NCBI RefSeq assembly: GCF_004023665.1
Contig: NZ_SAUF01000002.1
Span: forward strand, 806,001 to 870,000
DNA: 64,000 nt
From: Afifella aestuarii
Lineage (GTDB): Bacteria > Pseudomonadota > Alphaproteobacteria > Rhizobiales > Afifellaceae
Direction: 5' to 3'
The notes under the pieces were generated by a model, which was given only the letters and a program-made list of their open reading frames with translations, did not search any database and was not told where the DNA came from. This document shows positions 1-64,000 of this stretch, in pieces. Position 1 is the first letter of the stretch. The number at the start of each line of letters is the position of its first letter. Position numbers and translations under genes: made by a program.

Positions 1-323
1 GGCGACGCCCGCAGCGGCCGTGGTCGGCCATCCGCCGGCACCGGAAGGCGGCGGCGCCTGCGACGCGGGCGGCTGGAGCTGGGTCGGGACGTTTTCGGGC
101 ACCAGAGAAGACCCGATGAACGACTGGCGCCGCCCGGTCTTCCTGCGCGCCTGTTTCCCCAACGAATACACCTGCCGACGCTGGGTCAACTCCGTGCAGA
201 CCTGGGCCGAAGCGCCGGGACTGATGCGGTGTGAGAGATTGGGGAGGTAGGGGGCGTCGCCGCGGGGCTTGATGAGCGCCCGCTCGGACGCATCACCCCT
301 AAAAACAATTTACCCCGGCCGCA
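1..323. other. Ambiguous coding-like edge region, possible partial gene on either strand
   Basis: Both strands are open here and neither is convincing. On the plus strand a frame enters from outside the window and stops at about 250; its tail is rich in Trp and Cys. On the minus strand a frame is open from about 321 to the window edge, with a possible GTG start near 170, and its distal part is rich in Pro, Gln and Ala. I recognise no family in either. One of the two may be a real gene cut by the window edge. The sequence between 250 and 386 shows no further gene. Confidence 0.2.
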
Positions 324-386
324 TGCCAGAGGCAGAGACGGTACCGGGGTTTACCGCCGATATATGTACTCGAGGTGGGGCTAGGT

Positions 387-599
387 TCAAGTGTCGGGGG
401 GCAACTGACCCAGACCTGACTGTTCGGCAGCCGGATCACGCATTCTGAGCCGATACTTCATCGGGGTTTGCCGAAACAGGTGAGCGTTGTGACAGTTGAA
501 GGAGTTTCCGCCGTGCGCCTTCCAGGCCGTCATTAGCCTGTAGTAGTGCATGTCGTTATCGCCATCGAAGGCGATGTAGGGCTTGTTGCGGTAGCTCAT
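387..599 (-). pseudogene. Truncated TIR-like (MTH538/ThsB-like) domain protein, N-terminal remnant
   Basis: The first 45 or so residues, starting MSYRNKPYIAFDGDND, resemble the start of the MTH538-type TIR-like family (DUF1863, related to Thoeris ThsB): a short beta-strand, an FDGDxD motif, a helix with a YxxMxxWK pattern, then an FNxHxAH motif. After about residue 45 the similarity stops and the frame ends at 70 residues, whereas family members usually run to 130-200. The catalytic and later TIR elements are therefore absent. It is divergent from the HEPN-like gene at 663 with only 63 bases between them, which suggests a former two-gene module. The open frame continues upstream to 935, but that part lies antisense to the HEPN gene, so the ATG at 599 is the better start. 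Confidence 0.55.
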
Positions 600-662
600 A
601 GAAGTCTTTCCCGGCTGTTCTGCCGCGTCTAAGCTGGTGAGGATGAGACAGCGGGAGCGCAC

Positions 663-1529
663 ATGGAAGTTTATTGTAGAGGCGTTGCGCGGATTCGTCA
701 CGCGTCGACCGGAGAAGTATTTGAAATCGAGAGCGATGAGTTGGATTGGGATGCCATTGGCGGCGACGAGTACCCGATGGGATCTGAGATCCATTATGAG
801 GCCGCGATCGGCCATCCCGAACTTGGCGATCTGACCTGGGGGCTTTGGGAATATCCCATCGGCATCGAAAACCATCACATCACCGATGTCGGCAAGCATG
901 AGGTGATCGAGGATTTCGATTACGGGCTTGAGCACGACGAGTCGGAGCTCGACGACTGGCTCGACTATGAAGCGTCCGCAGACCCTTATCGGGTTTTCAT
1001 GGACTCATATCATCACACCGGCGACTTGCTCGCGGATCACGGCGGCGTGCGCGGCGACCACCTCGTCAATCGAATGATTTTTTCCCAGCAGATCACCGCG
1101 CTGGAAGCCTATCTCGGGGACACTCTGCTCAATGAGGTCATGCGCGATAAGGAGGCCATGCAGCGTTTGATCGACAAGGACGAGGACCTAGCAAAAGAGA
1201 AATTCACGCTGTCCCAAATCTCGAACGATCCAGGCCTGGTCGAGCGAAAAGTCCGCACGCACCTGCGCGAGATCCAATACCACAACCTCAAAAAGGTCGA
1301 TGTTCTCTACAGCATTGCCCTCGGGGTTCGAATTCTCGATCTTGCTGCCGACAAGGCGAGCCTCTTCAAGGCGGTGTTGCTACGCCATGATTGCGTCCAC
1401 CGGAATGGCTTCGATAAGGAGGGCAACGAGATCGATGTCTTCACCAAGGCGTTCGTTCAGGACACGGCCGACCTGATCAAGGCTTTCGTCAAAGACATCC
1501 AGCAGGCGGTGCATCTGCGGGTTGTTTAG
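663..1529 (+). CDS. HEPN-like domain protein with acidic N-terminal domain
   Basis: A 288-residue soluble protein with no signal peptide. Residues 1-95 form an acidic, probably beta-rich domain with many Trp, Tyr and Asp/Glu residues that I cannot name. Residues 135-285 are helical and end with an R-x4-H motif (R241 to H246, in RHDCVHRNG), the signature of HEPN domains, many of which are RNases in toxin-antitoxin and defence systems. It diverges from a truncated TIR-like gene at 599. Base composition is lower in GC than its neighbours, which fits horizontal acquisition. The HEPN assignment rests on the motif and the helical context. RNase activity is inference, and non-catalytic HEPN domains exist. 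Confidence 0.75.
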   Translation: MEVYCRGVARIRHASTGEVFEIESDELDWDAIGGDEYPMGSEIHYEAAIGHPELGDLTWGLWEYPIGIENHHITDVGKHEVIEDFDYGLEHDESELDDWLDYEASADPYRVFMDSYHHTGDLLADHGGVRGDHLVNRMIFSQQITALEAYLGDTLLNEVMRDKEAMQRLIDKDEDLAKEKFTLSQISNDPGLVERKVRTHLREIQYHNLKKVDVLYSIALGVRILDLAADKASLFKAVLLRHDCVHRNGFDKEGNEIDVFTKAFVQDTADLIKAFVKDIQQAVHLRVV

Positions 1530-1599
1530 TGGAGTCCCAGCGTTTCACGAGCCCGGCTCGCCGGAAGTAAAAGACAACAGTACGTCGGTCTTCGGGAAA

Positions 1600-1720
1600 A
1601 CGGAACTGGATGGTGAATGGCCGAGATGGGTCGAAACCCGAACGGCAGCTTTCTGCCTTCGATGACCCGAAGCCGCCAATCTCCTTTCGGCCCATTTCGG
1701 CCATTTGCTAGGAAGTACCG
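1600..1720. repeat. Intergenic dispersed repeat-like block, copy 1
   Basis: A non-coding block whose reverse complement contains ATGGGCCGAAAG followed a few bases later by TGGCGGCTT. The same order of motifs appears on the plus strand near 9945-9975. Frames crossing it are short and lack family features. I read it as an intergenic repeat of the kind scattered through Hyphomicrobiales genomes rather than as a gene. Confidence 0.35.
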
Positions 1721-1756
1721 CCTGCGCCCCACGAACGCCTAACAACCAGCGCGGCC

Positions 1757-1956
1757 TCACCGATAAACCATATCAATACTGTCGAAGGCGCCGAGGGCGT
1801 GGTCTTCGCGGAACGTCTGGTGATCGGCCTGGAGGCGGTCGGCGGCTTCTTCGGCGAAGCGTACGAGATCGGCCATGAAGAGTTTTCACGGTGTCGCGGC
1901 GGCGATGATCGAGGGCTCGACGTCGTAATCGATCTGGCTGAGAGCGCATGCGCCTC
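1757..1956 (-). pseudogene. Decayed duplicate of the 3' end of the DUF2252 gene
   Basis: This stretch matches the last 200 or so bases of the intact DUF2252 gene (4581-6029) nearly base for base, including the final residues FDxIDMVYR and the stop codon position. It carries an in-frame TGA at 1886-1888 where the intact gene has CGA, and a deletion of about 10 bases near 1937-1940. Similarity ends abruptly near 1955. It is a C-terminal fragment on the same strand as its parent, about 2.8 kb away, and cannot encode a working protein. Confidence 0.9.
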
Positions 1957-2044
1957 GCTGCGCCAGCGCCCCGAAACCCGATGAACGATGTCGATCTGAA
2001 TCCAGCCTCACCGACGCTCTGCGTTCGGCGACCATCCGTCCTTG

Positions 2045-2710
2045 TCAGAGCAATTTGAGTGTCGGCCGAAATTCCTGCGCGGATGTCTCGGCGAGGGTGG
2101 CCGCGCGGCTGGACGGGTGGTCTTGCAGGAATTTTTCGATGAGGCGGAAGCCGACGGAATAGCCGAGCCATCTTGGCAGGTCGCCTCGGCCATAGAACCA
2201 GGCTTCATGGTTATAGTCTTTTCTGTCCCATTCGTCCGCCACGCGCGCCGAATGGGGGCGGATGTCATCGTCTGGCAGCCTCTCCCAGGGTTCCGGCGGG
2301 CCGCCGAAAAGCTCTTGAACGAAATGGCCTGCCAGTCCTTCCGAGACCAGCGCCTCGCCCAATGACGAGCCATAGCCGGGTCCGTCCCAACGCGCGGCGT
2401 GATGAAGCTCGTGGGCGAACATGCGCTCCAGAGACATGTCCGCGTTGGGGAGGAGGGCTGGATTGCCGGGATCGACGGTGACGAAAATGACGCCAGGCTT
2501 GGGCGAGCGACCGACATGTCCCTTCTCGTGGATGACCCATCTCCCGCTTTGCACCACGACATCCAGGGGCCGGAGCGGCATGAGGGCCGCCGCCTTTTCG
2601 TGCGTGGCCGTGAGTGCGTCGCAAAGCCAGGCGCGGATGTCCGCGAGGGTGCCGCGCGCATCGAGGACATGGAGTGTGAGCGAGGACATGCCAGCAGAAT
2701 AGCGCATCAT
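2045..2710 (-). CDS. DUF2268-type putative Zn-dependent protease
   Basis: A protein of up to 221 residues containing HELHH at about residues 100-104, inside a helix following MFAHE, as in the DUF2268 predicted Zn-dependent proteases (YjaZ-like). The conserved surroundings (ValThrValAsp before the motif; SLGEALVSEGLAGHF after it, whose Glu is a likely third zinc ligand) fit the family. There is no signal peptide, so it is probably cytoplasmic. The start is uncertain: in-frame ATG codons lie at 2710, 2707 and 2689 and none has a strong ribosome binding site. The gene stands alone between the DUF2252 remnant and the metallophosphoesterase gene. The substrate is unknown. Confidence 0.85.
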   Translation of the reverse strand: MMRYSAGMSSLTLHVLDARGTLADIRAWLCDALTATHEKAAALMPLRPLDVVVQSGRWVIHEKGHVGRSPKPGVIFVTVDPGNPALLPNADMSLERMFAHELHHAARWDGPGYGSSLGEALVSEGLAGHFVQELFGGPPEPWERLPDDDIRPHSARVADEWDRKDYNHEAWFYGRGDLPRWLGYSVGFRLIEKFLQDHPSSRAATLAETSAQEFRPTLKLL

Positions 2711-2839
2711 CCTGCCCGGCGAACATTGGCTTTGGGATTGCCCGAATGGCGCCGGGGCGCGTCAGGACGCTTGGTTCCAGACTGTATGGGTGGAAAGGGG
2801 TCGGTCCGCGTCCGAAGCCGATCCTGGGAAATCGGTCGT

Positions 2840-3574
2840 TCAGACGGCGATGTGATGGTTGACCAGGTCACGGCCGACGAGGCGGTGAACCATGATCATC
2901 GGAGGTTCGTGGACGACGGGCACATCCGGTCCGCCGAACCAGAGCGGATTGGCGGGGCAGATCGAGCCGCAGATATGCGCGGGAACTCCGCCGAGAAGGC
3001 TGGACATAGGCCGGTGAACGTGGCCGGACGATATGGCGAGCGGCCGGTGCGGCCGTCGCCGAAGCAGGTCGCCGAACTCGCTTGCTCCTTGCGCCATGAC
3101 CGCGTCCATCGGTGCGATGCCGCTGGCAAAGAGGTGATGATGCGAAAAGACGAGCGATGCATCGGCCCCCGGCGCGTCCAACACCTCTTCGACCCAGGTG
3201 AGGTGTGGGGCGACGTCACCCGCGGAGGTGTCGTTCAATGTCGTATCGATGCCGACGAGCCGCACACCACCGATCTCGGCCACAAAGTGCATGGCATCGC
3301 CGCGCGCAACAGAACCGGGACGGTCCGAAAACACGGCACGCATGGCGCTGCGGTCATCCGAGTTGCCGGGCAGGAGCAGGACGGGGCAGCGCAATGCGCC
3401 GAGGCGGGCAGCGATTTCCCTGTATTCTTCGCTTGAGCCGTCTTCGATGAGATCACCCGACATGACGAGTGCGTCCAGATCGAGCCCGTCAAGCCATGAC
3501 AGCGCGCGGGCGAACCTTGTCATGTTGTCATTGTCCGGCGCTGCATGGATGTCGGAGATCTGCGCTATGATCAT
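2840..3574 (-). CDS. Metallophosphoesterase, CpdA-like
   Basis: A 244-residue calcineurin-like phosphoesterase. The metal-binding motif series is present in order: DIH at the N-terminus (SDIHAAPDN), GDLIED, GNSDD, HHH (SHHHLFAS) and GHVH near the C-terminus. This layout matches the cyclic-AMP phosphodiesterase CpdA/class III nucleotide phosphodiesterase group, so a cyclic nucleotide is a plausible substrate but is not proven. I chose the ATG at 3574 because family homology begins there (MIIAQISDIH); the open frame extends about 180 bases further without recognisable sequence. It diverges from the M50 protease gene, with about 210 bases between starts. Confidence 0.9.
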   Translation of the reverse strand: MIIAQISDIHAAPDNDNMTRFARALSWLDGLDLDALVMSGDLIEDGSSEEYREIAARLGALRCPVLLLPGNSDDRSAMRAVFSDRPGSVARGDAMHFVAEIGGVRLVGIDTTLNDTSAGDVAPHLTWVEEVLDAPGADASLVFSHHHLFASGIAPMDAVMAQGASEFGDLLRRRPHRPLAISSGHVHRPMSSLLGGVPAHICGSICPANPLWFGGPDVPVVHEPPMIMVHRLVGRDLVNHHIAV

Positions 3575-3783
3575 CGGGGCGTCCTCCATCGGCGGCGGCA
3601 GGACGTTACCACATGGCCGAGGCCGGATGACGGAAACGCGAGGTTCCCTGAAACGCTCGCCAATCATACGCGGGCGCCTATGATGCGGAGGACAGGGGAT
3701 CTGGATGACACGGGATGCGGACGCCAGGCGTCGGGTTCGTCCGGGGCGGCTCTGCAACTGGCCGGGATGAGGGGCATTCGATC

Positions 3784-4545
3784 ATGACCACGGGAGGCGC
3801 AAACGCGGCGGAGGGGATGCCGTTTGCGTTTCGGCTGAAGCTTCCTGCGGGCATCGAGGCGTGGATCTATCCCTCCGCCTTGGTCGTGGCGGTGGTTTTC
3901 AGCGCGCTCGTTGCCTATCACCATGCGCATGAGCCCGTCGCGCTCGCGGTCATCCTTCTGATCGGTCTCGTTCTGTCGGATCTCGCGCACGAGCTCGCGC
4001 ATCTCGTGGCGGCGCGCGGCTTCGGGCTCGCCTGCGATCGGATCGTCCTGTCGGTCGATGGGGCCTTCGTCTTTCTCGAAGAGCCGAAGTCGCGGGGAAG
4101 CACGATCGCGATCGCCTTCGCGGGCCCGGCGGCGAACCTTCTGATTGCAGGCGTCGCGTTCGCGATCTGGGGCTTGAGCCCGTCTGCGCCGGTGCAGCAT
4201 CTGCCGGGCTTCGCGACGCCGCTGCCGTCGTCCCCGACGCTTGCGAGCGAAGCCGCGTTCTTTCTCGGCCTCTTCAATCTGGCTTTAGGGCTCGCCAATC
4301 TCGCGCCGGCCGTTCCAACCGATGGCGGCGTCATTCTCTGGTCGGCTTTGCCACGACGGGTGTCGGAAAGGACTGCGCGCCTGATCGTGTCAGCCCTCGG
4401 GCTCGTCTTTGCCGTCGTCTCGACCGTGGTGCTGATCGCGAGCGTTCTTGCGATGGTGCCGCTTTATCTGCCGCCGTCCTTTGGCGACAATTTCCGCGAA
4501 TTCCGCCGCGCCTGGCGGATGGCGCCGGCGGAAGGCGGCGCCTGA
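3784..4545 (+). CDS. M50-family membrane zinc metalloprotease (site-2 protease-like)
   Basis: A 253-residue polytopic membrane protein. HELAH lies in a membrane segment at residues 69-73, and the second active-site region, NLAPAVPTDGG near residue 175, supplies the Asp ligand. FAGPAANLL in between is typical of the family. No PDZ or CBS domain is present, so this is a minimal core protease of the short S2P class. About five or six hydrophobic segments are visible. The ATG at 3784 is preferred to an upstream in-frame start at 3715, which adds only low-complexity residues. Its substrate, perhaps a membrane-bound anti-sigma factor, cannot be inferred from the neighbours. Confidence 0.9.
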   Translation: MTTGGANAAEGMPFAFRLKLPAGIEAWIYPSALVVAVVFSALVAYHHAHEPVALAVILLIGLVLSDLAHELAHLVAARGFGLACDRIVLSVDGAFVFLEEPKSRGSTIAIAFAGPAANLLIAGVAFAIWGLSPSAPVQHLPGFATPLPSSPTLASEAAFFLGLFNLALGLANLAPAVPTDGGVILWSALPRRVSERTARLIVSALGLVFAVVSTVVLIASVLAMVPLYLPPSFGDNFREFRRAWRMAPAEGGA

Positions 4546-4580
4546 GCTTCCGCCGCGGCGGCCTTATGGCCGCTCTCTCC

Positions 4581-6029
4581 TTACCGATAGACCATGTCGA
4601 TGCAGTCGAAGGCGCCGAGCGCGTGGTCTTCGCGGAAATGCTGGTGGTCGGCCTGGAGGCGGTCGGAGGCTTCTTCGGCGAAGCGCACGAGATCGGCGAT
4701 GAAGAGTTTTCGCGGTGTGGCAGCGGCGATGATCGAGGGTTCGACGTCGTAATCGATCTGGCCGAGATCGTCTGAGAGCGCATGCGCCTTGGCGAGTGCT
4801 GCGCCGCAGACTTCGGCGTAGTCCTTCCAGGTGCCGAAACTCAATTCGTCGAGGTCGATGTCGTCGCGGAAGGGGGCGCGCTCGCGGCTCATGAAGCTCT
4901 CGCCGTCGATTTCGACGGCGCCGTAAAAGATGTCGCCATGGGCGAGCTGCACGGCCTGGCCGTGGGCGATGCGGTCGGCCTTGGCGCCGGCATCGAATTC
5001 GGAGGGCGGGGCGAGCCCGTCGAGGGCGGAGCGGCGGGCGCGCTTGAACTCGATGATGATGTCGTCGGTGGCGTTCTTCGACGGGCCTTCGATGAGGACG
5101 TAATAGCGGGGCAGCCCGAGCGAGGCCGTGCCCTGGCCGTGGCGCACGCACACATCCTTGACCTTGAGTTCGCCGGCGCGGTCGGGCGCGTCGATCCCGT
5201 TCGATTTCGCCAGATCGTCGACCGCCTTCTGGAATTTTGCCACCTCTTTGGAGATCGGCTGCAGCTCGTCGCTCGCCTTGAAGCCGCGGCCGGAGCCTTT
5301 GAGATAATCGTCCCACAGCCAGTCGTGGCGGTCTTCCCAGGCTTCCTTGAAGAGGCGGCGGATGACTTTCGGCGAATTGTCCATGCGGTAATCGTCGTTC
5401 TTCTCCGTCGCGTGCTCGGCATAGGCCTCCATCGCCTTGAGGTAGCCTTTGACGAATTTCTTGACGACCTTGCGCCGCTTCTTGCGGGTGAGGCCGCCTT
5501 CCTCGCGCGCGGCGATCCAGAAGCCGACGGCGCCGCGTTTGATGTCGAAGGTGAAGGGGGCGTAGATCGTCTCGTCGAAATCGTTGACGCCGAAGATGGG
5601 CGCGCCGTTTTCGTCCGGCATGATGCCAAAATTTTCCGGATGCACGTCGCCGAGCGCCATGACGGAGGGCATGTTGGAATCCTGGCCCACCAGATCGCGG
5701 TAGAAGAGAAGCGCCGTGCCGCGGAAGAACTTGAAGAAGTCCTTCGCGAGCGCGTCGAATTTCGTCCGCGCGCCATGGTTGCGCTGCTCGATGCGCTGAG
5801 CATGGTCTTCCCGCAAGGTGGAGCGCACATGCTCGCGCCGCGCCTGGCCGGTGAGGAGCACGGGCGGTACGATATGTTCGCCGGAGGCGATGCGCTGGGC
5901 AAGATCGCGAAAGGCGTCGCGCTGGCCGCCGGCCTTGCGGGCGGGCTTGATGTCGGCGGATTGGGTTTTCGTGTCCGCCTTGTCGCTCGCCGGCTTGTCT
6001 GTTGACTGCTTTTTCTTCGCTTCGGCCAT
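4581..6029 (-). CDS. DUF2252 family protein
   Basis: A 482-residue cytoplasmic protein of the DUF2252 family. Visible family elements are a charged Lys-rich N-terminal tail (residues 1-45), REHVRSTLREDHAQRI, the GDVHPENFG motif and the nearby FDVNDFDET-like segment (here FGVNDFDET), and a HGQAVQLAHGD segment towards the C-terminus. GDxHPxNFG resembles the catalytic loop of aminoglycoside-phosphotransferase-like kinases, so a small-molecule kinase fold is plausible; the biochemical role of the family is not established. The start is the ATG at 6029, because the 420 bases upstream in frame lack family sequence. A decayed copy of the 3' end lies at 1757-1956. Confidence 0.92.
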   Translation of the reverse strand: MAEAKKKQSTDKPASDKADTKTQSADIKPARKAGGQRDAFRDLAQRIASGEHIVPPVLLTGQARREHVRSTLREDHAQRIEQRNHGARTKFDALAKDFFKFFRGTALLFYRDLVGQDSNMPSVMALGDVHPENFGIMPDENGAPIFGVNDFDETIYAPFTFDIKRGAVGFWIAAREEGGLTRKKRRKVVKKFVKGYLKAMEAYAEHATEKNDDYRMDNSPKVIRRLFKEAWEDRHDWLWDDYLKGSGRGFKASDELQPISKEVAKFQKAVDDLAKSNGIDAPDRAGELKVKDVCVRHGQGTASLGLPRYYVLIEGPSKNATDDIIIEFKRARRSALDGLAPPSEFDAGAKADRIAHGQAVQLAHGDIFYGAVEIDGESFMSRERAPFRDDIDLDELSFGTWKDYAEVCGAALAKAHALSDDLGQIDYDVEPSIIAAATPRKLFIADLVRFAEEASDRLQADHQHFREDHALGAFDCIDMVYR

Positions 6030-6535
6030 GGTCGCTCTTTCCTCTAGCGTCAGCTTGAAAACGCAAACCAGGAGTTGCCGTTCCGAGAGGGCCTTTCCGG
6101 GGCACCGTTCCGGGCGGGGGCTCTGTAGGGCCGCAACGCTGCGGGGGCGCCGCTTGGTGACACAGGTGGGCCAGACCGTCGCGCCGGCTGTGGGCTTCCT
6201 GCACCAATCTCTGCGAAATGTGCCATTCCGCCGGGGAATGTCCGCTTGCCTGCGGCCTCTGCCTTGCGTTTTCAGCTTCAAGCAGGCTTTGGATGTTTTC
6301 CAAGTTCGCAGGCGTGTCACTAGGTGATGCCTACGGATTGCGTTCTGCGTTCGAGGACGTGATGGAGCGAAGGCGGGGGAGAAATGGCGGTTCGGTCCCC
6401 CGCCGCGGATGCATCTGGCGGAGGTGCATGCCGCACCCGACGGCGACATCGGGACCGCAATCGAGGGGGCGGGATTGAGAGCCGGCGCGAGCGCCGGATT
6501 CGGCAGGTCGGCATTCGCGGGCCGGATGCAGTGGG
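6030..6535. other. 506-base intergenic region, probable divergent promoters
   Basis: The region lies between the divergent DUF2252 and triple-sensor cyclase genes. On the minus strand a stretch from about 6303 to 6110 looks mildly coding-like (Glu- and Gln-rich, starting MENIQSLLEAEN), but it has no stop of its own and simply runs into the antisense of the DUF2252 gene, so I do not call it. No terminator or operator is clear. Confidence 0.4.
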
Positions 6536-9500
6536 ATGAGAATGTTGACCGGACCGAACCCGAGAATGTCGCCTCGCCTTATGGGGATTGTTCGCAGCAG
6601 CCTCGCGTTGATCGTGGCGGCGCTCGTCCTCATCGCTTCGGCCGCGCCGGGCCGCGCCGTCGAATTGAGCGAGACCGAACGCCAATGGGTGGCCGAACAT
6701 CCGACCGTCACCGTCGGTGTCGTCGCCGACAACGAGCCCTATTCGTTTTTCCGCAACGGCTCGATGATGGGCTGGACGCTCGATGTGCTCGACCGCATCG
6801 AGGTGGAAAGCGGCCTCACCTTCGTGCCGCGCATGGGCACATGGCCGGAGATTTACGGCAATTTCCGCGCCGGCCGGCTCGAGGTCGTTGCCGACATCTC
6901 CCTGACCGAGGCCCGCCTGCCTTTCATCGCCTTCACCGATCCCTATCACCAGCGCCGCACGGTGATCTTCCAGAACGTCGACCATCCGCTCGCGCCGCCG
7001 ATCGATTTGGAGGCGCTGGCACAGAAGCGCATCGGCGTCATCAAGGACATTTATTACGGCGGCGCCCTGCGCAAGGCGGGCATCGAACCCGTCGAATACG
7101 ACACCTACCGCGATCTAATGGCGGCGCTCGCCTTCGGCTGGGTCGATGCCGTGATCGCGGCGGAGATGACGGGCAATTTCTTCGCCCGCGAGAACGGCTT
7201 TTCCAATGTGGAAGCGGTCGGGCCGGTGCCGATCGCCGGCGTGTCGCTCGAAGATTTCCGCCTGGGCGTGCTGAAGGCGGAAGCCGAACATGTGGGGGGA
7301 GAGGCCGGCAACGCATCGCAGAGGGCCGCTGAGGGCGTGGCGGCCGAGGCCGCGCGCGACCGCGACCGGGAGATGCTGCACGAGATTTTGGCGAAGGCCG
7401 TCGCCGCGCTGCCGACGGAAGAGCTCGCCGCCATCACCGAGCGCTGGCTCAGCTATCGCAGCGGCCGGGTGTTTTCCGCAGGGCCCCTGCGGCTTCTGCC
7501 GGAGGAGCAGCAATTCGTCGCCAATGCGCCGCCTTTGAAGGTCGGCTTCATCAGCGATTACGAGCCTTTGAGTTTCTTGCGCGACGGCAGGGGGCAGGGG
7601 TTTGCGGTCGATCTGATGCATGAGATCTCCGCCTCCACGGGGCTCGCCATGATCCCCGTCTACGACAGCGGGGCGAACATTCTGCAGGCGTTTCGCGACG
7701 GCGACATCGACATCATGAGCAACATGTCGCGCACGGCCGAGCGCGAAGACTACACGCTCTTCACGCGCGAATATCACCGCATCCCGAACGCCGTCTTCGT
7801 GCGCTCCGGCTTCGGCCCCTATCGCGGTCTCGAATCGCTCGAGGGCCACAGCGTCGGCATCGCCGAAGAGATCTATTATGCCGACGCGCTGAAGGCGCGT
7901 GTCGCCGATGTGCGCACCTACGCGACGCAGGAAGAAATCCTGCAGGCGCTGGCGCGCGGCGAGGTGGATGCGGCGATCCTGGCGCTGTCGAACGGCAGCG
8001 CCATCATCCGGCGTCTCGGGCTCATCAACATCGATATCGGCGGCGAATTTCTGATGCCGGGCGTGGAGCGCGAGGATCTGCGCTTCGGCGTGTCGCCCCG
8101 CTATCCTTATGCGCGCAGCATCATCGACCGGGCGATGAGCGCCATGTCGGCTGCGCGGTGGAACGAGCTCGAAACGCGCTGGCTCGGGCCGACCGTCGCC
8201 GGGATGGAGCGCCAGCGCCCGCTTCTGACGAGCGAAGAGCGCAGCTATCTCGATGGCAAGGGCGTGTTGAAGGTCTGCGTCGATCCTCTGACGCCGCCCT
8301 ACACCTCCGTCGACACGGATGGCGATTTCACCGGCGTCGCCTCCGAGGTGATGGAGCGGCTCGCCCGCCAGGGCGGCTTTTCCTGGCAGGTGGTGCCGGT
8401 GCCGATCTGGGGCGGCGGCCTCAAGAAGGCCGAAGATTACGAATGCGACGTCCTGCCCTTCGTCACCGACAGCGCGGCGGCCGACGACCGCTGGACGTTC
8501 ACGCTGCCCTATCTCGTCTTGCCGATGGCGGTGGCAAGCTCGCTCAACGAGCCGATCGTCAGCACGATGAACGATCTGGCCGGCAAGCGCGTCGGCATCG
8601 CCCCCGGCGAAAGCCCGCTGCGCGTTCTGCAGGAGCGCTATCCGAACGTTAACCTGGTGGAGGTGGGGAGCGAGGCGGAGGCTTTGACGGGCGTGCGCCA
8701 GGGCGAGCTCGACGCCGCCCTCGGCACGCTGCCGAGCCTCGGCTATCTCTTGGCCTCCAAACGGCTTTACGACGTGAAGGTGGCCGGCCGCATTTTTGAG
8801 GATTGGCGCGCCTCGATCGCCACCCGCGCCGACGAGCCGATGCTGGCGGCGATTTTTGCAAAACTCGTCGCCGGCCTCGACGAGCAGGACGTGCAGACGA
8901 TGCTGAGCCGGCAGATGCTGGTGCGCATCGACCAGCGCGTCGATTACAGCCGCCTTCTCCTTCTCGGCGGCGTGGCGCTCGTCACCCTCGTTCTCGTCGT
9001 CTACTGGAACCGCAAGCTGCGGCGCCTCAACGCCGCGCTCGAACGCGCCAACCAGAAGCTTCAGGACGTGTCGATCACCGATGCGCTGACGGGCCTCTAC
9101 AACCGCCGCCATTTCGACGCGCGCGCCGCCGACGAATTCGCCCTGTGCCAGAGGAATGGCTGGCTGTTTTCGGTGGCGATGATCGATGTCGACCATTTCA
9201 AGAGCGTCAACGATGCGCGCGGGCACCTCTTCGGCGATCAATGCCTGCGCCACATCGCCCGCCTGGCCCGCGAGATTTTCGGCGAGGACGGCGACATTCT
9301 GGGCCGCTATGGCGGCGAGGAATTCATCATCTTCACGCTCGGCGGCGCGAGCGAGGATTTCTTCGACCGCCTGGAGCTTCTGCGCCGGCGCGTGGAAGGA
9401 GAGCCGTTTTCGACCGGCGAGGAGACCTGGCGCCTGACGATCAGTCTCGGCGGCTATGCGGCGATCCCCGCCCCGGAGGCTCAGCTCAGCGATTTCGTGC

Positions 9501-9628
9501 GCGAAGCCGATGCGCGGCTCTACGAGGCGAAAGCGCGCGGCCGCAACCGCGTGGTGGGCGAGACGCGGGCGGAAAAGGGCGCCGACGCGACGGCGGAAGG
9601 GCGTGGGGAGATGGAGGGGGCGGAGTAG
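6536..9628 (+). CDS. Membrane diguanylate cyclase with three tandem solute-binding sensor domains
   Basis: A 1030-residue protein: signal peptide (to about residue 42, ending in AAPGRAVE), three successive family-3 solute-binding modules (starting near residues 57, 333 and 575, each with the V-G-x-x-x-D/P-x-x-P-Y/L-S/T opening), a single membrane helix at about 803-822, a short coiled linker and a GGDEF domain from about 849. The active-site motif is GGEEF at about residue 926, a form compatible with activity. It should make cyclic-di-GMP in response to periplasmic ligands. The first sensor module carries an Ala/Glu-rich insertion near residues 253-280. Starts at 6536, 6542 or 6566 are possible. 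The gene is monocistronic. Families of this type usually carry one or two such modules, so three is notable. Confidence 0.93.
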   Translation: MRMLTGPNPRMSPRLMGIVRSSLALIVAALVLIASAAPGRAVELSETERQWVAEHPTVTVGVVADNEPYSFFRNGSMMGWTLDVLDRIEVESGLTFVPRMGTWPEIYGNFRAGRLEVVADISLTEARLPFIAFTDPYHQRRTVIFQNVDHPLAPPIDLEALAQKRIGVIKDIYYGGALRKAGIEPVEYDTYRDLMAALAFGWVDAVIAAEMTGNFFARENGFSNVEAVGPVPIAGVSLEDFRLGVLKAEAEHVGGEAGNASQRAAEGVAAEAARDRDREMLHEILAKAVAALPTEELAAITERWLSYRSGRVFSAGPLRLLPEEQQFVANAPPLKVGFISDYEPLSFLRDGRGQGFAVDLMHEISASTGLAMIPVYDSGANILQAFRDGDIDIMSNMSRTAEREDYTLFTREYHRIPNAVFVRSGFGPYRGLESLEGHSVGIAEEIYYADALKARVADVRTYATQEEILQALARGEVDAAILALSNGSAIIRRLGLINIDIGGEFLMPGVEREDLRFGVSPRYPYARSIIDRAMSAMSAARWNELETRWLGPTVAGMERQRPLLTSEERSYLDGKGVLKVCVDPLTPPYTSVDTDGDFTGVASEVMERLARQGGFSWQVVPVPIWGGGLKKAEDYECDVLPFVTDSAAADDRWTFTLPYLVLPMAVASSLNEPIVSTMNDLAGKRVGIAPGESPLRVLQERYPNVNLVEVGSEAEALTGVRQGELDAALGTLPSLGYLLASKRLYDVKVAGRIFEDWRASIATRADEPMLAAIFAKLVAGLDEQDVQTMLSRQMLVRIDQRVDYSRLLLLGGVALVTLVLVVYWNRKLRRLNAALERANQKLQDVSITDALTGLYNRRHFDARAADEFALCQRNGWLFSVAMIDVDHFKSVNDARGHLFGDQCLRHIARLAREIFGEDGDILGRYGGEEFIIFTLGGASEDFFDRLELLRRRVEGEPFSTGEETWRLTISLGGYAAIPAPEAQLSDFVREADARLYEAKARGRNRVVGETRAEKGADATAEGRGEMEGAE

Positions 9629-9706
9629 GGGGCGCGGCTCTGATGCAGCCGTGAGACGCGCGGCTGCTGTGTTGCGATTCGGGCGGTTTCCTGCGAGGCT
9701 GACGGG

Positions 9707-9907
9707 GCGGGGTGAGAGCGGACGCGAACCGGCCAGTCTCGCTGAATTCGTCACCGCGCTGGGAGAGCTCGACAATCCGCTGATGCAGGGCATCCGCTTG
9801 CACGAACTCGATCGGAGGCGGCGGGGTGGTCCATGCCGACGTTTGGCACTTGATCGGCGGTTGCGCCGATGGTGTCGGCTCGGATCCTACTTCAAAGCGG
9901 GCTTCCG
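9707..9907 (-). pseudogene. Decayed duplicate of the 5' end and upstream region of the TPR gene at 12559-13041
   Basis: The sequence aligns closely with about 12895-13110, covering the first 50 or so codons of the intact TPR gene plus about 70 bases upstream. The ATG equivalent is at 9832-9834. Small indels shift the frame just after the start, and a deletion of about 24 bases removes part of the acidic segment; downstream, residues ALHQRIVxxSxRGDEF are still readable in another frame. No coding capacity remains. The fragment has the same orientation as its parent and lies about 3 kb away. Confidence 0.85.
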
Positions 9908-9924
9908 CTCATCGCCTGCGAGTG

Positions 9925-10090
9925 TCGTTCGGTCTTCGGCGAGAATGGGCCGAAAGCGGCCTGGCGGCTTTCAGTGCGGTATGGCGGAAAGCCACCATAC
10001 CGCACCCGACCGGTTCCCTGTCGTTTCTGCCCGTGACGGGTCATTTCCAAGCGGACGTGTGTGGAGATTCTGCGCGGCGGCTGATTCGTC
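9925..10090. repeat. Intergenic repeat-like block, copy 2, with palindromic arms
   Basis: A non-coding stretch holding the ATGGGCCGAAAG ... TGGCGGCTTT motif order shared, inverted, with 1600-1720. Within it GTGCGGTATGGCGG and CCACCATACCGCAC form an inverted repeat around 9977-10009 that could fold into a strong stem. It sits in the gap after the TPR remnant, just downstream of the alcohol dehydrogenase stop codon, so the hairpin could also act in transcript stabilisation or termination. Confidence 0.4.
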
Positions 10091-10096
10091 ACAGTG

Positions 10097-11122
10097 CTAC
10101 CTCATGTCGATGACCACCTTGCCGAAGGGACCGCGAGCGAGATGCGCGAAAGCGGCGGGCAATTCGGCGAGCGGATAGCGCGCGTCCACCACCGGGCGGA
10201 TGCCGGCGCGGTCCACCGCCCGCACGAGGCGCTCCAGCGCGCCGCGACTGCCTGTTCCAATGCCGTGAATGGTGACGTTCTTCAGCATCAGGGGCATTGC
10301 GGCGGAGCTGAACTCGAAGCCATCAAGAGCGCCGATCTGACAGACATGGCCGCCCACGGCGGCAAGCTCGACCGATTGGCCGAGATGCGCCCCGCCGATC
10401 ACCTCCAGGACGATATCGGCGCCGCGATCGCTGGTGATCCGGTAGACCTCCTCCATCCAGTCTTTCGCACCGGCATCCACGAAGTGATCCGCGCCCAGAG
10501 CGCGCACTCGCGCTTCATTGTTGGGCTGGCCGCAGACGATGACCTCCGCGCCGCTTGCCTTGGCGATCTGCAGACCAAACAGTGCGACACCGCCGGTGCT
10601 GGGGATCAGCACAGTGTCCCCTGCGCGCACCCTTACGCTTTCCGCGAGCGCCGACCACGCCGTCAGCCCGGCTACCGGCAGCGTCGCCGCTTGCCATGGT
10701 TCGAGGCTTTTGGGTGCCTTCGCAAACCAGACTTCCGGCATTGCGACATATTCGGCGAGCACGCCCGGATAATATCCACCAAGCGTCTGGTAGGCGGGAG
10801 TGCGGGCCGTGCCGGGACGAAGGCCGTCGATCCAGTCCGGCGTCGGTGTCGAGACGACCCGGTCCCCGACAGCGAACAGACAGGCTCCCTCGCCGAGAGC
10901 TGCGACTTCGCCGGCGAGATCCGATCCCGGTGTGAAGGGGAAGCGGAGCGGCAGGCCGCGCCCGGTTTCGACCACCATCTTGTCGCGGTAGTTCAATGCG
11001 ACGGCTTCCGTCCGCACGAGTATCTCGCCAATGCCGGGCGTCGGCATCGGACGTTCGTGCAGTTGCAGTCGATCAAGCCCGACCGCATCGATTTCCCAGC
11101 GCTGCATTTCCGTCATGCTCAT
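10097..11122 (-). CDS. NAD(P)-dependent alcohol dehydrogenase, MDR superfamily (zinc-less)
   Basis: A 341-residue medium-chain dehydrogenase/reductase. The N-terminal GroES-like half (LNYRDKMVVETG, FPFTPGSDLAGEV) lacks the catalytic Cys/His zinc ligands of true alcohol dehydrogenases and resembles the quinone oxidoreductase-like group. The Rossmann half carries a Gly-rich STGGVALFGLQIAKA nucleotide-binding segment near residue 170 and a GADHFVD segment downstream. The ATG at 11122 has GAGG a few bases upstream; the open frame extends much further upstream but runs across the divergent promoter. It is divergent from a LysR gene at 11259, its likely regulator. The natural substrate is unknown. 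Confidence 0.93.
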   Translation of the reverse strand: MSMTEMQRWEIDAVGLDRLQLHERPMPTPGIGEILVRTEAVALNYRDKMVVETGRGLPLRFPFTPGSDLAGEVAALGEGACLFAVGDRVVSTPTPDWIDGLRPGTARTPAYQTLGGYYPGVLAEYVAMPEVWFAKAPKSLEPWQAATLPVAGLTAWSALAESVRVRAGDTVLIPSTGGVALFGLQIAKASGAEVIVCGQPNNEARVRALGADHFVDAGAKDWMEEVYRITSDRGADIVLEVIGGAHLGQSVELAAVGGHVCQIGALDGFEFSSAAMPLMLKNVTIHGIGTGSRGALERLVRAVDRAGIRPVVDARYPLAELPAAFAHLARGPFGKVVIDMR

Positions 11123-11258
11123 ATCCTCGTTGGTCGGAGCCGGAGGCCGCCCGATCGATCGGCGATCGGTGCGCTCCGGTGTTGAGGGGAATGTGCATCC
11201 TGGAATCGTGCAGAAAAATAGTGCTAATCCGGCATCATTTGTTGCGCGGGAATGCACA
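11123..11258. promoter_or_regulatory. Divergent control region between alcohol dehydrogenase and LysR genes
   Basis: 136 bases separating two divergent starts. It is AT-richer near 11215-11245 than its surroundings. By analogy with LysR systems it should hold the regulator's T-N11-A type operator and both promoters. I cannot single out a convincing site. Confidence 0.45.
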
Positions 11259-12200
11259 ATGACGCCAAGCGAGTTTGCCGAGCTGCGCGCCTTCGCACTG
11301 GTGGCGGAAGAGCGGAATTTTCGCCGCGCCGCCAAGCGGCTCGGGCTATCGCCCTCCGCCCTCAGCCGCGCCATTCGCTCGCTGGAGGAACGACTGGGAG
11401 TCCGGCTCCTCAACCGTACGACACGCAGTGTCGCGCCGACGGAGGCGGGCCAGGGCCTCTACGCCCGCATCGAACCCACCCTTGCTGAGATGGACGCCGC
11501 CCTTCGCGAGACAGGCGCCTACCAATCGCAACCCAAGGGCGTCGTGCGGATCAATCTGCCGAGCATCGCGGCCAAGCTGGTGGTGATGCCGCGCCTCGGT
11601 GCTTTCGCTGCAGCCTTTCCGGGGGTCGAGCTCGACCTCGTGATCGACAACGAGATCACCGATATCGTGGCAAGAGGCTTCGACGCCGGCGTGCGCATCG
11701 GCGGCGAAGTGAACCGGGACATGATCGCGGTGCGCCTGACGCCGGACATCCTGACGACCGTGGTCGGCTCGCCGGACTACTTTGCTGCGCACCCACCGCC
11801 AAAGACGCCACGGGACCTTTCCCGCCACCGCTGCCTCAGCTATCGGTTTGCGGGAAGCGGCGCCCTTCTACCGTGGCGCTTCGCGGGGGCCGGCAGGGCC
11901 TCGGAAACGATCGCGGTCGAGAACGCCTTCACCACCAACGATACCGATCTCCTGCTCGCAGGAGCCCTGCAGGGAATGGGCCTCGCCTTCCTGCCCGAAG
12001 ACTTCGTCGCGCCGCATCTCGAACGCGGCGAACTGCTGCGGGTCCTGGCCGATTACGGCGAGGAGCTGCCAGGCTTTTATCTTTATTATTCAAATCGAAC
12101 TCGGATGCCGGCTGTGTTGCGAGTCTTCATCGACTTCATCAAACTCGGGACGGATCCGGGTTCGAAGGACATTCGCGGCAGCGGAACCGCCATGCTCTAA
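11259..12200 (+). CDS. LysR family transcriptional regulator
   Basis: A 313-residue regulator. Residues 5-65 are the winged helix-turn-helix (EFAELRAFALVAEERNF, then the recognition helix in SPSALSRAIRSLEERLG), and residues 90-300 the periplasmic-binding-protein-like effector domain. The ATG at 11259 is chosen because the LysR fold begins there. It is divergent from the zinc-less dehydrogenase at 11122 and probably controls it, the usual arrangement for this family. Sequence in the effector domain (RINLPSIAAKLVVMPRL) resembles the DsdC/CrgA-like subgroup. The effector is unknown. Confidence 0.93.
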   Translation: MTPSEFAELRAFALVAEERNFRRAAKRLGLSPSALSRAIRSLEERLGVRLLNRTTRSVAPTEAGQGLYARIEPTLAEMDAALRETGAYQSQPKGVVRINLPSIAAKLVVMPRLGAFAAAFPGVELDLVIDNEITDIVARGFDAGVRIGGEVNRDMIAVRLTPDILTTVVGSPDYFAAHPPPKTPRDLSRHRCLSYRFAGSGALLPWRFAGAGRASETIAVENAFTTNDTDLLLAGALQGMGLAFLPEDFVAPHLERGELLRVLADYGEELPGFYLYYSNRTRMPAVLRVFIDFIKLGTDPGSKDIRGSGTAML

Positions 12201-12558
12201 TGTGAAAGTCCGAGTTGCCGAGGCGGGACACGCGTTTGTTTAATGAGTGGAAACACGGCGGTCAGCTATCGCGTCAGCAAGGCGGGAAGCGGAATGCGGG
12301 GGCGGACGAGATCGCTTGCGCGGCTTTGCGTGAAAGAGCCGTCTCGTCATCGCCCGGCCGGGTGCCGGGCTTTCAGCCGGGTGCCGGACGATCGGTCGAA
12401 CCGTGCCGGGCTGGCGACAGTCTCGGCCGTCAGGGGCCTGCCAAAGCTTGCCGATCCGCCATGCCGGCTCGCGCTTGCGCTCGGCCGGTTACGGCAAGCA
12501 AGGCGATGCCCATGGCGATGAGGCGGGCGAGCGTATCGGGCGCTCGGTCCGGTTCACC
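12201..12558. other. 358-base intergenic stretch between converging genes
   Basis: The region lies between the convergent LysR and TPR genes. It contains a short inverted repeat, GGCCGGGTGCCGG next to CCGGGTGCCGGAC around 12356-12390, which may act as a transcription barrier. No frame in it shows family features, and I see no gene. Confidence 0.4.
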
Positions 12559-13041
12559 TCAGTCGATGTCGGCAAAGCGCCTCAGAAATGCGAGATATTT
12601 GGGGTCGTCGTCTTCGAAGATCTCAGAACCGCCGCCCATATAGGCGCGCATCAGGTCGTCCTTGGCTCGATCCTCGTCTCCGAGCTCGAGCGCGCATTCG
12701 CCCAGGCGGAGATGGATGAAAGGATTGCCGAGCCCGTCGGGGCCGGCAACGGCCTTGCGAAACGCGTCCCGGCACGCCGGCCAGTCACCTTCGAGGAAGA
12801 AGGCGTCTCCGCGCGCCGCCTGCAACCAGGTCCATGCCGACCATTCGCTCTTCGGTTCGGGCAGAAGGGCGACCGCTTCGTCGTATGCGGTGAGAGCGGA
12901 TGCGAAGCGACCGGCCTCGGCGAATTCGTCACCGCGCCGGGAGAACGCGACAATCCGCTGATGCAGGGCCTCATCGAGTTCGGCCGCGGGGGCCGCTTGC
13001 ACGAACTCGATCTGAGGCGGGGGTGTGGCGGGGTCGTCCAT
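12559..13041 (-). CDS. Small TPR-like protein
   Basis: A 160-residue soluble protein with about three tetratricopeptide-like helical hairpins: residues 25-60 (RIVAFSRRGDEFAEAGRF), 70-105 (ARGDAFFLEGDWPACRDAF) and 108-140 (HLRLGECALELGDEDRAKDD). The C-terminus, GGSEIFEDDDPKYLAFLRR, is conserved-looking and acidic. The ATG at 13041 begins the recognisable sequence. No enzyme motif is present; TPR proteins of this size usually mediate protein contacts, sometimes as immunity or chaperone partners, but no partner gene is adjacent. A decayed copy of its 5' part lies at 9707-9907. Confidence 0.8.
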   Translation of the reverse strand: MDDPATPPPQIEFVQAAPAAELDEALHQRIVAFSRRGDEFAEAGRFASALTAYDEAVALLPEPKSEWSAWTWLQAARGDAFFLEGDWPACRDAFRKAVAGPDGLGNPFIHLRLGECALELGDEDRAKDDLMRAYMGGGSEIFEDDDPKYLAFLRRFADID

Positions 13042-13179
13042 GACGGTTCTGGCACTCGATTGGCGGTTGCGGCGATGGTGTCGGCTCGATCGGCAGCCTG
13101 CTTCAAAGCGGAGCTTCGAGCAAGAAGACAGCGCTCCGCGCAAGCGGAACGCTGTCAGGTCTGTCATGGCCGGTCGAGG

Positions 13180-14043
13180 CTATGCCGCGAGGGCAACCGC
13201 AGCCTCGCGGTACGAATGAAGCGGGCGACCGAGAAGGGCGACAAGACGCTCGCGGTCGCCTTCGTCCGGGATCATGCCGTCGCTGACGTAGCGCTCGGCC
13301 ATCAGACGCATTTCGTAGGCGGCCCACTTCGGCATGGTGGCCGCCATGTTCGCTTCGAAGCCACTCGGATCATCCCCGCCATAGACAACAGGTCGTCCGA
13401 GCACCTCGGTCCAAATCTGGGCGATGTTCGCGCCCGTCAACGTGTCCGGGCCGACCAGGTTGATGGTCTTCATCGGCAACGGACCGGATGCCTCCTCGCG
13501 GCGCATGAGTTCGATGGCGGCGGCCCCGGCGATATCGCGGGTGTCCACCATGGCAACGCCCTTGCTGCCGATCGGCATCGGGTAGACGCCGTGCTGAAGG
13601 ATGACGTCCCGCACCATGACTTCGTTGTCGATGAAGTAGGTCGGCCGCAGGATCGTGGCGTCGAAGCCCATCGTTTCGAGCATCCGCTCGGCGCCGTACT
13701 TCACGGCGAAATGAGGAACGTTGACGGCACGATCGGCGTCGAACACCGAAAGGTAGACGACACGATCGACACCGGCCTCGCGGGCGATGTTCAGCGCGAT
13801 GATGGCTTGCGTGAACTCGTCCCCGGTGACCGCATTCAGCAGAAAGAACGACGTGACGCCAGAGAAGGCGGCGCGCAGGGCGTCAATGTCGAGAAGATCG
13901 CCCTTCACGACCTCGACGCGGTCGTCGAAATCGGCCTTGGCGGGATCGCGGGTGAGGACGCGAACTTTCGCGCCGCGCTCGACGAGTTCACGAACGAGAT
14001 GCCGGCCGACACGGCCGGTGGCTGCGGTGACGAGAATGGTCAT
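13180..14043 (-). CDS. NmrA-like NAD(P)-binding SDR protein
   Basis: A 287-residue atypical short-chain dehydrogenase. The N-terminal GxxGxxG-type motif (TAATGRVGRHL) starts at residue 6, followed by Arg-rich VRVLTRDPAK for phosphate binding, which favours NADP. The classical YxxxK active site is absent or atypical, as in NmrA/HSCARG redox sensors and quinone reductases. The gene diverges from a LysR gene at 14154, its likely regulator, across 110 bases. The role is probably redox sensing or quinone/aldehyde reduction. Confidence 0.9.
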   Translation of the reverse strand: MTILVTAATGRVGRHLVRELVERGAKVRVLTRDPAKADFDDRVEVVKGDLLDIDALRAAFSGVTSFFLLNAVTGDEFTQAIIALNIAREAGVDRVVYLSVFDADRAVNVPHFAVKYGAERMLETMGFDATILRPTYFIDNEVMVRDVILQHGVYPMPIGSKGVAMVDTRDIAGAAAIELMRREEASGPLPMKTINLVGPDTLTGANIAQIWTEVLGRPVVYGGDDPSGFEANMAATMPKWAAYEMRLMAERYVSDGMIPDEGDRERLVALLGRPLHSYREAAVALAA

Positions 14044-14153
14044 GTTCTTGGCTCCGTTTGGGTTTCAAGCCGTTTGGCTAGGACCCAAATTAGCGATCCA
14101 TTTATGCGCCAATAGCCGCTATATTAAGACCCTCTGTCTCGCTGGTGGAACAC
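14044..14153. promoter_or_regulatory. Divergent control region between NmrA-like and LysR genes
   Basis: 110 AT-richer bases. Two dyad-like elements are visible: TTTGGGTTT ... GACCCAAA around 14055-14092, and TTAGCG ... CGCTATA around 14090-14126. One of them may be the LysR operator. The assignment rests on position and symmetry only. Confidence 0.4.
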
Positions 14154-15047
14154 ATGGATCTCCTCGCTCTCGCCGACTTCAACCTCGTGGCCAGGCATGG
14201 AGGGTTCGGAAAAGCCGCCCGCGCTTCCGGGCGTCCGAAAGCGACATTGTCGCGACGCGTCGCGGAACTGGAAGCCGCGCTGGCCTTGCGTCTGTTCGAA
14301 CGGGGAGCTCGCGACCTCAAGCTGACCGAGGAAGGGCGTGCGATTCACGAGCGGACGTCGGCGCTGCTCAGTGATCTGGAGGAGACGACCGCGGCGATCG
14401 CCTCGGGGGGCGGGGCGGTGCGCGGTCGGCTTCGCATCAGCGCACCGCTTCTGTTCTCGCAGATGGTCATGGGCCGACTGGCTGCGCAACTTGCGCTCAG
14501 ATACCCGGACCTGCGGCTCGAAGTGACCTCCGACGATCGCCCGGTCGACATGATCGAGGAAGGCTACGATCTCGTCATTCGGGTGAACCCGGCCCCCGAC
14601 GAAAGCCTGGTGGGGCGCGCCTTTCTGCGCGATCGGCTGGTTGTCGCGGCGAGCCCGTCGATGAAGCAGCCGGGCGACGGCGACGTCCTTCCCGTCGTGA
14701 TCCATGTATCTTCCGGGCAGAACGAAACCTGGGAGATGGCAACGTTGCAAGGGCGACGCACAATGGCGATCGAACCGGTGCTTCGCCTGTCGTCACTGCC
14801 GATGGTTCGCGACGTGATCCTTGCGGGGGTCGGCGCGGCCAAGCTTCCCATCTCGCTCGTGAAACGGGATTTTGACGAGGGCAGGCTCGTTCATTGGGGC
14901 GACGTACCAGGCTCCGAGATCGCACTCTGGGCGCTCTATCCGTCGCGGCGTCTTCTCAGTGCTCGGGTCTCCGCGTTCCTCGATCTCCTGAAGGAAGCGT
15001 TTCCCACCGGCAGCTCAGACGAATTGGCCGTCTATAGCGCACATTGA
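14154..15047 (+). CDS. LysR family transcriptional regulator
   Basis: A 297-residue regulator with an N-terminal winged helix-turn-helix (residues 1-60; ADFNLVARHGGFGKAARASG, recognition helix in RPKATLSRRVAELE) and a CrgA-like effector domain (RGRLRISAPLLFSQMVMG, YPDLRLEVTSDDRPVDMIEEGYDLVIRV). I chose the ATG at 14154 over an in-frame GTG at 14145. It faces the NmrA-like gene across a short shared promoter, which suggests direct control of that gene. The inducing ligand is not evident. Confidence 0.92.
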   Translation: MDLLALADFNLVARHGGFGKAARASGRPKATLSRRVAELEAALALRLFERGARDLKLTEEGRAIHERTSALLSDLEETTAAIASGGGAVRGRLRISAPLLFSQMVMGRLAAQLALRYPDLRLEVTSDDRPVDMIEEGYDLVIRVNPAPDESLVGRAFLRDRLVVAASPSMKQPGDGDVLPVVIHVSSGQNETWEMATLQGRRTMAIEPVLRLSSLPMVRDVILAGVGAAKLPISLVKRDFDEGRLVHWGDVPGSEIALWALYPSRRLLSARVSAFLDLLKEAFPTGSSDELAVYSAH

Positions 15048-15374
15048 CCCTCGGCTCGAAAACGAAGTCCGCGTCTCAGTCGGTGCAACCTCGAACCAGG
15101 CGGTCCGTCCGCCACCCTTCTACGACGTCGCCCAGGCGGCAGAGAGCGTCCGCTTCGAAGGAGCCGCCTGAACCGTGAACGACCGGAATGGGCGCATTGC
15201 TGCCGCCTCAATCCTTTCGGTCCCCCTCAAAAAGCCCGGACCGTGAATTGTTCCGGCCGCGCGTTGCTGTCGTCGAGGGAGTGGGCGATGGGTGGAGCGG
15301 CGGTCGGCCAACGATCCGCAGACCCGGAATGCGCAACGCGCTTTCGCGGTTTGCCCCCATCTCCCGTCGCCGCG
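15048..15374. other. 327-base intergenic stretch between converging genes
   Basis: The region lies between the LysR gene and the convergent TPR-like gene at 15375. It contains a motif around 15175-15205 (GTGAACGACCGGAATGGGCG) of the sort seen in alphaproteobacterial intergenic repeats. I find no supported gene, RNA or clear terminator. Confidence 0.35.
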
Positions 15375-16430
15375 CTACGGTTGATCACCGACGCGAATGC
15401 GGCGCTCCAGTTCTTCGTAATCGATCCGCGCCTCGGCAAGATGTTCCTGATCCTCTGCCTCCTCAAGACGTGCGATGCGCTCCAGCATCAACGCGCGCGC
15501 TTTCTCGGGGTTTCCACGTTCGTAGGCGAGCACTCCGCGCTGGAACAGCATGTCCTGGACACGATCGAGGTCTTTGTCGTTTTCGCCGATCTCCTGGACA
15601 CGGATGAGGTAGGGTTCGATGTTCTCGCGCCGTTCGAGCGCATGAAGGTTCTGGGCGATGTTGGTCAGAACCGACGCGAGAACGGACGCGGTCGGCCCAT
15701 GAAGCCGCTCACCGATCGCCAGCACGGAGCGATTGATGGCCAGCGCCTCCTCGTAGCGTCCCGCCTCGTGCAATTCGTACGCCTGACTTTGCCTGAGGCC
15801 CGCACTCTGGTCCTCCGAAAAGGTTGCGAGCGTGTCGGCGATCGCAGCGGCTGCGCCATATTGATCGGCGGCCAACGAATGCCATGCGTTGTTGCCAGGC
15901 AGCGTCGCATAACCGCTGGCGAGTTCTGCGTAAGTGAAATGGTCGTACAAGCGACGTTGAGGCGGACGGTCTTCGCCGATCCCGATCTCCATCAATTCGC
16001 CGAGCGGCTTGAGCCCGTCCTCGAATTCCATCAGCGGCGCTCTATTCACGATACGCCCCATCATGGACAGGATTTCCCGGCGCTGCCCAAGCAGGTCTTC
16101 GCGCTCGCCCGCATAGCTGCGTAAAACGCGCAGCGCCTGCATGGCCTCGGAGGCGCTGAAGCGGGCATCAGGATCGTCGAGGTGCCGACGCATGTCGGCA
16201 ACGCGCTCCACGAAAACCTCGTCGTTGCCAGGCGATACCTGCTCGAATTCGACATTGGCCCCAGCGGTCATGGCATGCGTTCCGGGTACAGGTCCAAAGA
16301 GAAAAGCGGACAGAAGAAGGACGAAACGGATCCCCCCGGCGAGGAAGCGCCGGACGCTCTGCGCCGTTGCCGCCGGCTGCATGACGTTCGCTCCGGCCCG
16401 GTCTCGTCCGATCATACGGTGCTCCCCCAT
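15375..16430 (-). CDS. Secreted or membrane-anchored TPR-repeat protein of unknown function
   Basis: A protein of up to 351 residues. A hydrophobic helix at about residues 31-50 (FLAGGIRFVLLLSAFLFGPV) followed by a small-residue stretch suggests a signal peptide or anchor; starts at 16430, 16415 and 16382 are possible. The remainder is helical and, from about residue 190, shows kinesin-light-chain/TPR-like pairs (AYELHEAGRYEEALAINRS; VLTNIAQNLHALERRENIEP; RGVLAYERGNPEKARALM). No catalytic motif is seen. It probably acts in the periplasm as a binding scaffold. Neighbours, a convergent LysR gene and an AraC gene 110 bases upstream, give no hint of its partner. Confidence 0.75.
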   Translation of the reverse strand: MGEHRMIGRDRAGANVMQPAATAQSVRRFLAGGIRFVLLLSAFLFGPVPGTHAMTAGANVEFEQVSPGNDEVFVERVADMRRHLDDPDARFSASEAMQALRVLRSYAGEREDLLGQRREILSMMGRIVNRAPLMEFEDGLKPLGELMEIGIGEDRPPQRRLYDHFTYAELASGYATLPGNNAWHSLAADQYGAAAAIADTLATFSEDQSAGLRQSQAYELHEAGRYEEALAINRSVLAIGERLHGPTASVLASVLTNIAQNLHALERRENIEPYLIRVQEIGENDKDLDRVQDMLFQRGVLAYERGNPEKARALMLERIARLEEAEDQEHLAEARIDYEELERRIRVGDQP

Positions 16431-16540
16431 CTCGCCGACAGAACCTCGCGATCCAACGGCGAGAAGACTTTGAATGATCGAGGTGGGCGGTGCAAATTTT
16501 CAGCTTCGGGCGCGCGCGCTCTTTCATCGCTTCAATGCCA

Positions 16541-17374
16541 TCAATTGCGCGTCGCCGATCTCCAGGCAGATGGTGTCGTGGCGACGCTCGCCTTGAAGGC
16601 GCGTGCAAAATGGCTCTGGCTGGAGAAGCCGCAGGCTGCCGCGATTTGCACGAGAGGGTCGGTGCCGCGCAGCAGCTCCTTGGCACGGTCGATGCGCCGT
16701 TCGGTGATCCAGGCGTGCAGGGCCATGCCGCGCGAGGCGCGGAACATCCGGTGGAGGTGGAACGGCGAGAGACCGGCGAGCGCGGCAAGGTCCGGCAGGC
16801 GGATCGTCTCTTGGAGATGTGAGCCGATATAATCGTCGATGCGGCGCAGGATATGGGGGGCGAGCCCGCCGCGCAGAGAAATCCGCCGAGAGCCGATCTG
16901 CCCGACGATCTCGGCCATGGCGGCGTCGGCGAAGAGAACGTCGCCGGCGTCGGCCGCGCGGGCCAGGGCATAGAGCGGTCCCGCCAGTGCCGGCATCTCG
17001 GCGAAGGTGATTTCCGGCAGGTCGAGCCGGCGGGCGTCGCAATCGTGAATGCGCGAGAAGTCGGCACGAAGACGGTCGTCGGGCAGGTAGAGATGCACGA
17101 AGCTCGAGTGCGTCGTGATCTCCCAGTCCGAACTCTGCCCGTCGGGGAAGATGCAGACCGCGCCGGGCCAGCCGCGCGCGCCGCGCCCGTCGACGCGCCG
17201 CGTGCCGGTGCCGCCTTCGAGGTAGAGGCTGAAGGCATGGCCTCGCGCCCCATCGTAGGAGACGCGGTCGTCGTGGTTCTCCCAGATCGTGACGCCGCGG
17301 CCCCCGCCGAGATCGAGCGTGGCGGCCGCGCGGGCGACCGGAGAGCCGAGAAGGAAATCGCGAACAGAGGCCAT
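16541..17374 (-). CDS. AraC family transcriptional regulator
   Basis: A 277-residue regulator. Residues 1-165 form a cupin-like sensing domain; residues 180-275 the double helix-turn-helix (IRLPDLAALAGLSPFHLHRMF and PLVQIAAACGFSSQSHFARAF). The ATG at 17374 is preceded by a good ribosome binding site (AGAGGAG about 6 bases upstream), so the longer open frame to 17422 is rejected. It is divergent from the EamA exporter gene at 17490, which it may regulate; AraC genes next to EamA genes are common in this group of bacteria. The inducer is unknown. Confidence 0.93.
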   Translation of the reverse strand: MASVRDFLLGSPVARAAATLDLGGGRGVTIWENHDDRVSYDGARGHAFSLYLEGGTGTRRVDGRGARGWPGAVCIFPDGQSSDWEITTHSSFVHLYLPDDRLRADFSRIHDCDARRLDLPEITFAEMPALAGPLYALARAADAGDVLFADAAMAEIVGQIGSRRISLRGGLAPHILRRIDDYIGSHLQETIRLPDLAALAGLSPFHLHRMFRASRGMALHAWITERRIDRAKELLRGTDPLVQIAAACGFSSQSHFARAFKASVATTPSAWRSATRN

Positions 17375-17489
17375 GAGCTCCTCTAGGCCAGCCGTGCACG
17401 GCAGGGAATGGCCGGATCGCAATCCGCCGCAAGATCGTGCAAGAGGCCGGAGCGGGGACGGCGTAGATGACGCGCCACAGGAGCGTCAG

Positions 17490-18350
17490 ATGACCACCCC
17501 ATTCCTCTTCGTCGCGACCGTTCTCGTCTGGGGAACGACGTGGATCGCCATCGCTGCGCAGGTCGGCGACGTTCCCGTCACCGTCTCGATCTTTTACCGC
17601 TTCGCCCTGGCCGGAATGTTGATGCTCGCCGGCCTTGCGGTGATGCGCCGCCTGCGAAGGCCGGCCGTCTGGCGGTTCGTTGTGGTGCAGGCCCTCTGTC
17701 TTTTCTGCCTGAACTTCGTGGGGCTCTACACCGCAACGTCGCTCGTGCCCTCGGGGCTCGTCTCGGTGATCTTTTCGCTGGCCTCGATCTTCAACGCCAT
17801 CAATGCGCGGCTCTTCTTCGGCGAGAGGATCAGCCGGCAGACGGTGCTGGCCGGAGCCTTGGGCGTCACGGGTGTGGTCTGTCTGTTCTGGCCGGACATC
17901 GACATGGGCGGGGGCGCCGAGACTTTGCGCGGCATCGGCTGGGCCGTGCTCGGCACGGCGTTCTTCTCCTGGGGCAATATGGCCTCGCGGCAGAACACGC
18001 GTCTCGGCATCACCCCCGTCACCGCGAATGCCTGGGGCATGGGGATCGGGGCGCTGTGCCTTCTCGCGATACTGACCGCGACGGAACAGCCGCTGGTCCT
18101 GCCTGCAGGAGGCGTCTACTGGACGGCGCTGCTCTATCTCGCGATTGTCGGCTCCATCGTCGGGTTCACCTCATATCTCATGCTGGTCGCCCGCATCGGA
18201 TCGGCGAAAGCGGGCTACGCCACCGTTCTCTTTCCGATCGTCGCGCTCGCCGCATCGACCCTCTTCGAGGGGTATGCGTGGACCCCGATATCGATCCTGG
18301 GCATAGCGCTTGCCGTCGTCGGAAACGTCGTCATGTTCTGGAGACGGTGA
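17490..18350 (+). CDS. EamA/DMT family transporter
   Basis: A 286-residue inner-membrane protein with ten predicted helices arranged as two EamA repeats (residues 1-135 and 145-286). Typical features are the N-terminal VWGTTWIAI, the TATSLVPSGLVSVIFSL helix and the C-terminal GYATVLFPIVALAASTLFEG. Such proteins usually export amino acids or metabolites. The start at 17490 has CAGGAG upstream; longer frames lack homology. It lies divergent to the AraC gene at 17374, so inducible export under that regulator is likely. The substrate cannot be read from sequence. Confidence 0.93.
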   Translation: MTTPFLFVATVLVWGTTWIAIAAQVGDVPVTVSIFYRFALAGMLMLAGLAVMRRLRRPAVWRFVVVQALCLFCLNFVGLYTATSLVPSGLVSVIFSLASIFNAINARLFFGERISRQTVLAGALGVTGVVCLFWPDIDMGGGAETLRGIGWAVLGTAFFSWGNMASRQNTRLGITPVTANAWGMGIGALCLLAILTATEQPLVLPAGGVYWTALLYLAIVGSIVGFTSYLMLVARIGSAKAGYATVLFPIVALAASTLFEGYAWTPISILGIALAVVGNVVMFWRR

Positions 18351-18400
18351 GCACGGCATGACGGACGCGGGTTTTGCTCAGCGTCGCTGACGACGTGCGA

Positions 18401-18451
18401 CCGGCGCCCCACCGGCGCCCCACCGGCGCCCCACCGACGCCCCCACCGACA
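18401..18451. repeat. 11-base tandem repeat
   Basis: Three exact copies of CCGGCGCCCCA run from 18401 to 18433, followed by one slightly altered 12-base copy (CCGACGCCCCCA) and a partial copy. The array lies in the 382-base gap between the EamA gene and the CDF gene; the rest of that gap (18351-18732) shows no supported gene. Confidence 0.8.
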
Positions 18452-18732
18452 CTCAGTGACGCGCGGCCGCTGCGCGAAAGCAGCGGGCGACCTCATTTGT
18501 CGCGCGCGCAGTCTCGCACCCGCCGGGCTGCCGCTTTTTGCGCCTGCGAGACGCGGCGGGGGAACCGGGGCGGGGGATGCGGTTTGTTTTGACGGGTCCG
18601 TGAGGGGCGGGACCGTTCCTGAGATCGACGGCTCTCGCCGCCTTCTTTTCCGGGGCCTTTCTGTCGCCTGTCTGGGCCCTCGCTGGCGCCCGCCAGCCGG
18701 CAAGATCACATCCAAGCCTTTTCGGGAAAAAG

Positions 18733-19767
18733 ATGACATCGGATACAGGCCAAGATTTGAGGCAGCAATCTTCCAATCGCCATTCTTCGGGGCCGCATTC
18801 TGCGGAACCGCATCCTTCCAGGCAGCCTTCGGGGAAGGGGGAGAGCTCGGGCGAGAGCCCCATCGCGGTCTATGGCGCCATTGCCTCGAACCTTCTGATC
18901 GCGATCGCGAAATTCGTCGCGGCTTTCTTCACCGGCAGTTCGTCCATGCTGTCGGAAGGTTTCCATTCCGTCGTCGATACGGGCAACGAGCTGCTCCTGC
19001 TCCTGGGCGTCGCCCGAAGCCGCAAGCCGGCCGACGAGCGTCACCCCTTCGGCTATGGTCAGGAAATCTATTTCTGGGGACTCATGGTGGCGATGCTGCT
19101 GTTTTCGATCGGCGGCGGCCTGTCGCTCTATGAAGGCGTGATGCATGTTCTCCACCCGGAGCCGGTGGAGCAGGCGGTCTGGAATTACGCGGTGCTCGCC
19201 ATCGCCTTTCTCGCGGAAGGCACGTCGTGGATCATCGCGGTGCGGCAGATGCTCAAGGAGCGCAAGCCGGGGGAGGGCTATTTCTCCACCTTCCGCCGCA
19301 GCAAGGATCCGTCCGTGTTTATCGTTGTGGCGGAGGATACGGCCGCGCTTCTCGGGATCATCGTGGCCTTCGTCGGCGTCTTTCTGTCCGTGCGATTTTC
19401 CGCGCCGGAGATCGACGGCGTCGCCTCGATCGGCATCGGCATCATTCTGATCGTCGTCGCGATCCTCCTCGTCTCCGAATCCCGAGGCCTCATCATGGGC
19501 GAAAGCGCCGATTCCGATCTCATCCAGTCGGTGCGCAAGATCGCCCTCAGCGATCCTGGCGTGAACAGCGTGCCAAAGCTTCTGACGATGCAACTCGGCC
19601 CCCGGCATGTGCTCCTCAATATGGAGATGGAATTCCTGCCCGAGGTGCCGGCCGCCGGGCTCTATGGCGTTCTCGACGGCGTGGAGACCCGCATCCGCGA
19701 GGCGCATCCGCAAGTGCGCAGCATCTTTCTGGAGATCAAGGCGCTGCGCAGCGAGCGGGTATCTTGA
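18733..19767 (+). CDS. Cation diffusion facilitator (CDF) transporter
   Basis: A 344-residue protein: a 42-residue Ser/His/Pro/Gly-rich cytoplasmic N-tail with several His residues, six membrane helices and a C-terminal ferredoxin-like metal-sensing domain (from about residue 255). The metal site is recognisable as SEGFHSVVDTGNE in helix 2 (H-x3-D) and AEDTAALLG in helix 5. These residues fit a zinc/divalent-metal exporter driven by protons. The ATG follows a poor Shine-Dalgarno site, and the His-rich tail may itself bind metal. It heads a same-strand run with a lipoprotein gene and a second CDF-like gene, suggesting a local metal-handling cluster. Confidence 0.92.
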   Translation: MTSDTGQDLRQQSSNRHSSGPHSAEPHPSRQPSGKGESSGESPIAVYGAIASNLLIAIAKFVAAFFTGSSSMLSEGFHSVVDTGNELLLLLGVARSRKPADERHPFGYGQEIYFWGLMVAMLLFSIGGGLSLYEGVMHVLHPEPVEQAVWNYAVLAIAFLAEGTSWIIAVRQMLKERKPGEGYFSTFRRSKDPSVFIVVAEDTAALLGIIVAFVGVFLSVRFSAPEIDGVASIGIGIILIVVAILLVSESRGLIMGESADSDLIQSVRKIALSDPGVNSVPKLLTMQLGPRHVLLNMEMEFLPEVPAAGLYGVLDGVETRIREAHPQVRSIFLEIKALRSERVS

Positions 19768-19990
19768 GGCTTGCGCTGGCAAGAAACGACTTGGCTGGGT
19801 TGCGTCTTCGCCACGGGCCGCGCCCGCCTGTCAGCCTGTCCGCTAGCCCCGAAGCTGCGCGGAACTCGGCCGGGGAGGATGTGTTGAATGGGCGAGGACG
19901 GACTTCGAGACCGCAGTGGCATCCGACCGCTCTGACGGCCTTGGCCGCCGCGTTCCCGCCTCTCTCGCATCGAAGAAACCACAAGCGACC

Positions 19991-20440
19991 ATGACTGAAA
20001 CACGCCGCCTTTTTCTGAGCCTTGCCGCAGCCCTCCTCATTCCCCTCCTTGCCGGCTGTGACGGCTTTCCCAAAGATATCGCCGGGACCATGCAGAACGT
20101 GAAGGAGAGGGGCGTGCTGCATGCCGGCATCGTGGCCGACGGTCCGGCGGAGGGCGAGGAGCGGGCCCTCGCCGAACGGGTGGCGCAGGCCACCGGCGTC
20201 AAAGCGGAGTTCGAGGTGGGCAGCGACGAAGTTCTTCTGCGCCGGCTCGAGGACGGCGACATCGACCTCGTCCTGGGCGAGTTCGCCAAGGCCTCGCCCT
20301 GGAAGAAGCGGGTGGCCTTTACCGCGCCGGCGGAAGCGAAATCGCCGTCTGCGCATGAGCCGGTTCTGCGTGCCGCCGTGCGGCCGGGCGAAAACCGCTG
20401 GCTGATGTTCGTTCAGAAGACCTTGAGGCAGAAGGCCTGA
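19991..20440 (+). CDS. Short solute-binding-like lipoprotein
   Basis: A 149-residue protein with a lipoprotein signal (LLIPLLAGC, Cys near residue 23), followed by a segment resembling the first lobe of family-3 solute-binding proteins (VKERGVLHAGIVADGPAEGEE, then a DGDIDLVLGEF motif). The second lobe is missing: normal family members have 230-260 residues. Only 15 bases separate it from the downstream CDF-like gene, which has a strong ribosome binding site, so the two are almost certainly cotranscribed. It could be a periplasmic sensor or binding accessory of that transporter, which is inference. The start at 19991 is set by the signal peptide. Confidence 0.75.
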   Translation: MTETRRLFLSLAAALLIPLLAGCDGFPKDIAGTMQNVKERGVLHAGIVADGPAEGEERALAERVAQATGVKAEFEVGSDEVLLRRLEDGDIDLVLGEFAKASPWKKRVAFTAPAEAKSPSAHEPVLRAAVRPGENRWLMFVQKTLRQKA

Positions 20441-20455
20441 GAAAGGAGGACCGCG

Positions 20456-21370
20456 ATGCCGCCGGTGCCGGATAAGCTGAAGTCGGACCTGAACCGGGCC
20501 ATCCACCTGGAATGGTGGACGCTCGGGTGGCAGGCCTCGATCGTCGTCATCATGTTTCTCGTCATGGGATCGAGCCAGGCGATGAAATCGGCCTGGGCGG
20601 AGGATCTTCTCGGCCTGTTGCCCGCAACCGTGTTCCTGCTCGCCGTGCATTTCGAACGGAAAGCTCCGAACCGGAAGTTTCCCTACGGCTTTCAGCGCGT
20701 CAACAGCCTCGCTTTTCTCGCCTCCTCGAGCGTGCTCGCCTTCATGGGGCTTTATCTCCTCTACGATTCCGGCAGCAAACTCATCGCCATGGAGCATCCG
20801 ACGCTTGGCCCCCTGGAGGTGTTCGGAGAGACGATCTGGATCGGCTGGGCGATGATGGCAGCGCTCGCCTATTCGGTTGTGCCGCCGGTCATCCTCGGGC
20901 GGCTGAAGAAGCCGGTCGCCGAGCGGCTCAAAGACAAGGTGCTGCACACCGATGCCCTGATGCAGAAGGCCGACTGGATGACGGGCGTGGCGGGCATTCT
21001 CGGCATCGTCGGCGTCGGCTTCGGCCTGTGGTGGGCGGATTCCGCCGCGGCGGCCCTGATCGCCTTCGACATCGTTCACGACGGCTATCGCGCGGCGCGC
21101 GTGGCGATGGCGGAGCTCATCGACGGGATGCCCCGCGAACTCGGCAGTACGGCCGTTGCGGACGACGCAAAGGCCCTGCGTGAGGGGCTCCAAGAGCGCT
21201 TTCCGGAAGCCGAGGTGCGGCTTCGCGAGACAGGCCGCTACATCGCCGCCGAGGTGGTCGGCGCAGAGGCGCCGGCAAAGGCGATTGCCCTGGAGGATTA
21301 CTGGGCGGGAGATCCGGAGCGCGCATGGCGTCTCGCCAATCTCTCTTTCGCGCCCCGTGAGGGCGCCTGA
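20456..21370 (+). CDS. CDF-like cation transporter, divergent subfamily
   Basis: A 304-residue membrane protein with about five or six helices. It shares the CDF loop motif APNRKFPYGFQRVNSLAFL and a second metal-site helix LHTDALMQKADWMTGVAGI, but helix 2 has AEDLLGLLPAT instead of the classical D/H-x-x-x-D site, so metal choice may differ from the CDF at 18733. The start has an excellent site (AAAGGAGGA 7 bases upstream). It follows the lipoprotein gene by 15 bases and precedes the EEP-family gene by 11 bases, forming a three-gene unit. The C-terminal domain is shorter than usual. Confidence 0.88.
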   Translation: MPPVPDKLKSDLNRAIHLEWWTLGWQASIVVIMFLVMGSSQAMKSAWAEDLLGLLPATVFLLAVHFERKAPNRKFPYGFQRVNSLAFLASSSVLAFMGLYLLYDSGSKLIAMEHPTLGPLEVFGETIWIGWAMMAALAYSVVPPVILGRLKKPVAERLKDKVLHTDALMQKADWMTGVAGILGIVGVGFGLWWADSAAAALIAFDIVHDGYRAARVAMAELIDGMPRELGSTAVADDAKALREGLQERFPEAEVRLRETGRYIAAEVVGAEAPAKAIALEDYWAGDPERAWRLANLSFAPREGA

Positions 21371-21381
21371 AGCCGGGTTCG

Positions 21382-22497
21382 GTGGGGGGCTTGCGACAAA
21401 GCCGGTGGCTGAGCTTTGCGTCTGCGGGGCTTGCCTGCCTCATTCTCGCGCTTGCGGCTCTCTCCTGTCTGCCGCTGGTGAGAAGCGATACCTGGTGGGT
21501 CCGCTATGCGGACTTTCCGCGCCTGCAATTCGCGATCGCGCTTGCCGGGCTTCTTTGCGTCTATCTCAGCATCTTTCTGGTACGGCGGGGCGGGAGCTGG
21601 AAGTCTGCCTCGGTGGTCGCCGGGCTCGCGCTTCTCGTCATCGCCTGGCACGCGGAAACGCTTTATCCCTATAGCGGGCTCAGCGCACCGTCCGCCATCG
21701 GTGCGGAGGCCTGTCCAGGCGGTGCGACGCTCAAGGTGATGGTTGCCAATGTGCAAAAGCGCAACGAAGAGGCTGATGCCTTCCGCCGCCTCGTCTCCGA
21801 CGCCGATCCCGATCTCCTGCTGATCCTGGAGACGGATCGGTGGTGGGACCGGCATCTGGCGCCACTGGAGCCGAGCTTCTCAGATCACGTGCAGTACATT
21901 CCCGAGGACGAGGGCGCCTTCGGGCTGCATTTCTTCTCGAAGACGGCTCTGGCCGCTCATGAATTTCGCTTCTTCTTCGGTGTCGATACGCCGACGCTGT
22001 TCGCCGATGCGAGGCTCCCTGGGGGTGCGAACGTGCAGTTCATCGGTCTGCATCCGCACCCGCCGCTCGCCTGGTCGCAACCGGCGAGCCTGCGCGACGG
22101 TTCGATCCTGAAGGCGGCGCTCGAGGCCCGTTCCTCGCAGGACGCCAGCATCCTGGCGGGCGATTTCAATGCGGTGCCTTGGGAGGGCGTGACACGGCGT
22201 GCGGCACGGGTGGGCGGGCTCCTCGACCCGAGGGTCGGACGCGGCTTCTATGCGAGCTTCAAGGCCGGCAATCCCGTTATCTCCTGGCCTCTGGACCAGA
22301 TCCTTTTCCAGGATTCGTTCACGCTTGGAGACTTCGCAGTGTTGCCGGATTTTGGTTCCGACCATTTCCCGGTCATGGCCGAACTTTGCTATCGACCGGA
22401 TCGCTCCGGAGCCGAGAGCGCGCCCGAGCTGCAGCCGGACGACCTTCAGGACGTGCAAGCCTCTTTCGAGGCCGCAAGGCGCGCCAAGCCGGAGTGA
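21382..22497 (+). CDS. Membrane-anchored endonuclease/exonuclease/phosphatase family protein
   Basis: A 371-residue protein. Three hydrophobic helices occupy residues 10-95, followed by an EEP domain facing the periplasm: VMVANVQKRN (metal Asn), LILETD (metal Glu), LHPHPP, LAGDFNAVPWE (catalytic Asp/Asn), LDQILF and the terminal SDHFPV (catalytic Asp-His). All key residues are present, so phosphodiesterase or phosphatase activity is likely; nuclease or lipid phosphodiesterase roles are both possible. The start is a GTG at 21382, 11 bases after the CDF-like gene. The C-terminal 35 residues are a charged tail outside the domain. Confidence 0.9.
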   Translation: MGGLRQSRWLSFASAGLACLILALAALSCLPLVRSDTWWVRYADFPRLQFAIALAGLLCVYLSIFLVRRGGSWKSASVVAGLALLVIAWHAETLYPYSGLSAPSAIGAEACPGGATLKVMVANVQKRNEEADAFRRLVSDADPDLLLILETDRWWDRHLAPLEPSFSDHVQYIPEDEGAFGLHFFSKTALAAHEFRFFFGVDTPTLFADARLPGGANVQFIGLHPHPPLAWSQPASLRDGSILKAALEARSSQDASILAGDFNAVPWEGVTRRAARVGGLLDPRVGRGFYASFKAGNPVISWPLDQILFQDSFTLGDFAVLPDFGSDHFPVMAELCYRPDRSGAESAPELQPDDLQDVQASFEAARRAKPE

Positions 22498-22553
22498 CAA
22501 CGTAGCCGCCGGGTAGCCGCCGGCGCCCGCAGCTCGTCACAAGCCGGATCCCC

Positions 22554-22588
22554 ACAAAAAAGCCCCGGCCACAGAGGGCCGGGGCAGA
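22554..22588 (-). terminator. Rho-independent terminator of the superoxide dismutase gene
   Basis: On the minus strand a GCCCCGGCC / GGCCGGGGC stem with a 6-base loop is followed by six T residues. It lies about 75 bases after the superoxide dismutase stop codon, in the right orientation. Confidence 0.85.
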
Positions 22589-22659
22589 GCTCCCGCAAGG
22601 AGCTTGAAACTTAATGAGCCGACGGCTGCGTCAGCCGGCGGCCTCTTCAGCCGAAAAGC

Positions 22660-23259
22660 TTATTTCGCGGCTTCGTAGAGCTCGGCGACGTAGTCCCAGT
22701 TGACGAGGTTGTCGAACCAGGCCTCGAGGTATTTCGGCCGCGCGTTGCGGTAGTCGATGTAATAGGAATGCTCCCACACATCGACGCCCAGCAGCGGTGT
22801 GGCGCCGTGGACGAGCGGGTTCTCGCCGTTCGGCGTGTTCATGACGGAGAGCTTGCCGTCCTTCATGGCGAGCCACGCCCAGCCGGAGCCGAACTGGCCC
22901 TTGCCGGCATCGATGAACTTCGACCGGAACTCGTCGAAGGAGCCGAGGTCGGACTGGATCTGCGAGGCGAGACCGCCCGGCAGAGAGGTGCCGCCGCCGC
23001 CGGCCTTCATCCACTTCCAGAAGTGGAGATGGTTGTAGAACTGCCCGGCCTGGTTGAAGAGCTTCGGGTTGTCGGTGTGGCTCTTCTTGACGATCTCCTC
23101 AAGGTCCATGTTCTCGTATTCGGTGCCTTTGATGAGGTCGTTCATCGTCGTGCAATAAGCGTTGTGGTGCTTATCGTGATGATATTCGAGCGTCTCCGCC
23201 GACATATGGGGGGCGAGCGCGTCGTAGGAATAGGGCAGGTCCGGCAGGGTGAATGCCAT
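22660..23259 (-). CDS. sodB: Superoxide dismutase, Fe/Mn family
   Basis: A 199-residue cytoplasmic enzyme that dismutates superoxide. Metal ligands are evident: the His in LEYHHDKHHNAY, the His in FYNHLHFWKWM, and the Asp and His in DVWEHSYYIDYRNARPKYLE. The GGGG segment after KAG and the overall length match the alphaproteobacterial FeSOD group, though metal choice in this group can be Fe or Mn. I chose the ATG at 23259 (MAFTLPDLPYSYDAL) because family homology begins there. The gene is single, with a strong terminator downstream, and diverges from the Sel1 gene at 23484. Confidence 0.97.
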   Translation of the reverse strand: MAFTLPDLPYSYDALAPHMSAETLEYHHDKHHNAYCTTMNDLIKGTEYENMDLEEIVKKSHTDNPKLFNQAGQFYNHLHFWKWMKAGGGGTSLPGGLASQIQSDLGSFDEFRSKFIDAGKGQFGSGWAWLAMKDGKLSVMNTPNGENPLVHGATPLLGVDVWEHSYYIDYRNARPKYLEAWFDNLVNWDYVAELYEAAK

Positions 23260-23483
23260 CGATCCATCTCCTTGTCTTGAAATTGCAGTCGGGTGCGTAG
23301 TCAACACGACCGGCCCGGGGCCGGTTCCAGGCTACATAAGTGCGATGGCCTCTTTGGCAACGGCTTTCCGCAAGGGAAGGCGTCTGATACCGGCCGGGGC
23401 CGCCTGCTGGACCGCTTGTCCCGGCAGGGCCGCATCGCTAACGTCCCGGGCACCATCGAGCGGCCGAGGGAATCGAATCGGAT

Positions 23484-25634
23484 ATGGCGCAGAAATTCCA
23501 CGTCCTGGGAGCACTTCTCGCTTCCGTGTGTTTTGCTGGAACGACACAAGCATCTGAGTTTACGGGGGTTTTGAACGAGGCGGCGAGTGTCGCCGGCGAG
23601 CGTCCCGGCGCGCCTCCGACCTTGGTGAAAACGCCCCTTCTGCGCCTGGCGCAGGCCGAGATCTCCGTCACGCGGGCGGAGGAGAGAGAGACCTCGGGCG
23701 GCGAAACCGCGCCTGAAAAGGCCGCCGACACGGACAGAGATGCGGCCGGCGACGAGGTCGCCGAAGAGCCTGCCGACGAGACTGCCGGCGAGGCCGCCGA
23801 CGAGATCAATGATAAGGACGGCGCCGCGGATTCCGCCGGGGCGGAAAAAGGTGCCGCAGACGGCGCGAAAAGCGAGACGCCCGAGGGCGAAGCCTCAGAC
23901 AGTGAGGCCTCGGAGAGCGACACCTCCGGTGGGGCAGAGAGCGCGCCGGCCGAGATGAAGGCGGAAGACGCCCCCGAAGCCGACAGTGCGCCCACAGCGG
24001 CCGAAAGCCCGGCGGAAGACGGCCTTTCGACGGAAGACGGGGCGGGACCGGCTGAGGATACGGTGCCGGCTGAGGGCGAAGGCGCGGATGCGGCCTGTGC
24101 CGGGGCGGAAGAGGCCTTTGCGAAGGCGATCGGCGAGGACGGCGCGGACGCGCTCGAAGCCTATGTGGAGGATTTTCCGGATTGCAGCCTGAGCGATGTC
24201 GCGCGCACGGAGATCGATCGGCGCGAGGCGGCGGCAGAAGAGGTGGAGCGCGTCTCGCGCGACGCCGAAAGCCGCATCTCCGACATGGAGAAGAAGCTTC
24301 AGGAAGAGACCCGAAAAGGGGTCGCGACCGCCGCGGAAAATCAGGCGCCCTTCCTGGCGCTCGCCTGCGATACGCTCGCCGCCTCGCCGGAAGATCCCGA
24401 AAGGCCGGCCGATGTGCCGGGTGTGCCGTTCGCCATCCTCGATGCGCCGCGCGCGATCGAGGCCTGCGAGACGGCGCTCGCCGCCAATCCCGATGAGCCG
24501 CGGCTCGAGTTTCAGCTCGGCTACGCGCTCGACAAGGCCGGGCGCGACGATGAGGCGATGGAGCATTACCGCAAGGCGGCCGATGCCGATTACACCCACG
24601 CCTGGACGCTGATCGGCACGATGTACGATTTCGGCGAGGGCGTGCCGGAAGACGACGCGGAGGCGATCACCTGGTACCGCCGCGCGGCGGAAGCGGGCGA
24701 TGCGCTGGCGCAGCGTTATCTCGGCACGAAGTATCGCAACGGCGAAGGCATCGAGGAGAATTGGGAGGAGGCCGCGAAATGGTATGGCCTCGCCGCCGAA
24801 CAGGGTGATGCTTTTGCGCTGAACGAGATGGGCTGGCTCTATGAGACCGGTCGCATCGTCGAGCAGGACGACGTCAAAGCGGCGACCTACTACCGGCAGG
24901 CGGCGGAGAAGGGCAACCGCACCGCGCAGCACAATCTGGGCCTTGCCTATCTCTACGGCCGCGGCGTGGCGCAGGATCCGGTGACGGGCGCCCTGTGGCT
25001 GTCGCGCGCGGCGGAGGCCGGCGATACGGATTCGCAGAGCGAGCTTGCCGGCCTCTACCGCGAAGGCCGCGGCGTCGACAAAGATCCGGAGCTCGCGCTC
25101 ACCTGGCTGCGGCGGGCGGCCGACGCCGGCAACGCCTCGGCCCAGAACGAGCTCGGCCTTGCCTATGAGCGCGGCGACGGCGTGGAGAAAGACATGGTCC
25201 AGGCGGCGCGCTGGTACCGCAAGGCGGCGCTCGCCGGCGAGGGTTCCGCGCAGAACAATCTCGGCGTTCTCTACCGCGACGGCAACGGTCTGCCGCAGGA
25301 CGACGAGAAGGCGGTTTCGTGGCTGCAAAAGGCGGCCGACCAGGGCAACGCCGTGGCGCTCGCCAATCTCGCCTTCATGTACATGGAAGGCGGCAACGGC
25401 GTTGAGGCGGACCCGATGCGCGCCGCCAATCTGATGCTGGAAGCCTTGGCGCAGGGCGAGGACAGGGCCGAAAGGCTCTTGATCGACGACAATGCCCGCG
25501 GCCAGCCTGCCGCCTTCCGGCGCGCAGTGCAGGAGCGGCTGCAGGACAAGGGGCTTTATAACGGCCCGATCGACGGCATTCTGGGGCGCGGCACGCAGGC
25601 GGCCTTGCGCCGCTTCCAGGAGCTGCGCGGCTGA
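23484..25634 (+). CDS. Sel1-repeat protein with acidic linker and C-terminal peptidoglycan-binding domain
   Basis: A 716-residue exported protein. A signal peptide (residues 1-23, ending TTQAS) is followed by a very acidic Ala/Glu/Asp/Ser-rich low-complexity segment at about 60-215, a short helical region with a coiled coil (about 240-285), roughly eight Sel1/TPR-like repeats at about 340-645 (A-x-x-x-L-G-x-x-Y-x-x-G units such as NLGLAYLYGRGVAQD), and a C-terminal peptidoglycan-binding domain (LQDKGLYNGPIDGILGRGTQ). It probably attaches to the cell wall and organises periplasmic or envelope proteins. Similar Sel1 proteins act in exopolysaccharide, division and stress signalling, but its specific role is unknown. 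Confidence 0.92.
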   Translation: MAQKFHVLGALLASVCFAGTTQASEFTGVLNEAASVAGERPGAPPTLVKTPLLRLAQAEISVTRAEERETSGGETAPEKAADTDRDAAGDEVAEEPADETAGEAADEINDKDGAADSAGAEKGAADGAKSETPEGEASDSEASESDTSGGAESAPAEMKAEDAPEADSAPTAAESPAEDGLSTEDGAGPAEDTVPAEGEGADAACAGAEEAFAKAIGEDGADALEAYVEDFPDCSLSDVARTEIDRREAAAEEVERVSRDAESRISDMEKKLQEETRKGVATAAENQAPFLALACDTLAASPEDPERPADVPGVPFAILDAPRAIEACETALAANPDEPRLEFQLGYALDKAGRDDEAMEHYRKAADADYTHAWTLIGTMYDFGEGVPEDDAEAITWYRRAAEAGDALAQRYLGTKYRNGEGIEENWEEAAKWYGLAAEQGDAFALNEMGWLYETGRIVEQDDVKAATYYRQAAEKGNRTAQHNLGLAYLYGRGVAQDPVTGALWLSRAAEAGDTDSQSELAGLYREGRGVDKDPELALTWLRRAADAGNASAQNELGLAYERGDGVEKDMVQAARWYRKAALAGEGSAQNNLGVLYRDGNGLPQDDEKAVSWLQKAADQGNAVALANLAFMYMEGGNGVEADPMRAANLMLEALAQGEDRAERLLIDDNARGQPAAFRRAVQERLQDKGLYNGPIDGILGRGTQAALRRFQELRG

Positions 25635-25643
25635 GACGAATCC

Positions 25644-25711
25644 CGGGGCGCTTCGGCGCCTCGGACTTTCTTGTGAGCCCCGGGGTCTGTTGTGAGCCCC
25701 GGGGTTTTTTG
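25644..25711 (+). terminator. Double terminator after the Sel1 gene
   Basis: A first stem, CGGGGCGC-TTCG-GCGCCTCG (25644-25663), is followed by a short T-rich run. Then two copies of GAGCCCCGGGGT 19 bases apart can pair with each other (25677-25704) and are followed by six T residues. It is placed 10-75 bases after the stop codon. Confidence 0.75.
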
Positions 25712-25741
25712 TGCATGCGATCGCTCGGGCGATCGCCCGTG

Positions 25742-26989
25742 TCAGGCCCCGTCGGCGGGGACAAGCCGTGTCGTGGCGACGCCGAAGATGGCGGCGATGA
25801 ACATGACGAGGCAGATCGCGCCGAAGACGAGGCTGCCGGCAAAGAGGCCGAAGGCGTTCGACGCAAAGCCCATCGACAGAACGGCGAGCCCCGCCGTGCC
25901 GTAGCCGCCGAGGAAGAAGGTGGCGTTGACGGAGCCGAGGATTTCTTCCGGCGTGTGCCGATTGACGAGCTGCACGCCCGTATATTGCCCGACGCTCTGG
26001 GCTATGCCGGCCGCCGCCGCGGCGAGTGCGAAGAGCGGCAGCGACACGGAGACTTCGCTCAAGAGCACGAGCGCGAGGCTTGAAAGCGCCAGCGCCAGGC
26101 TGAGCCAGGCGGAGCGCCACACCGTCAATTTGCGCGCAAAGATGCCGCCCAAACCGCCTGAGGCAAAGACCAGGAAGGCGGCGGCGCCGGCGACGATCGG
26201 ACTTCCGTTGTGGAGAAGATCGGCGAGCATGGAGGGCGCAAGCGAGATGAAGAGCGCAGAGAGCGCGAACGGTCCGGCAAAGATGACGATCGCCGTCAGA
26301 AGGATGGGCCGGTTCTCCGCCGGCAGGCGCGGCATTTGCCAGATGCGGGCGCTCTGAGACGGTCGCCGGAGCGGCGGCAGAGTGCGGGCGAGGACGAGAA
26401 GGAGCGCCGCGAGCAGGCCGGCGAGGAGGACGAAGACGAGGCGGCTCGGCGCGGGGGCGAAGCTTGCAAGCGCGCCGGCCGTCAAGGGGCCGAGGCCGAA
26501 GCCGAGAACGACCGACAAAGTGGCGTAGAGCGAGATATGGCCGATGCCGCGCCGGCGCCCGGCAAGGAGTATGGCCGCCGTGCCGGCACTGACGCAGCCG
26601 CCGGAGGCAAGCCCGATCAAAAAGCGCGCGACGCACAAGACGGCGACATTGGGCGCGAAGGCGAAAAGAAGCGCGGCCGCAACCGCAAGCACGAGCGCCG
26701 GCAGAAGCACGAGGCGCGGGCCATAGAGGTCGGAAAGCCGGCCGCAGCACAACAGCGCGAGCAAGACACCGAGATTGTAGAAGACGAAGATGACGCCGAT
26801 CGTGCCCGGCGCGAAACCCATCGCATGCTGCCAGATCGGATAGATCGGCACCGGCGCATTGGCGGTCGCGAAGACGACGAGAACCGCCGCCATCAGGGCA
26901 AAAAGCGGCAGGGCGTGTTCTGCAGATGCGGCGGAAGAGGAGGCGGCACCGGCGGGGGGCGTGGCCGGCGGCTGGGACGACGAGGGCAT
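25742..26989 (-). CDS. Major facilitator superfamily transporter
   Basis: A 415-residue inner-membrane protein with twelve predicted helices. The MFS loop motif between helices 2 and 3 is recognisable as GRLSDLYGPRLVLL (G-R-x-x-D-x-x-G-x-R type). A small-residue N-tail (PSSSQPPATPPAGAASSS) precedes helix 1. The ATG at 26989 is preferred because the 270 bases of open frame upstream encode no membrane-protein sequence. It probably exports drugs or small metabolites by proton antiport; nothing nearby indicates the substrate. The gene is convergent with the Sel1 gene; a hairpin-forming GCGATCGC / GCGATCGC dyad lies just after the stop near 25718-25737. Confidence 0.92.
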   Translation of the reverse strand: MPSSSQPPATPPAGAASSSAASAEHALPLFALMAAVLVVFATANAPVPIYPIWQHAMGFAPGTIGVIFVFYNLGVLLALLCCGRLSDLYGPRLVLLPALVLAVAAALLFAFAPNVAVLCVARFLIGLASGGCVSAGTAAILLAGRRRGIGHISLYATLSVVLGFGLGPLTAGALASFAPAPSRLVFVLLAGLLAALLLVLARTLPPLRRPSQSARIWQMPRLPAENRPILLTAIVIFAGPFALSALFISLAPSMLADLLHNGSPIVAGAAAFLVFASGGLGGIFARKLTVWRSAWLSLALALSSLALVLLSEVSVSLPLFALAAAAAGIAQSVGQYTGVQLVNRHTPEEILGSVNATFFLGGYGTAGLAVLSMGFASNAFGLFAGSLVFGAICLVMFIAAIFGVATTRLVPADGA

Positions 26990-27248
26990 GGCGGGATCGT
27001 GCTCTGGCGGAGGCGGGCGAAAGGACGTCCGCGGGAGATACAGCGGAGTTAGGCGAAGACGCCGCTGCGGCAAGGTTTTGGGGGCTGCGAGGCCTCGCGC
27101 GACGCATCGGAAAGCCTTACTGGGCCGGCGCGCGCGCCCTGAAAGTCGTGAGACCTCTCTTGCGCCTATGGACGCGAGGTTGCGCGGGCGCCTCCTGCGT
27201 GGCTGATCGAGGTGTGGTCCTTCATGGGCGAACTGCGGCGAGCGGAAT

Positions 27249-27593
27249 TTAGTCCTCACCTGCCGCCGTCAGCTCCCGTGGCGCCTTTTCGGTCGGCGCA
27301 TTGCGGGGCTGAAAGCTGAGCCGCAGGCCGAGCGCTTTGGCGACCTTCAGGATGGTGTCGAGCGTCGGGTTGCCTTCCCCCGACAGAGCCTTGTTCAGGC
27401 CTTCGCGGCTGATGCCGGTGTCGCGCGCGAGCTGGCTCATATTGCGGGCGCGCGCGACGACGCCGAGGGCATGCGCGACGAAGGCCGGATCGTCGCCGCC
27501 TTCCTCCATGACGGCTTCGAGAAATCCGGCAATGTCCTCTTCGCTTTCGAGGTAATCGGCGGGATCGTATCGGCTGAGTGTGACCTCGGTCAT
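27249..27593 (-). CDS. Addiction-module antidote protein, HigA-like (HI1420 type)
   Basis: A 114-residue DNA-binding antitoxin. The N-terminus, TLSRYDPADYLESEEDIAGFL, and the helix-turn-helix (MSQLARDTGISREGLNKAL, residues about 60-78, then GNPTLDTILKVAKALGLRLSF) match the putative addiction-module antidote family that pairs with an upstream RelE/ParE-fold toxin. Its ATG overlaps the stop codon of the toxin fragment in an ATGA arrangement, the normal organisation. The toxin is truncated, so this is now an orphan antitoxin that may only repress its own promoter or other sites. Confidence 0.92.
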   Translation of the reverse strand: MTEVTLSRYDPADYLESEEDIAGFLEAVMEEGGDDPAFVAHALGVVARARNMSQLARDTGISREGLNKALSGEGNPTLDTILKVAKALGLRLSFQPRNAPTEKAPRELTAAGED

Positions 27594-27727
27594 GTCTGAT
27601 CCTTCCAAGACGCAGCCAAGTCCTTGGCGCGTTTGATGTCCTTGCGTTGCGTGCTCTTCTCCCCGCCACACAGGAGCACGATCACGATAGCCCGGCCCGA
27701 AAGGGCGCTGAACGGGTGGTAGTACGA
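27590..27727 (-). pseudogene. 5'-truncated RelE/ParE-type toxin (HI1419 type)
   Basis: About 45 C-terminal codons of the partner toxin survive: residues IVIVLLCGGEKSTQ then RKDIKRAKDLA match the characteristic C-terminal end of the HI1419-type toxin family, which is usually 90-110 residues long. Upstream, an in-frame TAG at 27728-27730 ends the open frame, and the sequence turns AT-rich with no recognisable N-terminal half in any frame. The stop codon overlaps the antitoxin start by the ATGA junction. The toxin cannot be produced intact. Confidence 0.85.
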
Positions 27728-28042
27728 CTACCGCGACAATAACGCCAACGCGCTTTTAATCGTCGGCAGCTGTGTGCCTTCGTCGGTCAATCGCTCATGC
27801 TGCGAGTATTGGCGGCTTTGGCAATCATAATTACACTTGAGATAATATAGAAGATCGATTCGTAGTAATGGCAATCAATTTTCATCCTCACGCTGGCACT
27901 GTCTTAATTTGCGATTTCAGGGGATACGAGGAGCCCGAAATATGCAAAAAGCGACCAGTTGTCGTGATTACGCCGAGACGTGCATGGCTTAGGGCTCGGG
28001 GGCTTGCTTAAATGGCCCGATTCCACTAAATAAAACGTGTAT
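27728..28042. other. AT-richer gene-poor stretch upstream of the toxin remnant
   Basis: Local composition is clearly less GC-rich than the rest of the window, especially 27820-27900. A 61-codon minus-strand frame (27904-28089) ends in a natural-looking NWSLFAYFGLLVSPEIAN, but it has no start context and no recognised family, so I treat it as possible debris. The stretch may be a junction of foreign DNA or the scar of the event that truncated the toxin. Confidence 0.4.
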
Positions 28043-28162
28043 CCCGTATATCGGGCTTTAAGACCTAGATCACTAGGCAGGCTGCCCACAGAACGATGAC
28101 AAGTTCAGGGTAGCCTAGGTATTGTCACATGTCCCAGAACCCCGCTTCGGCGGGGTTTTGTG
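28043..28162 (+). ncRNA. Candidate structured small RNA ending in a terminator
   Basis: Several nested dyads occur in an intergenic stretch: CCCG-TATAT-CGGG (28043-28055), CCTAG-ATCA-CTAGG (28064-28077), TGACAA...TTGTCA (28097-28127), then a strong terminator. No coding frame explains them. A promoter is not obvious. This is a candidate only; it could also be the 3' end of a lost transcript. Confidence 0.3.
28138..28160 (+). terminator. Strong rho-independent terminator
   Basis: The stem ACCCCGC-TTCG-GCGGGGT is followed by a T-rich tail. No plus-strand gene lies upstream for more than 1 kb, so it probably ends a small RNA or is a relic. Confidence 0.8.
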
Positions 28163-28184
28163 TTTCTGAACTCATTTCACAATC

Positions 28185-28346
28185 TTACCTTTGCCTCGCC
28201 ACCTGCGCATAGAAAACGTTCCCCCGCTCGTCCCGCGACGAACGCACCACGCCCTTCTCCATCTGCTGCGGCAGAGCCCAGCCTACGCGCCCTGTGACGG
28301 CGACGACCTGTCTCCGGTCTCGCTGGTTTCCTGAGGGGACGCTCTT
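28185..28346 (-). pseudogene. Possible C-terminal fragment of an unidentified gene
   Basis: A 53-codon open frame without a start, ending in TAA, reads like a genuine protein terminus: VVAVTGRVGWALPQQMEKGV, then RSSRDERGNVFYAQV. Its mix of hydrophobic and charged residues contrasts with the Arg/Pro-rich shadow frames around it. An in-frame TGA precedes it, and an overlapping frame continues upstream (GYQMKERP), so a frameshift may separate it from its N-terminal part. I do not recognise the family. The remaining stretch to 28748 shows no gene. Confidence 0.35.
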
Positions 28347-28748
28347 TCATCTGATAGCCGTCGCGTGCAGGGCAGGAATTGCCAACTGGAGTTATCAGAC
28401 GCGGCGTGGTCGGTCTGCCGGGGCGTCGCCTGGCGTCGGCCCGCTCGCTTGACTTTGGGGGCGGAAGGCCTAGCCTGAGGGCATCATGATCCGAGCGCTT
28501 CTTTCCATTCTGCGAATGCTCCAAGGCCAGCCCGTCACGGGACTGTAGCCCGAAGCTCGGCCGTTGCGCCTTCCGAGCTTCGGGGGTGCGCAGCGATTTT
28601 TCATGATCCATCAACTGCATGATCTGTGATCCGGTCGGTCTGCGACCGGGACGATCCGCGATCTGAACGATCGGCGCGAAGGCGTTTTTCCCAAAACTCG
28701 TTTGCGTGGTCCGGCGGGATGTCTCGTCGGCCGAAGGGTCGTGCAACC

Positions 28749-29204
28749 ATGTCTCAGATCGCCGAAAAAACTCAGATCGTCCAGAAACCCGTCGTCCAGA
28801 AATCTGGCGTCCGGAAACCCAAAGCCCTGCCGCGTCTCGTCATCGGCAGCGAAGATCATGCGCGCCTTTATGCGATCGCCAACAGCCTCGGCGGACCGCT
28901 CGCCGAGCTCGGCGAAAAGCTCCTGAGCGAGCTCGACCGCGCGCGGATCGTTCCTCAAGAGAAGGTCCCTGCCAAGACGGTGCGCATGGGCTCGACCGTT
29001 TCCTTCGCCACGAGCGACGGTTTCGAGCGGACCTACAAGCTCGTCTATCCCGAAGAGGCCGATGTCGCGCAGGCGCGCATCTCGGTGCTGACGCCGATCG
29101 GCGCCGCGCTCATCGGACTTTCGGAAGGCCAGACGATCCCCTGGGAGGCACGCGACGGCCGCGCCCTGTCGCTCACCGTCCTCAATCTCGCGGACGAGGG
29201 ATGA
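28749..29204 (+). CDS. GreA/GreB C-terminal domain protein, Rnk-like
   Basis: A 151-residue protein. After a 28-residue Lys/Gln/Val-rich tail, residues 30-65 resemble the Rnk N-terminal helical hairpin (RLVIGSEDHARLYAIANSL), and residues 75-150 form the GreA/GreB C-terminal FKBP-like domain (MGSTVSFATSDGFERTYKLVYPEEAD, ISVLTPIGAALIGLSEGQ). The acidic coiled-coil tip of true Gre factors is absent. Rnk-type proteins bind RNA polymerase and modulate nucleoside diphosphate kinase expression. It is followed 132 bases later by a second member of the same fold, an unusual tandem arrangement. Confidence 0.9.
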   Translation: MSQIAEKTQIVQKPVVQKSGVRKPKALPRLVIGSEDHARLYAIANSLGGPLAELGEKLLSELDRARIVPQEKVPAKTVRMGSTVSFATSDGFERTYKLVYPEEADVAQARISVLTPIGAALIGLSEGQTIPWEARDGRALSLTVLNLADEG

Positions 29205-29336
29205 GCCCGATGTTGTGCCGTGATGTCCGCGCCTGCAGCGGAGCGGAGGTTCTGAAATTCTGCACGTCTGGCCGGGCCGGCATCAGCCAGCCCGGCCGTG
29301 GGTCCTTCACGAAACGACATAACCGGGACACCAGAC

Positions 29337-29879
29337 ATGCCAGATGCGATTTTTCCCAAAGTTACTCCGCGTGATTTCTCCATCCTCGAGAACCTGCTCG
29401 AGGCCCGCCTCGGCAGCGACGAGCTTCTCGTGGCCGCATTGCGGCGCAAGCTGCGCGAGGCGCAGCTCGTCTTCTCCGAGGATCTCCCTGCCGATGTCGC
29501 AACGATCGATTCGCGCATCCTATTGCGGGTCGACGAGCGGCTGCCGGAGGAACGAACCCTGGTGACCCCCGCCCATTACATCCCGGGCGTGGGTCATCAG
29601 TCGATCGCCACCCCGCGCGGCGTGATGCTGCTCGGGCTCACGGAAGGCGAGAGCGTCGACGTCGATCACCTCGACCGGATCGAACGCGTCGAGGTCCTGA
29701 AGGTGCTGTACCAGCCGGAGGCGGAACGCCAGCGCTGGGCGCGCATGACGCGTCCGCATCTGGTGCCGGCGCGAAGCGCTGTAAACACAGGCGGGATAGG
29801 GTCCGGCGGACGGCCGGGCGCTGCCAACACAACGCTCATGTCGTCGCATGACGACGATCCCGGGCCGGCAGCTGCCTGA
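29337..29879 (+). CDS. GreA/GreB-like Rnk family protein, second copy
   Basis: A 180-residue protein with a short helical hairpin (residues 10-50, DFSILENLLEARLGSDELL), then a GreA/GreB C-terminal-like domain (about 60-130, with AHYIPGVGHQSIATPRGVMLLGLTEGESVD) and a 45-residue Gly/Ala/Pro-rich tail of low complexity. The domain is more divergent than that of the protein encoded at 28749. Location and fold suggest an RNA-polymerase secondary-channel or nucleotide-metabolism regulator, which is inference. The ATG at 29337 begins recognisable sequence. Confidence 0.82.
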   Translation: MPDAIFPKVTPRDFSILENLLEARLGSDELLVAALRRKLREAQLVFSEDLPADVATIDSRILLRVDERLPEERTLVTPAHYIPGVGHQSIATPRGVMLLGLTEGESVDVDHLDRIERVEVLKVLYQPEAERQRWARMTRPHLVPARSAVNTGGIGSGGRPGAANTTLMSSHDDDPGPAAA

Positions 29880-29907
29880 ACCCGGCCCGGGGGCAGGACC
29901 TCCCGGG

Positions 29908-30810
29908 TCAGGACTTTGCGGAGAAGCGCGCAAGGACGCTTGCGAGGAAGCCTGACAGCGTCGCCCGCATGCGCCGTTCGCGCGCATGGAGAAGATGGAA
30001 GGGCCGCGCCGGACCTTCGTAATCCGGCAGGAGACGCACGAGCCGGCCGGATGTGAGATCGTCGGCGACGGCGCTTTCATAGCCGAGCGTGATGCCGAAT
30101 CCGTCGAGCGCCGCCTGGTGGATCGCCCGCCAGTCGTTGATCGACAGACGGCTCGCGCTCGGCACCTCGACCGTCTCTCCGCCCTTCGAGAAAGGCCATT
30201 CGCGCCCGAGCGCGCCGGACCAGGGGCTGAAGCCGAGGCATTCGTGGTTGCGCAGATCCTCGGGCGTCTGCGGCGTGCCGTGTTCGGCGAGATAGGCGGG
30301 CGCGGCGCAGGCGACGAGCCGGTAGGGCGTCAACGGATGGGCGAGAAGCGCGTGGGTCTGGGTCAGCGGGCCGATGCGGAAAACGAGATCGAAACCTTCT
30401 TCAATCGGATCGACATAGCGGTCGCTCAAGACGAGGTCGCAAGTGACCTGCGGGTGGGCGCGGAGATAGGCGGTGACGAGCGGCACGAGCACCTGGGCGC
30501 CGAACGTCACCGGCGCGTTGATCCGCAACAGGCCGCGCGGTTCCGAACCGGTTTCCGAGGCCTGCGCTTCGGCGTCCGCGACATCGGCGAGGATCGCCTT
30601 GCAGCGGTCGCGGTATTGCCGGCCGAAATCGGTGAGGCTGTGGCGCCGTGTCGTGCGGTGGATGAGGCGCGTGCCGAGACGCTTTTCGAGCGACTCGATA
30701 TGCTTGGCGACCATCTGGGGCGAGATGGAAAGGGCGGTCGCGGCGGCGGAAAACGAGCCGAGCTCGGCGACGCGCACGAAGACGGACATGCTTTCCAGCC
30801 GATCGGGCAT
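29908..30810 (-). CDS. LysR family transcriptional regulator
   Basis: A 300-residue regulator with a standard N-terminal helix-turn-helix (FVRVAELGSFSAAATALSIS, recognition helix in PQMVAKHIESLEKRLG) and a CrgA-type effector domain (GLLRINAPVTFGAQVLVPLV, EEGFDLVFRIGPL). It diverges from the YciI gene at 30922 across 111 bases, so it may control the YciI-NIPSNAP pair. The effector is unknown. Starts other than 30810 would cut into the helix-turn-helix. Confidence 0.93.
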   Translation of the reverse strand: MPDRLESMSVFVRVAELGSFSAAATALSISPQMVAKHIESLEKRLGTRLIHRTTRRHSLTDFGRQYRDRCKAILADVADAEAQASETGSEPRGLLRINAPVTFGAQVLVPLVTAYLRAHPQVTCDLVLSDRYVDPIEEGFDLVFRIGPLTQTHALLAHPLTPYRLVACAAPAYLAEHGTPQTPEDLRNHECLGFSPWSGALGREWPFSKGGETVEVPSASRLSINDWRAIHQAALDGFGITLGYESAVADDLTSGRLVRLLPDYEGPARPFHLLHARERRMRATLSGFLASVLARFSAKS

Positions 30811-30921
30811 TCACCACTCTTGCTTGGGACAGGAACAACCGGAGAGGCATTTATCACTCCTGGTTGGTCACCGAAACTCGGCGCCCTGATTTTCAGGAAC
30901 CTGGTTTTCGAGGAGTGAGGC

Positions 30922-31266
30922 ATGGCCTTTTACATCGTGACGATGACGCATCCGGACGGTCCCGGCTGGAACGAACATGTGCTGGAGCATGTGGAATATC
31001 TGCTCGACCTGATCGACCAGGGCACTTTGAAGGCTTCGGGGCCGCTGAAGGGCACGCCGCTACGCGCTGGCTTCCTGATCATGGTCGCCGACAGCCGCGA
31101 AGAGATCGAGAAGGTCGTGGCGGGCGATCCGTTTGCGCGCGAGGATCTGATCGTGGAGTTGACGATCGAGGAATGGGATCCGCTCTTCGGCGCGTTTGGG
31201 GCAGATTCAAGCAAGGTGCTGCCGCCGGACATGAAGCCGCTGGCAGCCCGGCTCGGCTATCAATGA
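30922..31266 (+). CDS. YciI family protein
   Basis: A 114-residue protein of the YciI/dimeric alpha-beta barrel family (MAFYIVTMTHPDGPGWNEH; the GPLKGTPLRAGFLIMVADSREE core and the DPFAREDLIVELTIEEW motif). The Asp-Pro-Phe turn and the His-containing N-terminal helix are conserved. Members act as small enzymes or chlorohydrolase-like isomerases. A short direct repeat (GGCTATCAATGA twice within 26 bases) spans its stop codon. The next gene starts 28 bases downstream, so the two form an operon facing a LysR gene. Confidence 0.92.
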   Translation: MAFYIVTMTHPDGPGWNEHVLEHVEYLLDLIDQGTLKASGPLKGTPLRAGFLIMVADSREEIEKVVAGDPFAREDLIVELTIEEWDPLFGAFGADSSKVLPPDMKPLAARLGYQ

Positions 31267-31294
31267 TTGGCTATCAATGAGGTGAGGGCGCGAC

Positions 31295-31909
31295 ATGCTC
31301 TATGAAATTGCGACGCTCTCCTGCCCGGTGCTGGGCGTCACCAAGGCGGCCGAGGGCGCGCGGCGGTGGATCGGCGATGAGGATGCGCTCGGCACGCCGC
31401 TCGGCATGTGGCGCTCCGATATCGGCACGATCGGCGAGCTTTTCGTGCTCCGCTCCTTCGAAGCCGAGGAGGAGCTCTGCGCCGAGCGTGAGCGCGCTTT
31501 GATGAGCGAGGACCCGTTCTTCAGTCGTGAGACGGCGAAGGGCCTCCGGATGGAGAGTTTTGCGCCCTTTCCCTTCCTGCCTGAGATTGCGCCCCGGCAA
31601 TATGGCGGCCTCTTCGAGTTTCGCACCTATCATCTGCGGCCGGGCGGGCTGCCGCGCACACTCGCGGGCTGGGAGGCGGCGATCGGCCCGGCTTCCGCCT
31701 ATACCGGTCACCTCGTGACGAACCTTTACGCCTTGGACGGGCCGCCGCGCATCACCCATATCTGGGGCTTTTCGAGCCTCGAAGAGCGTGCGCGCCTGCG
31801 CTCAGAGCACTACGCCGCCGGTCTCTGGCCGCCCAAGGGCGGGCCGGAGGAGATTGTCGAGGCGACCTCGACGATCGCCAAGGCGGAAGAGGGGTGGCCG
31901 AACGGGTAG
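31295..31909 (+). CDS. NIPSNAP family protein
   Basis: A 204-residue protein with two consecutive alpha-beta barrel NIPSNAP modules: residues 1-95 (MLYEIATLSCPVLG, GELFVLRSFEAEEE) and 105-200 (GLFEFRTYHLRPGG, RITHIWGFSSLEERARLRSEHY). NIPSNAP proteins share a fold with small monooxygenases and stress-response proteins; the biochemical function is mostly unknown. It follows YciI closely, which suggests cofunction, perhaps in degradation or stress metabolism under the divergent LysR. Confidence 0.9.
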   Translation: MLYEIATLSCPVLGVTKAAEGARRWIGDEDALGTPLGMWRSDIGTIGELFVLRSFEAEEELCAERERALMSEDPFFSRETAKGLRMESFAPFPFLPEIAPRQYGGLFEFRTYHLRPGGLPRTLAGWEAAIGPASAYTGHLVTNLYALDGPPRITHIWGFSSLEERARLRSEHYAAGLWPPKGGPEEIVEATSTIAKAEEGWPNG

Positions 31910-31969
31910 CAGAACCGGGAGGCCTCCCGGTTCTGCCGTTCTGTCGTTCCCGAGATGGGAAAAGCGACC

Positions 31970-34081
31970 TCACACAGCCGGGAGCGGGGCTTTGTCGGTG
32001 AGGCCCATCACCTTGAGGGCGAAGGCGTATTCGATGGCGACTTCCTTCAAGGCGTCGAAGCGGCCGGAGGCGCCGCCGTGGCCGGCATCCATATTGGTGC
32101 GCAGGAGAAGGATGTTGTCGTCGGTCTTGGTGTCGCGGAGTTTTGCGACCCACTTCGCCGGTTCCCAATAGGTGACACGCGGATCGGTGAGCCCGGCCAT
32201 GGCGAGAAGCGGCGGATAGGCCTGCGCGGTGACGTTGTCATAGGGCGAATAGGCGAGGATCGTCTGATAATCGGCCGCGCTTTCGACCGGGTTGCCCCAT
32301 TCGGGCCATTCCGGTGGGGTGAGCGGCAGCGTGTCGTCGAGCATGGTGTTGAGGACGTCGACGAAGGGCACGTCGGCGATGACGCCGCCGAAGAGGTCCG
32401 GGGCCATATTGGCGACGGCGCCCATCAGCATGCCGCCCGCCGATCCGCCATGGGCGACGATCCGGCCGCGCTTGGTCAGACCTTCGGCCACGAGATGCTC
32501 GCCGGCGGCGATGAAATCCGTGAACGTATTGGCCTTCTTGGCGCGCTTGCCCTCTTCGTACCAGGCAAAGCCCTTGTCCTTGCCGCCGCGGATATGGGCG
32601 ATCGCATAGATGAAGCCGCGATCGACGAGCGACAGGCGGGTGACGGAAAAGCCGGCCGGAATGGCGATGCCGTAGGAGCCGTAGCCGTAGAGAAGGCACG
32701 GGGCGGAACCGTCGAGCGGCGTGTCGGCGCGGTAGAGAAGCGAGACCGGCACCTCCTCGCCATCCGGCGCTTGGGCGATGATGCGGCGCGAGACGTATTT
32801 CGCCGGGTCGTGGCCCGACGGCACCTCCTGCTCCTTGAGAAGCGTGCGGGCGCGGCTCTCCATGTCGTAATCGAAGATGCGCGACGGCGTCGTCGGCGAG
32901 GAATAGGAGAAGCGGATCGTCGTCGTGTCGAACTCGTAGCCGGGATCGAGGCCGAGCGAGTAGGCCTCTTCGGCGAAGGCGATCTCGTGCTCCTCGCCGT
33001 CTTCAAGCCGACGCACGACGATGCGCGGCAGCCCGGCCTCGCGCTCCAGACGAACGAGATGTCCGGCGAAGAGGGCGTGCGACAGGAGAAGGCGCCCCGG
33101 CACATGGGCGACGAGCGGCTGCCAGTTCTCCAGCGAAGGCGAGGCGACGGGCGCCGTCAGAATCTGAAAATCTTTGGCGTCGCCGGAATTGGTGCGGATG
33201 AAGAGCGTGCCGTCCGCCTCGTCGACGTAATATTCGATGCCGTCGCGGCGCGGCGCGATCAGGATGGGCTCTGCCTCCGGCCGGTCGGCCGGGATGAGCC
33301 GCGTCTCCGAGGTTTCGTGCGTGTGGCAGTCGATGAGGATGAAATTGCGCGACCGCGTCGCGCCGAGGCCGACGAAGAAACCGGGATCCGCCTCCTCATA
33401 GATGAGGACGTCGTCCGTGACCGCGGTGCCGAGCTTGTGGCGGAAGACTTTCGACGGGCGGTGATTGGCGTCGAGACGCACATAGAAGAGATGCGTGTTG
33501 TCGGCCGCCCAGACGGCGCCGCCGCTCGTATCGGGGATGACGTCGGCGATGTCTTCGCCCGTTTCCAGATTGCGGATGTGGAGCGTGTAGAATTCCGAGC
33601 CGGCATCGTCGAAGGCCCAGGCGAGACGGGAATGGTCGGGCGAATGCGCCGCGCCGGCGATCTTGAAATAGGCATGGCCTTCGGCAAGCGCATTGCCGTC
33701 GAGAAGGATGGTTTCTTCCCCGCCGGCGCGCGGCTGGCGCACGAAGATGGGGTGCTGGCCGCCCTCGATGTAGCGGATCGCATAGGAATAAGGTCCGTCA
33801 GGCACCGGCACGGAGGAATCGTCCTCCTTGATGCGCCCCTTCATCTCCGTGAAGAGCTTTTCCTGAAGCGCTTCCGTGTCGGCCATCTGGGCGGAAAACC
33901 AGGCGTTTTCGGCCTCCAGATAGGCGCGGATCTCAGGATCGAGGACGGAGGGATCGCGCATCACCTCCTGCCAATTGTCGGCACGCAGCCAGTGATAGGA
34001 ATCGTTGCGGGTGTGGCCGTGGCGGGTGATCTCGTGCGGCCGCTTTGCGGCGCGCGGCGGGAAGGAAGGAATGTCGTTCAT
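31970..34081 (-). CDS. ptrB: Oligopeptidase B (S9A serine peptidase)
   Basis: A 703-residue cytoplasmic serine peptidase cleaving short peptides after basic residues. The N-terminal beta-propeller occupies about residues 80-420 and the C-terminal alpha/beta-hydrolase about 430-690. Catalytic residues are readable: Ser547 in GGSAGG, Asp633 in LTDPRVTYWEP and His668 in MDAGHGGASGR. The N-terminal start motif (RPHEITRHGHTRNDSYHWLR) is typical. The length matches the family (about 680-710). It is convergent with the NIPSNAP gene and stands alone. The long open frame on the opposite strand is a shadow of its codon bias. Confidence 0.96.
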   Translation of the reverse strand: MNDIPSFPPRAAKRPHEITRHGHTRNDSYHWLRADNWQEVMRDPSVLDPEIRAYLEAENAWFSAQMADTEALQEKLFTEMKGRIKEDDSSVPVPDGPYSYAIRYIEGGQHPIFVRQPRAGGEETILLDGNALAEGHAYFKIAGAAHSPDHSRLAWAFDDAGSEFYTLHIRNLETGEDIADVIPDTSGGAVWAADNTHLFYVRLDANHRPSKVFRHKLGTAVTDDVLIYEEADPGFFVGLGATRSRNFILIDCHTHETSETRLIPADRPEAEPILIAPRRDGIEYYVDEADGTLFIRTNSGDAKDFQILTAPVASPSLENWQPLVAHVPGRLLLSHALFAGHLVRLEREAGLPRIVVRRLEDGEEHEIAFAEEAYSLGLDPGYEFDTTTIRFSYSSPTTPSRIFDYDMESRARTLLKEQEVPSGHDPAKYVSRRIIAQAPDGEEVPVSLLYRADTPLDGSAPCLLYGYGSYGIAIPAGFSVTRLSLVDRGFIYAIAHIRGGKDKGFAWYEEGKRAKKANTFTDFIAAGEHLVAEGLTKRGRIVAHGGSAGGMLMGAVANMAPDLFGGVIADVPFVDVLNTMLDDTLPLTPPEWPEWGNPVESAADYQTILAYSPYDNVTAQAYPPLLAMAGLTDPRVTYWEPAKWVAKLRDTKTDDNILLLRTNMDAGHGGASGRFDALKEVAIEYAFALKVMGLTDKAPLPAV

Positions 34082-34625
34082 GGGCGCGAGGTAGGCCGGA
34101 TTGTTTTCCGGGGCAAGGGAATGGGTGGTGCGGCGTTAACCTGGGGCCTCTTGGGGACGGTGGCGCGAACCTGCGGAAACCTGCATTGCCCCTGCGGCAT
34201 CCGCGCACGGGGCGATGGCCGCAAGACAAAGCCGAGCGTTGCGTGTGGAGAAACCGGAGCGCCGATAAGAGATTCGCAGCTTCGGCGCATCTGCCCCCAG
34301 GAATGGCCGGAGCCTGACCAGAAGCGCGGCGTTTTGTGCCGGTTGTGGTGTCGGACATACTTGCAATTGCGCGATTTCGACTGTCCTCAGGATCACACTT
34401 CTGCGAGGAAATGCGGCGACGGCTGGACAAGGAAGGCGTCACCCGGTCTTTCTCCTGTCGCGATTTGCCGGAAAGCATGGGTCATGCTTGAAAATCGCCG
34501 CGCTCTAAGGATTGCCAGAAGCGCCCAAATGCTTAGCTTGTCCGGCTGAGGCGGCAAAGCTGGCAGCTTGCCCCGCTCTGGATCGCCCGCTATCCGTTCC
34601 TGGTCCCGCGAACGTCACCCCGCTG
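34082..34625. other. 544-base intergenic stretch upstream of the mrp operon
   Basis: The region lies between the divergent peptidase and mrp genes and should hold the promoters of both. Composition is slightly AT-richer at 34330-34400. A frame open upstream of mrpA is not homologous. I see no RNA gene or clear operator. Confidence 0.4.
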
Positions 34626-36974
34626 ATGCAAGAATCCCAAATCGACTGGACTTTCCTCGTCATGGCCGCCCCGTTTCTGGCGGCGTTCGTGGCGCCGCTG
34701 TTGAAGCGGCTGTTGGGTTCTGGCGCGTCCTGGATACTGGCGGCGGCACCCGCGGCGATGTTTGTCTATTTCCTTGGCCTGATCGCGCCGATCGCATCCG
34801 GCAGCGTCATCGCCAACGGCTTTGCCTGGGCGCCGTCGCTTCAGATCAACTTTTCCTATCGCCTCGACGGGCTGTCGCTGCTGTTTGCGCTTCTCGTCTC
34901 GGGCATCGGCACGTTCATCCTGATTTATGCGGGCGCCTATCTCAAAGGCCATGCGCATCAGGGGCGCTTCTTCTCCTTCATCCTGCTCTTCATGGGGGCG
35001 ATGCAGGGGCTGGTGCTGGCCGACGATTTCATGACGCTCTTCGTCTTCTGGGAGCTGACCTCGATCACCTCCTTCCTGCTGATCGGCTTCGATCACACAC
35101 GTGAGGCGGCAAGGCGCGCGGCACTGCAGGCGCTGGTGATCACGGCGGGGGGCGGGCTCTGCCTGCTGGCCGGGCTTTTGATCATGACTGGGCTCGTCGG
35201 CGTGCATTCGATGTCGGAGGCGATCGCGCTCGGCTCGAGCTTTGCGGAGAACCCGTATTACCTGCCGGTGCTGATCCTGCTTCTCGGCGGCGCCTTTACG
35301 AAATCGGCGCAGTTTCCGTTCCATTCCTGGCTCGCCAACGCCATGGAGGCGCCGACGCCGGTCTCGGCCTATCTGCATTCGGCGACGATGGTGAAGGCGG
35401 GCGTCTATCTGCTTTTGCGCGTCCATCCCTTCATGGGCGAGACGGTGCTGTGGACGACGATCCTGCCGCTCTTCGGGGGCGCGACGCTTCTCGCCGGCAC
35501 GCTTCTGGCGCTGCGCCAGACGGACCTCAAGCTCATCCTCGCCTATACGACGGTCGCCTCGCTCGGCCTTCTCGTCATGCTGACGGGGACGAGCAACGAG
35601 ACGGCGATTTTGGGCGCGCTCGTCTATCTTCTCGCCCATTCGCTCTTCAAGGGCGGCCTCTTCATGATGGCGGGCTCGGTCGACCACGAGGCGGGCACGC
35701 GCGATCTGCGCGAGCTCGGCGGTCTCGGGCTCAAAATGCCGGTCACTTTCCTTTCAGGCCTCGTTCTCGCCTGGGCGATGGGCGGGCTTTTCGTGACGCT
35801 CGGCTTCTTTGCCAAAGAGGCGATGTATGAGGGGCTTCTGCACGGGGAGGGCACGACGCCCGTGACGCTTGGCGTCGCCGTCCTGGGCAACGGTCTCATG
35901 TTCGCGGCCGCCTTCGCCGTCGGATTGCTGCCTTTCATCGGCAAGCGACCCGAGAACCTGTCCGGTGCACATGAAGGCCCGATCGGGTTGTGGATCGGCC
36001 CGCTCGTCCTCGCCTGTCTCAGCGTCGTCGGCATCGTCTTTGCGGCCTTCACGCAAGAGGCGCTGATCGGCCCGACGCTTGCTGCCGTCGCCGGGGCTGA
36101 GCCGCATCCGGATCTCTCCTACGCCATCCACGTGAACGAGGCTTTTGCCGCCTCCGGCGTCACCTGGGCGATCGGCATCCTGGCGCTTCTCGCCCTGCGG
36201 CCGGTGCGGCGCGGGCTCGCGGCAATTCTCGATGCGATCGGCTGGAGTCCCGACCGGGGCTTCGACCAGCTCGTGAACGGGCTCACGACCGGCTCGGCCG
36301 CGGTGACCCGCTTCATCCAGAACGGCGATCTGGAACGCTATCTTTCCATTACCTTCACGGTCCTGGCGCTCGCCCTGGTCGTGCCGCTCGTGGTCTTCGG
36401 CGAATGGCCGCATGCGCCTGAGACCTTCGCGCTCGCGCCGCATGAATGGGCGGTGATGGGGCTTGCGGCCGTCGGTCTCGTCGCCGTCATCGTGGCGGAG
36501 AACCGGCTGACGGCGATCGTCTCTCTCGGCATCCAGGGCTTTGCCGTGGCGCTCATCTACATGCTCTTCGGCGCGCCGGACCTCTCCTTCACGCAATTCA
36601 TGGTGGAGACGCTTTCGGTCGTCATCCTGGCGCTCGTGATGACGCGCCTGTCCCTGATGACGGCCGACCGGCGCAACATGTTTCAGCGCGCCAAGGACGG
36701 AACGATCGCGCTCGCCTGCGGCATCGGCACGGCGGCCTTGCTGATTGCCGTCACGAACCAGCCCTTCGATTCGCGCCTGTCGGATTTCTTTGCGGAGCAT
36801 TCGCGAACCATCGCCCATGGCCGCAACATCGTGAACGTCATCATCGTCGACTTCCGTGGTCTCGATACTTTGGGTGAGATCGCGGTCGTCATGATCACCG
36901 GCCTCGCTATTCTCGCTCTGCTGCGCTTCCCGGCGCCGTGGCGTCAGACGAGAGCCGTGGAGGAAGAGAAGTGA
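34626..36974 (+). CDS. mrpA: Mrp antiporter subunit A
   Basis: A 782-residue polytopic subunit of the multisubunit monovalent cation/H+ antiporter, homologous to complex I NuoL. It has a proton-pumping core (about residues 95-440) with the conserved [16 protein letters not shown], the [28 protein letters not shown] segment and Lys/Glu charges in mid-membrane, and the C-terminal MbhD/MbhE-like extension (from about 570; [27 protein letters not shown]). It starts the operon; the ATG at 34626 fits the family. The stop overlaps the next start (GTGA). Such operons support Na+ and pH homeostasis. Confidence 0.96.
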
Positions 36975-37387
36975 GCACCGTCATCTTTCGCGCGATCGCG
37001 CCTTATCTCACGGCCTTGATGGTGCTGTTTTCGGTCTTCGTACTCTTGCGCGGCCACAACAATCCGGGCGGCGGCTTCATCGGCGGGCTGATCGCGGCCT
37101 CCGCCTTTGCGATCTACGGCATCGCCTATGGCGTGCCGCCGGTGCGCCGGGCCCTGCGCTTTCATCCGATGGGGATCGCCGCTTTCGGGCTCGTCTTGGC
37201 GGCCCTTGCCGGGGTGCCGTCGCTTCTCGGCGGCAAGCCGTTTTTGACGGCGCTGTGGGCCTATCCGAAGATCTTCGGCATGGAGGTCGCCGTCTCCACC
37301 GCGACGTTCTTCGACATCGGCGTCTATCTGGTGGTTCTCGGGACGATCACCTCCGTGGCGCTGTCGTTGGAGGAAAGGGAGCGCTGA
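36971..37387 (+). CDS. mrpB: Mrp antiporter subunit B
   Basis: A 138-residue membrane subunit with four helices and the MnhB signature [22 protein letters not shown]. The start is a GTG at 36971 overlapping the mrpA stop by four bases, and its own stop overlaps mrpC by one base, so translation is coupled. In some alphaproteobacteria subunits A and B are fused; here they are separate genes. It forms part of the A-D cation-translocating module. Confidence 0.95.
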
Positions 37388-37764
37388 TGGAAGGCCCGCT
37401 TGCGCTTCTCGTCGGCTGCTTCTTCGCATCCGCCGTTTATCTGATGCTGTCGGATTCTTTGATCCGCATCCTGCTTGGCGTGACCATCCTCTCGAACGCC
37501 GTCAATCTTCTGATTTTCACGGCCGGGCGGATCGTCAAGGAAGTGCCGCCGATCATTCCCGAAGAAGCGATGGTGCCGCCGTTTGCGACCGCCAATCCGC
37601 TGCCGCAGGCGCTGATTTTGACGGCGATCGTCATCTCGTTCTCGTTCTTCGCCTTCCTGCTGGTTCTGGTGTTCCGCGCCTATCAGGGGCTCGGCACGGA
37701 CAAGACCGGGAAGATGCATATGGCCGAAGAGCCGGGTGATCCGGTTCCGCCCAGGGGCTATTGA
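37387..37764 (+). CDS. mrpC: Mrp antiporter subunit C
   Basis: A 125-residue protein with three membrane helices, homologous to complex I subunit NuoK (RILLGVTILSNAVNLLIF). A segment rich in Pro and Glu (VPPIIPEEAMVPPFATANPLPQ) between helices 2 and 3 is typical of MnhC. It overlaps both neighbours by one base, so translational coupling is expected. Confidence 0.95.
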   Translation: MEGPLALLVGCFFASAVYLMLSDSLIRILLGVTILSNAVNLLIFTAGRIVKEVPPIIPEEAMVPPFATANPLPQALILTAIVISFSFFAFLLVLVFRAYQGLGTDKTGKMHMAEEPGDPVPPRGY

Positions 37765-39350
37765 TGGCAGAGAGTGCAGGCCATGCAGCGGTGGACGTCG
37801 CGTCCGCCATGGTGACGGCGCCGATCGCGCCCCTGGACGCGATCATCGTCGCGCCGACTTTGATCACCCTTCTTTTCGGCTCCGTCCTGTTGATGGCGCG
37901 CAAGCGCCCGGAGACGCAGGCACCGCTCGGCATCGCCGGGCTCTTGTTTCTGACGGCGGCGACGGCCGGCATTCTGGCGCGCGTCGTGACCGGCGGGCCG
38001 CTCACCATGACCATGGGAAGCTGGCTGCCGCCTTTCGGCATCACCTTCGCCGTCGATGCGCTCGGTGCCTCCTTCGCCTTCGTGTCGTCGGTGGTGGCGC
38101 TCGTCGTCGGTGTTTTCGCAAGCCGCGGCCTGCGGCGCGTGGAGAGCCGCTACGGGTTTTATCCCTTTCTGCTGTTGATGATGACGGGCGTGTGCAACGC
38201 CTTCCTCACCGGGGACATCTTCAATCTCTATGTCTGGTTCGAAGTGATGCTGATCGCCTCCTTCGGCCTCATCGTCCTCGGCAATTCCAAGGAGCAGCTC
38301 GACGGCGCGGTGCGCTATGCCGTCCTCAATCTTCTGGCTGCGGCCTTCTTCCTGACGGCGACCGGCTATCTCTATGGGGCGCTCGGCACGCTCAACATGG
38401 CCGAGATCGCGATCAAGCTGCGCGAAGGCGTGCCCGGAATGCCGATCAACACGATCACGGCGCTTTATATTCTGGGCTTCGGCATGAAGGCGGCAGCGTT
38501 TCCGGTCGCCTTCTGGCTGCCGGCCTCCTATCACACGCCGTCTCCTTCGGCGGGTGCCGTCTTTGCCGGGCTTTTGACCAAGGTCGGCGCCTATGCGCTG
38601 TTGCGCACGCTGATCATGCTGATGCCCTCGGAAGAGGCGCTCTACGACACGTTTCTGACGGCGCTCGCCATCGGCACGATGCTTCTCGGCTCGCTCGGCG
38701 CGATGGCGCATTCCGATTTCCGGCGCATCCTCGGCTATCTCGTCATCTCCGGCATCGGCGTGATCCTGGCAGGTCTCGCGATCGGCACGGCGGAGGGGCT
38801 GTCGGGCGGCATCTTCTATGCCTTCCATTCGATGATCGTCATGTCGGCGCTCTATCTCGCCTCCGGGCTCGTCGGCCAGCTCGGCGGCAGCCAGGACCTG
38901 CGCAAGCTCGGCGGGCTTTATGGTGCGAGCCCGCTTCTGGCCGGGCTGACGCTGACCCTCGTCTTTTCCGTCTCCGCGCTGCCGCCGTTTTCCGGCTTCT
39001 GGGCGAAGATCCTGGTGACCGAGGCCGCGATGGTGGACGGGCGCTGGTGGCTCGCCGGCATCGTGCTCGGCACGGGCCTCCTCAACGCGCTTGCTTCGGG
39101 GCGCGCCTTCACGCAGATTTTCTGGCGTGGCGGACCGGTGGGGACGCCGGACGGTGCGGAAAAGAGCGTGCCCGGCGAGATCGCCAGGGAGGACCGGGCG
39201 GTGCTGTTCGGCTCGCTTGGCGCTTTGACTTTGCTGAGCCTGGTCATCGGCCTGTGGCCGTCGCCGCTGATGCGGCTTGCGGAAGCCGGTGCGGCCGGGC
39301 TTCTGGATCCGACCCTTTATATTCGCGCGGTGTTTGGAGGCGCTTCCTGA
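37764..39350 (+). CDS. mrpD: Mrp antiporter subunit D
   Basis: A 528-residue NuoM/NuoN-like subunit with about fourteen helices. Key features are NLYVWFEVMLIASFGLIVLG with the mid-membrane Glu, FPVAFWLPASYHTPSPSAGAVFAGLLTKVGAYALLR, and SALPPFSGFWAK near the C-terminus. Start ATG at 37764 overlaps the mrpC stop by one base. It works with MrpA in ion translocation. Confidence 0.96.
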   Translation: MAESAGHAAVDVASAMVTAPIAPLDAIIVAPTLITLLFGSVLLMARKRPETQAPLGIAGLLFLTAATAGILARVVTGGPLTMTMGSWLPPFGITFAVDALGASFAFVSSVVALVVGVFASRGLRRVESRYGFYPFLLLMMTGVCNAFLTGDIFNLYVWFEVMLIASFGLIVLGNSKEQLDGAVRYAVLNLLAAAFFLTATGYLYGALGTLNMAEIAIKLREGVPGMPINTITALYILGFGMKAAAFPVAFWLPASYHTPSPSAGAVFAGLLTKVGAYALLRTLIMLMPSEEALYDTFLTALAIGTMLLGSLGAMAHSDFRRILGYLVISGIGVILAGLAIGTAEGLSGGIFYAFHSMIVMSALYLASGLVGQLGGSQDLRKLGGLYGASPLLAGLTLTLVFSVSALPPFSGFWAKILVTEAAMVDGRWWLAGIVLGTGLLNALASGRAFTQIFWRGGPVGTPDGAEKSVPGEIAREDRAVLFGSLGALTLLSLVIGLWPSPLMRLAEAGAAGLLDPTLYIRAVFGGAS

Positions 39351-39823
39351 TGGTGCTGTTTCCCGTCAACGTGCTTCTGGCACTCGCCTGGGCGTCGATC
39401 ACCGGCAGCTTCACGCTGCCGAACCTGCTTTTCGGCTTCGTGCTCGGCGCCATCGCGCTGTGGCTCATTCGCGAGCAGATCGGCACGCGCGGCTATATCG
39501 GCCGCTCGCTCCGGGTGATCAATCTGTTCTTCCTGTTCATCTACGAACTGGTCATGTCGGCGCTCAAGGTGACCTGGATCGTGCTGCAACCGAAGATGCC
39601 GATTTCGCCCGGGCTGATCGCCTATCCGCTCAGGGTGAACCGCGATTTCGAGATCACGTTACTTGCCAATCTCATCACGCTGACGCCCGGCACCTTGTCG
39701 GTCGACGTGTCGGAAGACCGGCGCACGCTTTACATTCACGCCATCGACGTGCCCGATCCCGACCAATTGAAACGCGATATCGCGCAAGGCTTTGAGCGAA
39801 AGATACTGGAGGCGTTCCGATGA
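39350..39823 (+). CDS. mrpE: Mrp antiporter subunit E
   Basis: A 157-residue protein with two N-terminal membrane helices and a soluble C-terminal domain ([25 protein letters not shown], a strong MnhE hallmark, then [11 protein letters not shown]). It overlaps mrpD by one base and mrpF by four. MnhE is an assembly or stability subunit. Confidence 0.95.
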
Positions 39824-40152
39824 GTGCTAGCGAGTTTCTCGAAATCTGCGTCCTGATTTCGCTGGCGCTTCTCGTCCTTTCGTTCGCGCTGATTACCATT
39901 CGCATCGTGCGCGGGCCGACTTTTGCGGACCGGGTTCTGGCGCTCGATATGCTGGTGTCCACCGGCATTGGTTTCATTGCCGTGATCGGCGTGAAAACTG
40001 GTTTTTATCTTTATATCGACATTGCAATCGCTCTTGGGCTCGTCGGTTTTCTTGCAACCGTAGCGTTTGCCCGCTTCGTGATGCATTGCGGAGACGTGCT
40101 CGGTGGCGAATCAGCAATGTGCTACGGCTCCGATTCGGAGAAGCAGCGATGA
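39820..40152 (+). CDS. mrpF: Mrp antiporter subunit F
   Basis: A 110-residue protein with three helices and the signature [19 protein letters not shown]. It is joined to mrpE by an ATGA overlap and to mrpG by another. The C-terminal 20 residues ([21 protein letters not shown]) extend slightly beyond the typical family end. Sequence from here onwards is less GC-rich than in mrpA-E. Confidence 0.94.
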
Positions 40153-40514
40153 GCGGCTTTCTCGACGTCTTGGTCGGCGTGATGATTGTGATCGGCTCGC
40201 TTTTCGCAGTCGTTGCGAGCGTCGGCCTCTTGCGTTTTCCTGACCTTTACACGCGCATGCATGCCGCCAGCAAAGCCGGAACCTTGGGCTCTGGACTGAT
40301 GTTGTTGGCCCTTGCCTTAGAAGCGCCCCATTTGGACATCTTCACTCGCGCTGTGGCAGGTGTGGTGTTCTTCCTTCTCACCGCACCGGTTTCCGCGCAC
40401 CTTCTGGCCCGGGCGGCTTACCTCACTGGTGTAAAGCCGGTCCCTGAGACGGAGCCCGACGACTATTCGCGGGCTATAGGGGTGACGCGCTCCGATCCGG
40501 AAGGCGAGCGTTGA
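40149..40514 (+). CDS. mrpG: Mrp antiporter subunit G
   Basis: A 121-residue last gene of the operon, with three helices and the MnhG pattern [22 protein letters not shown]. It overlaps mrpF by four bases. No clear rho-independent terminator follows; the next gene, mucR, starts 243 bases downstream with its own leader. Confidence 0.94.
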
Positions 40515-40756
40515 AACAAAGACTGCCATCTTCCGTAAAAGCAGGGTGGCGCTTTGTTGGTGAATTCCTATCTTTCCAGGAATGAGCGAGCGAGTGCTGA
40601 CAGAATTTCACACCTTCTTGTTGCGCGCGGTGAAACGCCGCTAAGATTGCTGTGATGTAGGGTTTTTTCTTCTTGTCAGACCGCGCCACCAGCAGTAGCA
40701 AGGCGCACTTGATGACTTGCAGTGTGTTGCTGCAAAGGTCACATAGCGAGGATTCA

Positions 40757-41170
40757 ATGGCAGAGGCTATCCAGAACGACAACCTGATCGAGCTCACGGC
40801 AGACATCGTGTCTGCTTATGTGAGCAACAACACAATTGCGGCTGGCGATATTTCCGGTCTGATCGGCAATATCTATCAGGCGCTGCAGACGACCGCCGAT
40901 GGCGGCGCTGAGCCTGAGCCGGAGCCGCAGAAGCCGGCTGTGCCGGTCCGTCGCTCGATCAATCCGGACTACATTATTTGTCTGGAAGACGGAAAGAAGT
41001 TCAAGTCGCTGAAGCGTCACTTGCGCACGCATTACGACCTGTCCCCGGAAGAGTATCGCGAGAAGTGGGGCCTGCCGGCCGACTATCCGATGGTCGCTCC
41101 GAACTATGCGAAAGCCCGTTCGCAGCTTGCCAAGCAGATGGGTCTTGGTCAGAAGCGCGGCCGCCGCTGA
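40757..41170 (+). CDS. mucR: MucR/Ros family zinc-finger transcriptional regulator
   Basis: A 137-residue DNA-binding protein. An N-terminal oligomerisation region (residues 8-45, LTADIVSAYVSNNTIAAGD) and an acidic linker precede the zinc finger at about 70-105 with Cys75, Asp78, His88 and His92 (CLEDGKKFKSLKRHL.THYDLSPEEYREKW). MucR proteins are global, H-NS-like silencers in Hyphomicrobiales that control exopolysaccharide, motility, cell cycle and virulence or symbiosis. It is followed by an array of terminator-like hairpins. Confidence 0.97.
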   Translation: MAEAIQNDNLIELTADIVSAYVSNNTIAAGDISGLIGNIYQALQTTADGGAEPEPEPQKPAVPVRRSINPDYIICLEDGKKFKSLKRHLRTHYDLSPEEYREKWGLPADYPMVAPNYAKARSQLAKQMGLGQKRGRR

Positions 41171-41196
41171 ACGACGTTTTCTTCCGAACGTGTCAG

Positions 41197-41336
41197 ACGC
41201 CGGCCCTTATGCCGGCGTTTTACTTTTTCCGGTCGGCGGCTCCCACGCCGGCGCTTTGCCTTCCCCGAACGCCGGCTCCCCCGCCGGCGTTTTGCGTTTC
41301 CCCGACGCCGGCTTTCATGCCGGCGTTTTGCTTTTG
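41197..41336 (+). terminator. Four tandem terminator-like hairpins after mucR
   Basis: Three near-identical hairpins ACGCCGGC-loop-GCCGGCGTTTT occur at 41197, 41269 and 41305, with a related imperfect one at about 41233. Each is followed by a T-rich tail in the plus direction, and the spacing is about 36 bases. It is both a tandem repeat and a strong termination barrier for mucR transcription. Confidence 0.85.
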
Positions 41337-41692
41337 AAGGTCCGGGCTTCGCAGAGCCGCGCAAGCTCACCGCTTTCGGCGTCGAGCGCTGTCTTGAGCG
41401 CGATATGGCGATTGAGATCGTAGCTCCGATGGCCGGCCCGGCCTTTCCTGCGCTCCGCCCGCAGGGCGCATTTGAGACGCGCAACGATGCTGCGCGCGCG
41501 CTCCGTGTCATTTGTCCCGAGCTCTCCCGGCAGACGATGGATCAACCGCGGCAGGTCGTTGTCGCGGCTGTACGTGCCGGCGCCGCTTTTGGCCGGGCGG
41601 GGAGGCGCCGAGTTTTGGCGCCGTTGGCGGCGAGTGGGCCTGCCGGCCCCGCCTGAGATTTGGGAATCGTAAAAGCACTGCGCATTGACCAT
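41315..41692 (-). CDS. Hypothetical protein, basic
   Basis: A 125-residue basic protein with no signal peptide or membrane segment. The C-terminal two thirds look genuine (RLIHRLPGELG, ARSIVARLKCALRAERRKGR and YDLNRHIALKTALDAESGEL), with conserved-looking helices; the N-terminal 40 residues are low complexity, so the start may lie further downstream. Its last codons overlap the fourth mucR terminator hairpin. I do not recognise a named family. It is convergent with mucR. Confidence 0.5.
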   Translation of the reverse strand: MVNAQCFYDSQISGGAGRPTRRQRRQNSAPPRPAKSGAGTYSRDNDLPRLIHRLPGELGTNDTERARSIVARLKCALRAERRKGRAGHRSYDLNRHIALKTALDAESGELARLCEARTFKSKTPA

Positions 41693-41823
41693 GCCGGGAG
41701 CTCCTGAAGCTTTCGCGGCACGATCGCAGGGCCCGGAGCGGCGGGGATAAGTTCGGCGCCTCCCGGCGCGACAAGGTGTGCGGTAAGCTTAAAAACATAT
41801 CCCCGGTTGCTTCTCTTCGCGGT

Positions 41824-41841
41824 ATAGGAAATAAATCCTAT
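41824..41841. promoter_or_regulatory. Palindromic candidate operator upstream of the DnaA-C-like gene
   Basis: A perfect dyad, ATAGGA-N6-TCCTAT, lies 17 bases upstream of the start at 41858 and close to its ribosome binding site (GGGAGGAGGGG). The position suits autorepression or control by a dimeric regulator. Confidence 0.45.
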
Positions 41842-41857
41842 CGTGGGAGGAGGGGCC

Positions 41858-42325
41858 ATGCAGAACCATTTTTACGACGATTTGCGGGGGTCGCAGGGGG
41901 CGTTCGGGCCATATCGGCGCGAAGCCGGGCGCGCCCCCGCTGGGAGCCCCGCCGCCGGACATGCCGCCGCCGGATGTGCCATCGTCAGGGATCGGGAGAC
42001 GGATGCGGAGAGTTCCGTCTGCCGCTTTGCCGAAGCGGCGCTCGGCGCGGTCTTTCGGGTCGGGCACCATGACCTGCGCAAGGCCGGACGGGGCGTTGCG
42101 CGGGTGGCGCAGACGCGGCAGGCGGCGATGTATCTCGTCCATGTCGGCTCCGGCCTGACGCTGACCAAGGTCGGCGCGCATTTCGGCCGCGACCGCACCA
42201 CCGTAGCCCATGGCTGCCGGATGATCGAGGAACGGCGCGACGAGCCCGTCTTCGACCAGGTGTTGGAAAACCTCGAATTCGCGCTGAGGCGCTGGATGGA
42301 GGTTTTCGGCGAGGATGCGAGATGA
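41858..42325 (+). CDS. DnaA C-terminal-like helix-turn-helix protein
   Basis: A 155-residue protein. Residues 83-140 match the DNA-binding domain IV of the replication initiator DnaA (KVGAHFGRDRTTVAHGCRMIE, close to the DnaA signature), but the AAA+ domain is absent. The first 50 residues are low complexity. Such stand-alone domains occur in Hyphomicrobiales and could bind DnaA boxes or other sites to regulate replication or transcription. The ATG has a strong ribosome binding site. It shares an ATGA overlap with the DUF6456 gene. Confidence 0.9.
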   Translation: MQNHFYDDLRGSQGAFGPYRREAGRAPAGSPAAGHAAAGCAIVRDRETDAESSVCRFAEAALGAVFRVGHHDLRKAGRGVARVAQTRQAAMYLVHVGSGLTLTKVGAHFGRDRTTVAHGCRMIEERRDEPVFDQVLENLEFALRRWMEVFGEDAR

Positions 42326-43140
42326 GCCGCGGGAAGAGGCGCGGCGGGGCGCTCGAAAGCCTGATCGAGATGCTGCTGGTCCATGCCGATGCGCGGCTCG
42401 TGGAGGCGGATGCGGCGACCTTCTCTTGCGAGGGTGTGGCGGGGCGGCGGCGCGAGATCCCGGCCGCCCTCGTCAAGAAGCTTCTGGCGGGGGGCCTCCT
42501 CTGCGAGGCCGGAGAGAGGGGGCTTGTCGCGAGCGCGGAGGCCGCGGCATGGCTTCGGCGCATGAAAGCCGGCGAGCCCGCCTTTCTGGCGCAGCACAAA
42601 TGCCTGGAACGCCAGAAGGGCGGCTCACCCTCGGCGCCCGCTCCGCTCACCGATCTCGACGAGAGCCCGATCGGCCTCCTCGCCCGCAGAGGCGGCGAGG
42701 ATGGCGCGCCCTATCTCGGAGCCCCGCTGGTGGCAGCGGCGGAGCGGCTTCGCCGCGATTTCGAGCGCGCGAGCCTGCAGCCGCGCATCACCGCCAACTG
42801 GCAGGCCGACCTCAAGGCGCCGAAAGGCTCCCGTCAGCGGGGCGGCCAGGCGGATCTGACGGAGACGGCGATCGCCGCCCGCGCCCGCTTTCATGCCGCC
42901 ATGGACGCGGTCGGCCCAGAACTCGCGGGCGTCCTCGTCGATGTCGCCTGTTTCCTCAAAGGTCTGTCGAGCGTGGAGCGCGAACGCGGCTATCCGGCAC
43001 GATCGGCGAAGCTCGTCCTGAAACTCGCGCTGCAGGCGCTCGCCCGCCATTACGGCCTCGATGAGGAGGCCGAAGGCAAAGCGCATGTGGCGATGCGCCA
43101 TTGGGGCGCCGAGGGCTATCGGCCCACGATCAGCGAGTGA
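42322..43140 (+). CDS. DUF6456 domain-containing protein
   Basis: A 272-residue protein. Residues 50-90 suggest a winged-helix-like segment (PAALVKKLLAGGLLCEAGERGLVASAEAAAWL); the C-terminal 150 residues (LGAPLVAAAERLRRDFERA, ITANWQADL, ARARFHAAMDAVGPELAGVLVDVACFLKGL) are the DUF6456 domain. It is co-translated with the DnaA-C-like gene through ATGA. The function is unknown; the association with a DNA-binding protein suggests a regulatory complex. Confidence 0.9.
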   Translation: MSRGKRRGGALESLIEMLLVHADARLVEADAATFSCEGVAGRRREIPAALVKKLLAGGLLCEAGERGLVASAEAAAWLRRMKAGEPAFLAQHKCLERQKGGSPSAPAPLTDLDESPIGLLARRGGEDGAPYLGAPLVAAAERLRRDFERASLQPRITANWQADLKAPKGSRQRGGQADLTETAIAARARFHAAMDAVGPELAGVLVDVACFLKGLSSVERERGYPARSAKLVLKLALQALARHYGLDEEAEGKAHVAMRHWGAEGYRPTISE

Positions 43141-43181
43141 GAGGGTGAGGAGGGGGGAATGCGCCGCGAGCGGGGAGACGG

Positions 43182-43601
43182 CTATTTCGCGAGCCGGCTC
43201 TCCGCGTCGCGGCGAATACGCTGCAGCATGGCGGAGAGGCCGTTTGAGCGCTGCGCCGTCAGATGTTCGCGCAGGCCCATTCGGGCGAAGACGGCTTCGG
43301 CATCGGTCTTCAGGATCTCTTCGGGCGTCGTGCGGGAATAGAGCGCAAGTACGATGGCGATGAGACCGCGCACGATATGGGCGTCGCTGTCGCCGCGGAA
43401 GACGAGGACCGCCTCGCCGTCCTTCACCGCGTCTTCGCTGACGAGCCAGACCTGGCTTGCGCAGCCGCGGACTTTCGTGGCCTCCGTGCGTTCCTCGTCC
43501 GGCATCTCCGGCAAGGCCCGTCCGAGCTCGATCACGTACCGGTAGCGATCCTCCCATTCGTCGAGGAGGGCGAAATCGTCGATGATGGATTCAATGCTCA
43601 T
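43182..43601 (-). CDS. sufE: Cysteine desulfuration protein SufE
   Basis: A 139-residue protein that accepts sulfur from the SufS desulfurase for Fe-S cluster assembly. The acceptor Cys47 sits in VRGCASQVW, and the downstream GLIAIVLALYSRTTPEEI and GLREHLTAQRSNGL motifs are typical. The ATG at 43601 starts the family homology (IESIIDDFALLDEWEDRYRYVIELG). It is convergent with the DUF6456 gene and single here; other suf genes are not in the window. Confidence 0.96.
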   Translation of the reverse strand: MSIESIIDDFALLDEWEDRYRYVIELGRALPEMPDEERTEATKVRGCASQVWLVSEDAVKDGEAVLVFRGDSDAHIVRGLIAIVLALYSRTTPEEILKTDAEAVFARMGLREHLTAQRSNGLSAMLQRIRRDAESRLAK

Positions 43602-43880
43602 GAAGGCCTGTCGCGTGCTTGCGTGTCCGCCGGGAGGTGCCCAGCCGTCGCCGGGCGTCTCAAAAAAGGTGGTGCAAGGCAAAATAGGCATATGAGCCCG
43701 GGGCACAAGCGCCGAGGGCCGGATGCGGCCTTGATGCGCGGCCCTGACAAGCTGGCCCTGACAAGCGGCTCTGTTTGCGCGAATGGGCCGCGTTAACGGC
43801 AATCCAAAACATGATTACCACTTTGTGAAGTTTTGGCTTATTGTTGAAGCTAAGTTTTACGTTTTGCTGGAGCGGAACCC

Positions 43881-44264
43881 ATGCAAGAGCAGCGCGCCCT
43901 CAGACGCCACCATTTGGACAAACGGTCGACCGTCATGTCGCATCGGCTCTATGCCAATTGCCAGGTGCGCAACATCAGCCCGACCGGCGCCTGCATCGAG
44001 TTGGACAGCCGGGCCGTCCTGCCCGCGAGCGTGCGCCTGCCGATGCCCAATTGCGGCACCGCCTCGGCGAAGCTGGTCTGGCAGCGCGGCAAGCTCGCCG
44101 GCGTCATGTTCAACGAGCCTTTGAACGGCGAAGTTCTGACCCAGTATATCGATGTGCGCGCCCCCATCCGCCAGGAGCGGCAGGTGGCAAGGGATCTCGC
44201 CTCGACCATCGGCAAGCCGGCTGCACGCGCGCATCTGCGCCTCATCGATTGCTCGGCCGACTGA
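43881..44264 (+). CDS. PilZ domain protein
   Basis: A 127-residue single-domain protein with a PilZ-like fold: RRHHLDKRSTV resembles the RxxxR part of the cyclic-di-GMP site, and NCQVRNISPTGACIEL matches the D/N-x-S-x-x-G motif. The first Arg motif is imperfect, so ligand binding is uncertain. The leader upstream (43800-43880) is AT-rich with likely promoter elements. It may act downstream of the cyclases in this window or elsewhere. Confidence 0.85.
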   Translation: MQEQRALRRHHLDKRSTVMSHRLYANCQVRNISPTGACIELDSRAVLPASVRLPMPNCGTASAKLVWQRGKLAGVMFNEPLNGEVLTQYIDVRAPIRQERQVARDLASTIGKPAARAHLRLIDCSAD

Positions 44265-44392
44265 GCTTCGCCGAACGGGCTGTTCTCGCGCGGCGGCGTG
44301 TGGCTGCGCGCCGCTGAACGGATCCGGCCGTTTGAACAGGACTGGCGGCGAGAAACCGCATGCTTCGGCCGCAGTGTGAGCCGCGTTGTGCT

Positions 44393-44689
44393 TCAGCCGA
44401 TGAGTAGCGCGAGCGCGACATAGGCCGCGAGACCGCCGCCCATCGTGACGACGACGTTGTTGGAAACCCAGGCGATGGCAACGGCCAGCGCCGCGGCGAT
44501 CCAGGTTGTAGCCTCCGTGCCGGCGAGGGACGTCGCCACGAGCGCGACGACGATCAGGCCCGGCAGATCATCCAGAACGAAAGCGAAGCGGGACTGACGC
44601 AGGCGGTCGCCGGCGAGGAACCCGAGAAGGCGCGTCGCGAAGGTGGCGACCGCGAGCCCGGCGATCAACAGCCATTGCGAAGAGCTCAT
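44393..44689 (-). CDS. azlD: AzlD family branched-chain amino acid exporter small subunit
   Basis: A 98-residue membrane protein with three or four helices and typical AzlD sequence (FATRLLGFLAG, LDDLPGLIVVALVATSLAG, AIAWVSNNVVVTMGGGLAAYV). Its ATG sits in an ATGA with the stop codon expected for azlC once azlC's frameshift is corrected. Together they export branched-chain amino acids, probably regulated by the divergent Lrp-type gene at 45458. Confidence 0.93.
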   Translation of the reverse strand: MSSSQWLLIAGLAVATFATRLLGFLAGDRLRQSRFAFVLDDLPGLIVVALVATSLAGTEATTWIAAALAVAIAWVSNNVVVTMGGGLAAYVALALLIG

Positions 44690-45356
44690 GCCGGCCTCCG
44701 ATAGCGGCGCAGGAGAGCCGCAAGGGCGAGGCCGGCGAGAGACGCGACGACGCCCGCGAGATCCCTGCCGAGACGAGGCCGATCGCCAGCACGAAGGTTA
44801 TTCCCCAGGGAAGGAAAGCGGCGATGCGTCGGGGCGCCATGCTCCGGGCCATCGCAATGAACGCCGCGGTGAAGGCGAAGCCGAGCCCGGCCGCATCGAG
44901 GTCGGGCAGGATGGCGCCGATCTGCGCGCCGATCGCCGTCGATGCAAACCAGGTGACGAACATGACGCTGCCCGCCCCGAGGAGGAAGGGCGCGCCGATG
45001 CTCGGATCCTTGCCGCGCTCCGACATGGTGAGCGCCCAGTTTTCATCGGAGGTGAGGTGCAGGGCGAGGAGACGCCGCCATGGCGGCAGGCGGGCCAGGA
45101 TGCCGGCGAGCGAAGCCGTGATCCCGAGATAGCGCAGATTCATGATCGCGCCCGCGAAGACGGCGCCGACCAGGCCGCTTCCCGCCGAGAACTGATCGAC
45201 GGCGACGATCTGCGACGATCCCGCGTGAACGCCGGCACTCATGAGCCCGACGCCCCACCAGGGAAAGCCTGCCTGAGCCGCCAGGACCCCGAAGGCGAGA
45301 CCGTAAAGTGCGGCACCGACGGCGAGCGGCAGGATGGAGAGCATGCCTCGTTTCAT
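44568..45356 (-). CDS. azlC: AzlC family exporter large subunit, probably frameshifted near the C-terminus
   Basis: The open frame reads 262 residues. Residues 1-195 are a normal AzlC protein (LPLAVGAALYGLAFGVLAAQ, GVHAGSSQIVAVDQF, NLRYLGITASLAGIL), but the last 65 are Arg/Pro-rich and overlap azlD by 122 bases. In the next frame the sequence continues as a hydrophobic helix, GVVASLAGLALAALLRR, ending at a TGA in an ATGA overlap with azlD. The interval 44686-45356 is one base short of a whole number of codons, so a one-base deletion around 44763-44765 is likely. It may be a genuine lesion or a sequencing error. Confidence 0.85.
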   Translation of the reverse strand: MKRGMLSILPLAVGAALYGLAFGVLAAQAGFPWWGVGLMSAGVHAGSSQIVAVDQFSAGSGLVGAVFAGAIMNLRYLGITASLAGILARLPPWRRLLALHLTSDENWALTMSERGKDPSIGAPFLLGAGSVMFVTWFASTAIGAQIGAILPDLDAAGLGFAFTAAFIAMARSMAPRRIAAFLPWGITFVLAIGLVSAGISRASSRLSPASPLRLSCAAIGGRHELFAMAVDRRARGRHLRDAPSRVPRRRPPASVPLRFRSG

Positions 45357-45457
45357 GCCATCGGTTTATCTGTCCGGGGCGAGATGATGAATGCGCCTGT
45401 TGCGCTTTCGGTGATATGATCAGCGCATAATAGGCAACCTTTCGAGTGAAAAAGATC

Positions 45458-45916
45458 ATGGATGACAAGGATCGTGCGCTGCTTGTCGAACTGCAGCGCA
45501 ATGCCCGGCTGCCGATCGCCGAACTGGCCGATCGGGCGGGGCTTTCGAACGCATCCGTTCAGCGGCGATTGAAAGCTTTGCGCGAGGAGGGCGTGATCCA
45601 AAACGAGGTGGCGCTGCTCGACCGGCAGAAGCTCGGTCTCGGAGTGACCGCCGTGATTTTAGTCGACCTGGAGCGCGACCGGCTCGACCAGATCGACGCC
45701 TTCAAGCGCAAGGCGCGCGCCGAACCGCAGGTTCTGCATCTCTACTGTATCGCCGGCGAGATGGATTTCGTGATGATCGCCGTGGCGCGCGACATGGCCG
45801 ATTACGAGGCCCTGACGCACCGGCTGTTCTTCGCCGATGCCAATGTCCGCAAGTTCCGAACCTCCATCGTGGTCTCGACGGAAAAGGCGAGTTCGGAATA
45901 TCCGATCCTGCCGTGA
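45458..45916 (+). CDS. Lrp/AsnC family transcriptional regulator
   Basis: A 152-residue regulator (156 if the GTG at 45446 is used). The N-terminal helix-turn-helix (LPIAELADRAGLSNASVQRRLKAL) and C-terminal RAM ligand-binding domain (VTAVILVDLERD, YCIAGEMDFVMIAVARDMADYE) are complete. It is divergent from azlCD with about 100 bases between; this arrangement strongly suggests leucine-type control of branched-chain amino-acid export. Confidence 0.94.
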   Translation: MDDKDRALLVELQRNARLPIAELADRAGLSNASVQRRLKALREEGVIQNEVALLDRQKLGLGVTAVILVDLERDRLDQIDAFKRKARAEPQVLHLYCIAGEMDFVMIAVARDMADYEALTHRLFFADANVRKFRTSIVVSTEKASSEYPILP

Positions 45917-45982
45917 GGGGCGGGCGCGGCGTCAGTGGCCCTCAGCTGACGACGGGCGCTCCGGCTGTGCGCCGGTCGCGCT

Positions 45983-46513
45983 CTAGAGAAGGCGCGGGCG
46001 GGGCTGCGGCAGGTCGATCTCCACGTGCCTGGCGCTCGGAGAGGCGTCGTCGCTCGAGGCGGATTGCGAGCCGTCGAGCCGCGCTTCGTCTGTCTCTTGG
46101 GTTTGAGCGTCGATGCCGTCCTCTGCCGGCTCCGACACGGGCAGGCGCGCGCTCGCCGGGATCGCCTCGATCGGGGGCGCGCCCCGGCCGCTCCACGGCA
46201 CGGAAAGGTCGCTTGCGCTCAGGCTGCCGTGATCGACGTCGCCGTCATCGTTGCCGCCGGTGCTGGCGGAGAGGGCGGCGGAGGCCATGTCGCGCCCGGT
46301 GGCGATCTTGCGGCCGAGAAGGGTGAAGGTCTCGCGACTCGTGGCGCAGGCTTCCGGATGCCGATCGCACACGCCGCTCACATCCTTGGCGAGAACCTGG
46401 AAGGCGAGGGCGGATTCCAAAAGGGTGACGCGCGGCGGCGGACCGCCATCGGGCGACGGAGGCAGAACCAAGATCAGTGCCGTCAACCAGAAGATTGATC
46501 GGAACAAGAACAT
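45983..46513 (-). CDS. DUF5330 domain-containing protein
   Basis: A 176-residue protein with an N-terminal membrane segment or signal (residues 1-20, MFLFRSIFWLTALILVLPPS), then a helical DUF5330 core (LLESALAFQVLAKDVSGVCDRHPEACATSRETFTLLGRKIATG) with two Cys residues suited to a disulfide, and a long Ser/Asp/Ala/Glu-rich tail with no predicted structure. The start at 46513 is chosen from the membrane segment; the upstream in-frame start at 46564 adds only a basic tail. It is found in Hyphomicrobiales, and its function is unknown. Confidence 0.85.
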   Translation of the reverse strand: MFLFRSIFWLTALILVLPPSPDGGPPPRVTLLESALAFQVLAKDVSGVCDRHPEACATSRETFTLLGRKIATGRDMASAALSASTGGNDDGDVDHGSLSASDLSVPWSGRGAPPIEAIPASARLPVSEPAEDGIDAQTQETDEARLDGSQSASSDDASPSARHVEIDLPQPRPRLL

Positions 46514-46824
46514 AACCTTACCCTGTTTGCGGATTCTTCCGATCCAGCGCCGCGAAGGAACCATGAAGGCTCCAAAATCGCGTTCATCCGATATCTACAA
46601 TTCGACGCAAATCCGGCTCATTCCAGGCACTAAGGGGCTATTTCCTCGAGCTGTTCCCGAAAGCTTGCTGGGGTGGTTAATACATGCTTTGTGCCGGCGA
46701 TCGGCGCGACCGCCGGCCGCGGTTTGGCAGAGTTCAAGTTTCCTTAAGCCAAAGCGGCGAAGTTGAGGCACGACAAGCCGGTCTGAAGGAGGCCGGTCGA
46801 CGATGGGGTTGGTGTGTGAGTGTG
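46514..46824. other. 311-base divergent promoter region
   Basis: The region lies between the DUF5330 and peptidoglycan-binding protein starts. It is AT-richer around 46575-46700 and should carry both promoters. No distinct operator or RNA is visible. Confidence 0.4.
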
Positions 46825-47460
46825 ATGGCCTCCGAGGCGGATCGACCGATGTCCCGGACGACGAGCCGGGCTGCAGGCGGACGCCGGAAGCGACAGACGC
46901 GGGGTGACAAGACCGCGGCGGCAAAGCCGGCAGCGACGAAGGCGGCCTCAGCCCTCGGCGAGCGGAGCCGGCTCGGCCTCGTCCTGCGCCATGGCCCGGC
47001 GGCTGCGCTCGGGCTTCTGGCTGTGGCCGCCATCGTCAACGCGCTCGTCCTGCAGCATGGACGCCATCCCGATCCGCTCTTTGCCACGCGTGAGAGAGAG
47101 CCCGTCTCGACGCTCCAGGCGGGGGAGAAGGGCGATCTCGAAATGATCATCCGCACCGGCCTCGTCGTGCCGCGCGAACGCCCGGATGCGGTCGGGGCCG
47201 CAGAGACGGCCGTCTCTGCCGAGACTTCCTCGGAACGCCCCGCTTCGGGCTCGGCCCCCGACCCGGTCGTCTTCGCCGTGCAGCAGGCCCTCGCCGACAC
47301 GGCCTATGGCCCGGTGACGGCAGACGGTCTCAAGGGCCATGAAACGACCGAGGCGCTGAGGCGCTTCCAGCTCGATCAGGGGCTCAAGGTGAACGGCGAG
47401 ATCGACCGCGAGACGCTCGACCGGCTGGCCGCGATCGGCGCCATGCCGGACAATCCGTAA
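46825..47460 (+). CDS. Peptidoglycan-binding domain membrane protein
   Basis: A 211-residue protein. A Lys/Arg/Ala-rich N-terminal cytoplasmic tail (1-55) precedes one membrane helix at about 60-78 (AAALGLLAVAAIVNALVLQ) and a periplasmic portion ending in a PG_binding_1 domain (about 145-205; VQQALADTAYGPVTADGLKG, ALRRFQLDQGLKVNGEIDRETLDRL). Starts at 46825 (ATG) or 46849 (ATG) are possible. It is likely a wall-anchored envelope protein; DUF1491 follows 79 bases later in the same orientation. Confidence 0.88.
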   Translation: MASEADRPMSRTTSRAAGGRRKRQTRGDKTAAAKPAATKAASALGERSRLGLVLRHGPAAALGLLAVAAIVNALVLQHGRHPDPLFATREREPVSTLQAGEKGDLEMIIRTGLVVPRERPDAVGAAETAVSAETSSERPASGSAPDPVVFAVQQALADTAYGPVTADGLKGHETTEALRRFQLDQGLKVNGEIDRETLDRLAAIGAMPDNP

Positions 47461-47514
47461 GCCCGTGTTTCCGCTCATGTGGTTTCGGGCCGGCTGCGAA
47501 GCTGGACCCTCACG

Positions 47515-47545
47515 GCCATGGTGAGGCCATGGTGAGCCCATGGTG
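47515..47545. repeat. Triplicated CCATGGTGAG around a start codon
   Basis: Three near-identical 10-11 base units each contain ATGGTGAG (ATG at 47519, 47529 and 47540). The units differ in reading frame, and only the last one starts the DUF1491 gene. Confidence 0.75.
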
Positions 47546-47911
47546 AGATTGCGCACCGACATCTTCGTGCAGGCGTTGATTCGCCGTGTCTCGGCCACGG
47601 GGGCCTTTGCCACCGTAGCGCGCAAAGGCGCGCTCGAAGCCGGCACCCTCTTCATCATCGTCGATCGTCTCGACGGACGTCTCGATCTCTATGGCCCTGC
47701 GCCACAAAGCTTTTTCATGGATGAGATGGAGATGCCGGCCGATCGTTTCTTCATACCACTTGTGCGCGAGGGAGAGCGCGGCAAGATTGAGGAAAGGTTG
47801 GTGAGCGAAAGCCGTTTCGATCCTGACTTGTGGGTGGTGGAGATTGAGGATCGGGAAGGGCGTTCCTTCGTCGCGGTGGCAGATAGCGACGCTTCGTCGG
47901 GGCGGCCGTAA
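47540..47911 (+). CDS. DUF1491 family protein
   Basis: A 123-residue protein of a small family widespread in Hyphomicrobiales (MVRLRTDIFVQALIRRV; RKGALEAGTLFIIVDRLDG; LYGPAPQSFF; LVSESRFDPDLWVVEIEDREGR). It has no membrane segment or enzyme motif. Its start codon lies in the third copy of a short repeat, and no good Shine-Dalgarno site precedes it. Confidence 0.9.
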   Translation: MVRLRTDIFVQALIRRVSATGAFATVARKGALEAGTLFIIVDRLDGRLDLYGPAPQSFFMDEMEMPADRFFIPLVREGERGKIEERLVSESRFDPDLWVVEIEDREGRSFVAVADSDASSGRP

Positions 47912-48007
47912 CCCAGAATCGCTTTATCCCCGTTCAGCAGTTGTTAACCATACTGCGGCGACAGTGGGTTCGCCGGATCAACGGACGGCCCTTCTGAGGA
48001 GGTGGAT

Positions 48008-48193
48008 ATGGCCGAAATCCTGAACTTTCCGACGCTGAGCGAAAGCCAGGCGCGCAAGCCTGCACATAGCGGCCCGTGCCAGATTCTGATGTTTACCGGA
48101 GTGCGGGTGGAATACCGCGACGAGCCGGGCAGCGTGGCGCTTTCGCGTCGGGCGCGGGCGGCGACGAAGCCGAAGAAGCGCCGCGCAAGCTAA
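48008..48193 (+). CDS. Small conserved basic protein
   Basis: A 61-residue protein starting MAEILNFPTLSESQARK, with a central HSGPCQILMFTGVRVEYR motif and a basic C-terminal tail (KPKKRRAS). A strong ribosome binding site (GAGGAGGT, 3-4 bases upstream of the GATATG start) supports it. It resembles small Hyphomicrobiales proteins of unknown role; the basic end suggests nucleic-acid binding. Upstream 47912-48007 has promoter-like AT content. Confidence 0.75.
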   Translation: MAEILNFPTLSESQARKPAHSGPCQILMFTGVRVEYRDEPGSVALSRRARAATKPKKRRAS

Positions 48194-48217
48194 TACATTT
48201 GCGGCGGCGCCTGCGTT

Positions 48218-48829
48218 TCAGCCGGCCGGCTCAAGCGGGGCCGGCACGCATTCCGCCGCCTGAAGATGTTCGATCGCGACCTGGCGTTCGCGCGGGGTCG
48301 GCGCATAAAAACGCACGAGCGCGATGAGATCGGGCTGTGCCGCTTCCACGACGATGGTCTGATCGAGGGCTGCGGACGTGGTTTCCTTCAACTGAGCATT
48401 CTGAATCGGATCGACGATCAACATGTCGAGCCGCCCGTCGATCGCCGTGCGATCGTTGACGGAAAAGAGGACGGTGCCGCGCCGCTGGTAGAGCGCCAGC
48501 GACCAGAAACTGTTCGGCCCCGAAAAGGACAGAGACGCCGGCGCATCTTTCAGCGAGATGCGGCAGGCGCCGTGCACGAAGAGCGGATCGAGCCCGGCGA
48601 TCGCTGGCCCCTGGCCGTCGGGCGGCAGGAGGGTGAAGCCCGCTTCCGTCGTGACGGCGGCAAGCTTCGACCAGCCGTCGCTCGAGGCGAGCCGCGGCAC
48701 CAGGAAAATCACCACGATATGGATCGAGGCGGCGAGCAGGAAAATCGCGAGCAGCCAGGCGAGTAGGCCGCCGAAGAAGCCGGCCGGGATGAGCCGCCGG
48801 CGGCGGCCGATGCGCTCCTCGTAGATCAT
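48218..48829 (-). CDS. DUF1254 domain-containing membrane protein
   Basis: A 203-residue protein with one membrane helix at about residues 19-45 and an outside domain (RLASSDGWSKLAAVTTEAGFTLLPP, FVHGACRISL, SLALYQRRGTVLFSVNDRTA). It pairs with the DUF1214 protein encoded directly upstream, as in many Hyphomicrobiales, where the two halves are also found fused. Its start overlaps the DUF1214 stop by four bases (ATGA). The function is unknown. Confidence 0.88.
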   Translation of the reverse strand: MIYEERIGRRRRLIPAGFFGGLLAWLLAIFLLAASIHIVVIFLVPRLASSDGWSKLAAVTTEAGFTLLPPDGQGPAIAGLDPLFVHGACRISLKDAPASLSFSGPNSFWSLALYQRRGTVLFSVNDRTAIDGRLDMLIVDPIQNAQLKETTSAALDQTIVVEAAQPDLIALVRFYAPTPRERQVAIEHLQAAECVPAPLEPAG

Positions 48830-49401
48830 CGGCAGCCCTTCGGAGTGATCGCCGGAACGGTGAATTGCGTGAGCGCCGTCACCGTGCGGGCCGTGGTGTC
48901 GTAGAGGCGCGCGGCGAGCCGGATCTGGCCGGCACCTTCAGAGGAGAGCCAGTTGCCCGGCTGCGGATTGGGCGCCAGCGTGATGGTGAAGGTGCCGTCC
49001 GCCTTGCGCACGATCTCGTCGCTGCCGAGTGCCCGGCCGCCGCGTTCCGCCGGCGGCAGATGTCCGCCCGCAGCGGTTTCCACAGAGATGGTCCAGAGCC
49101 GGGCCGACGGCATCTGGCCGGAAATTTCGTAGCTGCATGCGCCGTTGAGATCGCCGCCCGTATCGTCGGAGCGGGCAAGGAGTTTCAGGCCTTCGCTCGG
49201 GCCGAGCGCGAGCTCGCCGGTGCGTGCAAGACGGGCGCGCGAATAAGGATCTTCGTCCTCCGTGCCGGCGCGCGGCCAGCCCTTCCAGGCACCGCTTTCG
49301 ATCGTGTCGATCGGCGTGAGGTCGCGCAGGCTCAAAAACGCGCTGCCGACGCCCAGAACGAAGGCGATGGCGACGCCGAGAATGATGACGAGGGCACGCA
49401 A
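48826..49401 (-). CDS. DUF1214 domain-containing protein
   Basis: A 191-residue protein with an N-terminal membrane helix (residues 3-25) and a periplasmic DUF1214 domain (RLWTISVETAAGGHLPPAERGGRALGSDEIVR, FTITLAPNPQPGNWLSSEG, RLYDTTARTVTALTQFTVPAI). It is expressed with the DUF1254 partner and lies 11 bases after the PBP1A stop, so the three genes form one unit. The biochemical role is unknown. Confidence 0.9.
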   Translation of the reverse strand: MRALVIILGVAIAFVLGVGSAFLSLRDLTPIDTIESGAWKGWPRAGTEDEDPYSRARLARTGELALGPSEGLKLLARSDDTGGDLNGACSYEISGQMPSARLWTISVETAAGGHLPPAERGGRALGSDEIVRKADGTFTITLAPNPQPGNWLSSEGAGQIRLAARLYDTTARTVTALTQFTVPAITPKGCR

Positions 49402-49411
49402 GGCAGTGGGC

Positions 49412-51559
49412 CTAACGGGTGGCCGTGCCGCCAGGCGCGGCGGCGGAAGCCTCGCGCTTCAAGGCGGGAGCTGCGATCTCGGCGGTTTTGGCGCGCTCTT
49501 CCAGACGATCGAGAATGTCTTCCGTCGGCGGAGCGAGGCGGCCCGAGCCCAAAAGCTCGCCGCCCTCCGGCAGGCCCTCTGCGACCGGCACCTCGTCTTC
49601 CGCAGGCGGCGGCAGCGGGATGCCCGGAAGCGGGCGATGCTCGATATTGGCTTCCGCGACGCGCATGTATTTCTGCCAGGTCATGGCCGGCAGCGTGCCG
49701 CCGGTGAGACGGTTGGTGCTCTTGTAATTGTCGTTGCCGAGCCAGACGGCGGTGGAGAAATCGCCGGTATAGCCGACGAACCAGGCGTCGCGATAAGCCT
49801 GGGTGGTGCCGGTCTTGCCGGCGACGGAGACACCCGGAATGAGGGCGCGGCGGCCGGTGCCGTGCTCGGCGACGTTGTGCATCATCTTGACCATGTCGCG
49901 CGCGACGCCTTCCGACAGGACGCGTTTGGGCGGCCCGTTGGCGCGGTTGAAATCGTAGATGACCTCGCCGTCGGGGGTGAGGATGCGTGCGACGCCGTGC
50001 GGGCGCGCGCGAAAGCCGCCTGAGGCGAAGGCGGCATAACCCGTCGCCTGGTCGAGGACCGTCACCTCCGACGTGCCGAGGGGGAGCGAGCGGGTGACGC
50101 GGATCGGCGTCTGGACGCCGAGACGCTCCGCCATTTCCGCAATCGGCTGGCGCCCGAAGGCGATCGAAAGGCGCACCGGGATGGTGTTGATGGAATGGGT
50201 GAGGCCCTGCATCATGGTGATGCGGCCACGGTAACGGCGCGAATAATTCTGCGGCGACCAATTGCCGATGGAGACCGGCGCGTCGAGGATGACGCTGTCC
50301 GGCGTATAGCCGTGTTCGAGCGCGGCGGCATAGGTGTAGGGCTTGAAGGACGAGCCCGGCTGGCGCTGCGCATTGGTGGCGCGGTTGAAGGTGGAGGCGC
50401 CGTAGTCGCGGCCGCCCACCATGGCGCGCACGGCGCCCGACATATCCATGGAGACGAGCGCCGCCTGTTTGACGCCGTAGGCATCACCGGATTCCCGCAG
50501 CGAGGATTCCACCGCAAGCTCGGCCGCGCGCTGCAGGCGCATGTCGATCGTGGTGCGCACGATGAGATTGCGCTGGCCCGGAGGGGCGAGGCGCTTCACC
50601 TCCTCAAACACCCAGTCGAGGAAGTAATCCGGCGAGGGTGTCGCCTCGCGCGAGACCGGCGTTGCCGGATGGCGCCTCGCGCTGATCACCTGGCCCTCGG
50701 TCATGAAGCCGGCCTGGACCATATTGGTCAAAACCTCGTTGGCGCGCCCGCGCGCCGCCGGCAGGTTGATGTGGGGGGCATAGCGCGTCGGTGCCTTGAA
50801 GAGGCCGGCGAGCATCGCCGATTCTTCGAGCCGGAGATCGGTGACGGGCTTGCCGAAATAGAATTCGGACGCCGCCCCGACGCCGAAGGCGCCGCCGCCC
50901 ATATAGGCGCGGTCGAGATAGAGCTTCAGGATCTCGCGCTTGGTGAGATTGGCTTCCAGCCACAGGGCGAGGAAGGCTTCCTTGATCTTGCGGTCGAGCG
51001 TGCGCTCGTTGGACAGGAAGACGTTCTTGGCGAGCTGCTGGGTGATCGACGAGCCGCCCTGGACGACGCCGCCGGCGCGGGCATTTTCCACAAGCGCGCG
51101 CAAGGTGCCGATGACATCGATGCCGAAATGCTCGAAGAAGCGCCGGTCCTCGGTCGCCAGCACGGCCTGGATGAGATGGTCGGGCAATTGGTCGAGGGAG
51201 AACTGCACCTCCTGCAGGACGCCGCGCTTGCCGATCTCGTTGCCGTAGCGGTCGAGCATGGTGACGGAATAATCGGACTGGGCGCGCCAGTCGCGCTTGA
51301 CCGCGTCGAAGGCGGGGATGGCGAGCGCCAGCAAGACGATGAGCCCGGCGCAGCCGAGGGTGACGCTCTCTGACAGGAGCTCGAAGACGGGCCGCTTCCA
51401 GCCGGTGGCATGGAAACGGCGAAAGAACAGAATGGTGCGCTCCCAGGCCATGCCGGAGCTTTGGCCGAGCTCGAAGAAGAAGGTGTCGATCGCGGAATCG
51501 ATCTCCAGCGCACGCAGCCAGTGCGGAAGCTTCTTCTTCGGTGTAAACGGATCGCGCAT
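49412..51559 (-). CDS. mrcA: Penicillin-binding protein 1A (bifunctional transglycosylase/transpeptidase)
   Basis: A 715-residue inner-membrane enzyme that polymerises and cross-links peptidoglycan. One membrane helix lies at about 65-85; the glycosyltransferase domain starts with EDRRFFEHFG (Glu137) and continues through GGSSITQQLAKN and the RKIKEAFLALWLE segment. The transpeptidase domain has Ser403 and Lys406 in SSFK, SIN at 456-458 and KTG at 582-584. The C-terminal tail is Ala/Glu-rich and disordered. It is unusually short between the membrane helix and catalytic domain but complete. Confidence 0.96.
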   Translation of the reverse strand: MRDPFTPKKKLPHWLRALEIDSAIDTFFFELGQSSGMAWERTILFFRRFHATGWKRPVFELLSESVTLGCAGLIVLLALAIPAFDAVKRDWRAQSDYSVTMLDRYGNEIGKRGVLQEVQFSLDQLPDHLIQAVLATEDRRFFEHFGIDVIGTLRALVENARAGGVVQGGSSITQQLAKNVFLSNERTLDRKIKEAFLALWLEANLTKREILKLYLDRAYMGGGAFGVGAASEFYFGKPVTDLRLEESAMLAGLFKAPTRYAPHINLPAARGRANEVLTNMVQAGFMTEGQVISARRHPATPVSREATPSPDYFLDWVFEEVKRLAPPGQRNLIVRTTIDMRLQRAAELAVESSLRESGDAYGVKQAALVSMDMSGAVRAMVGGRDYGASTFNRATNAQRQPGSSFKPYTYAAALEHGYTPDSVILDAPVSIGNWSPQNYSRRYRGRITMMQGLTHSINTIPVRLSIAFGRQPIAEMAERLGVQTPIRVTRSLPLGTSEVTVLDQATGYAAFASGGFRARPHGVARILTPDGEVIYDFNRANGPPKRVLSEGVARDMVKMMHNVAEHGTGRRALIPGVSVAGKTGTTQAYRDAWFVGYTGDFSTAVWLGNDNYKSTNRLTGGTLPAMTWQKYMRVAEANIEHRPLPGIPLPPPAEDEVPVAEGLPEGGELLGSGRLAPPTEDILDRLEERAKTAEIAAPALKREASAAAPGGTATR

Positions 51560-51695
51560 TTGGTGTTTTCACAAGAGGCTCGGCCGCGAGCCTTGTCAGG
51601 CACGGTTCTAGCACGATTTGGGTCTTTGATAAGTGGCGGCAGGGCCTTGCCGCCGATCGGCGAGAAAGCGGTGCGCGATGGTCACAGGAGCAGGG

Positions 51696-52157
51696 ATGCT
51701 CGAAAAAGAGCCGTTCTGGCGCCAAAAGGCGCTCGAAGAACTCACTGACAAAGAGTGGGAGGCGCTGTGCGACGGTTGCGGCCGCTGCTGCCTCAACAAG
51801 CTCCAGGATTACGACACGGGCGAGATCTCGTGGACGAATGTCGCCTGCCGTCTCTATGACGAAAATGCCTGCCGGTGCCGCGATTACGAGAACCGCATCG
51901 AGATCGTGCCAGACTGCCTGCCGCTGTCGGCGGAGGCGGTGCGCGAGATTTCCTGGCTGCCGCCGTCCTGCGCCTATCGCCTCGTCGCGGAAGGCCGCGA
52001 TCTCTATTGGTGGCACCATCTCGTCTCCGGATCGCGCGAGACCGTGCACGAGGCGGGGATCTCGACGCGCGGGCGCACGGTGTCGGAGAGGGACGTGCCG
52101 GTGGACGAATGGGAAGATTTTCTCGTCGAATGGCCCGAAGAGACGCCGCCGCGGTAG
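51696..52157 (+). CDS. YcgN/YkgJ family cysteine-cluster protein (UPF0260)
   Basis: A 153-residue protein with the cysteine cluster [12 protein letters not shown] at about 28-39 and further Cys residues ([23 protein letters not shown]), fitting a metal- or Fe-S-binding protein. The DPLS-like [36 protein letters not shown] segment is typical. I chose ATG 51696 because AGGAG lies 6 bases upstream; an earlier ATG at 51678 is in frame. The function is unknown. Confidence 0.93.
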
Positions 52158-52273
52158 AGCTTCCGGGTGTATGGTGCGTGGATTTTCGGTCCTGAGTTGA
52201 AAATCAGGCGTCTCGCGGTCGCTGAAGTCCGCTGGCGCTTGACCGCGCGCTGCGGGCTTCCATCTCCTGCGGA

Positions 52274-53311
52274 ATGTCAGACAATTTGATGCTTTCCGTT
52301 CTCGATCTGGCGCCCGTGCCGGAGGGGACGAGCGCCGCGGACGCGCTGCGCGCCACCGCGACCTTCGCCGAGGCCGCCGACCGTTTCGGCTATCAGCGCC
52401 TGTGGTACGCCGAGCACCACGGCATTCCCAACATCGCGTCGGCCTCGCCGGAAGTCCTGATCGGCCATGCGGCGGAGCGCACGAGGCGCATTCGCGTCGG
52501 CTCCGGTGGCGTGATGCTGCCGAACCACGTGCCCTTGCGGGTGGTGGAGACCTATCGGACGCTGGAAGCGCTTTATCCGGACCGCATCGATCTCGGCATC
52601 GGCCGTGCGGGCGGCAGCGACAGCCGTACGCTGTCGGCGCTGAGGGCGGTGGACGGCGGCCAGTTCGCCCAGCAGATGGCCGAATTGATCGCCTTCGAGA
52701 CGGGGGCTTTCCCCGAGGGGCATCCCTATCAGGCAATCGAGGTGGTGCCGGGCGAGGTGGCGCTGCCGCCGATCTGGCTTCTCGGCTCGTCGGGTGCGAG
52801 CGCGGAATTTTCAGGCCTCAACGGTTTCGGTTATGCCTTCGCCGGGCATTTTTCGCCGGCGCCGGCAGCTCCGGCCTTTCAGGCCTACCGTCAGGCCTTC
52901 AAGCCCTCGGACGATTTTCCGGAGCCGAGGACGCTCCTCTGCCTCGCCGCCATCTGCGCGCCGAGCGAGGAGGAGGCGGCCTATCTCGCGGGTTCGATGG
53001 AGCTTGCCTGGCTGCGTCTGCGCCAGGGCGGGCTGCGCAAGCTGTCGAGCCCGGAGGAAGCGGCCAATTACGCCTTCACACCGCAGGACCGCGCCGCCGT
53101 GGAGGCCTATCGGCGGATTGCCATCACCGGCACGCCGGAGAAGGTCAGGCGGGAAATCGAGGCGCGCGCGGCCGCGTGCGACGCCGACGAGGTGATGGTG
53201 ACGACGAATGTCTGGGACCCCGAGGCCCGGGTGCGAAGCCTCGATCTTCTGGCGCGCGCCTTCGATCTGTCGCGGCCTTCACGCGAGCCGGGTAAGACTG
53301 AATTCGCTTGA
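52274..53311 (+). CDS. LLM-class flavin-dependent oxidoreductase (MsnO8-type)
   Basis: A 345-residue TIM-barrel oxidoreductase of the luciferase-like family using reduced FMN or F420. The segments LMLSVLDLAPVPEG, YQRLWYAEHHGIPNIA, RIRVGSGGVMLPNH, RIDLGIGRAGGSD and PPIWLLGSSGASAEF are the recognisable family core. The TKYPVMMG-like part is replaced by PEKVRREIEARAAACDADEVMVTTNVWD. It has no partner reductase beside it, and its substrate is unknown. Confidence 0.95.
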   Translation: MSDNLMLSVLDLAPVPEGTSAADALRATATFAEAADRFGYQRLWYAEHHGIPNIASASPEVLIGHAAERTRRIRVGSGGVMLPNHVPLRVVETYRTLEALYPDRIDLGIGRAGGSDSRTLSALRAVDGGQFAQQMAELIAFETGAFPEGHPYQAIEVVPGEVALPPIWLLGSSGASAEFSGLNGFGYAFAGHFSPAPAAPAFQAYRQAFKPSDDFPEPRTLLCLAAICAPSEEEAAYLAGSMELAWLRLRQGGLRKLSSPEEAANYAFTPQDRAAVEAYRRIAITGTPEKVRREIEARAAACDADEVMVTTNVWDPEARVRSLDLLARAFDLSRPSREPGKTEFA

Positions 53312-53425
53312 TGGGTGCGTACGACAATTTTTTCGCGTAAAAGGGGAAAAAGACAGCGAAGATGAAAACTGTCCGAACGCCGTTCACCAATTGAGAACCG
53401 GATTGATGAAAGCGTAGTCGCCGAC

Positions 53426-55549
53426 ATGATGCCCTCTCCGAGACAACCTTTTTCCGCGATGCTGCAGAAGGCGTTGGACGACGTCCTGAGCTGTGCCGAA
53501 TTCTGGGCCTGGGCGACCGACAAGGATCTGCACATTACTTATCTTTCGGAGAATTTCGAGCGAATCACCTCGCTTCCCGCGGGAGAGTTCGTCGGAATGT
53601 CTCGCTATGAGGTGATTCCGGCCGGCATGAGCGACGCGATGGCGCGCCGGCATCGCCACGAGCTTGAAAAGCGGCTGCCCTTCGTCGGCCTGCGCTACGA
53701 ATTCAACGATAAGCGCGGTACGCGCTGCTTCGAGACGAGCGGCACCCCCACCTTCGACCGGCGGGGCCGCTTTCGCGGCTATCAGGGCATTGCCCGCGAC
53801 GTCACCGAAGAGGTGCGCGATCAGGAGCGTCTGGAAGAGCTCGGCCGCGAGCAGCGCATCCTGAACGTTCTCTTCAACCATGTGGAACGCATGGCCAATA
53901 TCGGGGCCTGGCGCTACGACCCCGAGCAGGACGTGCTGACATGGTCGGAACAGCTCTATCGCCTTTATGGCATCCCCGTCGGGGCCAGGGTGACGCTGAA
54001 GGAAGGGCTCAGCGTCTTTCCGCCCGACGTGGCGAAGGTGCTGCACGCGGCGATCGACGAGGCGATGGGCGGCGAGCGCGCCTTCGATCTGACATTGCCG
54101 TTTTTGTCGACGCGTGGCGAGGAGCGCTATGTGCGCGTGCTCGGCGAATGCGAAAGGCGCAACGGCCGACCCGTCAGCGTTTTTGGCACGATCCAGGACG
54201 TGACGAGCGAAAGGCGCCGCGAAGAGGAGAGACAGCGTCTGGCGGTGAGCGATCCCCTGACCGGGCTCGGCAACCGCAACGCCTTCCGCATGGAGCTCAC
54301 GGAGACGTTGAAGAAGCTCGGCGCGCGCAAGCGCGAGGCGGCTTTGTGCATCTTCGATCTCGACGCCTTCAAGGATATCAATGATTTCTTCGGGCACGAC
54401 ATCGGCGACAAGGTGTTGCGCGAAGTCGCCGACTGGCTGCGGAACACGGCGGAGCCCGGCGACCTGACGGCGCGCTCCGGCGGCGACGAATTTGCGCTTC
54501 TGACGAGCGCGGCCACGGCCGCCGAGGCGGAAGAGGCGCTCCGGCGGCGTCTGCAGCCGCTCGTGCGCCGCAGCGGTTTCGGCCATTCCATCACCTACAG
54601 CTTGAGCGCCGGCATCGCGGTCTTTCCCGATGACGGGGCGACGGCCGAGGACCTTCTGCGCCACGCGGACCTCGCACTCTACGAGGCGAAGCGCGGCCGC
54701 CGATCCACGATCGAGCGCTATGAGCCGCAATTGCTGCGCGAGGCGCAGAACCGCTTCCGTCTTCTCGCCGATTTCCGCGAAGGGCTCGCTTCCGGCGAGA
54801 TCGAGGCGTTCTATCAGCCGCTCGTCGAGTTTTCGTCGAACCAATTGTCCGGTTTCGAGGCGCTGATGCGCTGGCGCCATCCGGAGAAAGGCATCGTGCC
54901 CGCCTGCGAATTGATGCCGGTCTTCAAAGACAAGGTGCTGTCCGTCGAGCTCGGCGAATACATGCTGAGGAAAATCGTCGGCGATCTGAAAGCGTGGCGC
55001 GACGCCGGCATCGATTTCGGCCGGATCGGCTACAACGTCACCGCCGCCGATCTGCAGCAGGAGGGGTTCGCCCCGAGATTGCTCGGCGCGCTCGCCGGAG
55101 CGGGGCTCTCATCCGGCGACATCGTTCTCGAGGTGACGGAGACGAGCGTCATCGACGAGGACAACCGGGCGATCCGCGCGCATCTCGAAGCGCTGCGGGC
55201 GGCGGGCGTCGGCGTGGCGCTCGACGATTTCGGCACCGGCTTTTCCTCCCTGACGCATTTGAAGAGCCTGCCGGTCGGCGTGCTCAAGATCGATCGCAGT
55301 TTCGTGAAAGATCTGACGTTTTCGCCGGGGGACCGCGCCATCGTGCGCGCGCTCATCGGGCTCGGCAGCGAGCTCGGCTATCACATCGTGGCGGAAGGCG
55401 TGGAGACCGCGGCCGAAGCCGCCTTCCTGCACCGCGCCGGCTGCCGCTATGGCCAGGGCTATTATTTCGGCCGGCCGATGCCCGCCGACGACGTGCCGGA
55501 ATTCATCGCCGAATGGGATGCTGCTGAAGAGGCAGTGAGGCGGGCATGA
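53426..55549 (+). CDS. PAS-GGDEF-EAL cyclic-di-GMP signalling protein
   Basis: A 707-residue soluble protein: two PAS-type sensor domains (about residues 15-130 and 145-265), a GGDEF domain with intact GGDEF at about 352, and an EAL domain with EAL at about 478 (FEALMRWRHP) plus NVTAADL, EVTETSVI, DDFGTGFSSLTHLKSLPVGVLKID and VAEGVET, so the residues needed for phosphodiesterase activity appear present. No membrane segment is seen. It could both make and break cyclic-di-GMP, with the PAS domains setting the balance. Confidence 0.95.
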   Translation: MMPSPRQPFSAMLQKALDDVLSCAEFWAWATDKDLHITYLSENFERITSLPAGEFVGMSRYEVIPAGMSDAMARRHRHELEKRLPFVGLRYEFNDKRGTRCFETSGTPTFDRRGRFRGYQGIARDVTEEVRDQERLEELGREQRILNVLFNHVERMANIGAWRYDPEQDVLTWSEQLYRLYGIPVGARVTLKEGLSVFPPDVAKVLHAAIDEAMGGERAFDLTLPFLSTRGEERYVRVLGECERRNGRPVSVFGTIQDVTSERRREEERQRLAVSDPLTGLGNRNAFRMELTETLKKLGARKREAALCIFDLDAFKDINDFFGHDIGDKVLREVADWLRNTAEPGDLTARSGGDEFALLTSAATAAEAEEALRRRLQPLVRRSGFGHSITYSLSAGIAVFPDDGATAEDLLRHADLALYEAKRGRRSTIERYEPQLLREAQNRFRLLADFREGLASGEIEAFYQPLVEFSSNQLSGFEALMRWRHPEKGIVPACELMPVFKDKVLSVELGEYMLRKIVGDLKAWRDAGIDFGRIGYNVTAADLQQEGFAPRLLGALAGAGLSSGDIVLEVTETSVIDEDNRAIRAHLEALRAAGVGVALDDFGTGFSSLTHLKSLPVGVLKIDRSFVKDLTFSPGDRAIVRALIGLGSELGYHIVAEGVETAAEAAFLHRAGCRYGQGYYFGRPMPADDVPEFIAEWDAAEEAVRRA

Positions 55550-55598
55550 GGGGGCGAGGCTAGCCGCGGAAGCTGAACGGAACGCTCTATCCCGGCTC

Positions 55599-56087
55599 TC
55601 AAACCTCAAATCCAAGAGTCTTGAGCCGGATGCGCATAGCGGCTGGAGAAACATCGAATTCACTGGCTAGTGCTTCGACGTCCGGCTTACCTCCACCGAC
55701 TCTAGCTCGAATCTGCGGTGCTGGCATTAAGATCTGAGCAGCAAGCTTATTTGCCTGCACCTCATGCAGCGGCGAAAGTGGCGCAGATGGATTGGCTGCA
55801 GCACCGCCATAAAGGCGGTCTAGATGCCCACGCTCGTCCAAAAGATCTCGATGGAGCAGATAATGGGCGAGTTCGTGTGCTGCTGTAAAACGGCGTCTCT
55901 GCGGACCCTCTGCTGCATTGACTGAAATTCTATAGCCTCCGTCACGGTACTTCTGGATGCAGCCCGACGCACCGTTTTCCATATCCTCCGTGACGAATCT
56001 CACTCCTAACCCCTCGATTATATCTTTCGGTTGAACCGGGGGATGAGCCATGTGGTGCTTTAGGATTTCAAGATCGTTCTCTCGCAT
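55599..56087 (-). CDS. ImmA/IrrE-type metallopeptidase
   Basis: A 162-residue protein. Zinc-binding HELAH is at residues 71-75 (FTAAHELAHYLLH), with the third ligand Glu in HEVQANKLAAQILMP (about residue 109). A C-terminal SEFDVSPAAMRIRLKTLG segment is a helix-turn-helix-like addition. In phage and mobile-element systems these proteases cleave repressors. The gene overlaps the upstream membrane-protein gene by 20 bases, so the two are translationally coupled. GC content here is clearly lower than in neighbours, pointing to acquisition. Confidence 0.93.
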   Translation of the reverse strand: MRENDLEILKHHMAHPPVQPKDIIEGLGVRFVTEDMENGASGCIQKYRDGGYRISVNAAEGPQRRRFTAAHELAHYLLHRDLLDERGHLDRLYGGAAANPSAPLSPLHEVQANKLAAQILMPAPQIRARVGGGKPDVEALASEFDVSPAAMRIRLKTLGFEV

Positions 56088-56511
56088 GTTCCTCCCTCCC
56101 CATCTCCGTTACCAACTCACCGATTTGCTCATCCGTCGCGTCCATCCCATCGAATAGCCCTTCGCTATCAATGAGCTCCCGTAATATTTTGGGATAAAGC
56201 TCCTCTCGCACAAGCTTCGGCGCGATCGATTCAATTTCTTCCGCAGCCCTTGATCTCACCTCGCTTCTCAAGAGCCAGAAACCTCCGACCGCGAGCAATA
56301 TCAGAAATGTCTGAAGAAGGGTGATTGAAAACGAAAGATTGGAGACATCGGGATCGCCGCTCGAATTCCAGATTAATAGAATCAAAAACGCCCAGAGGCC
56401 ATGTAAGCACCAACCGACGACACCCCAAGGTAAAGCTCTCCACTGGCCCGGCAATCGCCATCTTTTTACCCGTGCAGCTAGGCGGTTCCACCAAAAGGGG
56501 TCACTCTCCAT
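56068..56511 (-). CDS. Membrane protein cotranscribed with the ImmA/IrrE protease
   Basis: A 147-residue protein with two membrane helices (about residues 28-48, GVVGWCLHGLWAFLILLIW, and 60-82, ITLLQTFLILLAVGGFWLL) and a soluble C-terminal segment (EEIESIAPKLVREELYPKILRELIDSEGLFDGMDATDEQIGELV) that is acidic and helical. I do not recognise the family. It overlaps the protease gene by 20 bases. A membrane partner for a cytoplasmic protease suggests a signal-relay or abortive-type module, which is inference. Confidence 0.8.
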   Translation of the reverse strand: MESDPFWWNRLAARVKRWRLPGQWRALPWGVVGWCLHGLWAFLILLIWNSSGDPDVSNLSFSITLLQTFLILLAVGGFWLLRSEVRSRAAEEIESIAPKLVREELYPKILRELIDSEGLFDGMDATDEQIGELVTEMGREEHARERS

Positions 56512-56752
56512 ATCGGCCCTCCCGCTGATCCCCCTCAGAGTTGTAGGTATTAGACATATAATTAGATCATTTTGTAAGTGAGTCTTATGGGTGTCAGGCT
56601 ATCTTGTGTTGATCTGTTTCTAAGGGATGTTTTCGAAGGTGGATGTCAGGTTCTAATAATTCGTATTGGTGACGAGACGAGCTTCCATGCCGGCCTGCCC
56701 GCCCTCCGGATCTCCTTTGTCGTGACGACCATTCGAATTAGGAAAAAATTCC

Positions 56753-56781
56753 TTGACGACCGTACGGTGCTTTGCTAGGGT
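56753..56781 (+). promoter_or_regulatory. Sigma-70-like promoter upstream of the terminase cluster
   Basis: TTGACG (56753-56758) and TAGGGT (56776-56781) are separated by 17 bases, in an AT-rich segment of the 553-base gap 56512-57064. The leader to the terminase gene would be about 280 bases, with repeated GCTTG units near 56878-56920. No gene is supported in the gap. Confidence 0.4.
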
Positions 56782-57064
56782 TCAGGCACGGTCGGAGATG
56801 TGCGGCTGACGCACGGTTTGGGGCCGATCGTTTTCCGAGATTTTTGGGGTTCGCGCGGCGCTGGTGAGGCGGGAGTGCGCTTGTCCTCGTCGGTTTGCTC
56901 GCTTGTCCGCTTGCCTGCTTGCCCGACGCATTTGTTCTTGAGTGTTCGTTCGAGCGCGCTTTGTCGCTCGCTCATGGCCGGCGGGCTGCGGGTCCGGCCG
57001 GCGGTGTGACGAGCTGATCGGGCCGCGGGCCGGGCTTTTCAATACGTTCAGATGCGGAGGGGTC

Positions 57065-57682
57065 TTGGCCGAGGAAGCTGACTGGGCCGCGATCCGGGCC
57101 GCCTATGAGGACGGCGCGGAGCCGCTGTCCGCCATCCGCCGGCGCTTTCATGTGAGTGCGGGGGCGATCGCCGAGCGCCGCCGGCGCGAGGGCTGGACGC
57201 CGCGCTCCAGCGATTTGGCTGCGATCAGCCGCCGACGCGCGGCGGAGCGTGAGGAGCGGGCGAAGGCCGAGAGCGCGGCCGGGTCCGCCGAGGGATCGAC
57301 GAAATCTGCGCCCCGCGGGCGCGGCAGTGCTGCGGCTTCGTCGGCGGGCGGGGCCGGTGCACGGGGGGATGGGCGCAAGGCAGGGGCGCGGGGCGCATCG
57401 CGCTCGAAAACGCCGGAACGGCCGCCGGGGAGGGTCGAACGGCTTCTGCGGCTCGTCGATGCCGAGCTCGGGCGGCTGGAAGCGCGGTTCTCCAGGGAGG
57501 GCGAGGTGGACGAAAAGGATGCGCGGCTTCTGTCGGAAGTGGCGCGCATGCTGGACCGGGCCGAGACGCTGGCGCGCAAGGGCGGCGAGAAAGCGCCGAG
57601 CGAGACGGACGATCAGGACTGGCTGCGCGCCGAGCTGTCGCGGCGGATCGTGTCGTTGAAGAAGCGCGCCGGGCAGCGGTGA
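57065..57682 (+). CDS. Terminase small-subunit-like protein (GTA/phage)
   Basis: A 205-residue protein. Residues 5-40 hold a helix-turn-helix (WAAIRAAYEDGAEPLSAIRRRF, GAIAERRRREGW) like phage small-terminase DNA recognition domains; the middle is an Ala/Gly/Arg/Ser-rich linker; the C-terminal helices (VERLLRLVDAELGRLEARFSR) probably oligomerise. The start is likely TTG at 57065, with GGAGGGG 4-5 bases upstream. It directly precedes the large terminase gene, as in gene transfer agent head clusters. Confidence 0.72.
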   Translation: MAEEADWAAIRAAYEDGAEPLSAIRRRFHVSAGAIAERRRREGWTPRSSDLAAISRRRAAEREERAKAESAAGSAEGSTKSAPRGRGSAAASSAGGAGARGDGRKAGARGASRSKTPERPPGRVERLLRLVDAELGRLEARFSREGEVDEKDARLLSEVARMLDRAETLARKGGEKAPSETDDQDWLRAELSRRIVSLKKRAGQR

Positions 57683-57749
57683 GGCCGCGCGGAGGCCCCT
57701 GAGCGTCGCGACAACACGAAAAGGTGGCCTGGCCGCCGGGGAGGCGGTG

Positions 57750-59084
57750 ATGCGCCCGAAATGCCCGCCGGGGCTGCGCGCCGAATGGACGGCGCTCGTC
57801 GGCGCCGAGGATCTCGATGCGGCGATGTCGGAGAGGAGTTCAGACGAGCTCGCCCGGCTTCTCGACTGGCGGCTTTGGGCCCGGCCCGACCAGCTGCCGC
57901 CCGAGGGCGACTGGACGGTCTGGCTCTATCTCGGCGGCCGCGGCGCCGGCAAGACGCGCGCCGGGGCGGAATGGGTAAAAGGGCTGGCGCTCGGTCAGCG
58001 CCCGTTTGCGCGAGAGCCGCTGGAGCGCATCGCGCTCGTCGGCGAGACGCTCGCCGATGTGCGCGACGTGATGGTGGAGGGGCCGTCGGGGCTTTTGGGC
58101 CTGCACCGGCCGAGCGAACGGCCGAGCTTTTCGACGACGCGGCGCAGGCTCTTGTGGCCGAACGGGGCGCAGGCGCTGATGTTTTCCTCGCAGGATCCCG
58201 AAAGCCTGCGCGGGCCGCAGTTTCACGCCGCCTGGTGCGACGAGCTCGCCAAATGGACCTATGCCGAGGCGACCTTCGACATGCTGCAATTCGGGCTCCG
58301 GCTCGGGCTGAACCCGCGCCAGCTCGTGACGACGACGCCGCGCAACGTGCCGCTCGTCAAACGGCTTCTGGCGGCGCCGCGCACGGCCGTCACCAAGGCG
58401 ACGACGGCGATGAACGCCGACAATCTGGCGCCGGGTTTTCTGGAGGCCGTCGTCGGGCGCTATCGCGGCACCAGGCTCGGGCGCCAGGAGCTCGATGCGG
58501 AGCTGATTTCCGACCGGCCGGATGCGCTCTTCAAGCGCGCCGATATCGAGGCGGGGCGGGTCGAGGCGGCGCCGGAGATGATCCGCGTGGTCGTCGCCGT
58601 CGATCCGCCGGCCTCGTCCGGGCGCGAGGCCGATGCCTGCGGGATCGTGGCGGCCGGGCGCGGGGCGGACGGGTTCGGCTATGTGCTCGCCGACAAGACG
58701 GCGCAGGGGCTTTCGCCCGCCGGCTGGGCGGGGCGGGCCGTCGATCTCTTTCACGCGCTCTCCGCCGACCGGCTGGTGGCGGAGGCGAACCAGGGCGGCG
58801 ACATGGTGGCCGCCGTCATCCGCCAGGCCGATCCGGGCGTTGCCGTGCGCCTCGTTCATGCGAGCCGCGGCAAGGTGGTGCGCGCCGAGCCGGTTGCCGC
58901 CCTCTACGAGCAGGGGCGCATCCGCCATGTCGGCGCGCTGCCGGAGCTTGAAGACGAAATGGCCGATTTCGGCCTCGGCGGGCTGTCGTCGGGCCGCTCG
59001 CCGGACCGGGTCGACGCGCTCGTCTGGGCGCTGACCGATCTGATGCTGACCGGCGGCGGCGAGGCGCGGGTGCGGCGGATTTGA
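57750..59084 (+). CDS. Terminase large subunit (phage/GTA DNA packaging motor)
   Basis: A 444-residue ATPase-nuclease. The Walker A motif GGRGAGKTRAGAEW is at about residues 62-75, Walker B-like AWCDELAKW at about 165, and the C-terminal RNase H-fold nuclease has acidic residues in VVAVDPPASSGREADACGIV and DRVDALVWALTDLM. Full length and intact, it would cut and package DNA into heads. Start ATG at 57750 has a purine-rich site (GGGAGGCGG). The portal gene normally follows, but here qorRB intervenes. Confidence 0.95.
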   Translation: MRPKCPPGLRAEWTALVGAEDLDAAMSERSSDELARLLDWRLWARPDQLPPEGDWTVWLYLGGRGAGKTRAGAEWVKGLALGQRPFAREPLERIALVGETLADVRDVMVEGPSGLLGLHRPSERPSFSTTRRRLLWPNGAQALMFSSQDPESLRGPQFHAAWCDELAKWTYAEATFDMLQFGLRLGLNPRQLVTTTPRNVPLVKRLLAAPRTAVTKATTAMNADNLAPGFLEAVVGRYRGTRLGRQELDAELISDRPDALFKRADIEAGRVEAAPEMIRVVVAVDPPASSGREADACGIVAAGRGADGFGYVLADKTAQGLSPAGWAGRAVDLFHALSADRLVAEANQGGDMVAAVIRQADPGVAVRLVHASRGKVVRAEPVAALYEQGRIRHVGALPELEDEMADFGLGGLSSGRSPDRVDALVWALTDLMLTGGGEARVRRI

Positions 59085-59149
59085 GGGGGCGCGGAGGTTG
59101 CCCGCTGGGCCGATGAAGAAACTGCCGTCGTGAGTGGATCGACGTCCGC

Positions 59150-59463
59150 GCCCCCACCCGCCGCTCCTGGCGGAGCGTCGACCTCCCCACAAGGGGGAGG
59201 TGGGAGCGTGCGGCGCGGGCGTGCCGGGAAACGAGCTTCGAAGAGAGCGGAACGGAGCAAGAGTGGCGAAACTGGTCTGAAACAGAGTTGAGGTGAGGGC
59301 ACGGACTTTTCCCCTCCCCCTTGTGGGGAGGGGTTAGGGGTGGGGGTCTGGGAAGACGACCGACATTGCGATCTGACGGATCCTCAGCGACCCCCACCCG
59401 GCGCTCCTGGCGGAGCGCCGACCTCCCCACAAGGGGGAGGTGGGAGCGTGCCGCGCGGCCGTG
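59150..59463. repeat. Two direct copies of a REP-like palindromic element 240 bases apart
   Basis: Copies at 59150-59223 and 59390-59463 are almost identical over about 70 bases (CCCCCACCCG, then CGGAGCG, then ACCTCCCCACAAGGGGGAGG, then TGGGAGCGTG). A related inverted element with CCCCTCCCCC-TTGT-GGGGAGGGG lies between them at 59311-59335. It occupies the 382-base gap between the terminase and qorR genes; no gene is supported in it. Confidence 0.9.
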
Positions 59464-59466
59464 TTG

Positions 59467-59877
59467 TCAGGCCGCCTCGGCCATTTTCTCGCGCGCTTCG
59501 ACGACGGCGGCGAAGTTGGTTTCGGCCCAGTCGATGAGGGTCAGAAGGGGGCCGGCGAGGCTTTTGCCGAGGGGGGTGAGCGAATAGGTGACCTGCGGCG
59601 GCACGGTCGGCTGCACGTCGCGGTCGATGAAGCCGTCGGATTGCAGCCGGCGCAACGTCTGGGTCAGCATGCGCTTGGAGATGTCCGGGACGGCGCGGGC
59701 GAGCGCGCTGAAGCGTTTCGGGCCGCCGGCGAGCGCCGCCAGGATGAGGATCGACCAGCGGTCGCCGATATGGTCGAGGAGGTTGCGCACCGGGCAGCGC
59801 GTCGCGTCGAAATCGAATTGCATCCAGCTTTCGAATTTTTCACCGAGCGCGCGGTGCGGCTCCAGCTCTTGCGCCAT
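59467..59877 (-). CDS. qorR: HxlR family redox-type transcriptional regulator, QorR-like
   Basis: A 136-residue winged helix-turn-helix regulator ([24 protein letters not shown], with the conserved Cys followed by Pro; [19 protein letters not shown] recognition part). HxlR proteins use the N-terminal Cys as redox or quinone sensor. I chose the ATG at 59877 because GGAGGT lies 5 bases upstream. It is divergent from a quinone oxidoreductase gene, exactly the QorR-QorB (YtfH-YtfG) layout, and a palindrome sits between them. Confidence 0.9.
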
Positions 59878-59947
59878 CTCGACCTCCATAGGGGGCTTGT
59901 CGGTAACCTGGTGACGGGAAAGTGCCGTCTTCTCTGGCGGATATACG

Positions 59948-59962
59948 GTCTCTAAATGAGAC
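59948..59962. promoter_or_regulatory. Candidate HxlR operator between qorR and qorB
   Basis: A perfect dyad, GTCTC-TAAAT-GAGAC, sits in the 115-base divergent region, 31 bases before the qorB start. The symmetry and position suit binding by the dimeric HxlR protein. Confidence 0.5.
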
Positions 59963-59992
59963 TATGTCAAGACAAGAGACCGGAGAATTCCG

Positions 59993-60862
59993 ATGAGCAC
60001 CAATCCACGTTATGCCGTCACCGGCGCGAGCGGCCAGCTCGGCCGTCTCGTCATTGCAGCCCTCGTCCGCCGCGTCGGCGCCGAGGCGGTTGTCGCGATC
60101 GTGCGCGATCCCGCGAAGTCCGCAGGGCTTTTCCCTGAGGGCGTCACGATCCGTGAAGGCGATTACGAGCGCCCGGAGACGCTCGATGCCGCCTTTGCCG
60201 GTGTGGAGCGGCTGTTGCTGATTTCCTCAAACGCCGTCGGACGCCGCGCGAGCCAGCACCGCAATGTCGTGGAGGCGGCAAAGCGCGCCGGTGTCGAGCG
60301 CATCGCCTATACGAGCATCCTGCACGCCGACCGCTCGAGCCTCGGGCTGGCGGAGGAGCATCGCGACACCGAAGCGGCGCTGGCCGCAAGCGGCCTTGCG
60401 GTCACGCTGCTGCGCAACGGCTGGTACACGGAGAATTACGCCGGCTCGATCCCGCCGGCGCTGGAGCACGGCGCCCTGATGGGGAGCGCCGATGGCGGTC
60501 GGATCGCAAGTGCTGCCCGCGCCGATTATGCGGAAGCGGCGGCTGCCGCGCTGGTCGATGACACCGAGCCGCGCCAAGTTCACGAACTCGCCGGCGACGA
60601 GGCCTATACGCTCACCGAATTTGCCGCCGAAATCTCGCGCCAGGCGGGCAAGGCGGTTGCCTATGCCGACATGCCCGAGGCGGAGTATCGCGAAGCGCTC
60701 AAGAGCGCCGGCCTGCCGGAAGGCGTGGCGGCGATGCTCGCCGATTCCGATGCCGGCGCCGCCAAGGGCGATCTTTTCGACGATGGCCATGAACTGTCCC
60801 GGCTGATCGGCCGGCCGACGACGCCTTTCGCGGCAACGATCGAGGCGGCTCTGAAGGGCTGA
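59993..60862 (+). CDS. qorB: NAD(P)H:quinone oxidoreductase, NmrA/SDR type, QorB-like
   Basis: A 289-residue atypical SDR with the N-terminal Rossmann motif VTGASGQLGRL, then REGDYERPETLDAAFAGVERLLLISS, SILHADRSSLGLAEEH and LRNGWYTENYAGSI, all matching the QorB/YtfG quinone reductase family. It reduces quinones with NADPH. A Shine-Dalgarno site (CGGAGAA) lies 7 bases upstream of the ATG. It is driven from a shared promoter with the HxlR gene and lies between GTA terminase and portal genes, where metabolic genes are not expected. Confidence 0.93.
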   Translation: MSTNPRYAVTGASGQLGRLVIAALVRRVGAEAVVAIVRDPAKSAGLFPEGVTIREGDYERPETLDAAFAGVERLLLISSNAVGRRASQHRNVVEAAKRAGVERIAYTSILHADRSSLGLAEEHRDTEAALAASGLAVTLLRNGWYTENYAGSIPPALEHGALMGSADGGRIASAARADYAEAAAAALVDDTEPRQVHELAGDEAYTLTEFAAEISRQAGKAVAYADMPEAEYREALKSAGLPEGVAAMLADSDAGAAKGDLFDDGHELSRLIGRPTTPFAATIEAALKG

Positions 60863-60904
60863 TCCGGCGGGATCTCCCTGTTTGGGCAAGTCCTCCCGCT
60901 TTTG

Positions 60905-60965
60905 CCCCTCACCCGGCCGGTCAACCGGCCCCCCCTCTCCCCGGCGGGGAGAGGACGGGTGCGGG
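60905..60965. repeat. Intergenic palindromic repeat (REP-like), different type
   Basis: Two adjacent dyads, CCGG-CCGGTCAACCGG-CC and CCTCTCCCC-GGC-GGGGAGAGG (60934-60954), stand in the gap before the portal gene. It is a common alphaproteobacterial intergenic palindrome. Together with the elements at 59150-59463 it brackets qorRB. Confidence 0.75.
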
Positions 60966-61024
60966 TTCAAGCGCCGGGAGTGCCCGCGCGTCTCGAAAAC
61001 GCCGCCTGAACAAGGGAGACACGC

Positions 61025-62176
61025 ATGCGCTGGTGGAGACAAGCGCCGGAGGCGAAAGCCTCGCGCACGGGACCGCTGATCGCCTTTGCACGCACCGGCG
61101 CGCCGGTGTGGACGCCGCGCCATTACGCGGCGCTCGCCCGGCGCGGCTATATGGAAAATGCCATCGTCTACCGCGCCGTGCGGCTGATTTCCGAGGCGGC
61201 GGCCTCCGTGCCGCTGCTTCTTTATGAGGGCGCGCGGGAGCTCGCCGAGCATCCGCTTCTGGCGCTTCTCGCCCGCCCCAATCCGCGCCAGGCCGGGGCG
61301 GAGCTGTTCGAGGCGGCCTATGGCCATCTCCTGACCGCCGGCAATGCCTATCTGGAGGCGGTGACGGGCTCAGACGGTGAGATCCGTGAAATCTATGCGC
61401 TGCGGCCCGACCGGATGAAAGTGATCGCCGGGCCCGAGGGCTGGGCGGAGGCGTATGAATATACGGTCGCCGGGCGCAGCCTGCGCTTTCAGATGCCGGA
61501 GGAGGGGCTGTCGGCGATCCTGCATCTGACGCTCTTTCATCCGCTCAACGATTATTACGGCTTCGCCCCGCTCGAAGCGGCACAGAAGGCGCTCGACCTC
61601 CACAACGAGGCGTCGGCCTGGAACAAGGCGCTTCTGGAGAATGCCGCACGACCTTCCGGTGCGCTCGTCTATCAGGGGCCGGAAGGGGCGAACCTGTCGG
61701 AAGACCAGTTCACCCGTCTCAAAGGCGAGCTCACAGAGAATTTCGAGGGCGCGGCCAATGCCGGACGGCCTCTGCTGTTGGAGGGCGGGCTCTCCTGGCA
61801 GGCGATGAGCCTGTCGCCGAGGGACATGGATTTTCTGGAGGCGAAGAACGCCGCGGCGCGTGAGATCGCGCTCGCCTTCGGCGTGCCGCCGATGCTTTTG
61901 GGCATTCCGGGCGACAACACCTATTCCAATTACCAGGAGGCGAACCGGGCGCTGTGGCGGCAGACGGTCTTGCCACTGATCGGGCGCATGACGGGTGCGC
62001 TCTCCAATTGGCTGGCGCCGTCTTTCGGCGAGCGTCTGCGCCTTGCCTATGACGCCGATCAGATCGATGCGCTCGCCGCCGACCGGGCGGAGCGCTGGAA
62101 GCGCTTGTCCGAGGCGAGCTTTTTGAGCGACGACGAAAAGCGCGAGGCGCTGGGTTACGGGCCGCTCGAGGCGTGA
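61025..62176 (+). CDS. Phage/GTA portal protein (HK97 family)
   Basis: A 383-residue portal protein that forms the dodecameric DNA entry ring. Typical segments are VYRAVRLISEAAASVPLLLYEG, AYGHLLTAGNAYLEAV, LTLFHPLNDYYGFAPLEAAQKALDLHNEASAWNKALLENAARPSG split by short gaps, and AFGVPPMLLGIPGDNTYSNYQEANRALWRQTVLPL. The length is normal and the gene appears intact. In GTA clusters the protease and capsid genes should follow, but the next gene is an unrelated transporter on the opposite strand. Confidence 0.95.
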   Translation: MRWWRQAPEAKASRTGPLIAFARTGAPVWTPRHYAALARRGYMENAIVYRAVRLISEAAASVPLLLYEGARELAEHPLLALLARPNPRQAGAELFEAAYGHLLTAGNAYLEAVTGSDGEIREIYALRPDRMKVIAGPEGWAEAYEYTVAGRSLRFQMPEEGLSAILHLTLFHPLNDYYGFAPLEAAQKALDLHNEASAWNKALLENAARPSGALVYQGPEGANLSEDQFTRLKGELTENFEGAANAGRPLLLEGGLSWQAMSLSPRDMDFLEAKNAAAREIALAFGVPPMLLGIPGDNTYSNYQEANRALWRQTVLPLIGRMTGALSNWLAPSFGERLRLAYDADQIDALAADRAERWKRLSEASFLSDDEKREALGYGPLEA

Positions 62177-62182
62177 CGGTTG

Positions 62183-63022
62183 TCAGGCCTTCATCAGGGC
62201 GAGGCCGCAGGCGATGCAGGCGGCCGAGATCCAGCGCCAGCGGCTGACGGGTTCGCGCAGGACGAAGGCGGCGATGAGCGCGGCAAAGAGGATGCTCGAT
62301 TCGCGCAGTGCGGCGACGAGCGCGATCGGCGCCTGGGTGAACGCCCAGACCGCGATCCAATAAGAGCCGAGCGACATCGCCCCGGCGGCGACGCCGCTTT
62401 TCCAGGCGGGCCGGAGGCCGACGAAGGCGGCGCGGCCATGCCGGAGGGCGATGAAGGCCGTGAGGAGAGCGGTATCGCCGATGACCATCCACAGGACGAA
62501 GCCGGACGCTGTGCCGGCGACGCGCGCGCCGAGCCCGTCGAGAAGCGTGTAGCTTGCGGTGAAGCCGGCCGTGCCGAGGGCGAAGAAGAGGGCATGCCCG
62601 TCCATGCGGCCGGAGGTGGAGCCCTTCGCCGCCATCAGGAGAATCCCGGCCGAGATGGCGCCGATGGCGACCAGAGCGGACGGCGCAAAGGTGGCATCGA
62701 GAAACAGGACGGAGATGACCGTGACGAAGATCGGCGCGGCGCCGCGGGCGAGCGGATAGGCCTGGCTGAGATCGGCGCGCGCATAGGCTTCGATGAGAAA
62801 GAGCTTGTAGCCCGCATGAAGGGCGGCCGCAGCCACGATCATCGGCACGGCGGCAGCCGCCGGCCGGTCGACGAAGGGCAGCGCGACAGCGGCGATCGCC
62901 GCCTGCGCGATGGCGAGGAGCAGGATCGTGGAGACACGGTCGAGCCCGACCTTCACCACGGAATTCCATCCGGCATGGAGAAGGGCGGCGAGGATGACCG
63001 CGGCGAAGACGTGATTGTCCAT
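62183..63022 (-). CDS. EamA/DMT family transporter
   Basis: A 279-residue ten-helix membrane protein with two EamA repeats (AALLHAGWNSVVKVGLDR; ARADLSQAYPLARGAAPIFVTVI; LGSYWIAVWAFTQAPIALVAALRESSILFAALIAAFVLREP). It is probably a small-metabolite exporter. It is convergent with the portal gene, with only 6 bases between stops, and divergent from a LysR gene at 63161, its likely regulator. Confidence 0.93.
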   Translation of the reverse strand: MDNHVFAAVILAALLHAGWNSVVKVGLDRVSTILLLAIAQAAIAAVALPFVDRPAAAAVPMIVAAAALHAGYKLFLIEAYARADLSQAYPLARGAAPIFVTVISVLFLDATFAPSALVAIGAISAGILLMAAKGSTSGRMDGHALFFALGTAGFTASYTLLDGLGARVAGTASGFVLWMVIGDTALLTAFIALRHGRAAFVGLRPAWKSGVAAGAMSLGSYWIAVWAFTQAPIALVAALRESSILFAALIAAFVLREPVSRWRWISAACIACGLALMKA

Positions 63023-63160
63023 GCAGGCTTTCCAGGAGAGGGTCAGGTGGCTGGTCTGCGGCGGCAGGCAGCGCGGCGCGATGTGTCTTTTCCTCTTCTG
63101 GGTGATTGCGTTTTTTCAGAAAAACGATGATTCCTGGCGCGTGATGTGAGGAAAACGCAC

Positions 63161-64000
63161 ATGAAGCGCGGCGCTCTTCCGCTCAATGCCCTGCGCGCCT
63201 TCGAGGCGACGATGCGGCACGGCCAGATGCGGCTTGCCGCCGACGAGCTCGGCGTGACGCATGGCGCTGTCAGCCGCCAGGTGCGGCTTTTGGAGGAGAT
63301 CCTGCAGGTTCCGCTGTTCGAGGGGCCGCGCAACAAGCTGATGCCGACGCAGACGGCGCTGGAGCTCGAGCCGGCCCTGACGGAAGCCTTCGACGGCATC
63401 GAGGTGGCGGTCGCCCGCGCCATGCAGCGTGAGAGCCGGTTTCTCGACGTGTCGTGTACGGGGACGCTCGCTATGCGCTGGCTGATCCCGCGGCTCGTCG
63501 ATTTCCAGACGGCGCATCCGAAGATCGAGGTGCGGCTGACCGGCGAGTACGGGCCGGTGGATTTCTCCCGCCATCGTTTCGACGTGGCGATCCGCGTCGG
63601 CCGCGCGCCCTGGGGCGATGCGGAGGTGACGGAGCTGTTTGCCGAGGCGGCCGGTCCGGTGGTGAGTCCGAAATGTGCCGCGAGCGTCGATCTTGATGGG
63701 CCGGAGATGCTTCACGCGCTGCCGGCGCTGCATACCAAGACGCGGCCGGCGGCCTGGGCGGACTGGTGCCGGGGACAGGATTTGCCACCGCCGGCGGGCG
63801 GCCGTGTCTTCGAGCATTTTTATTTCCTGCTCGAAGCCGCGACGGCCGGGCTCGGCGTGGCGATCGCGCCGGAAGTGCTGGTGCGCGACGATGTGGCGGC
63901 GGGGCGGCTCTTGGCGCCCTTCGGCTTCGCCCCGACGGGGCAGGCCTATGTCGCACTGAGGCCGCGCCGACCGAACCGCGACGCGCAGCTCTTCATCGCA
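63161..64000 (+). CDS. LysR family regulator, GcvA-like, truncated by the window edge
   Basis: The first 280 codons of a LysR gene; the frame is open at the window end. The helix-turn-helix (LNALRAFEATMRHGQMRLAA, recognition helix in THGAVSRQVRLLE) and the effector domain (WLIPRLVDFQTAHPKIEVRL, FDVAIRVGRAPWG) are of the GcvA/AmpR-like type, which usually ends near residue 295-300, so little is missing. It is divergent from the EamA exporter across about 140 bases and probably controls it. Confidence 0.94.
   Translation, partial: MKRGALPLNALRAFEATMRHGQMRLAADELGVTHGAVSRQVRLLEEILQVPLFEGPRNKLMPTQTALELEPALTEAFDGIEVAVARAMQRESRFLDVSCTGTLAMRWLIPRLVDFQTAHPKIEVRLTGEYGPVDFSRHRFDVAIRVGRAPWGDAEVTELFAEAAGPVVSPKCAASVDLDGPEMLHALPALHTKTRPAAWADWCRGQDLPPPAGGRVFEHFYFLLEAATAGLGVAIAPEVLVRDDVAAGRLLAPFGFAPTGQAYVALRPRRPNRDAQLFIA

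Follow-up and report, generated by a model that had tools for sequence, protein, structure and literature searches.

A predicted complete RcGTA-type gene transfer agent cluster in Afifella aestuarii with two host gene pairs inserted among its head genes

Self-contained transcription units that lie between structural genes are known in phages as morons. The RcGTA cluster of Rhodobacter capsulatus (Rhodogtaviriformidae) is co-transcribed from one promoter (PMC9765227), and polar effects of inserted genes could therefore matter. In Caulobacter crescentus, gtaQS lie between the terminase and portal genes, and three 150-bp GC-rich repeats (terGTA) are located 3′ of the large-terminase gene, where GafZ lets some polymerase pass (PMC11150451). 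The CcGTA cluster (gtaT...gtaB) also contains an antisense non-structural gene, CCNA_02873 (PMC9632790), whose number adjoins that of the capsid gene, CCNA_02872. Despite terGTA, gtaQS and this antisense gene, GTA particles are produced in C. crescentus. The rule used to assemble GTA training sets specifies a colinear head-tail cluster with at least nine homologues that are no more than 5 kb apart (PMC6821227).

The window examined here is a stretch of 64,000 nucleotides from A. aestuarii (genome G000). An RcGTA-type cluster begins at position 57065 and continues past the window edge, with the protease, the capsid and g6–g15 all within 12 kb of that edge; a split gafA homologue (GafY/GafZ-type) was found 14 kb upstream of the cluster, inside the window. 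The features of the locus, in window numbering continued past 64,000, were as follows.

41843–42325, + strand: GafY-like gene, first half of the split gafA; DnaA C-terminal-type helix-turn-helix (PF08299, E 8.4e-12); 4-bp overlap with the next gene
42322–43140, + strand: GafZ/GafA-C-like gene (DUF6456; PF20057, E 2.5e-46; one match in the genome), putative GTA activator/anti-terminator
43182–43802, − strand: sufE, after the GafZ-like gene
57065–57682, + strand: g1, small terminase-like (PHROG 1206, small terminase, E 1.5e-4; no match in a Pfam profile search)
57747–59084, + strand: g2, terminase large subunit (PF03237 and PF17289, Terminase_6N/6C)
59085–59466, no strand: trio of GC-rich BIME-like palindromic repeats (+,−,+), candidate terminator, from reading of the sequence; 14 copies genome-wide; RNA fold z −7.6
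59467–59889, − strand: insert 1, HxlR-type regulator, qorR/ytfH-like (PF01638, E 8.7e-30; PDB 1yyv, E 2e-28)
59890–59992, no strand: divergent promoter region with the palindrome GTCTC-TAAAT-GAGAC at 59948–59962, kept in G001 and G003
59993–60862, + strand: insert 1, qorB/ytfG-like NmrA-family NAD(P)H:quinone oxidoreductase (PF05368, PF13460; PDB 2zcu, E. coli YtfG, E 1e-96)
61025–62176, + strand: g3, portal (PF04860, Phage_portal, E 7.5e-93)
62183–63022, − strand: insert 2, EamA-family transporter (PF00892, E 2.4e-12)
63146–64042, + strand: insert 2, LysR-family regulator (PF03466, PF00126), crossing the window edge at 64000
64076–64288: g3.5, assigned by its place in the g-order (no match in Pfam and PHROG searches)
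64468–65094: g4, protease (PF04586)
65118–66443: g5, capsid (PF05065)
66542–66565: terminator-like hairpin between the g5 capsid gene and g6
66589–75573: g6–g15 (PF05135, PF05521, PF11367, PF06199, PF11836, PF09343, PF09931, PF00877, PF13547; g11 is a PHROG tape measure)
75625–76443: endolysin/chitinase-like gene, after g15

The whole set g1–g15 was present in G000 with a largest gap of 1.97 kb, g2–g15 were all open reading frames, and the cluster conforms to the colinearity and spacing rule of PMC6821227. Signature domains were GTA_TIM (PF13547) in g15 (E 8.5e-136, the Pfam scan covering the first 1105 of 1296 aa), GTA-gp10 (PF11836, E 1.1e-30) and Rcc01698_C (PF23666, E 1.2e-16). Capsid, portal and terminase each had one match in the genome, the flanking genes being searched by profile in part. 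The profile HMMs were seeded with the proteins of G000 itself, named by Pfam/PHROG, and the one built from g1 matched 89 of 123 loci. A sequence-only reading of the window had described the small-terminase-like, terminase large and portal genes as intact in appearance and in canonical order (57065–62176); this was confirmed, the three genes being open and in order. Its remark that no protease or capsid gene follows the portal holds inside the window only. Its suggestion that a GTA cluster had been interrupted and shortened is refuted, as the missing protease, capsid and tail genes follow directly beyond 64 kb and the remainder of the cluster is there, open and of low dN/dS; a truncated cluster was rejected on these grounds. 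Judged from its genes, the RcGTA-type cluster is complete and conserved; it carries inserted host pairs and is not shortened.

The cluster shares with RcGTA the order g1–g15, the signature domains, the apparent single copy and a gafA-type activator in the genome, a likeness drawn from Pfam/PHROG gene names. It differs from RcGTA in having two host gene pairs among the head genes and in its gafA, which is divided between two genes that overlap, an arrangement described for Hyphomicrobiales (PMC9638019). The genes carrying PF08299 and PF20057 (41843–43140), with sufE adjoining, form a predicted GafY plus GafZ activator in the synteny described there for Hyphomicrobiales gafA, and a GafY/GafZ-type pair is likewise present in CcGTA. 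The presence of gafA is no proof of a working GTA, since the congener G002 possesses a DUF6456 gene and had no portal or terminase match.

The first host pair, qorR-qorB (1,396 bp, 59467–60862), splits terminase large from portal, as had been recognized in the sequence-only reading (about 1.4 kb); its products were HxlR and NmrA-type by Pfam and YtfG by PDB. In E. coli, ytfG (qorB) is paired with ytfH, and QorR and YodB are HxlR-type quinone-sensing regulators. Similarly, the gene for the NmrA-type quinone reductase of G000 is divergent from that of an HxlR-type regulator, the translation of which has one cysteine only, within an RCPV motif near the N terminus, but unlike ytfG/ytfH the pair sits inside a GTA cluster. 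Loose GTCTC-N5-GAGAC sites numbered 7, 4, 5 and 1 in G000, G001, G003 and G004, with control counts of 6, 7, 5 and 1, and an HxlR operator shared by qorB and an SDR gene at g8–g9 was rejected because the counts were at control level. The g8–g9 SDR insert was lost in G000, which might point to a mild cost of carrying inserts.

The second host pair (62183–64042) comprises eamA on the − strand and lysR on the + strand, transcribed divergently; it splits portal from g3.5 and lies 6 bp and 33 bp from its neighbours. This insert was missed in the sequence-only reading. Among the 123 clusters compared, both pairs were confined to G000, G001 (A. marina, of the same genus as the organism of the window) and G003, and eamA had no match in G002 or G004. 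Both inserts were absent from G004, in which the terminase-portal site holds gene-free palindromic repeats and portal and g3.5 abut. On the sequence evidence, self-contained, divergently transcribed host pairs entered the cluster in the lineage of G000, G001 and G003. The cassettes would serve the host (predicted quinone/oxidative-stress response and export) and would not be GTA parts. The first pair resembles gtaQS in position, between large terminase and portal, and both pairs resemble phage morons as self-contained transcription units amid structural genes; they differ from morons in that the host element is domesticated and not packaged whole, and in that they encode ordinary metabolic and regulatory functions of the host.

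Selection was assessed by Nei-Gojobori dN/dS for 16 genes over four pairs, values in which start-codon uncertainty is a source of noise. All 16 genes were below 0.42 except g7 against G004 (0.84), the other genes ranging from 0.13 to 0.42 in that comparison. Among G000, G001 and G003, dN/dS was 0.06–0.08 for terminase large (0.08 for G000 against both others), 0.06 for portal and 0.06–0.14 for capsid; values were higher for g4 (0.34–0.39 against G001), g14 (0.37 against G003) and g1 (0.22–0.33); between G000 and the fourth congener, G004, terminase large and portal reached 0.29 and 0.24, respectively. These values indicate that terminase, portal and the other structural genes are under purifying selection, the check that had been proposed for terminase and portal. 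A decaying GTA or prophage, with inserts as the first sign of loss, might be suspected from the lack of a portal or terminase match in G002, from the split G029 portal (two fragments with about 13 kb of other genes between them, one fragment containing a stop) and from the portals in pieces in G018 and G055. For the cluster studied here we consider this unlikely: g2–g15 are all open with dN/dS well below 1, and 110 of 117 clusters keep a near-full portal (match spanning over 330 profile positions within a single frame) even though 83 of 118 clusters have at least one coding insert, the latter count being on the high side as some small + strand ‘inserts’ (g7–g8, g3–g4) may be unrecognized GTA genes.

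The three BIME-like GC-rich units 3′ of the terminase gene (about 59160–59445) alternate +,−,+ and are 106–134 bp apart; a different palindrome lies at about 60905–60955, between qorB and portal. The palindromic repeats reported as flanking qorR-qorB are thus present on both sides, but the two sides differ and the BIME-like units are not insert-specific. The exact 14-mer CTCCCCACAAGGGG occurs in 14 copies in the G000 genome, within eight gaps between called genes; all 14 adjoin a gene 3′ end and 10 lie between convergent genes. The repeats are BIME-like elements, and their role as insertion scars was rejected because they are generic in the genome and on one side only of the insert. Movement of BIME/REP-bounded cassettes by recombination between copies, with landing in an array at the terminase 3′ end, would make the repeats the agents of insertion; the gene-free array at the same junction in G004, seven copies beside qorR in G001 and a second divergent enzyme/LysR pair in G000 (C2:785.9–788.4 kb) with the same repeats on both sides agree with this. 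Such a mechanism nevertheless seems improbable to us, as the BIME-like repeat borders qorR-qorB on one side and is not found at EamA/LysR, the G004 unit reads differently, and a position next to gene 3′ ends, as for all 14 copies, is what any divergent pair would show.

As in CcGTA, the GC-rich repeats of G000 hold inverted repeats and are directly 3′ of the large-terminase gene, in three units, and they are a candidate terminator. Whereas terGTA consists of direct repeats, some 150 bp each, in tandem, the units of G000 switch orientation from one to the next and are members of a family found throughout the genome; G004 has direct units 264–323 bp apart. By analogy with terGTA they may form an internal terminator, and none of 100 shuffles of 59085–59466 folded as well; the units are generic (seven other gaps), so that a GTA role does not follow. 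Only one of 71 short g2–g3 gaps was marked by a strict hairpin-plus-T terminator scan. Folding was surveyed at nine junctions (gaps of 80–600 bp free of coding inserts, a random sample of roughly half the L-numbered loci, 12 shuffles each), with sample sizes down to n=9 for g10–g11 and n=1 for g13–g14.

Inserts in related clusters were counted as genes of at least 80 aa called by our own codon-score script; the counts are affected by where contigs end (n per junction 46–103). L080, L122 and L146 were left out (portal DNA identical to G001, G057 and G017), as were G029, G039 and six inserts matching GTA HMMs from the event, family, 83/118 and spacing counts. The class-level set took in 19 of the 24 other genomes that had a match and was used without gene calling. 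Relatives are not always separated at the terminase-portal junction, and the refuting condition set in the sequence-only reading does not hold: spacing between HMM ends was below 400 bp in 25 of the 41 order-level clusters with both genes, and nine of the 41 had coding inserts there, three of these being G000, G001 and G003. A total of 53 insert events was obtained, 41 at head and 12 at tail junctions, with inserts sharing a family at a junction or genome chained into one event, by which g5–g6 collapses to two events although 41 of 85 clusters have an insert there. The head excess was strong per junction (p 1e-7) but absent per intergenic base (p 0.41), and a head-junction hot spot beyond spacing was therefore rejected; inserts followed intergenic room (Spearman 0.64, p 0.008).

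Selected cargo, with GTA control or redox state sensed via HxlR coupling quinone-stress and export functions to GTA production, would account for the presence of two neat regulator-effector pairs in a single cluster, for the qorR-qorB palindrome kept in three species and for a long-lived insert family, whose 39 members in 38 clusters are trypsin-type genes lying antisense between capsid and g6. The inserted genes are also under purifying selection (dN/dS 0.09–0.24 for qorB, 0.09–0.12 for eamA and 0.08–0.13 for lysR), but this says just that the host benefits from them. What is inserted varies from genus to genus, with no dominant category (the commonest Pfam families matching three each of 128 representatives scanned, from 130 families), and insert families were near evenly oriented (71 + and 59 −). 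Common inserts, the lack of a per-base head excess and mixed orientation favour tolerance, and selected cargo is in our judgement doubtful. The other suggestion of the sequence-only reading, cargo inserted in a cluster continuing beyond the window, was right as to extra genes and continuation, whereas a cargo function is not supported by inserts that differ between genomes, have both orientations and follow intergenic room.

The explanation that we regard as probable is a complete GTA in which host pairs were inserted and tolerated where there was intergenic room, with anti-termination carrying transcription through. A GafZ-type processive anti-terminator would let RNA polymerase read across terminators and foreign transcription units, and we infer that such read-through keeps inserts from disabling the cluster; that anti-termination makes the cluster tolerant is a proposed step. 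A GTA cluster is not known to be packaged as a whole, so that added length would not be purged, and together with anti-termination this would allow inserts wherever intergenic space exists, mostly between head genes, and rarely or not at all where genes are closely packed, as at most tail junctions. More tentatively, structured or terminator-like elements may punctuate transcription of GTA clusters 3′ of the terminase and capsid genes, and the GafZ-type anti-termination needed to pass them would, as a side effect, make the operon a safe harbour where self-regulated host cassettes settle among the head genes and are carried for long periods without silencing the GTA.

Detection rules assume fairly compact clusters, and inserts of 2–20 kb can thus make a complete GTA look broken. 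To the earlier reader this complete GTA looked as if it might be broken. As inserts are common and near-neutral, they are less surprising than had been supposed. If anti-termination allows inserts, their pattern would be a cheap comparative sign of GTAs still transcribed end to end. Afifella offers natural comparisons with and without inserts at three junctions, and A. marina has a DSM strain number.

The genes named in the sequence-only reading were confirmed by translation and by Pfam and PHROG profile matches, and its observation that terminase and portal genes are parted by qorR-qorB was itself mostly right. Of the two explanations offered, insertion into a continuing cluster was correct and shortening of an interrupted cluster was not, as the protease, the capsid and g6 to g15 lie past the window edge. 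The cluster also holds two inserts, rather than the single one recognized, an EamA/LysR pair being the second. The features are as follows (window numbering continued past 64,000).

59467-60862: insert 1, divergent HxlR/NmrA pair (qorR-qorB), between terminase (g2) and portal (g3)
62183-64042: insert 2, divergent EamA/LysR pair, between portal and g3.5
64076-64288: g3.5, past the window edge
64468-65094: g4 protease, past the window edge
65118-66443: g5 capsid, past the window edge
66542-66565 (L002:11043-11066): intrinsic-terminator-like hairpin and T run, right after the capsid, kept in the congeners G001 and G003
ending at 75573: g6 to g15; every frame from g3.5 onward is open
75625-76443: endolysin/chitinase-like gene, after g15

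GTA-signature domains were found with Pfam in the cluster genes beyond the window edge, and capsid, portal and terminase each had one match in the window's genome (G000). The enzyme of insert 1 matched Escherichia coli YtfG in the PDB (E 1e-96) and its regulator matched HxlR-type structures, whilst insert 2 is separated by 6 bp from the stop codon of the portal gene and by 33 bp from the beginning of g3.5.

The window genome, in which the window spans C2:806001-870000, belongs to the same genus as Afifella marina DSM 2698 (G001), the portals being 97 % identical, and both inserts were shared by G000, G001 and G003. The congener G004 (portal 77 % identical) had neither insert; its portal directly abutted g3.5, and its terminase-portal gap was a 1.15 kb palindromic repeat array without called genes, comprising four direct units 264-323 bp apart, with similar arrays at g5-g6 and g8-g9. 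Among 31 genomes, the nearest matches outside G000, G001 and G003 to qorB (60 % identity, G020) and to EamA (46 %, G027) were on contigs other than that of the GTA cluster. An antisense short-chain dehydrogenase gene at g8-g9 was common to G001, G003 and G004 and absent from G000, where a short, different-looking sequence fills a gap of 151 bp (L002:12422-12574) and no close copy of the gene was found elsewhere in the genome. Since presence differs among these four genomes, inserts are gained and lost within a genus.

Nei-Gojobori dN/dS ratios for G000 against G003 or G001 were 0.08 for terminase, 0.06 for portal, 0.06-0.14 for capsid and 0.06 for part of g15, with 0.08-0.24 for the inserted genes; higher values were obtained for g4 (0.34-0.39 against G001) and g14 (0.37 against G003). 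Against G004, most genes gave 0.13-0.42 (terminase 0.29, portal 0.24, g15 0.35) and g7 gave 0.84.

The frequency of inserts was surveyed in 123 clusters, comprising 44 from the window's genome and its relatives (genus to order) and 79 titled loci, mostly of Hyphomicrobiales, some titled to class or phylum level only; the titled set was chosen by likeness to the window's portal, and many of its members are Xanthobacteraceae-type organisms. L080, L122 and L146, whose portal DNA duplicates that of G001, G057 and G017, were removed ahead of counting, as were G029, G039 and six inserts matching GTA HMMs. At least one coding insert was present in 83 of 118 clusters overall and in 19 of 42 in the relatives' genome sample without the titled loci.

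Clusters with an insert at each junction
Head: g2-g3 22/103; g3-g3.5 21/91; g3.5-g4 6/90; g4-g5 24/103; g5-g6 41/85
Tail: g7-g8 5/77; g8-g9 7/77; g11-g12 5/66
Tail, single cases: g9-g10 1/70; g10.1-g11 1/65; g14-g15 1/46
None: g1-g2 0/82; g6-g7 0/79; g10-g10.1 0/65; g12-g13 0/64; g13-g14 0/49

Shared descent matters for these counts, because one trypsin-type family at g5-g6 alone accounts for 39 genes in 38 clusters, all antisense (PF00089, E 2.7e-24 in the one member scanned; for example L104:16291-17148, between capsid and g6). After collapsing, 41 insert events remained at head junctions and 12 at tail junctions, an excess at the head per junction (p 1e-7) and none per intergenic base (p 0.41). 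Insert families were found in both orientations (71 plus, 59 minus) and were mixed in function, with 166 Pfam families over 128 representatives, each in three or fewer. In a thinner class-level sample of 19 genomes, with gaps measured without gene calling, head gaps longer than 1 kb were found at g2-g3 in one genome, g3-g4 in five, g4-g5 in four and g5-g6 in two; such gaps also occurred at tail junctions (e.g. G159, G070 and G064), so the tail, too, is open to them in some genomes. Inserts are common, and tolerance appears to explain them better than selection. A 19.5-kb terminase-portal insert in G040 (C13:586534-606024) carries molybdopterin oxidoreductase, MobA/MobL-type and serine-recombinase-type genes, and the terminase and portal frames are still open.

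Gaps in GTA clusters were already known, since PMC6821227 permits 5 kb between adjacent GTA genes on observed distances; PMC11409702 mentions that related phages carry inserted genes. In the passages searched, no statement on widespread host-gene inserts in RcGTA-type clusters was found, and no priority is claimed. The interest of the finding rests on a proposed link to anti-termination. In Caulobacter crescentus, terGTA consists of three 150-bp GC-rich repeats with inverted repeats just 3' of gtaT (large terminase) and is a strong terminator; with GafZ, part of the polymerase passes it, and the response at the unrelated rrnB T1 terminator is similar (PMC11150451). That paper places gtaQS between gtaT and the portal gene, and PMC9632790 describes CCNA_02873 as an antisense gene within the locus. 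The window's putative activator pair comprises a DnaA_C-type gene and, overlapping its end, a DUF6456 gene, followed by sufE, an order matching the gafA arrangement reported for Hyphomicrobiales in PMC9638019. On the strength of terGTA and GafZ and this matching pair, the Afifella cluster would be read by an anti-terminated polymerase, which may render harmless inserts having their own promoters and terminators. The congener G002 has a DUF6456 gafA-like gene and no terminase or portal match, which reflects either a lost GTA whose regulator has remained or a gap in the assembly.

Intergenic gaps of relatives were surveyed for RNA folds against shuffles. Values of z below -3 were obtained in 19/36 gaps at g5-g6, 14/53 at g2-g3, 5/14 at g8-g9, 6/56 at g4-g5, 3/53 at g3.5-g4, 2/26 at g7-g8, 1/9 at g10-g11, 0/1 at g13-g14 and 0/18 at g1-g2. 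A strict hairpin-plus-T scan marked eight of 36 short g5-g6 gaps, including those of G000, G001 and G003, against none of 36 shuffled; the other short gaps gave 8/66 (g3.5-g4), 7/72 (g4-g5) and only 1/71 (g2-g3). As candidate punctuation, the post-capsid structure stands out and post-terminase structure occurs in a quarter of the gaps; the structure at g8-g9 falls outside this scheme.

In G000, the region 3' of the terminase gene is far more stably folded than its shuffled versions (z -7.6). The exact 14-mer CTCCCCACAAGGGG occurs in the G000 genome as 14 copies in eight gaps (two gaps with alternating triplets, two with pairs and four with one copy each), every copy adjoining a gene 3' end and 10 of the 14 lying between convergent genes. 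The family is BIME-like, and its genome-wide spread at gene 3' ends ruled out an insertion scar. The terminase-qorR junction carries seven copies in G001 and two exact ones in G003. The terminase-qorR BIME-like repeats also lie on both sides of a divergent glyoxalase-type enzyme/LysR pair (L234:1929-4391; G000:C2:785.9-788.4 kb). Upstream of g1, on the minus strand (55599-56511), an ImmA/IrrE-type peptidase gene (PF06114) overlaps a small gene without a family match; the former could be phage-derived or regulatory.
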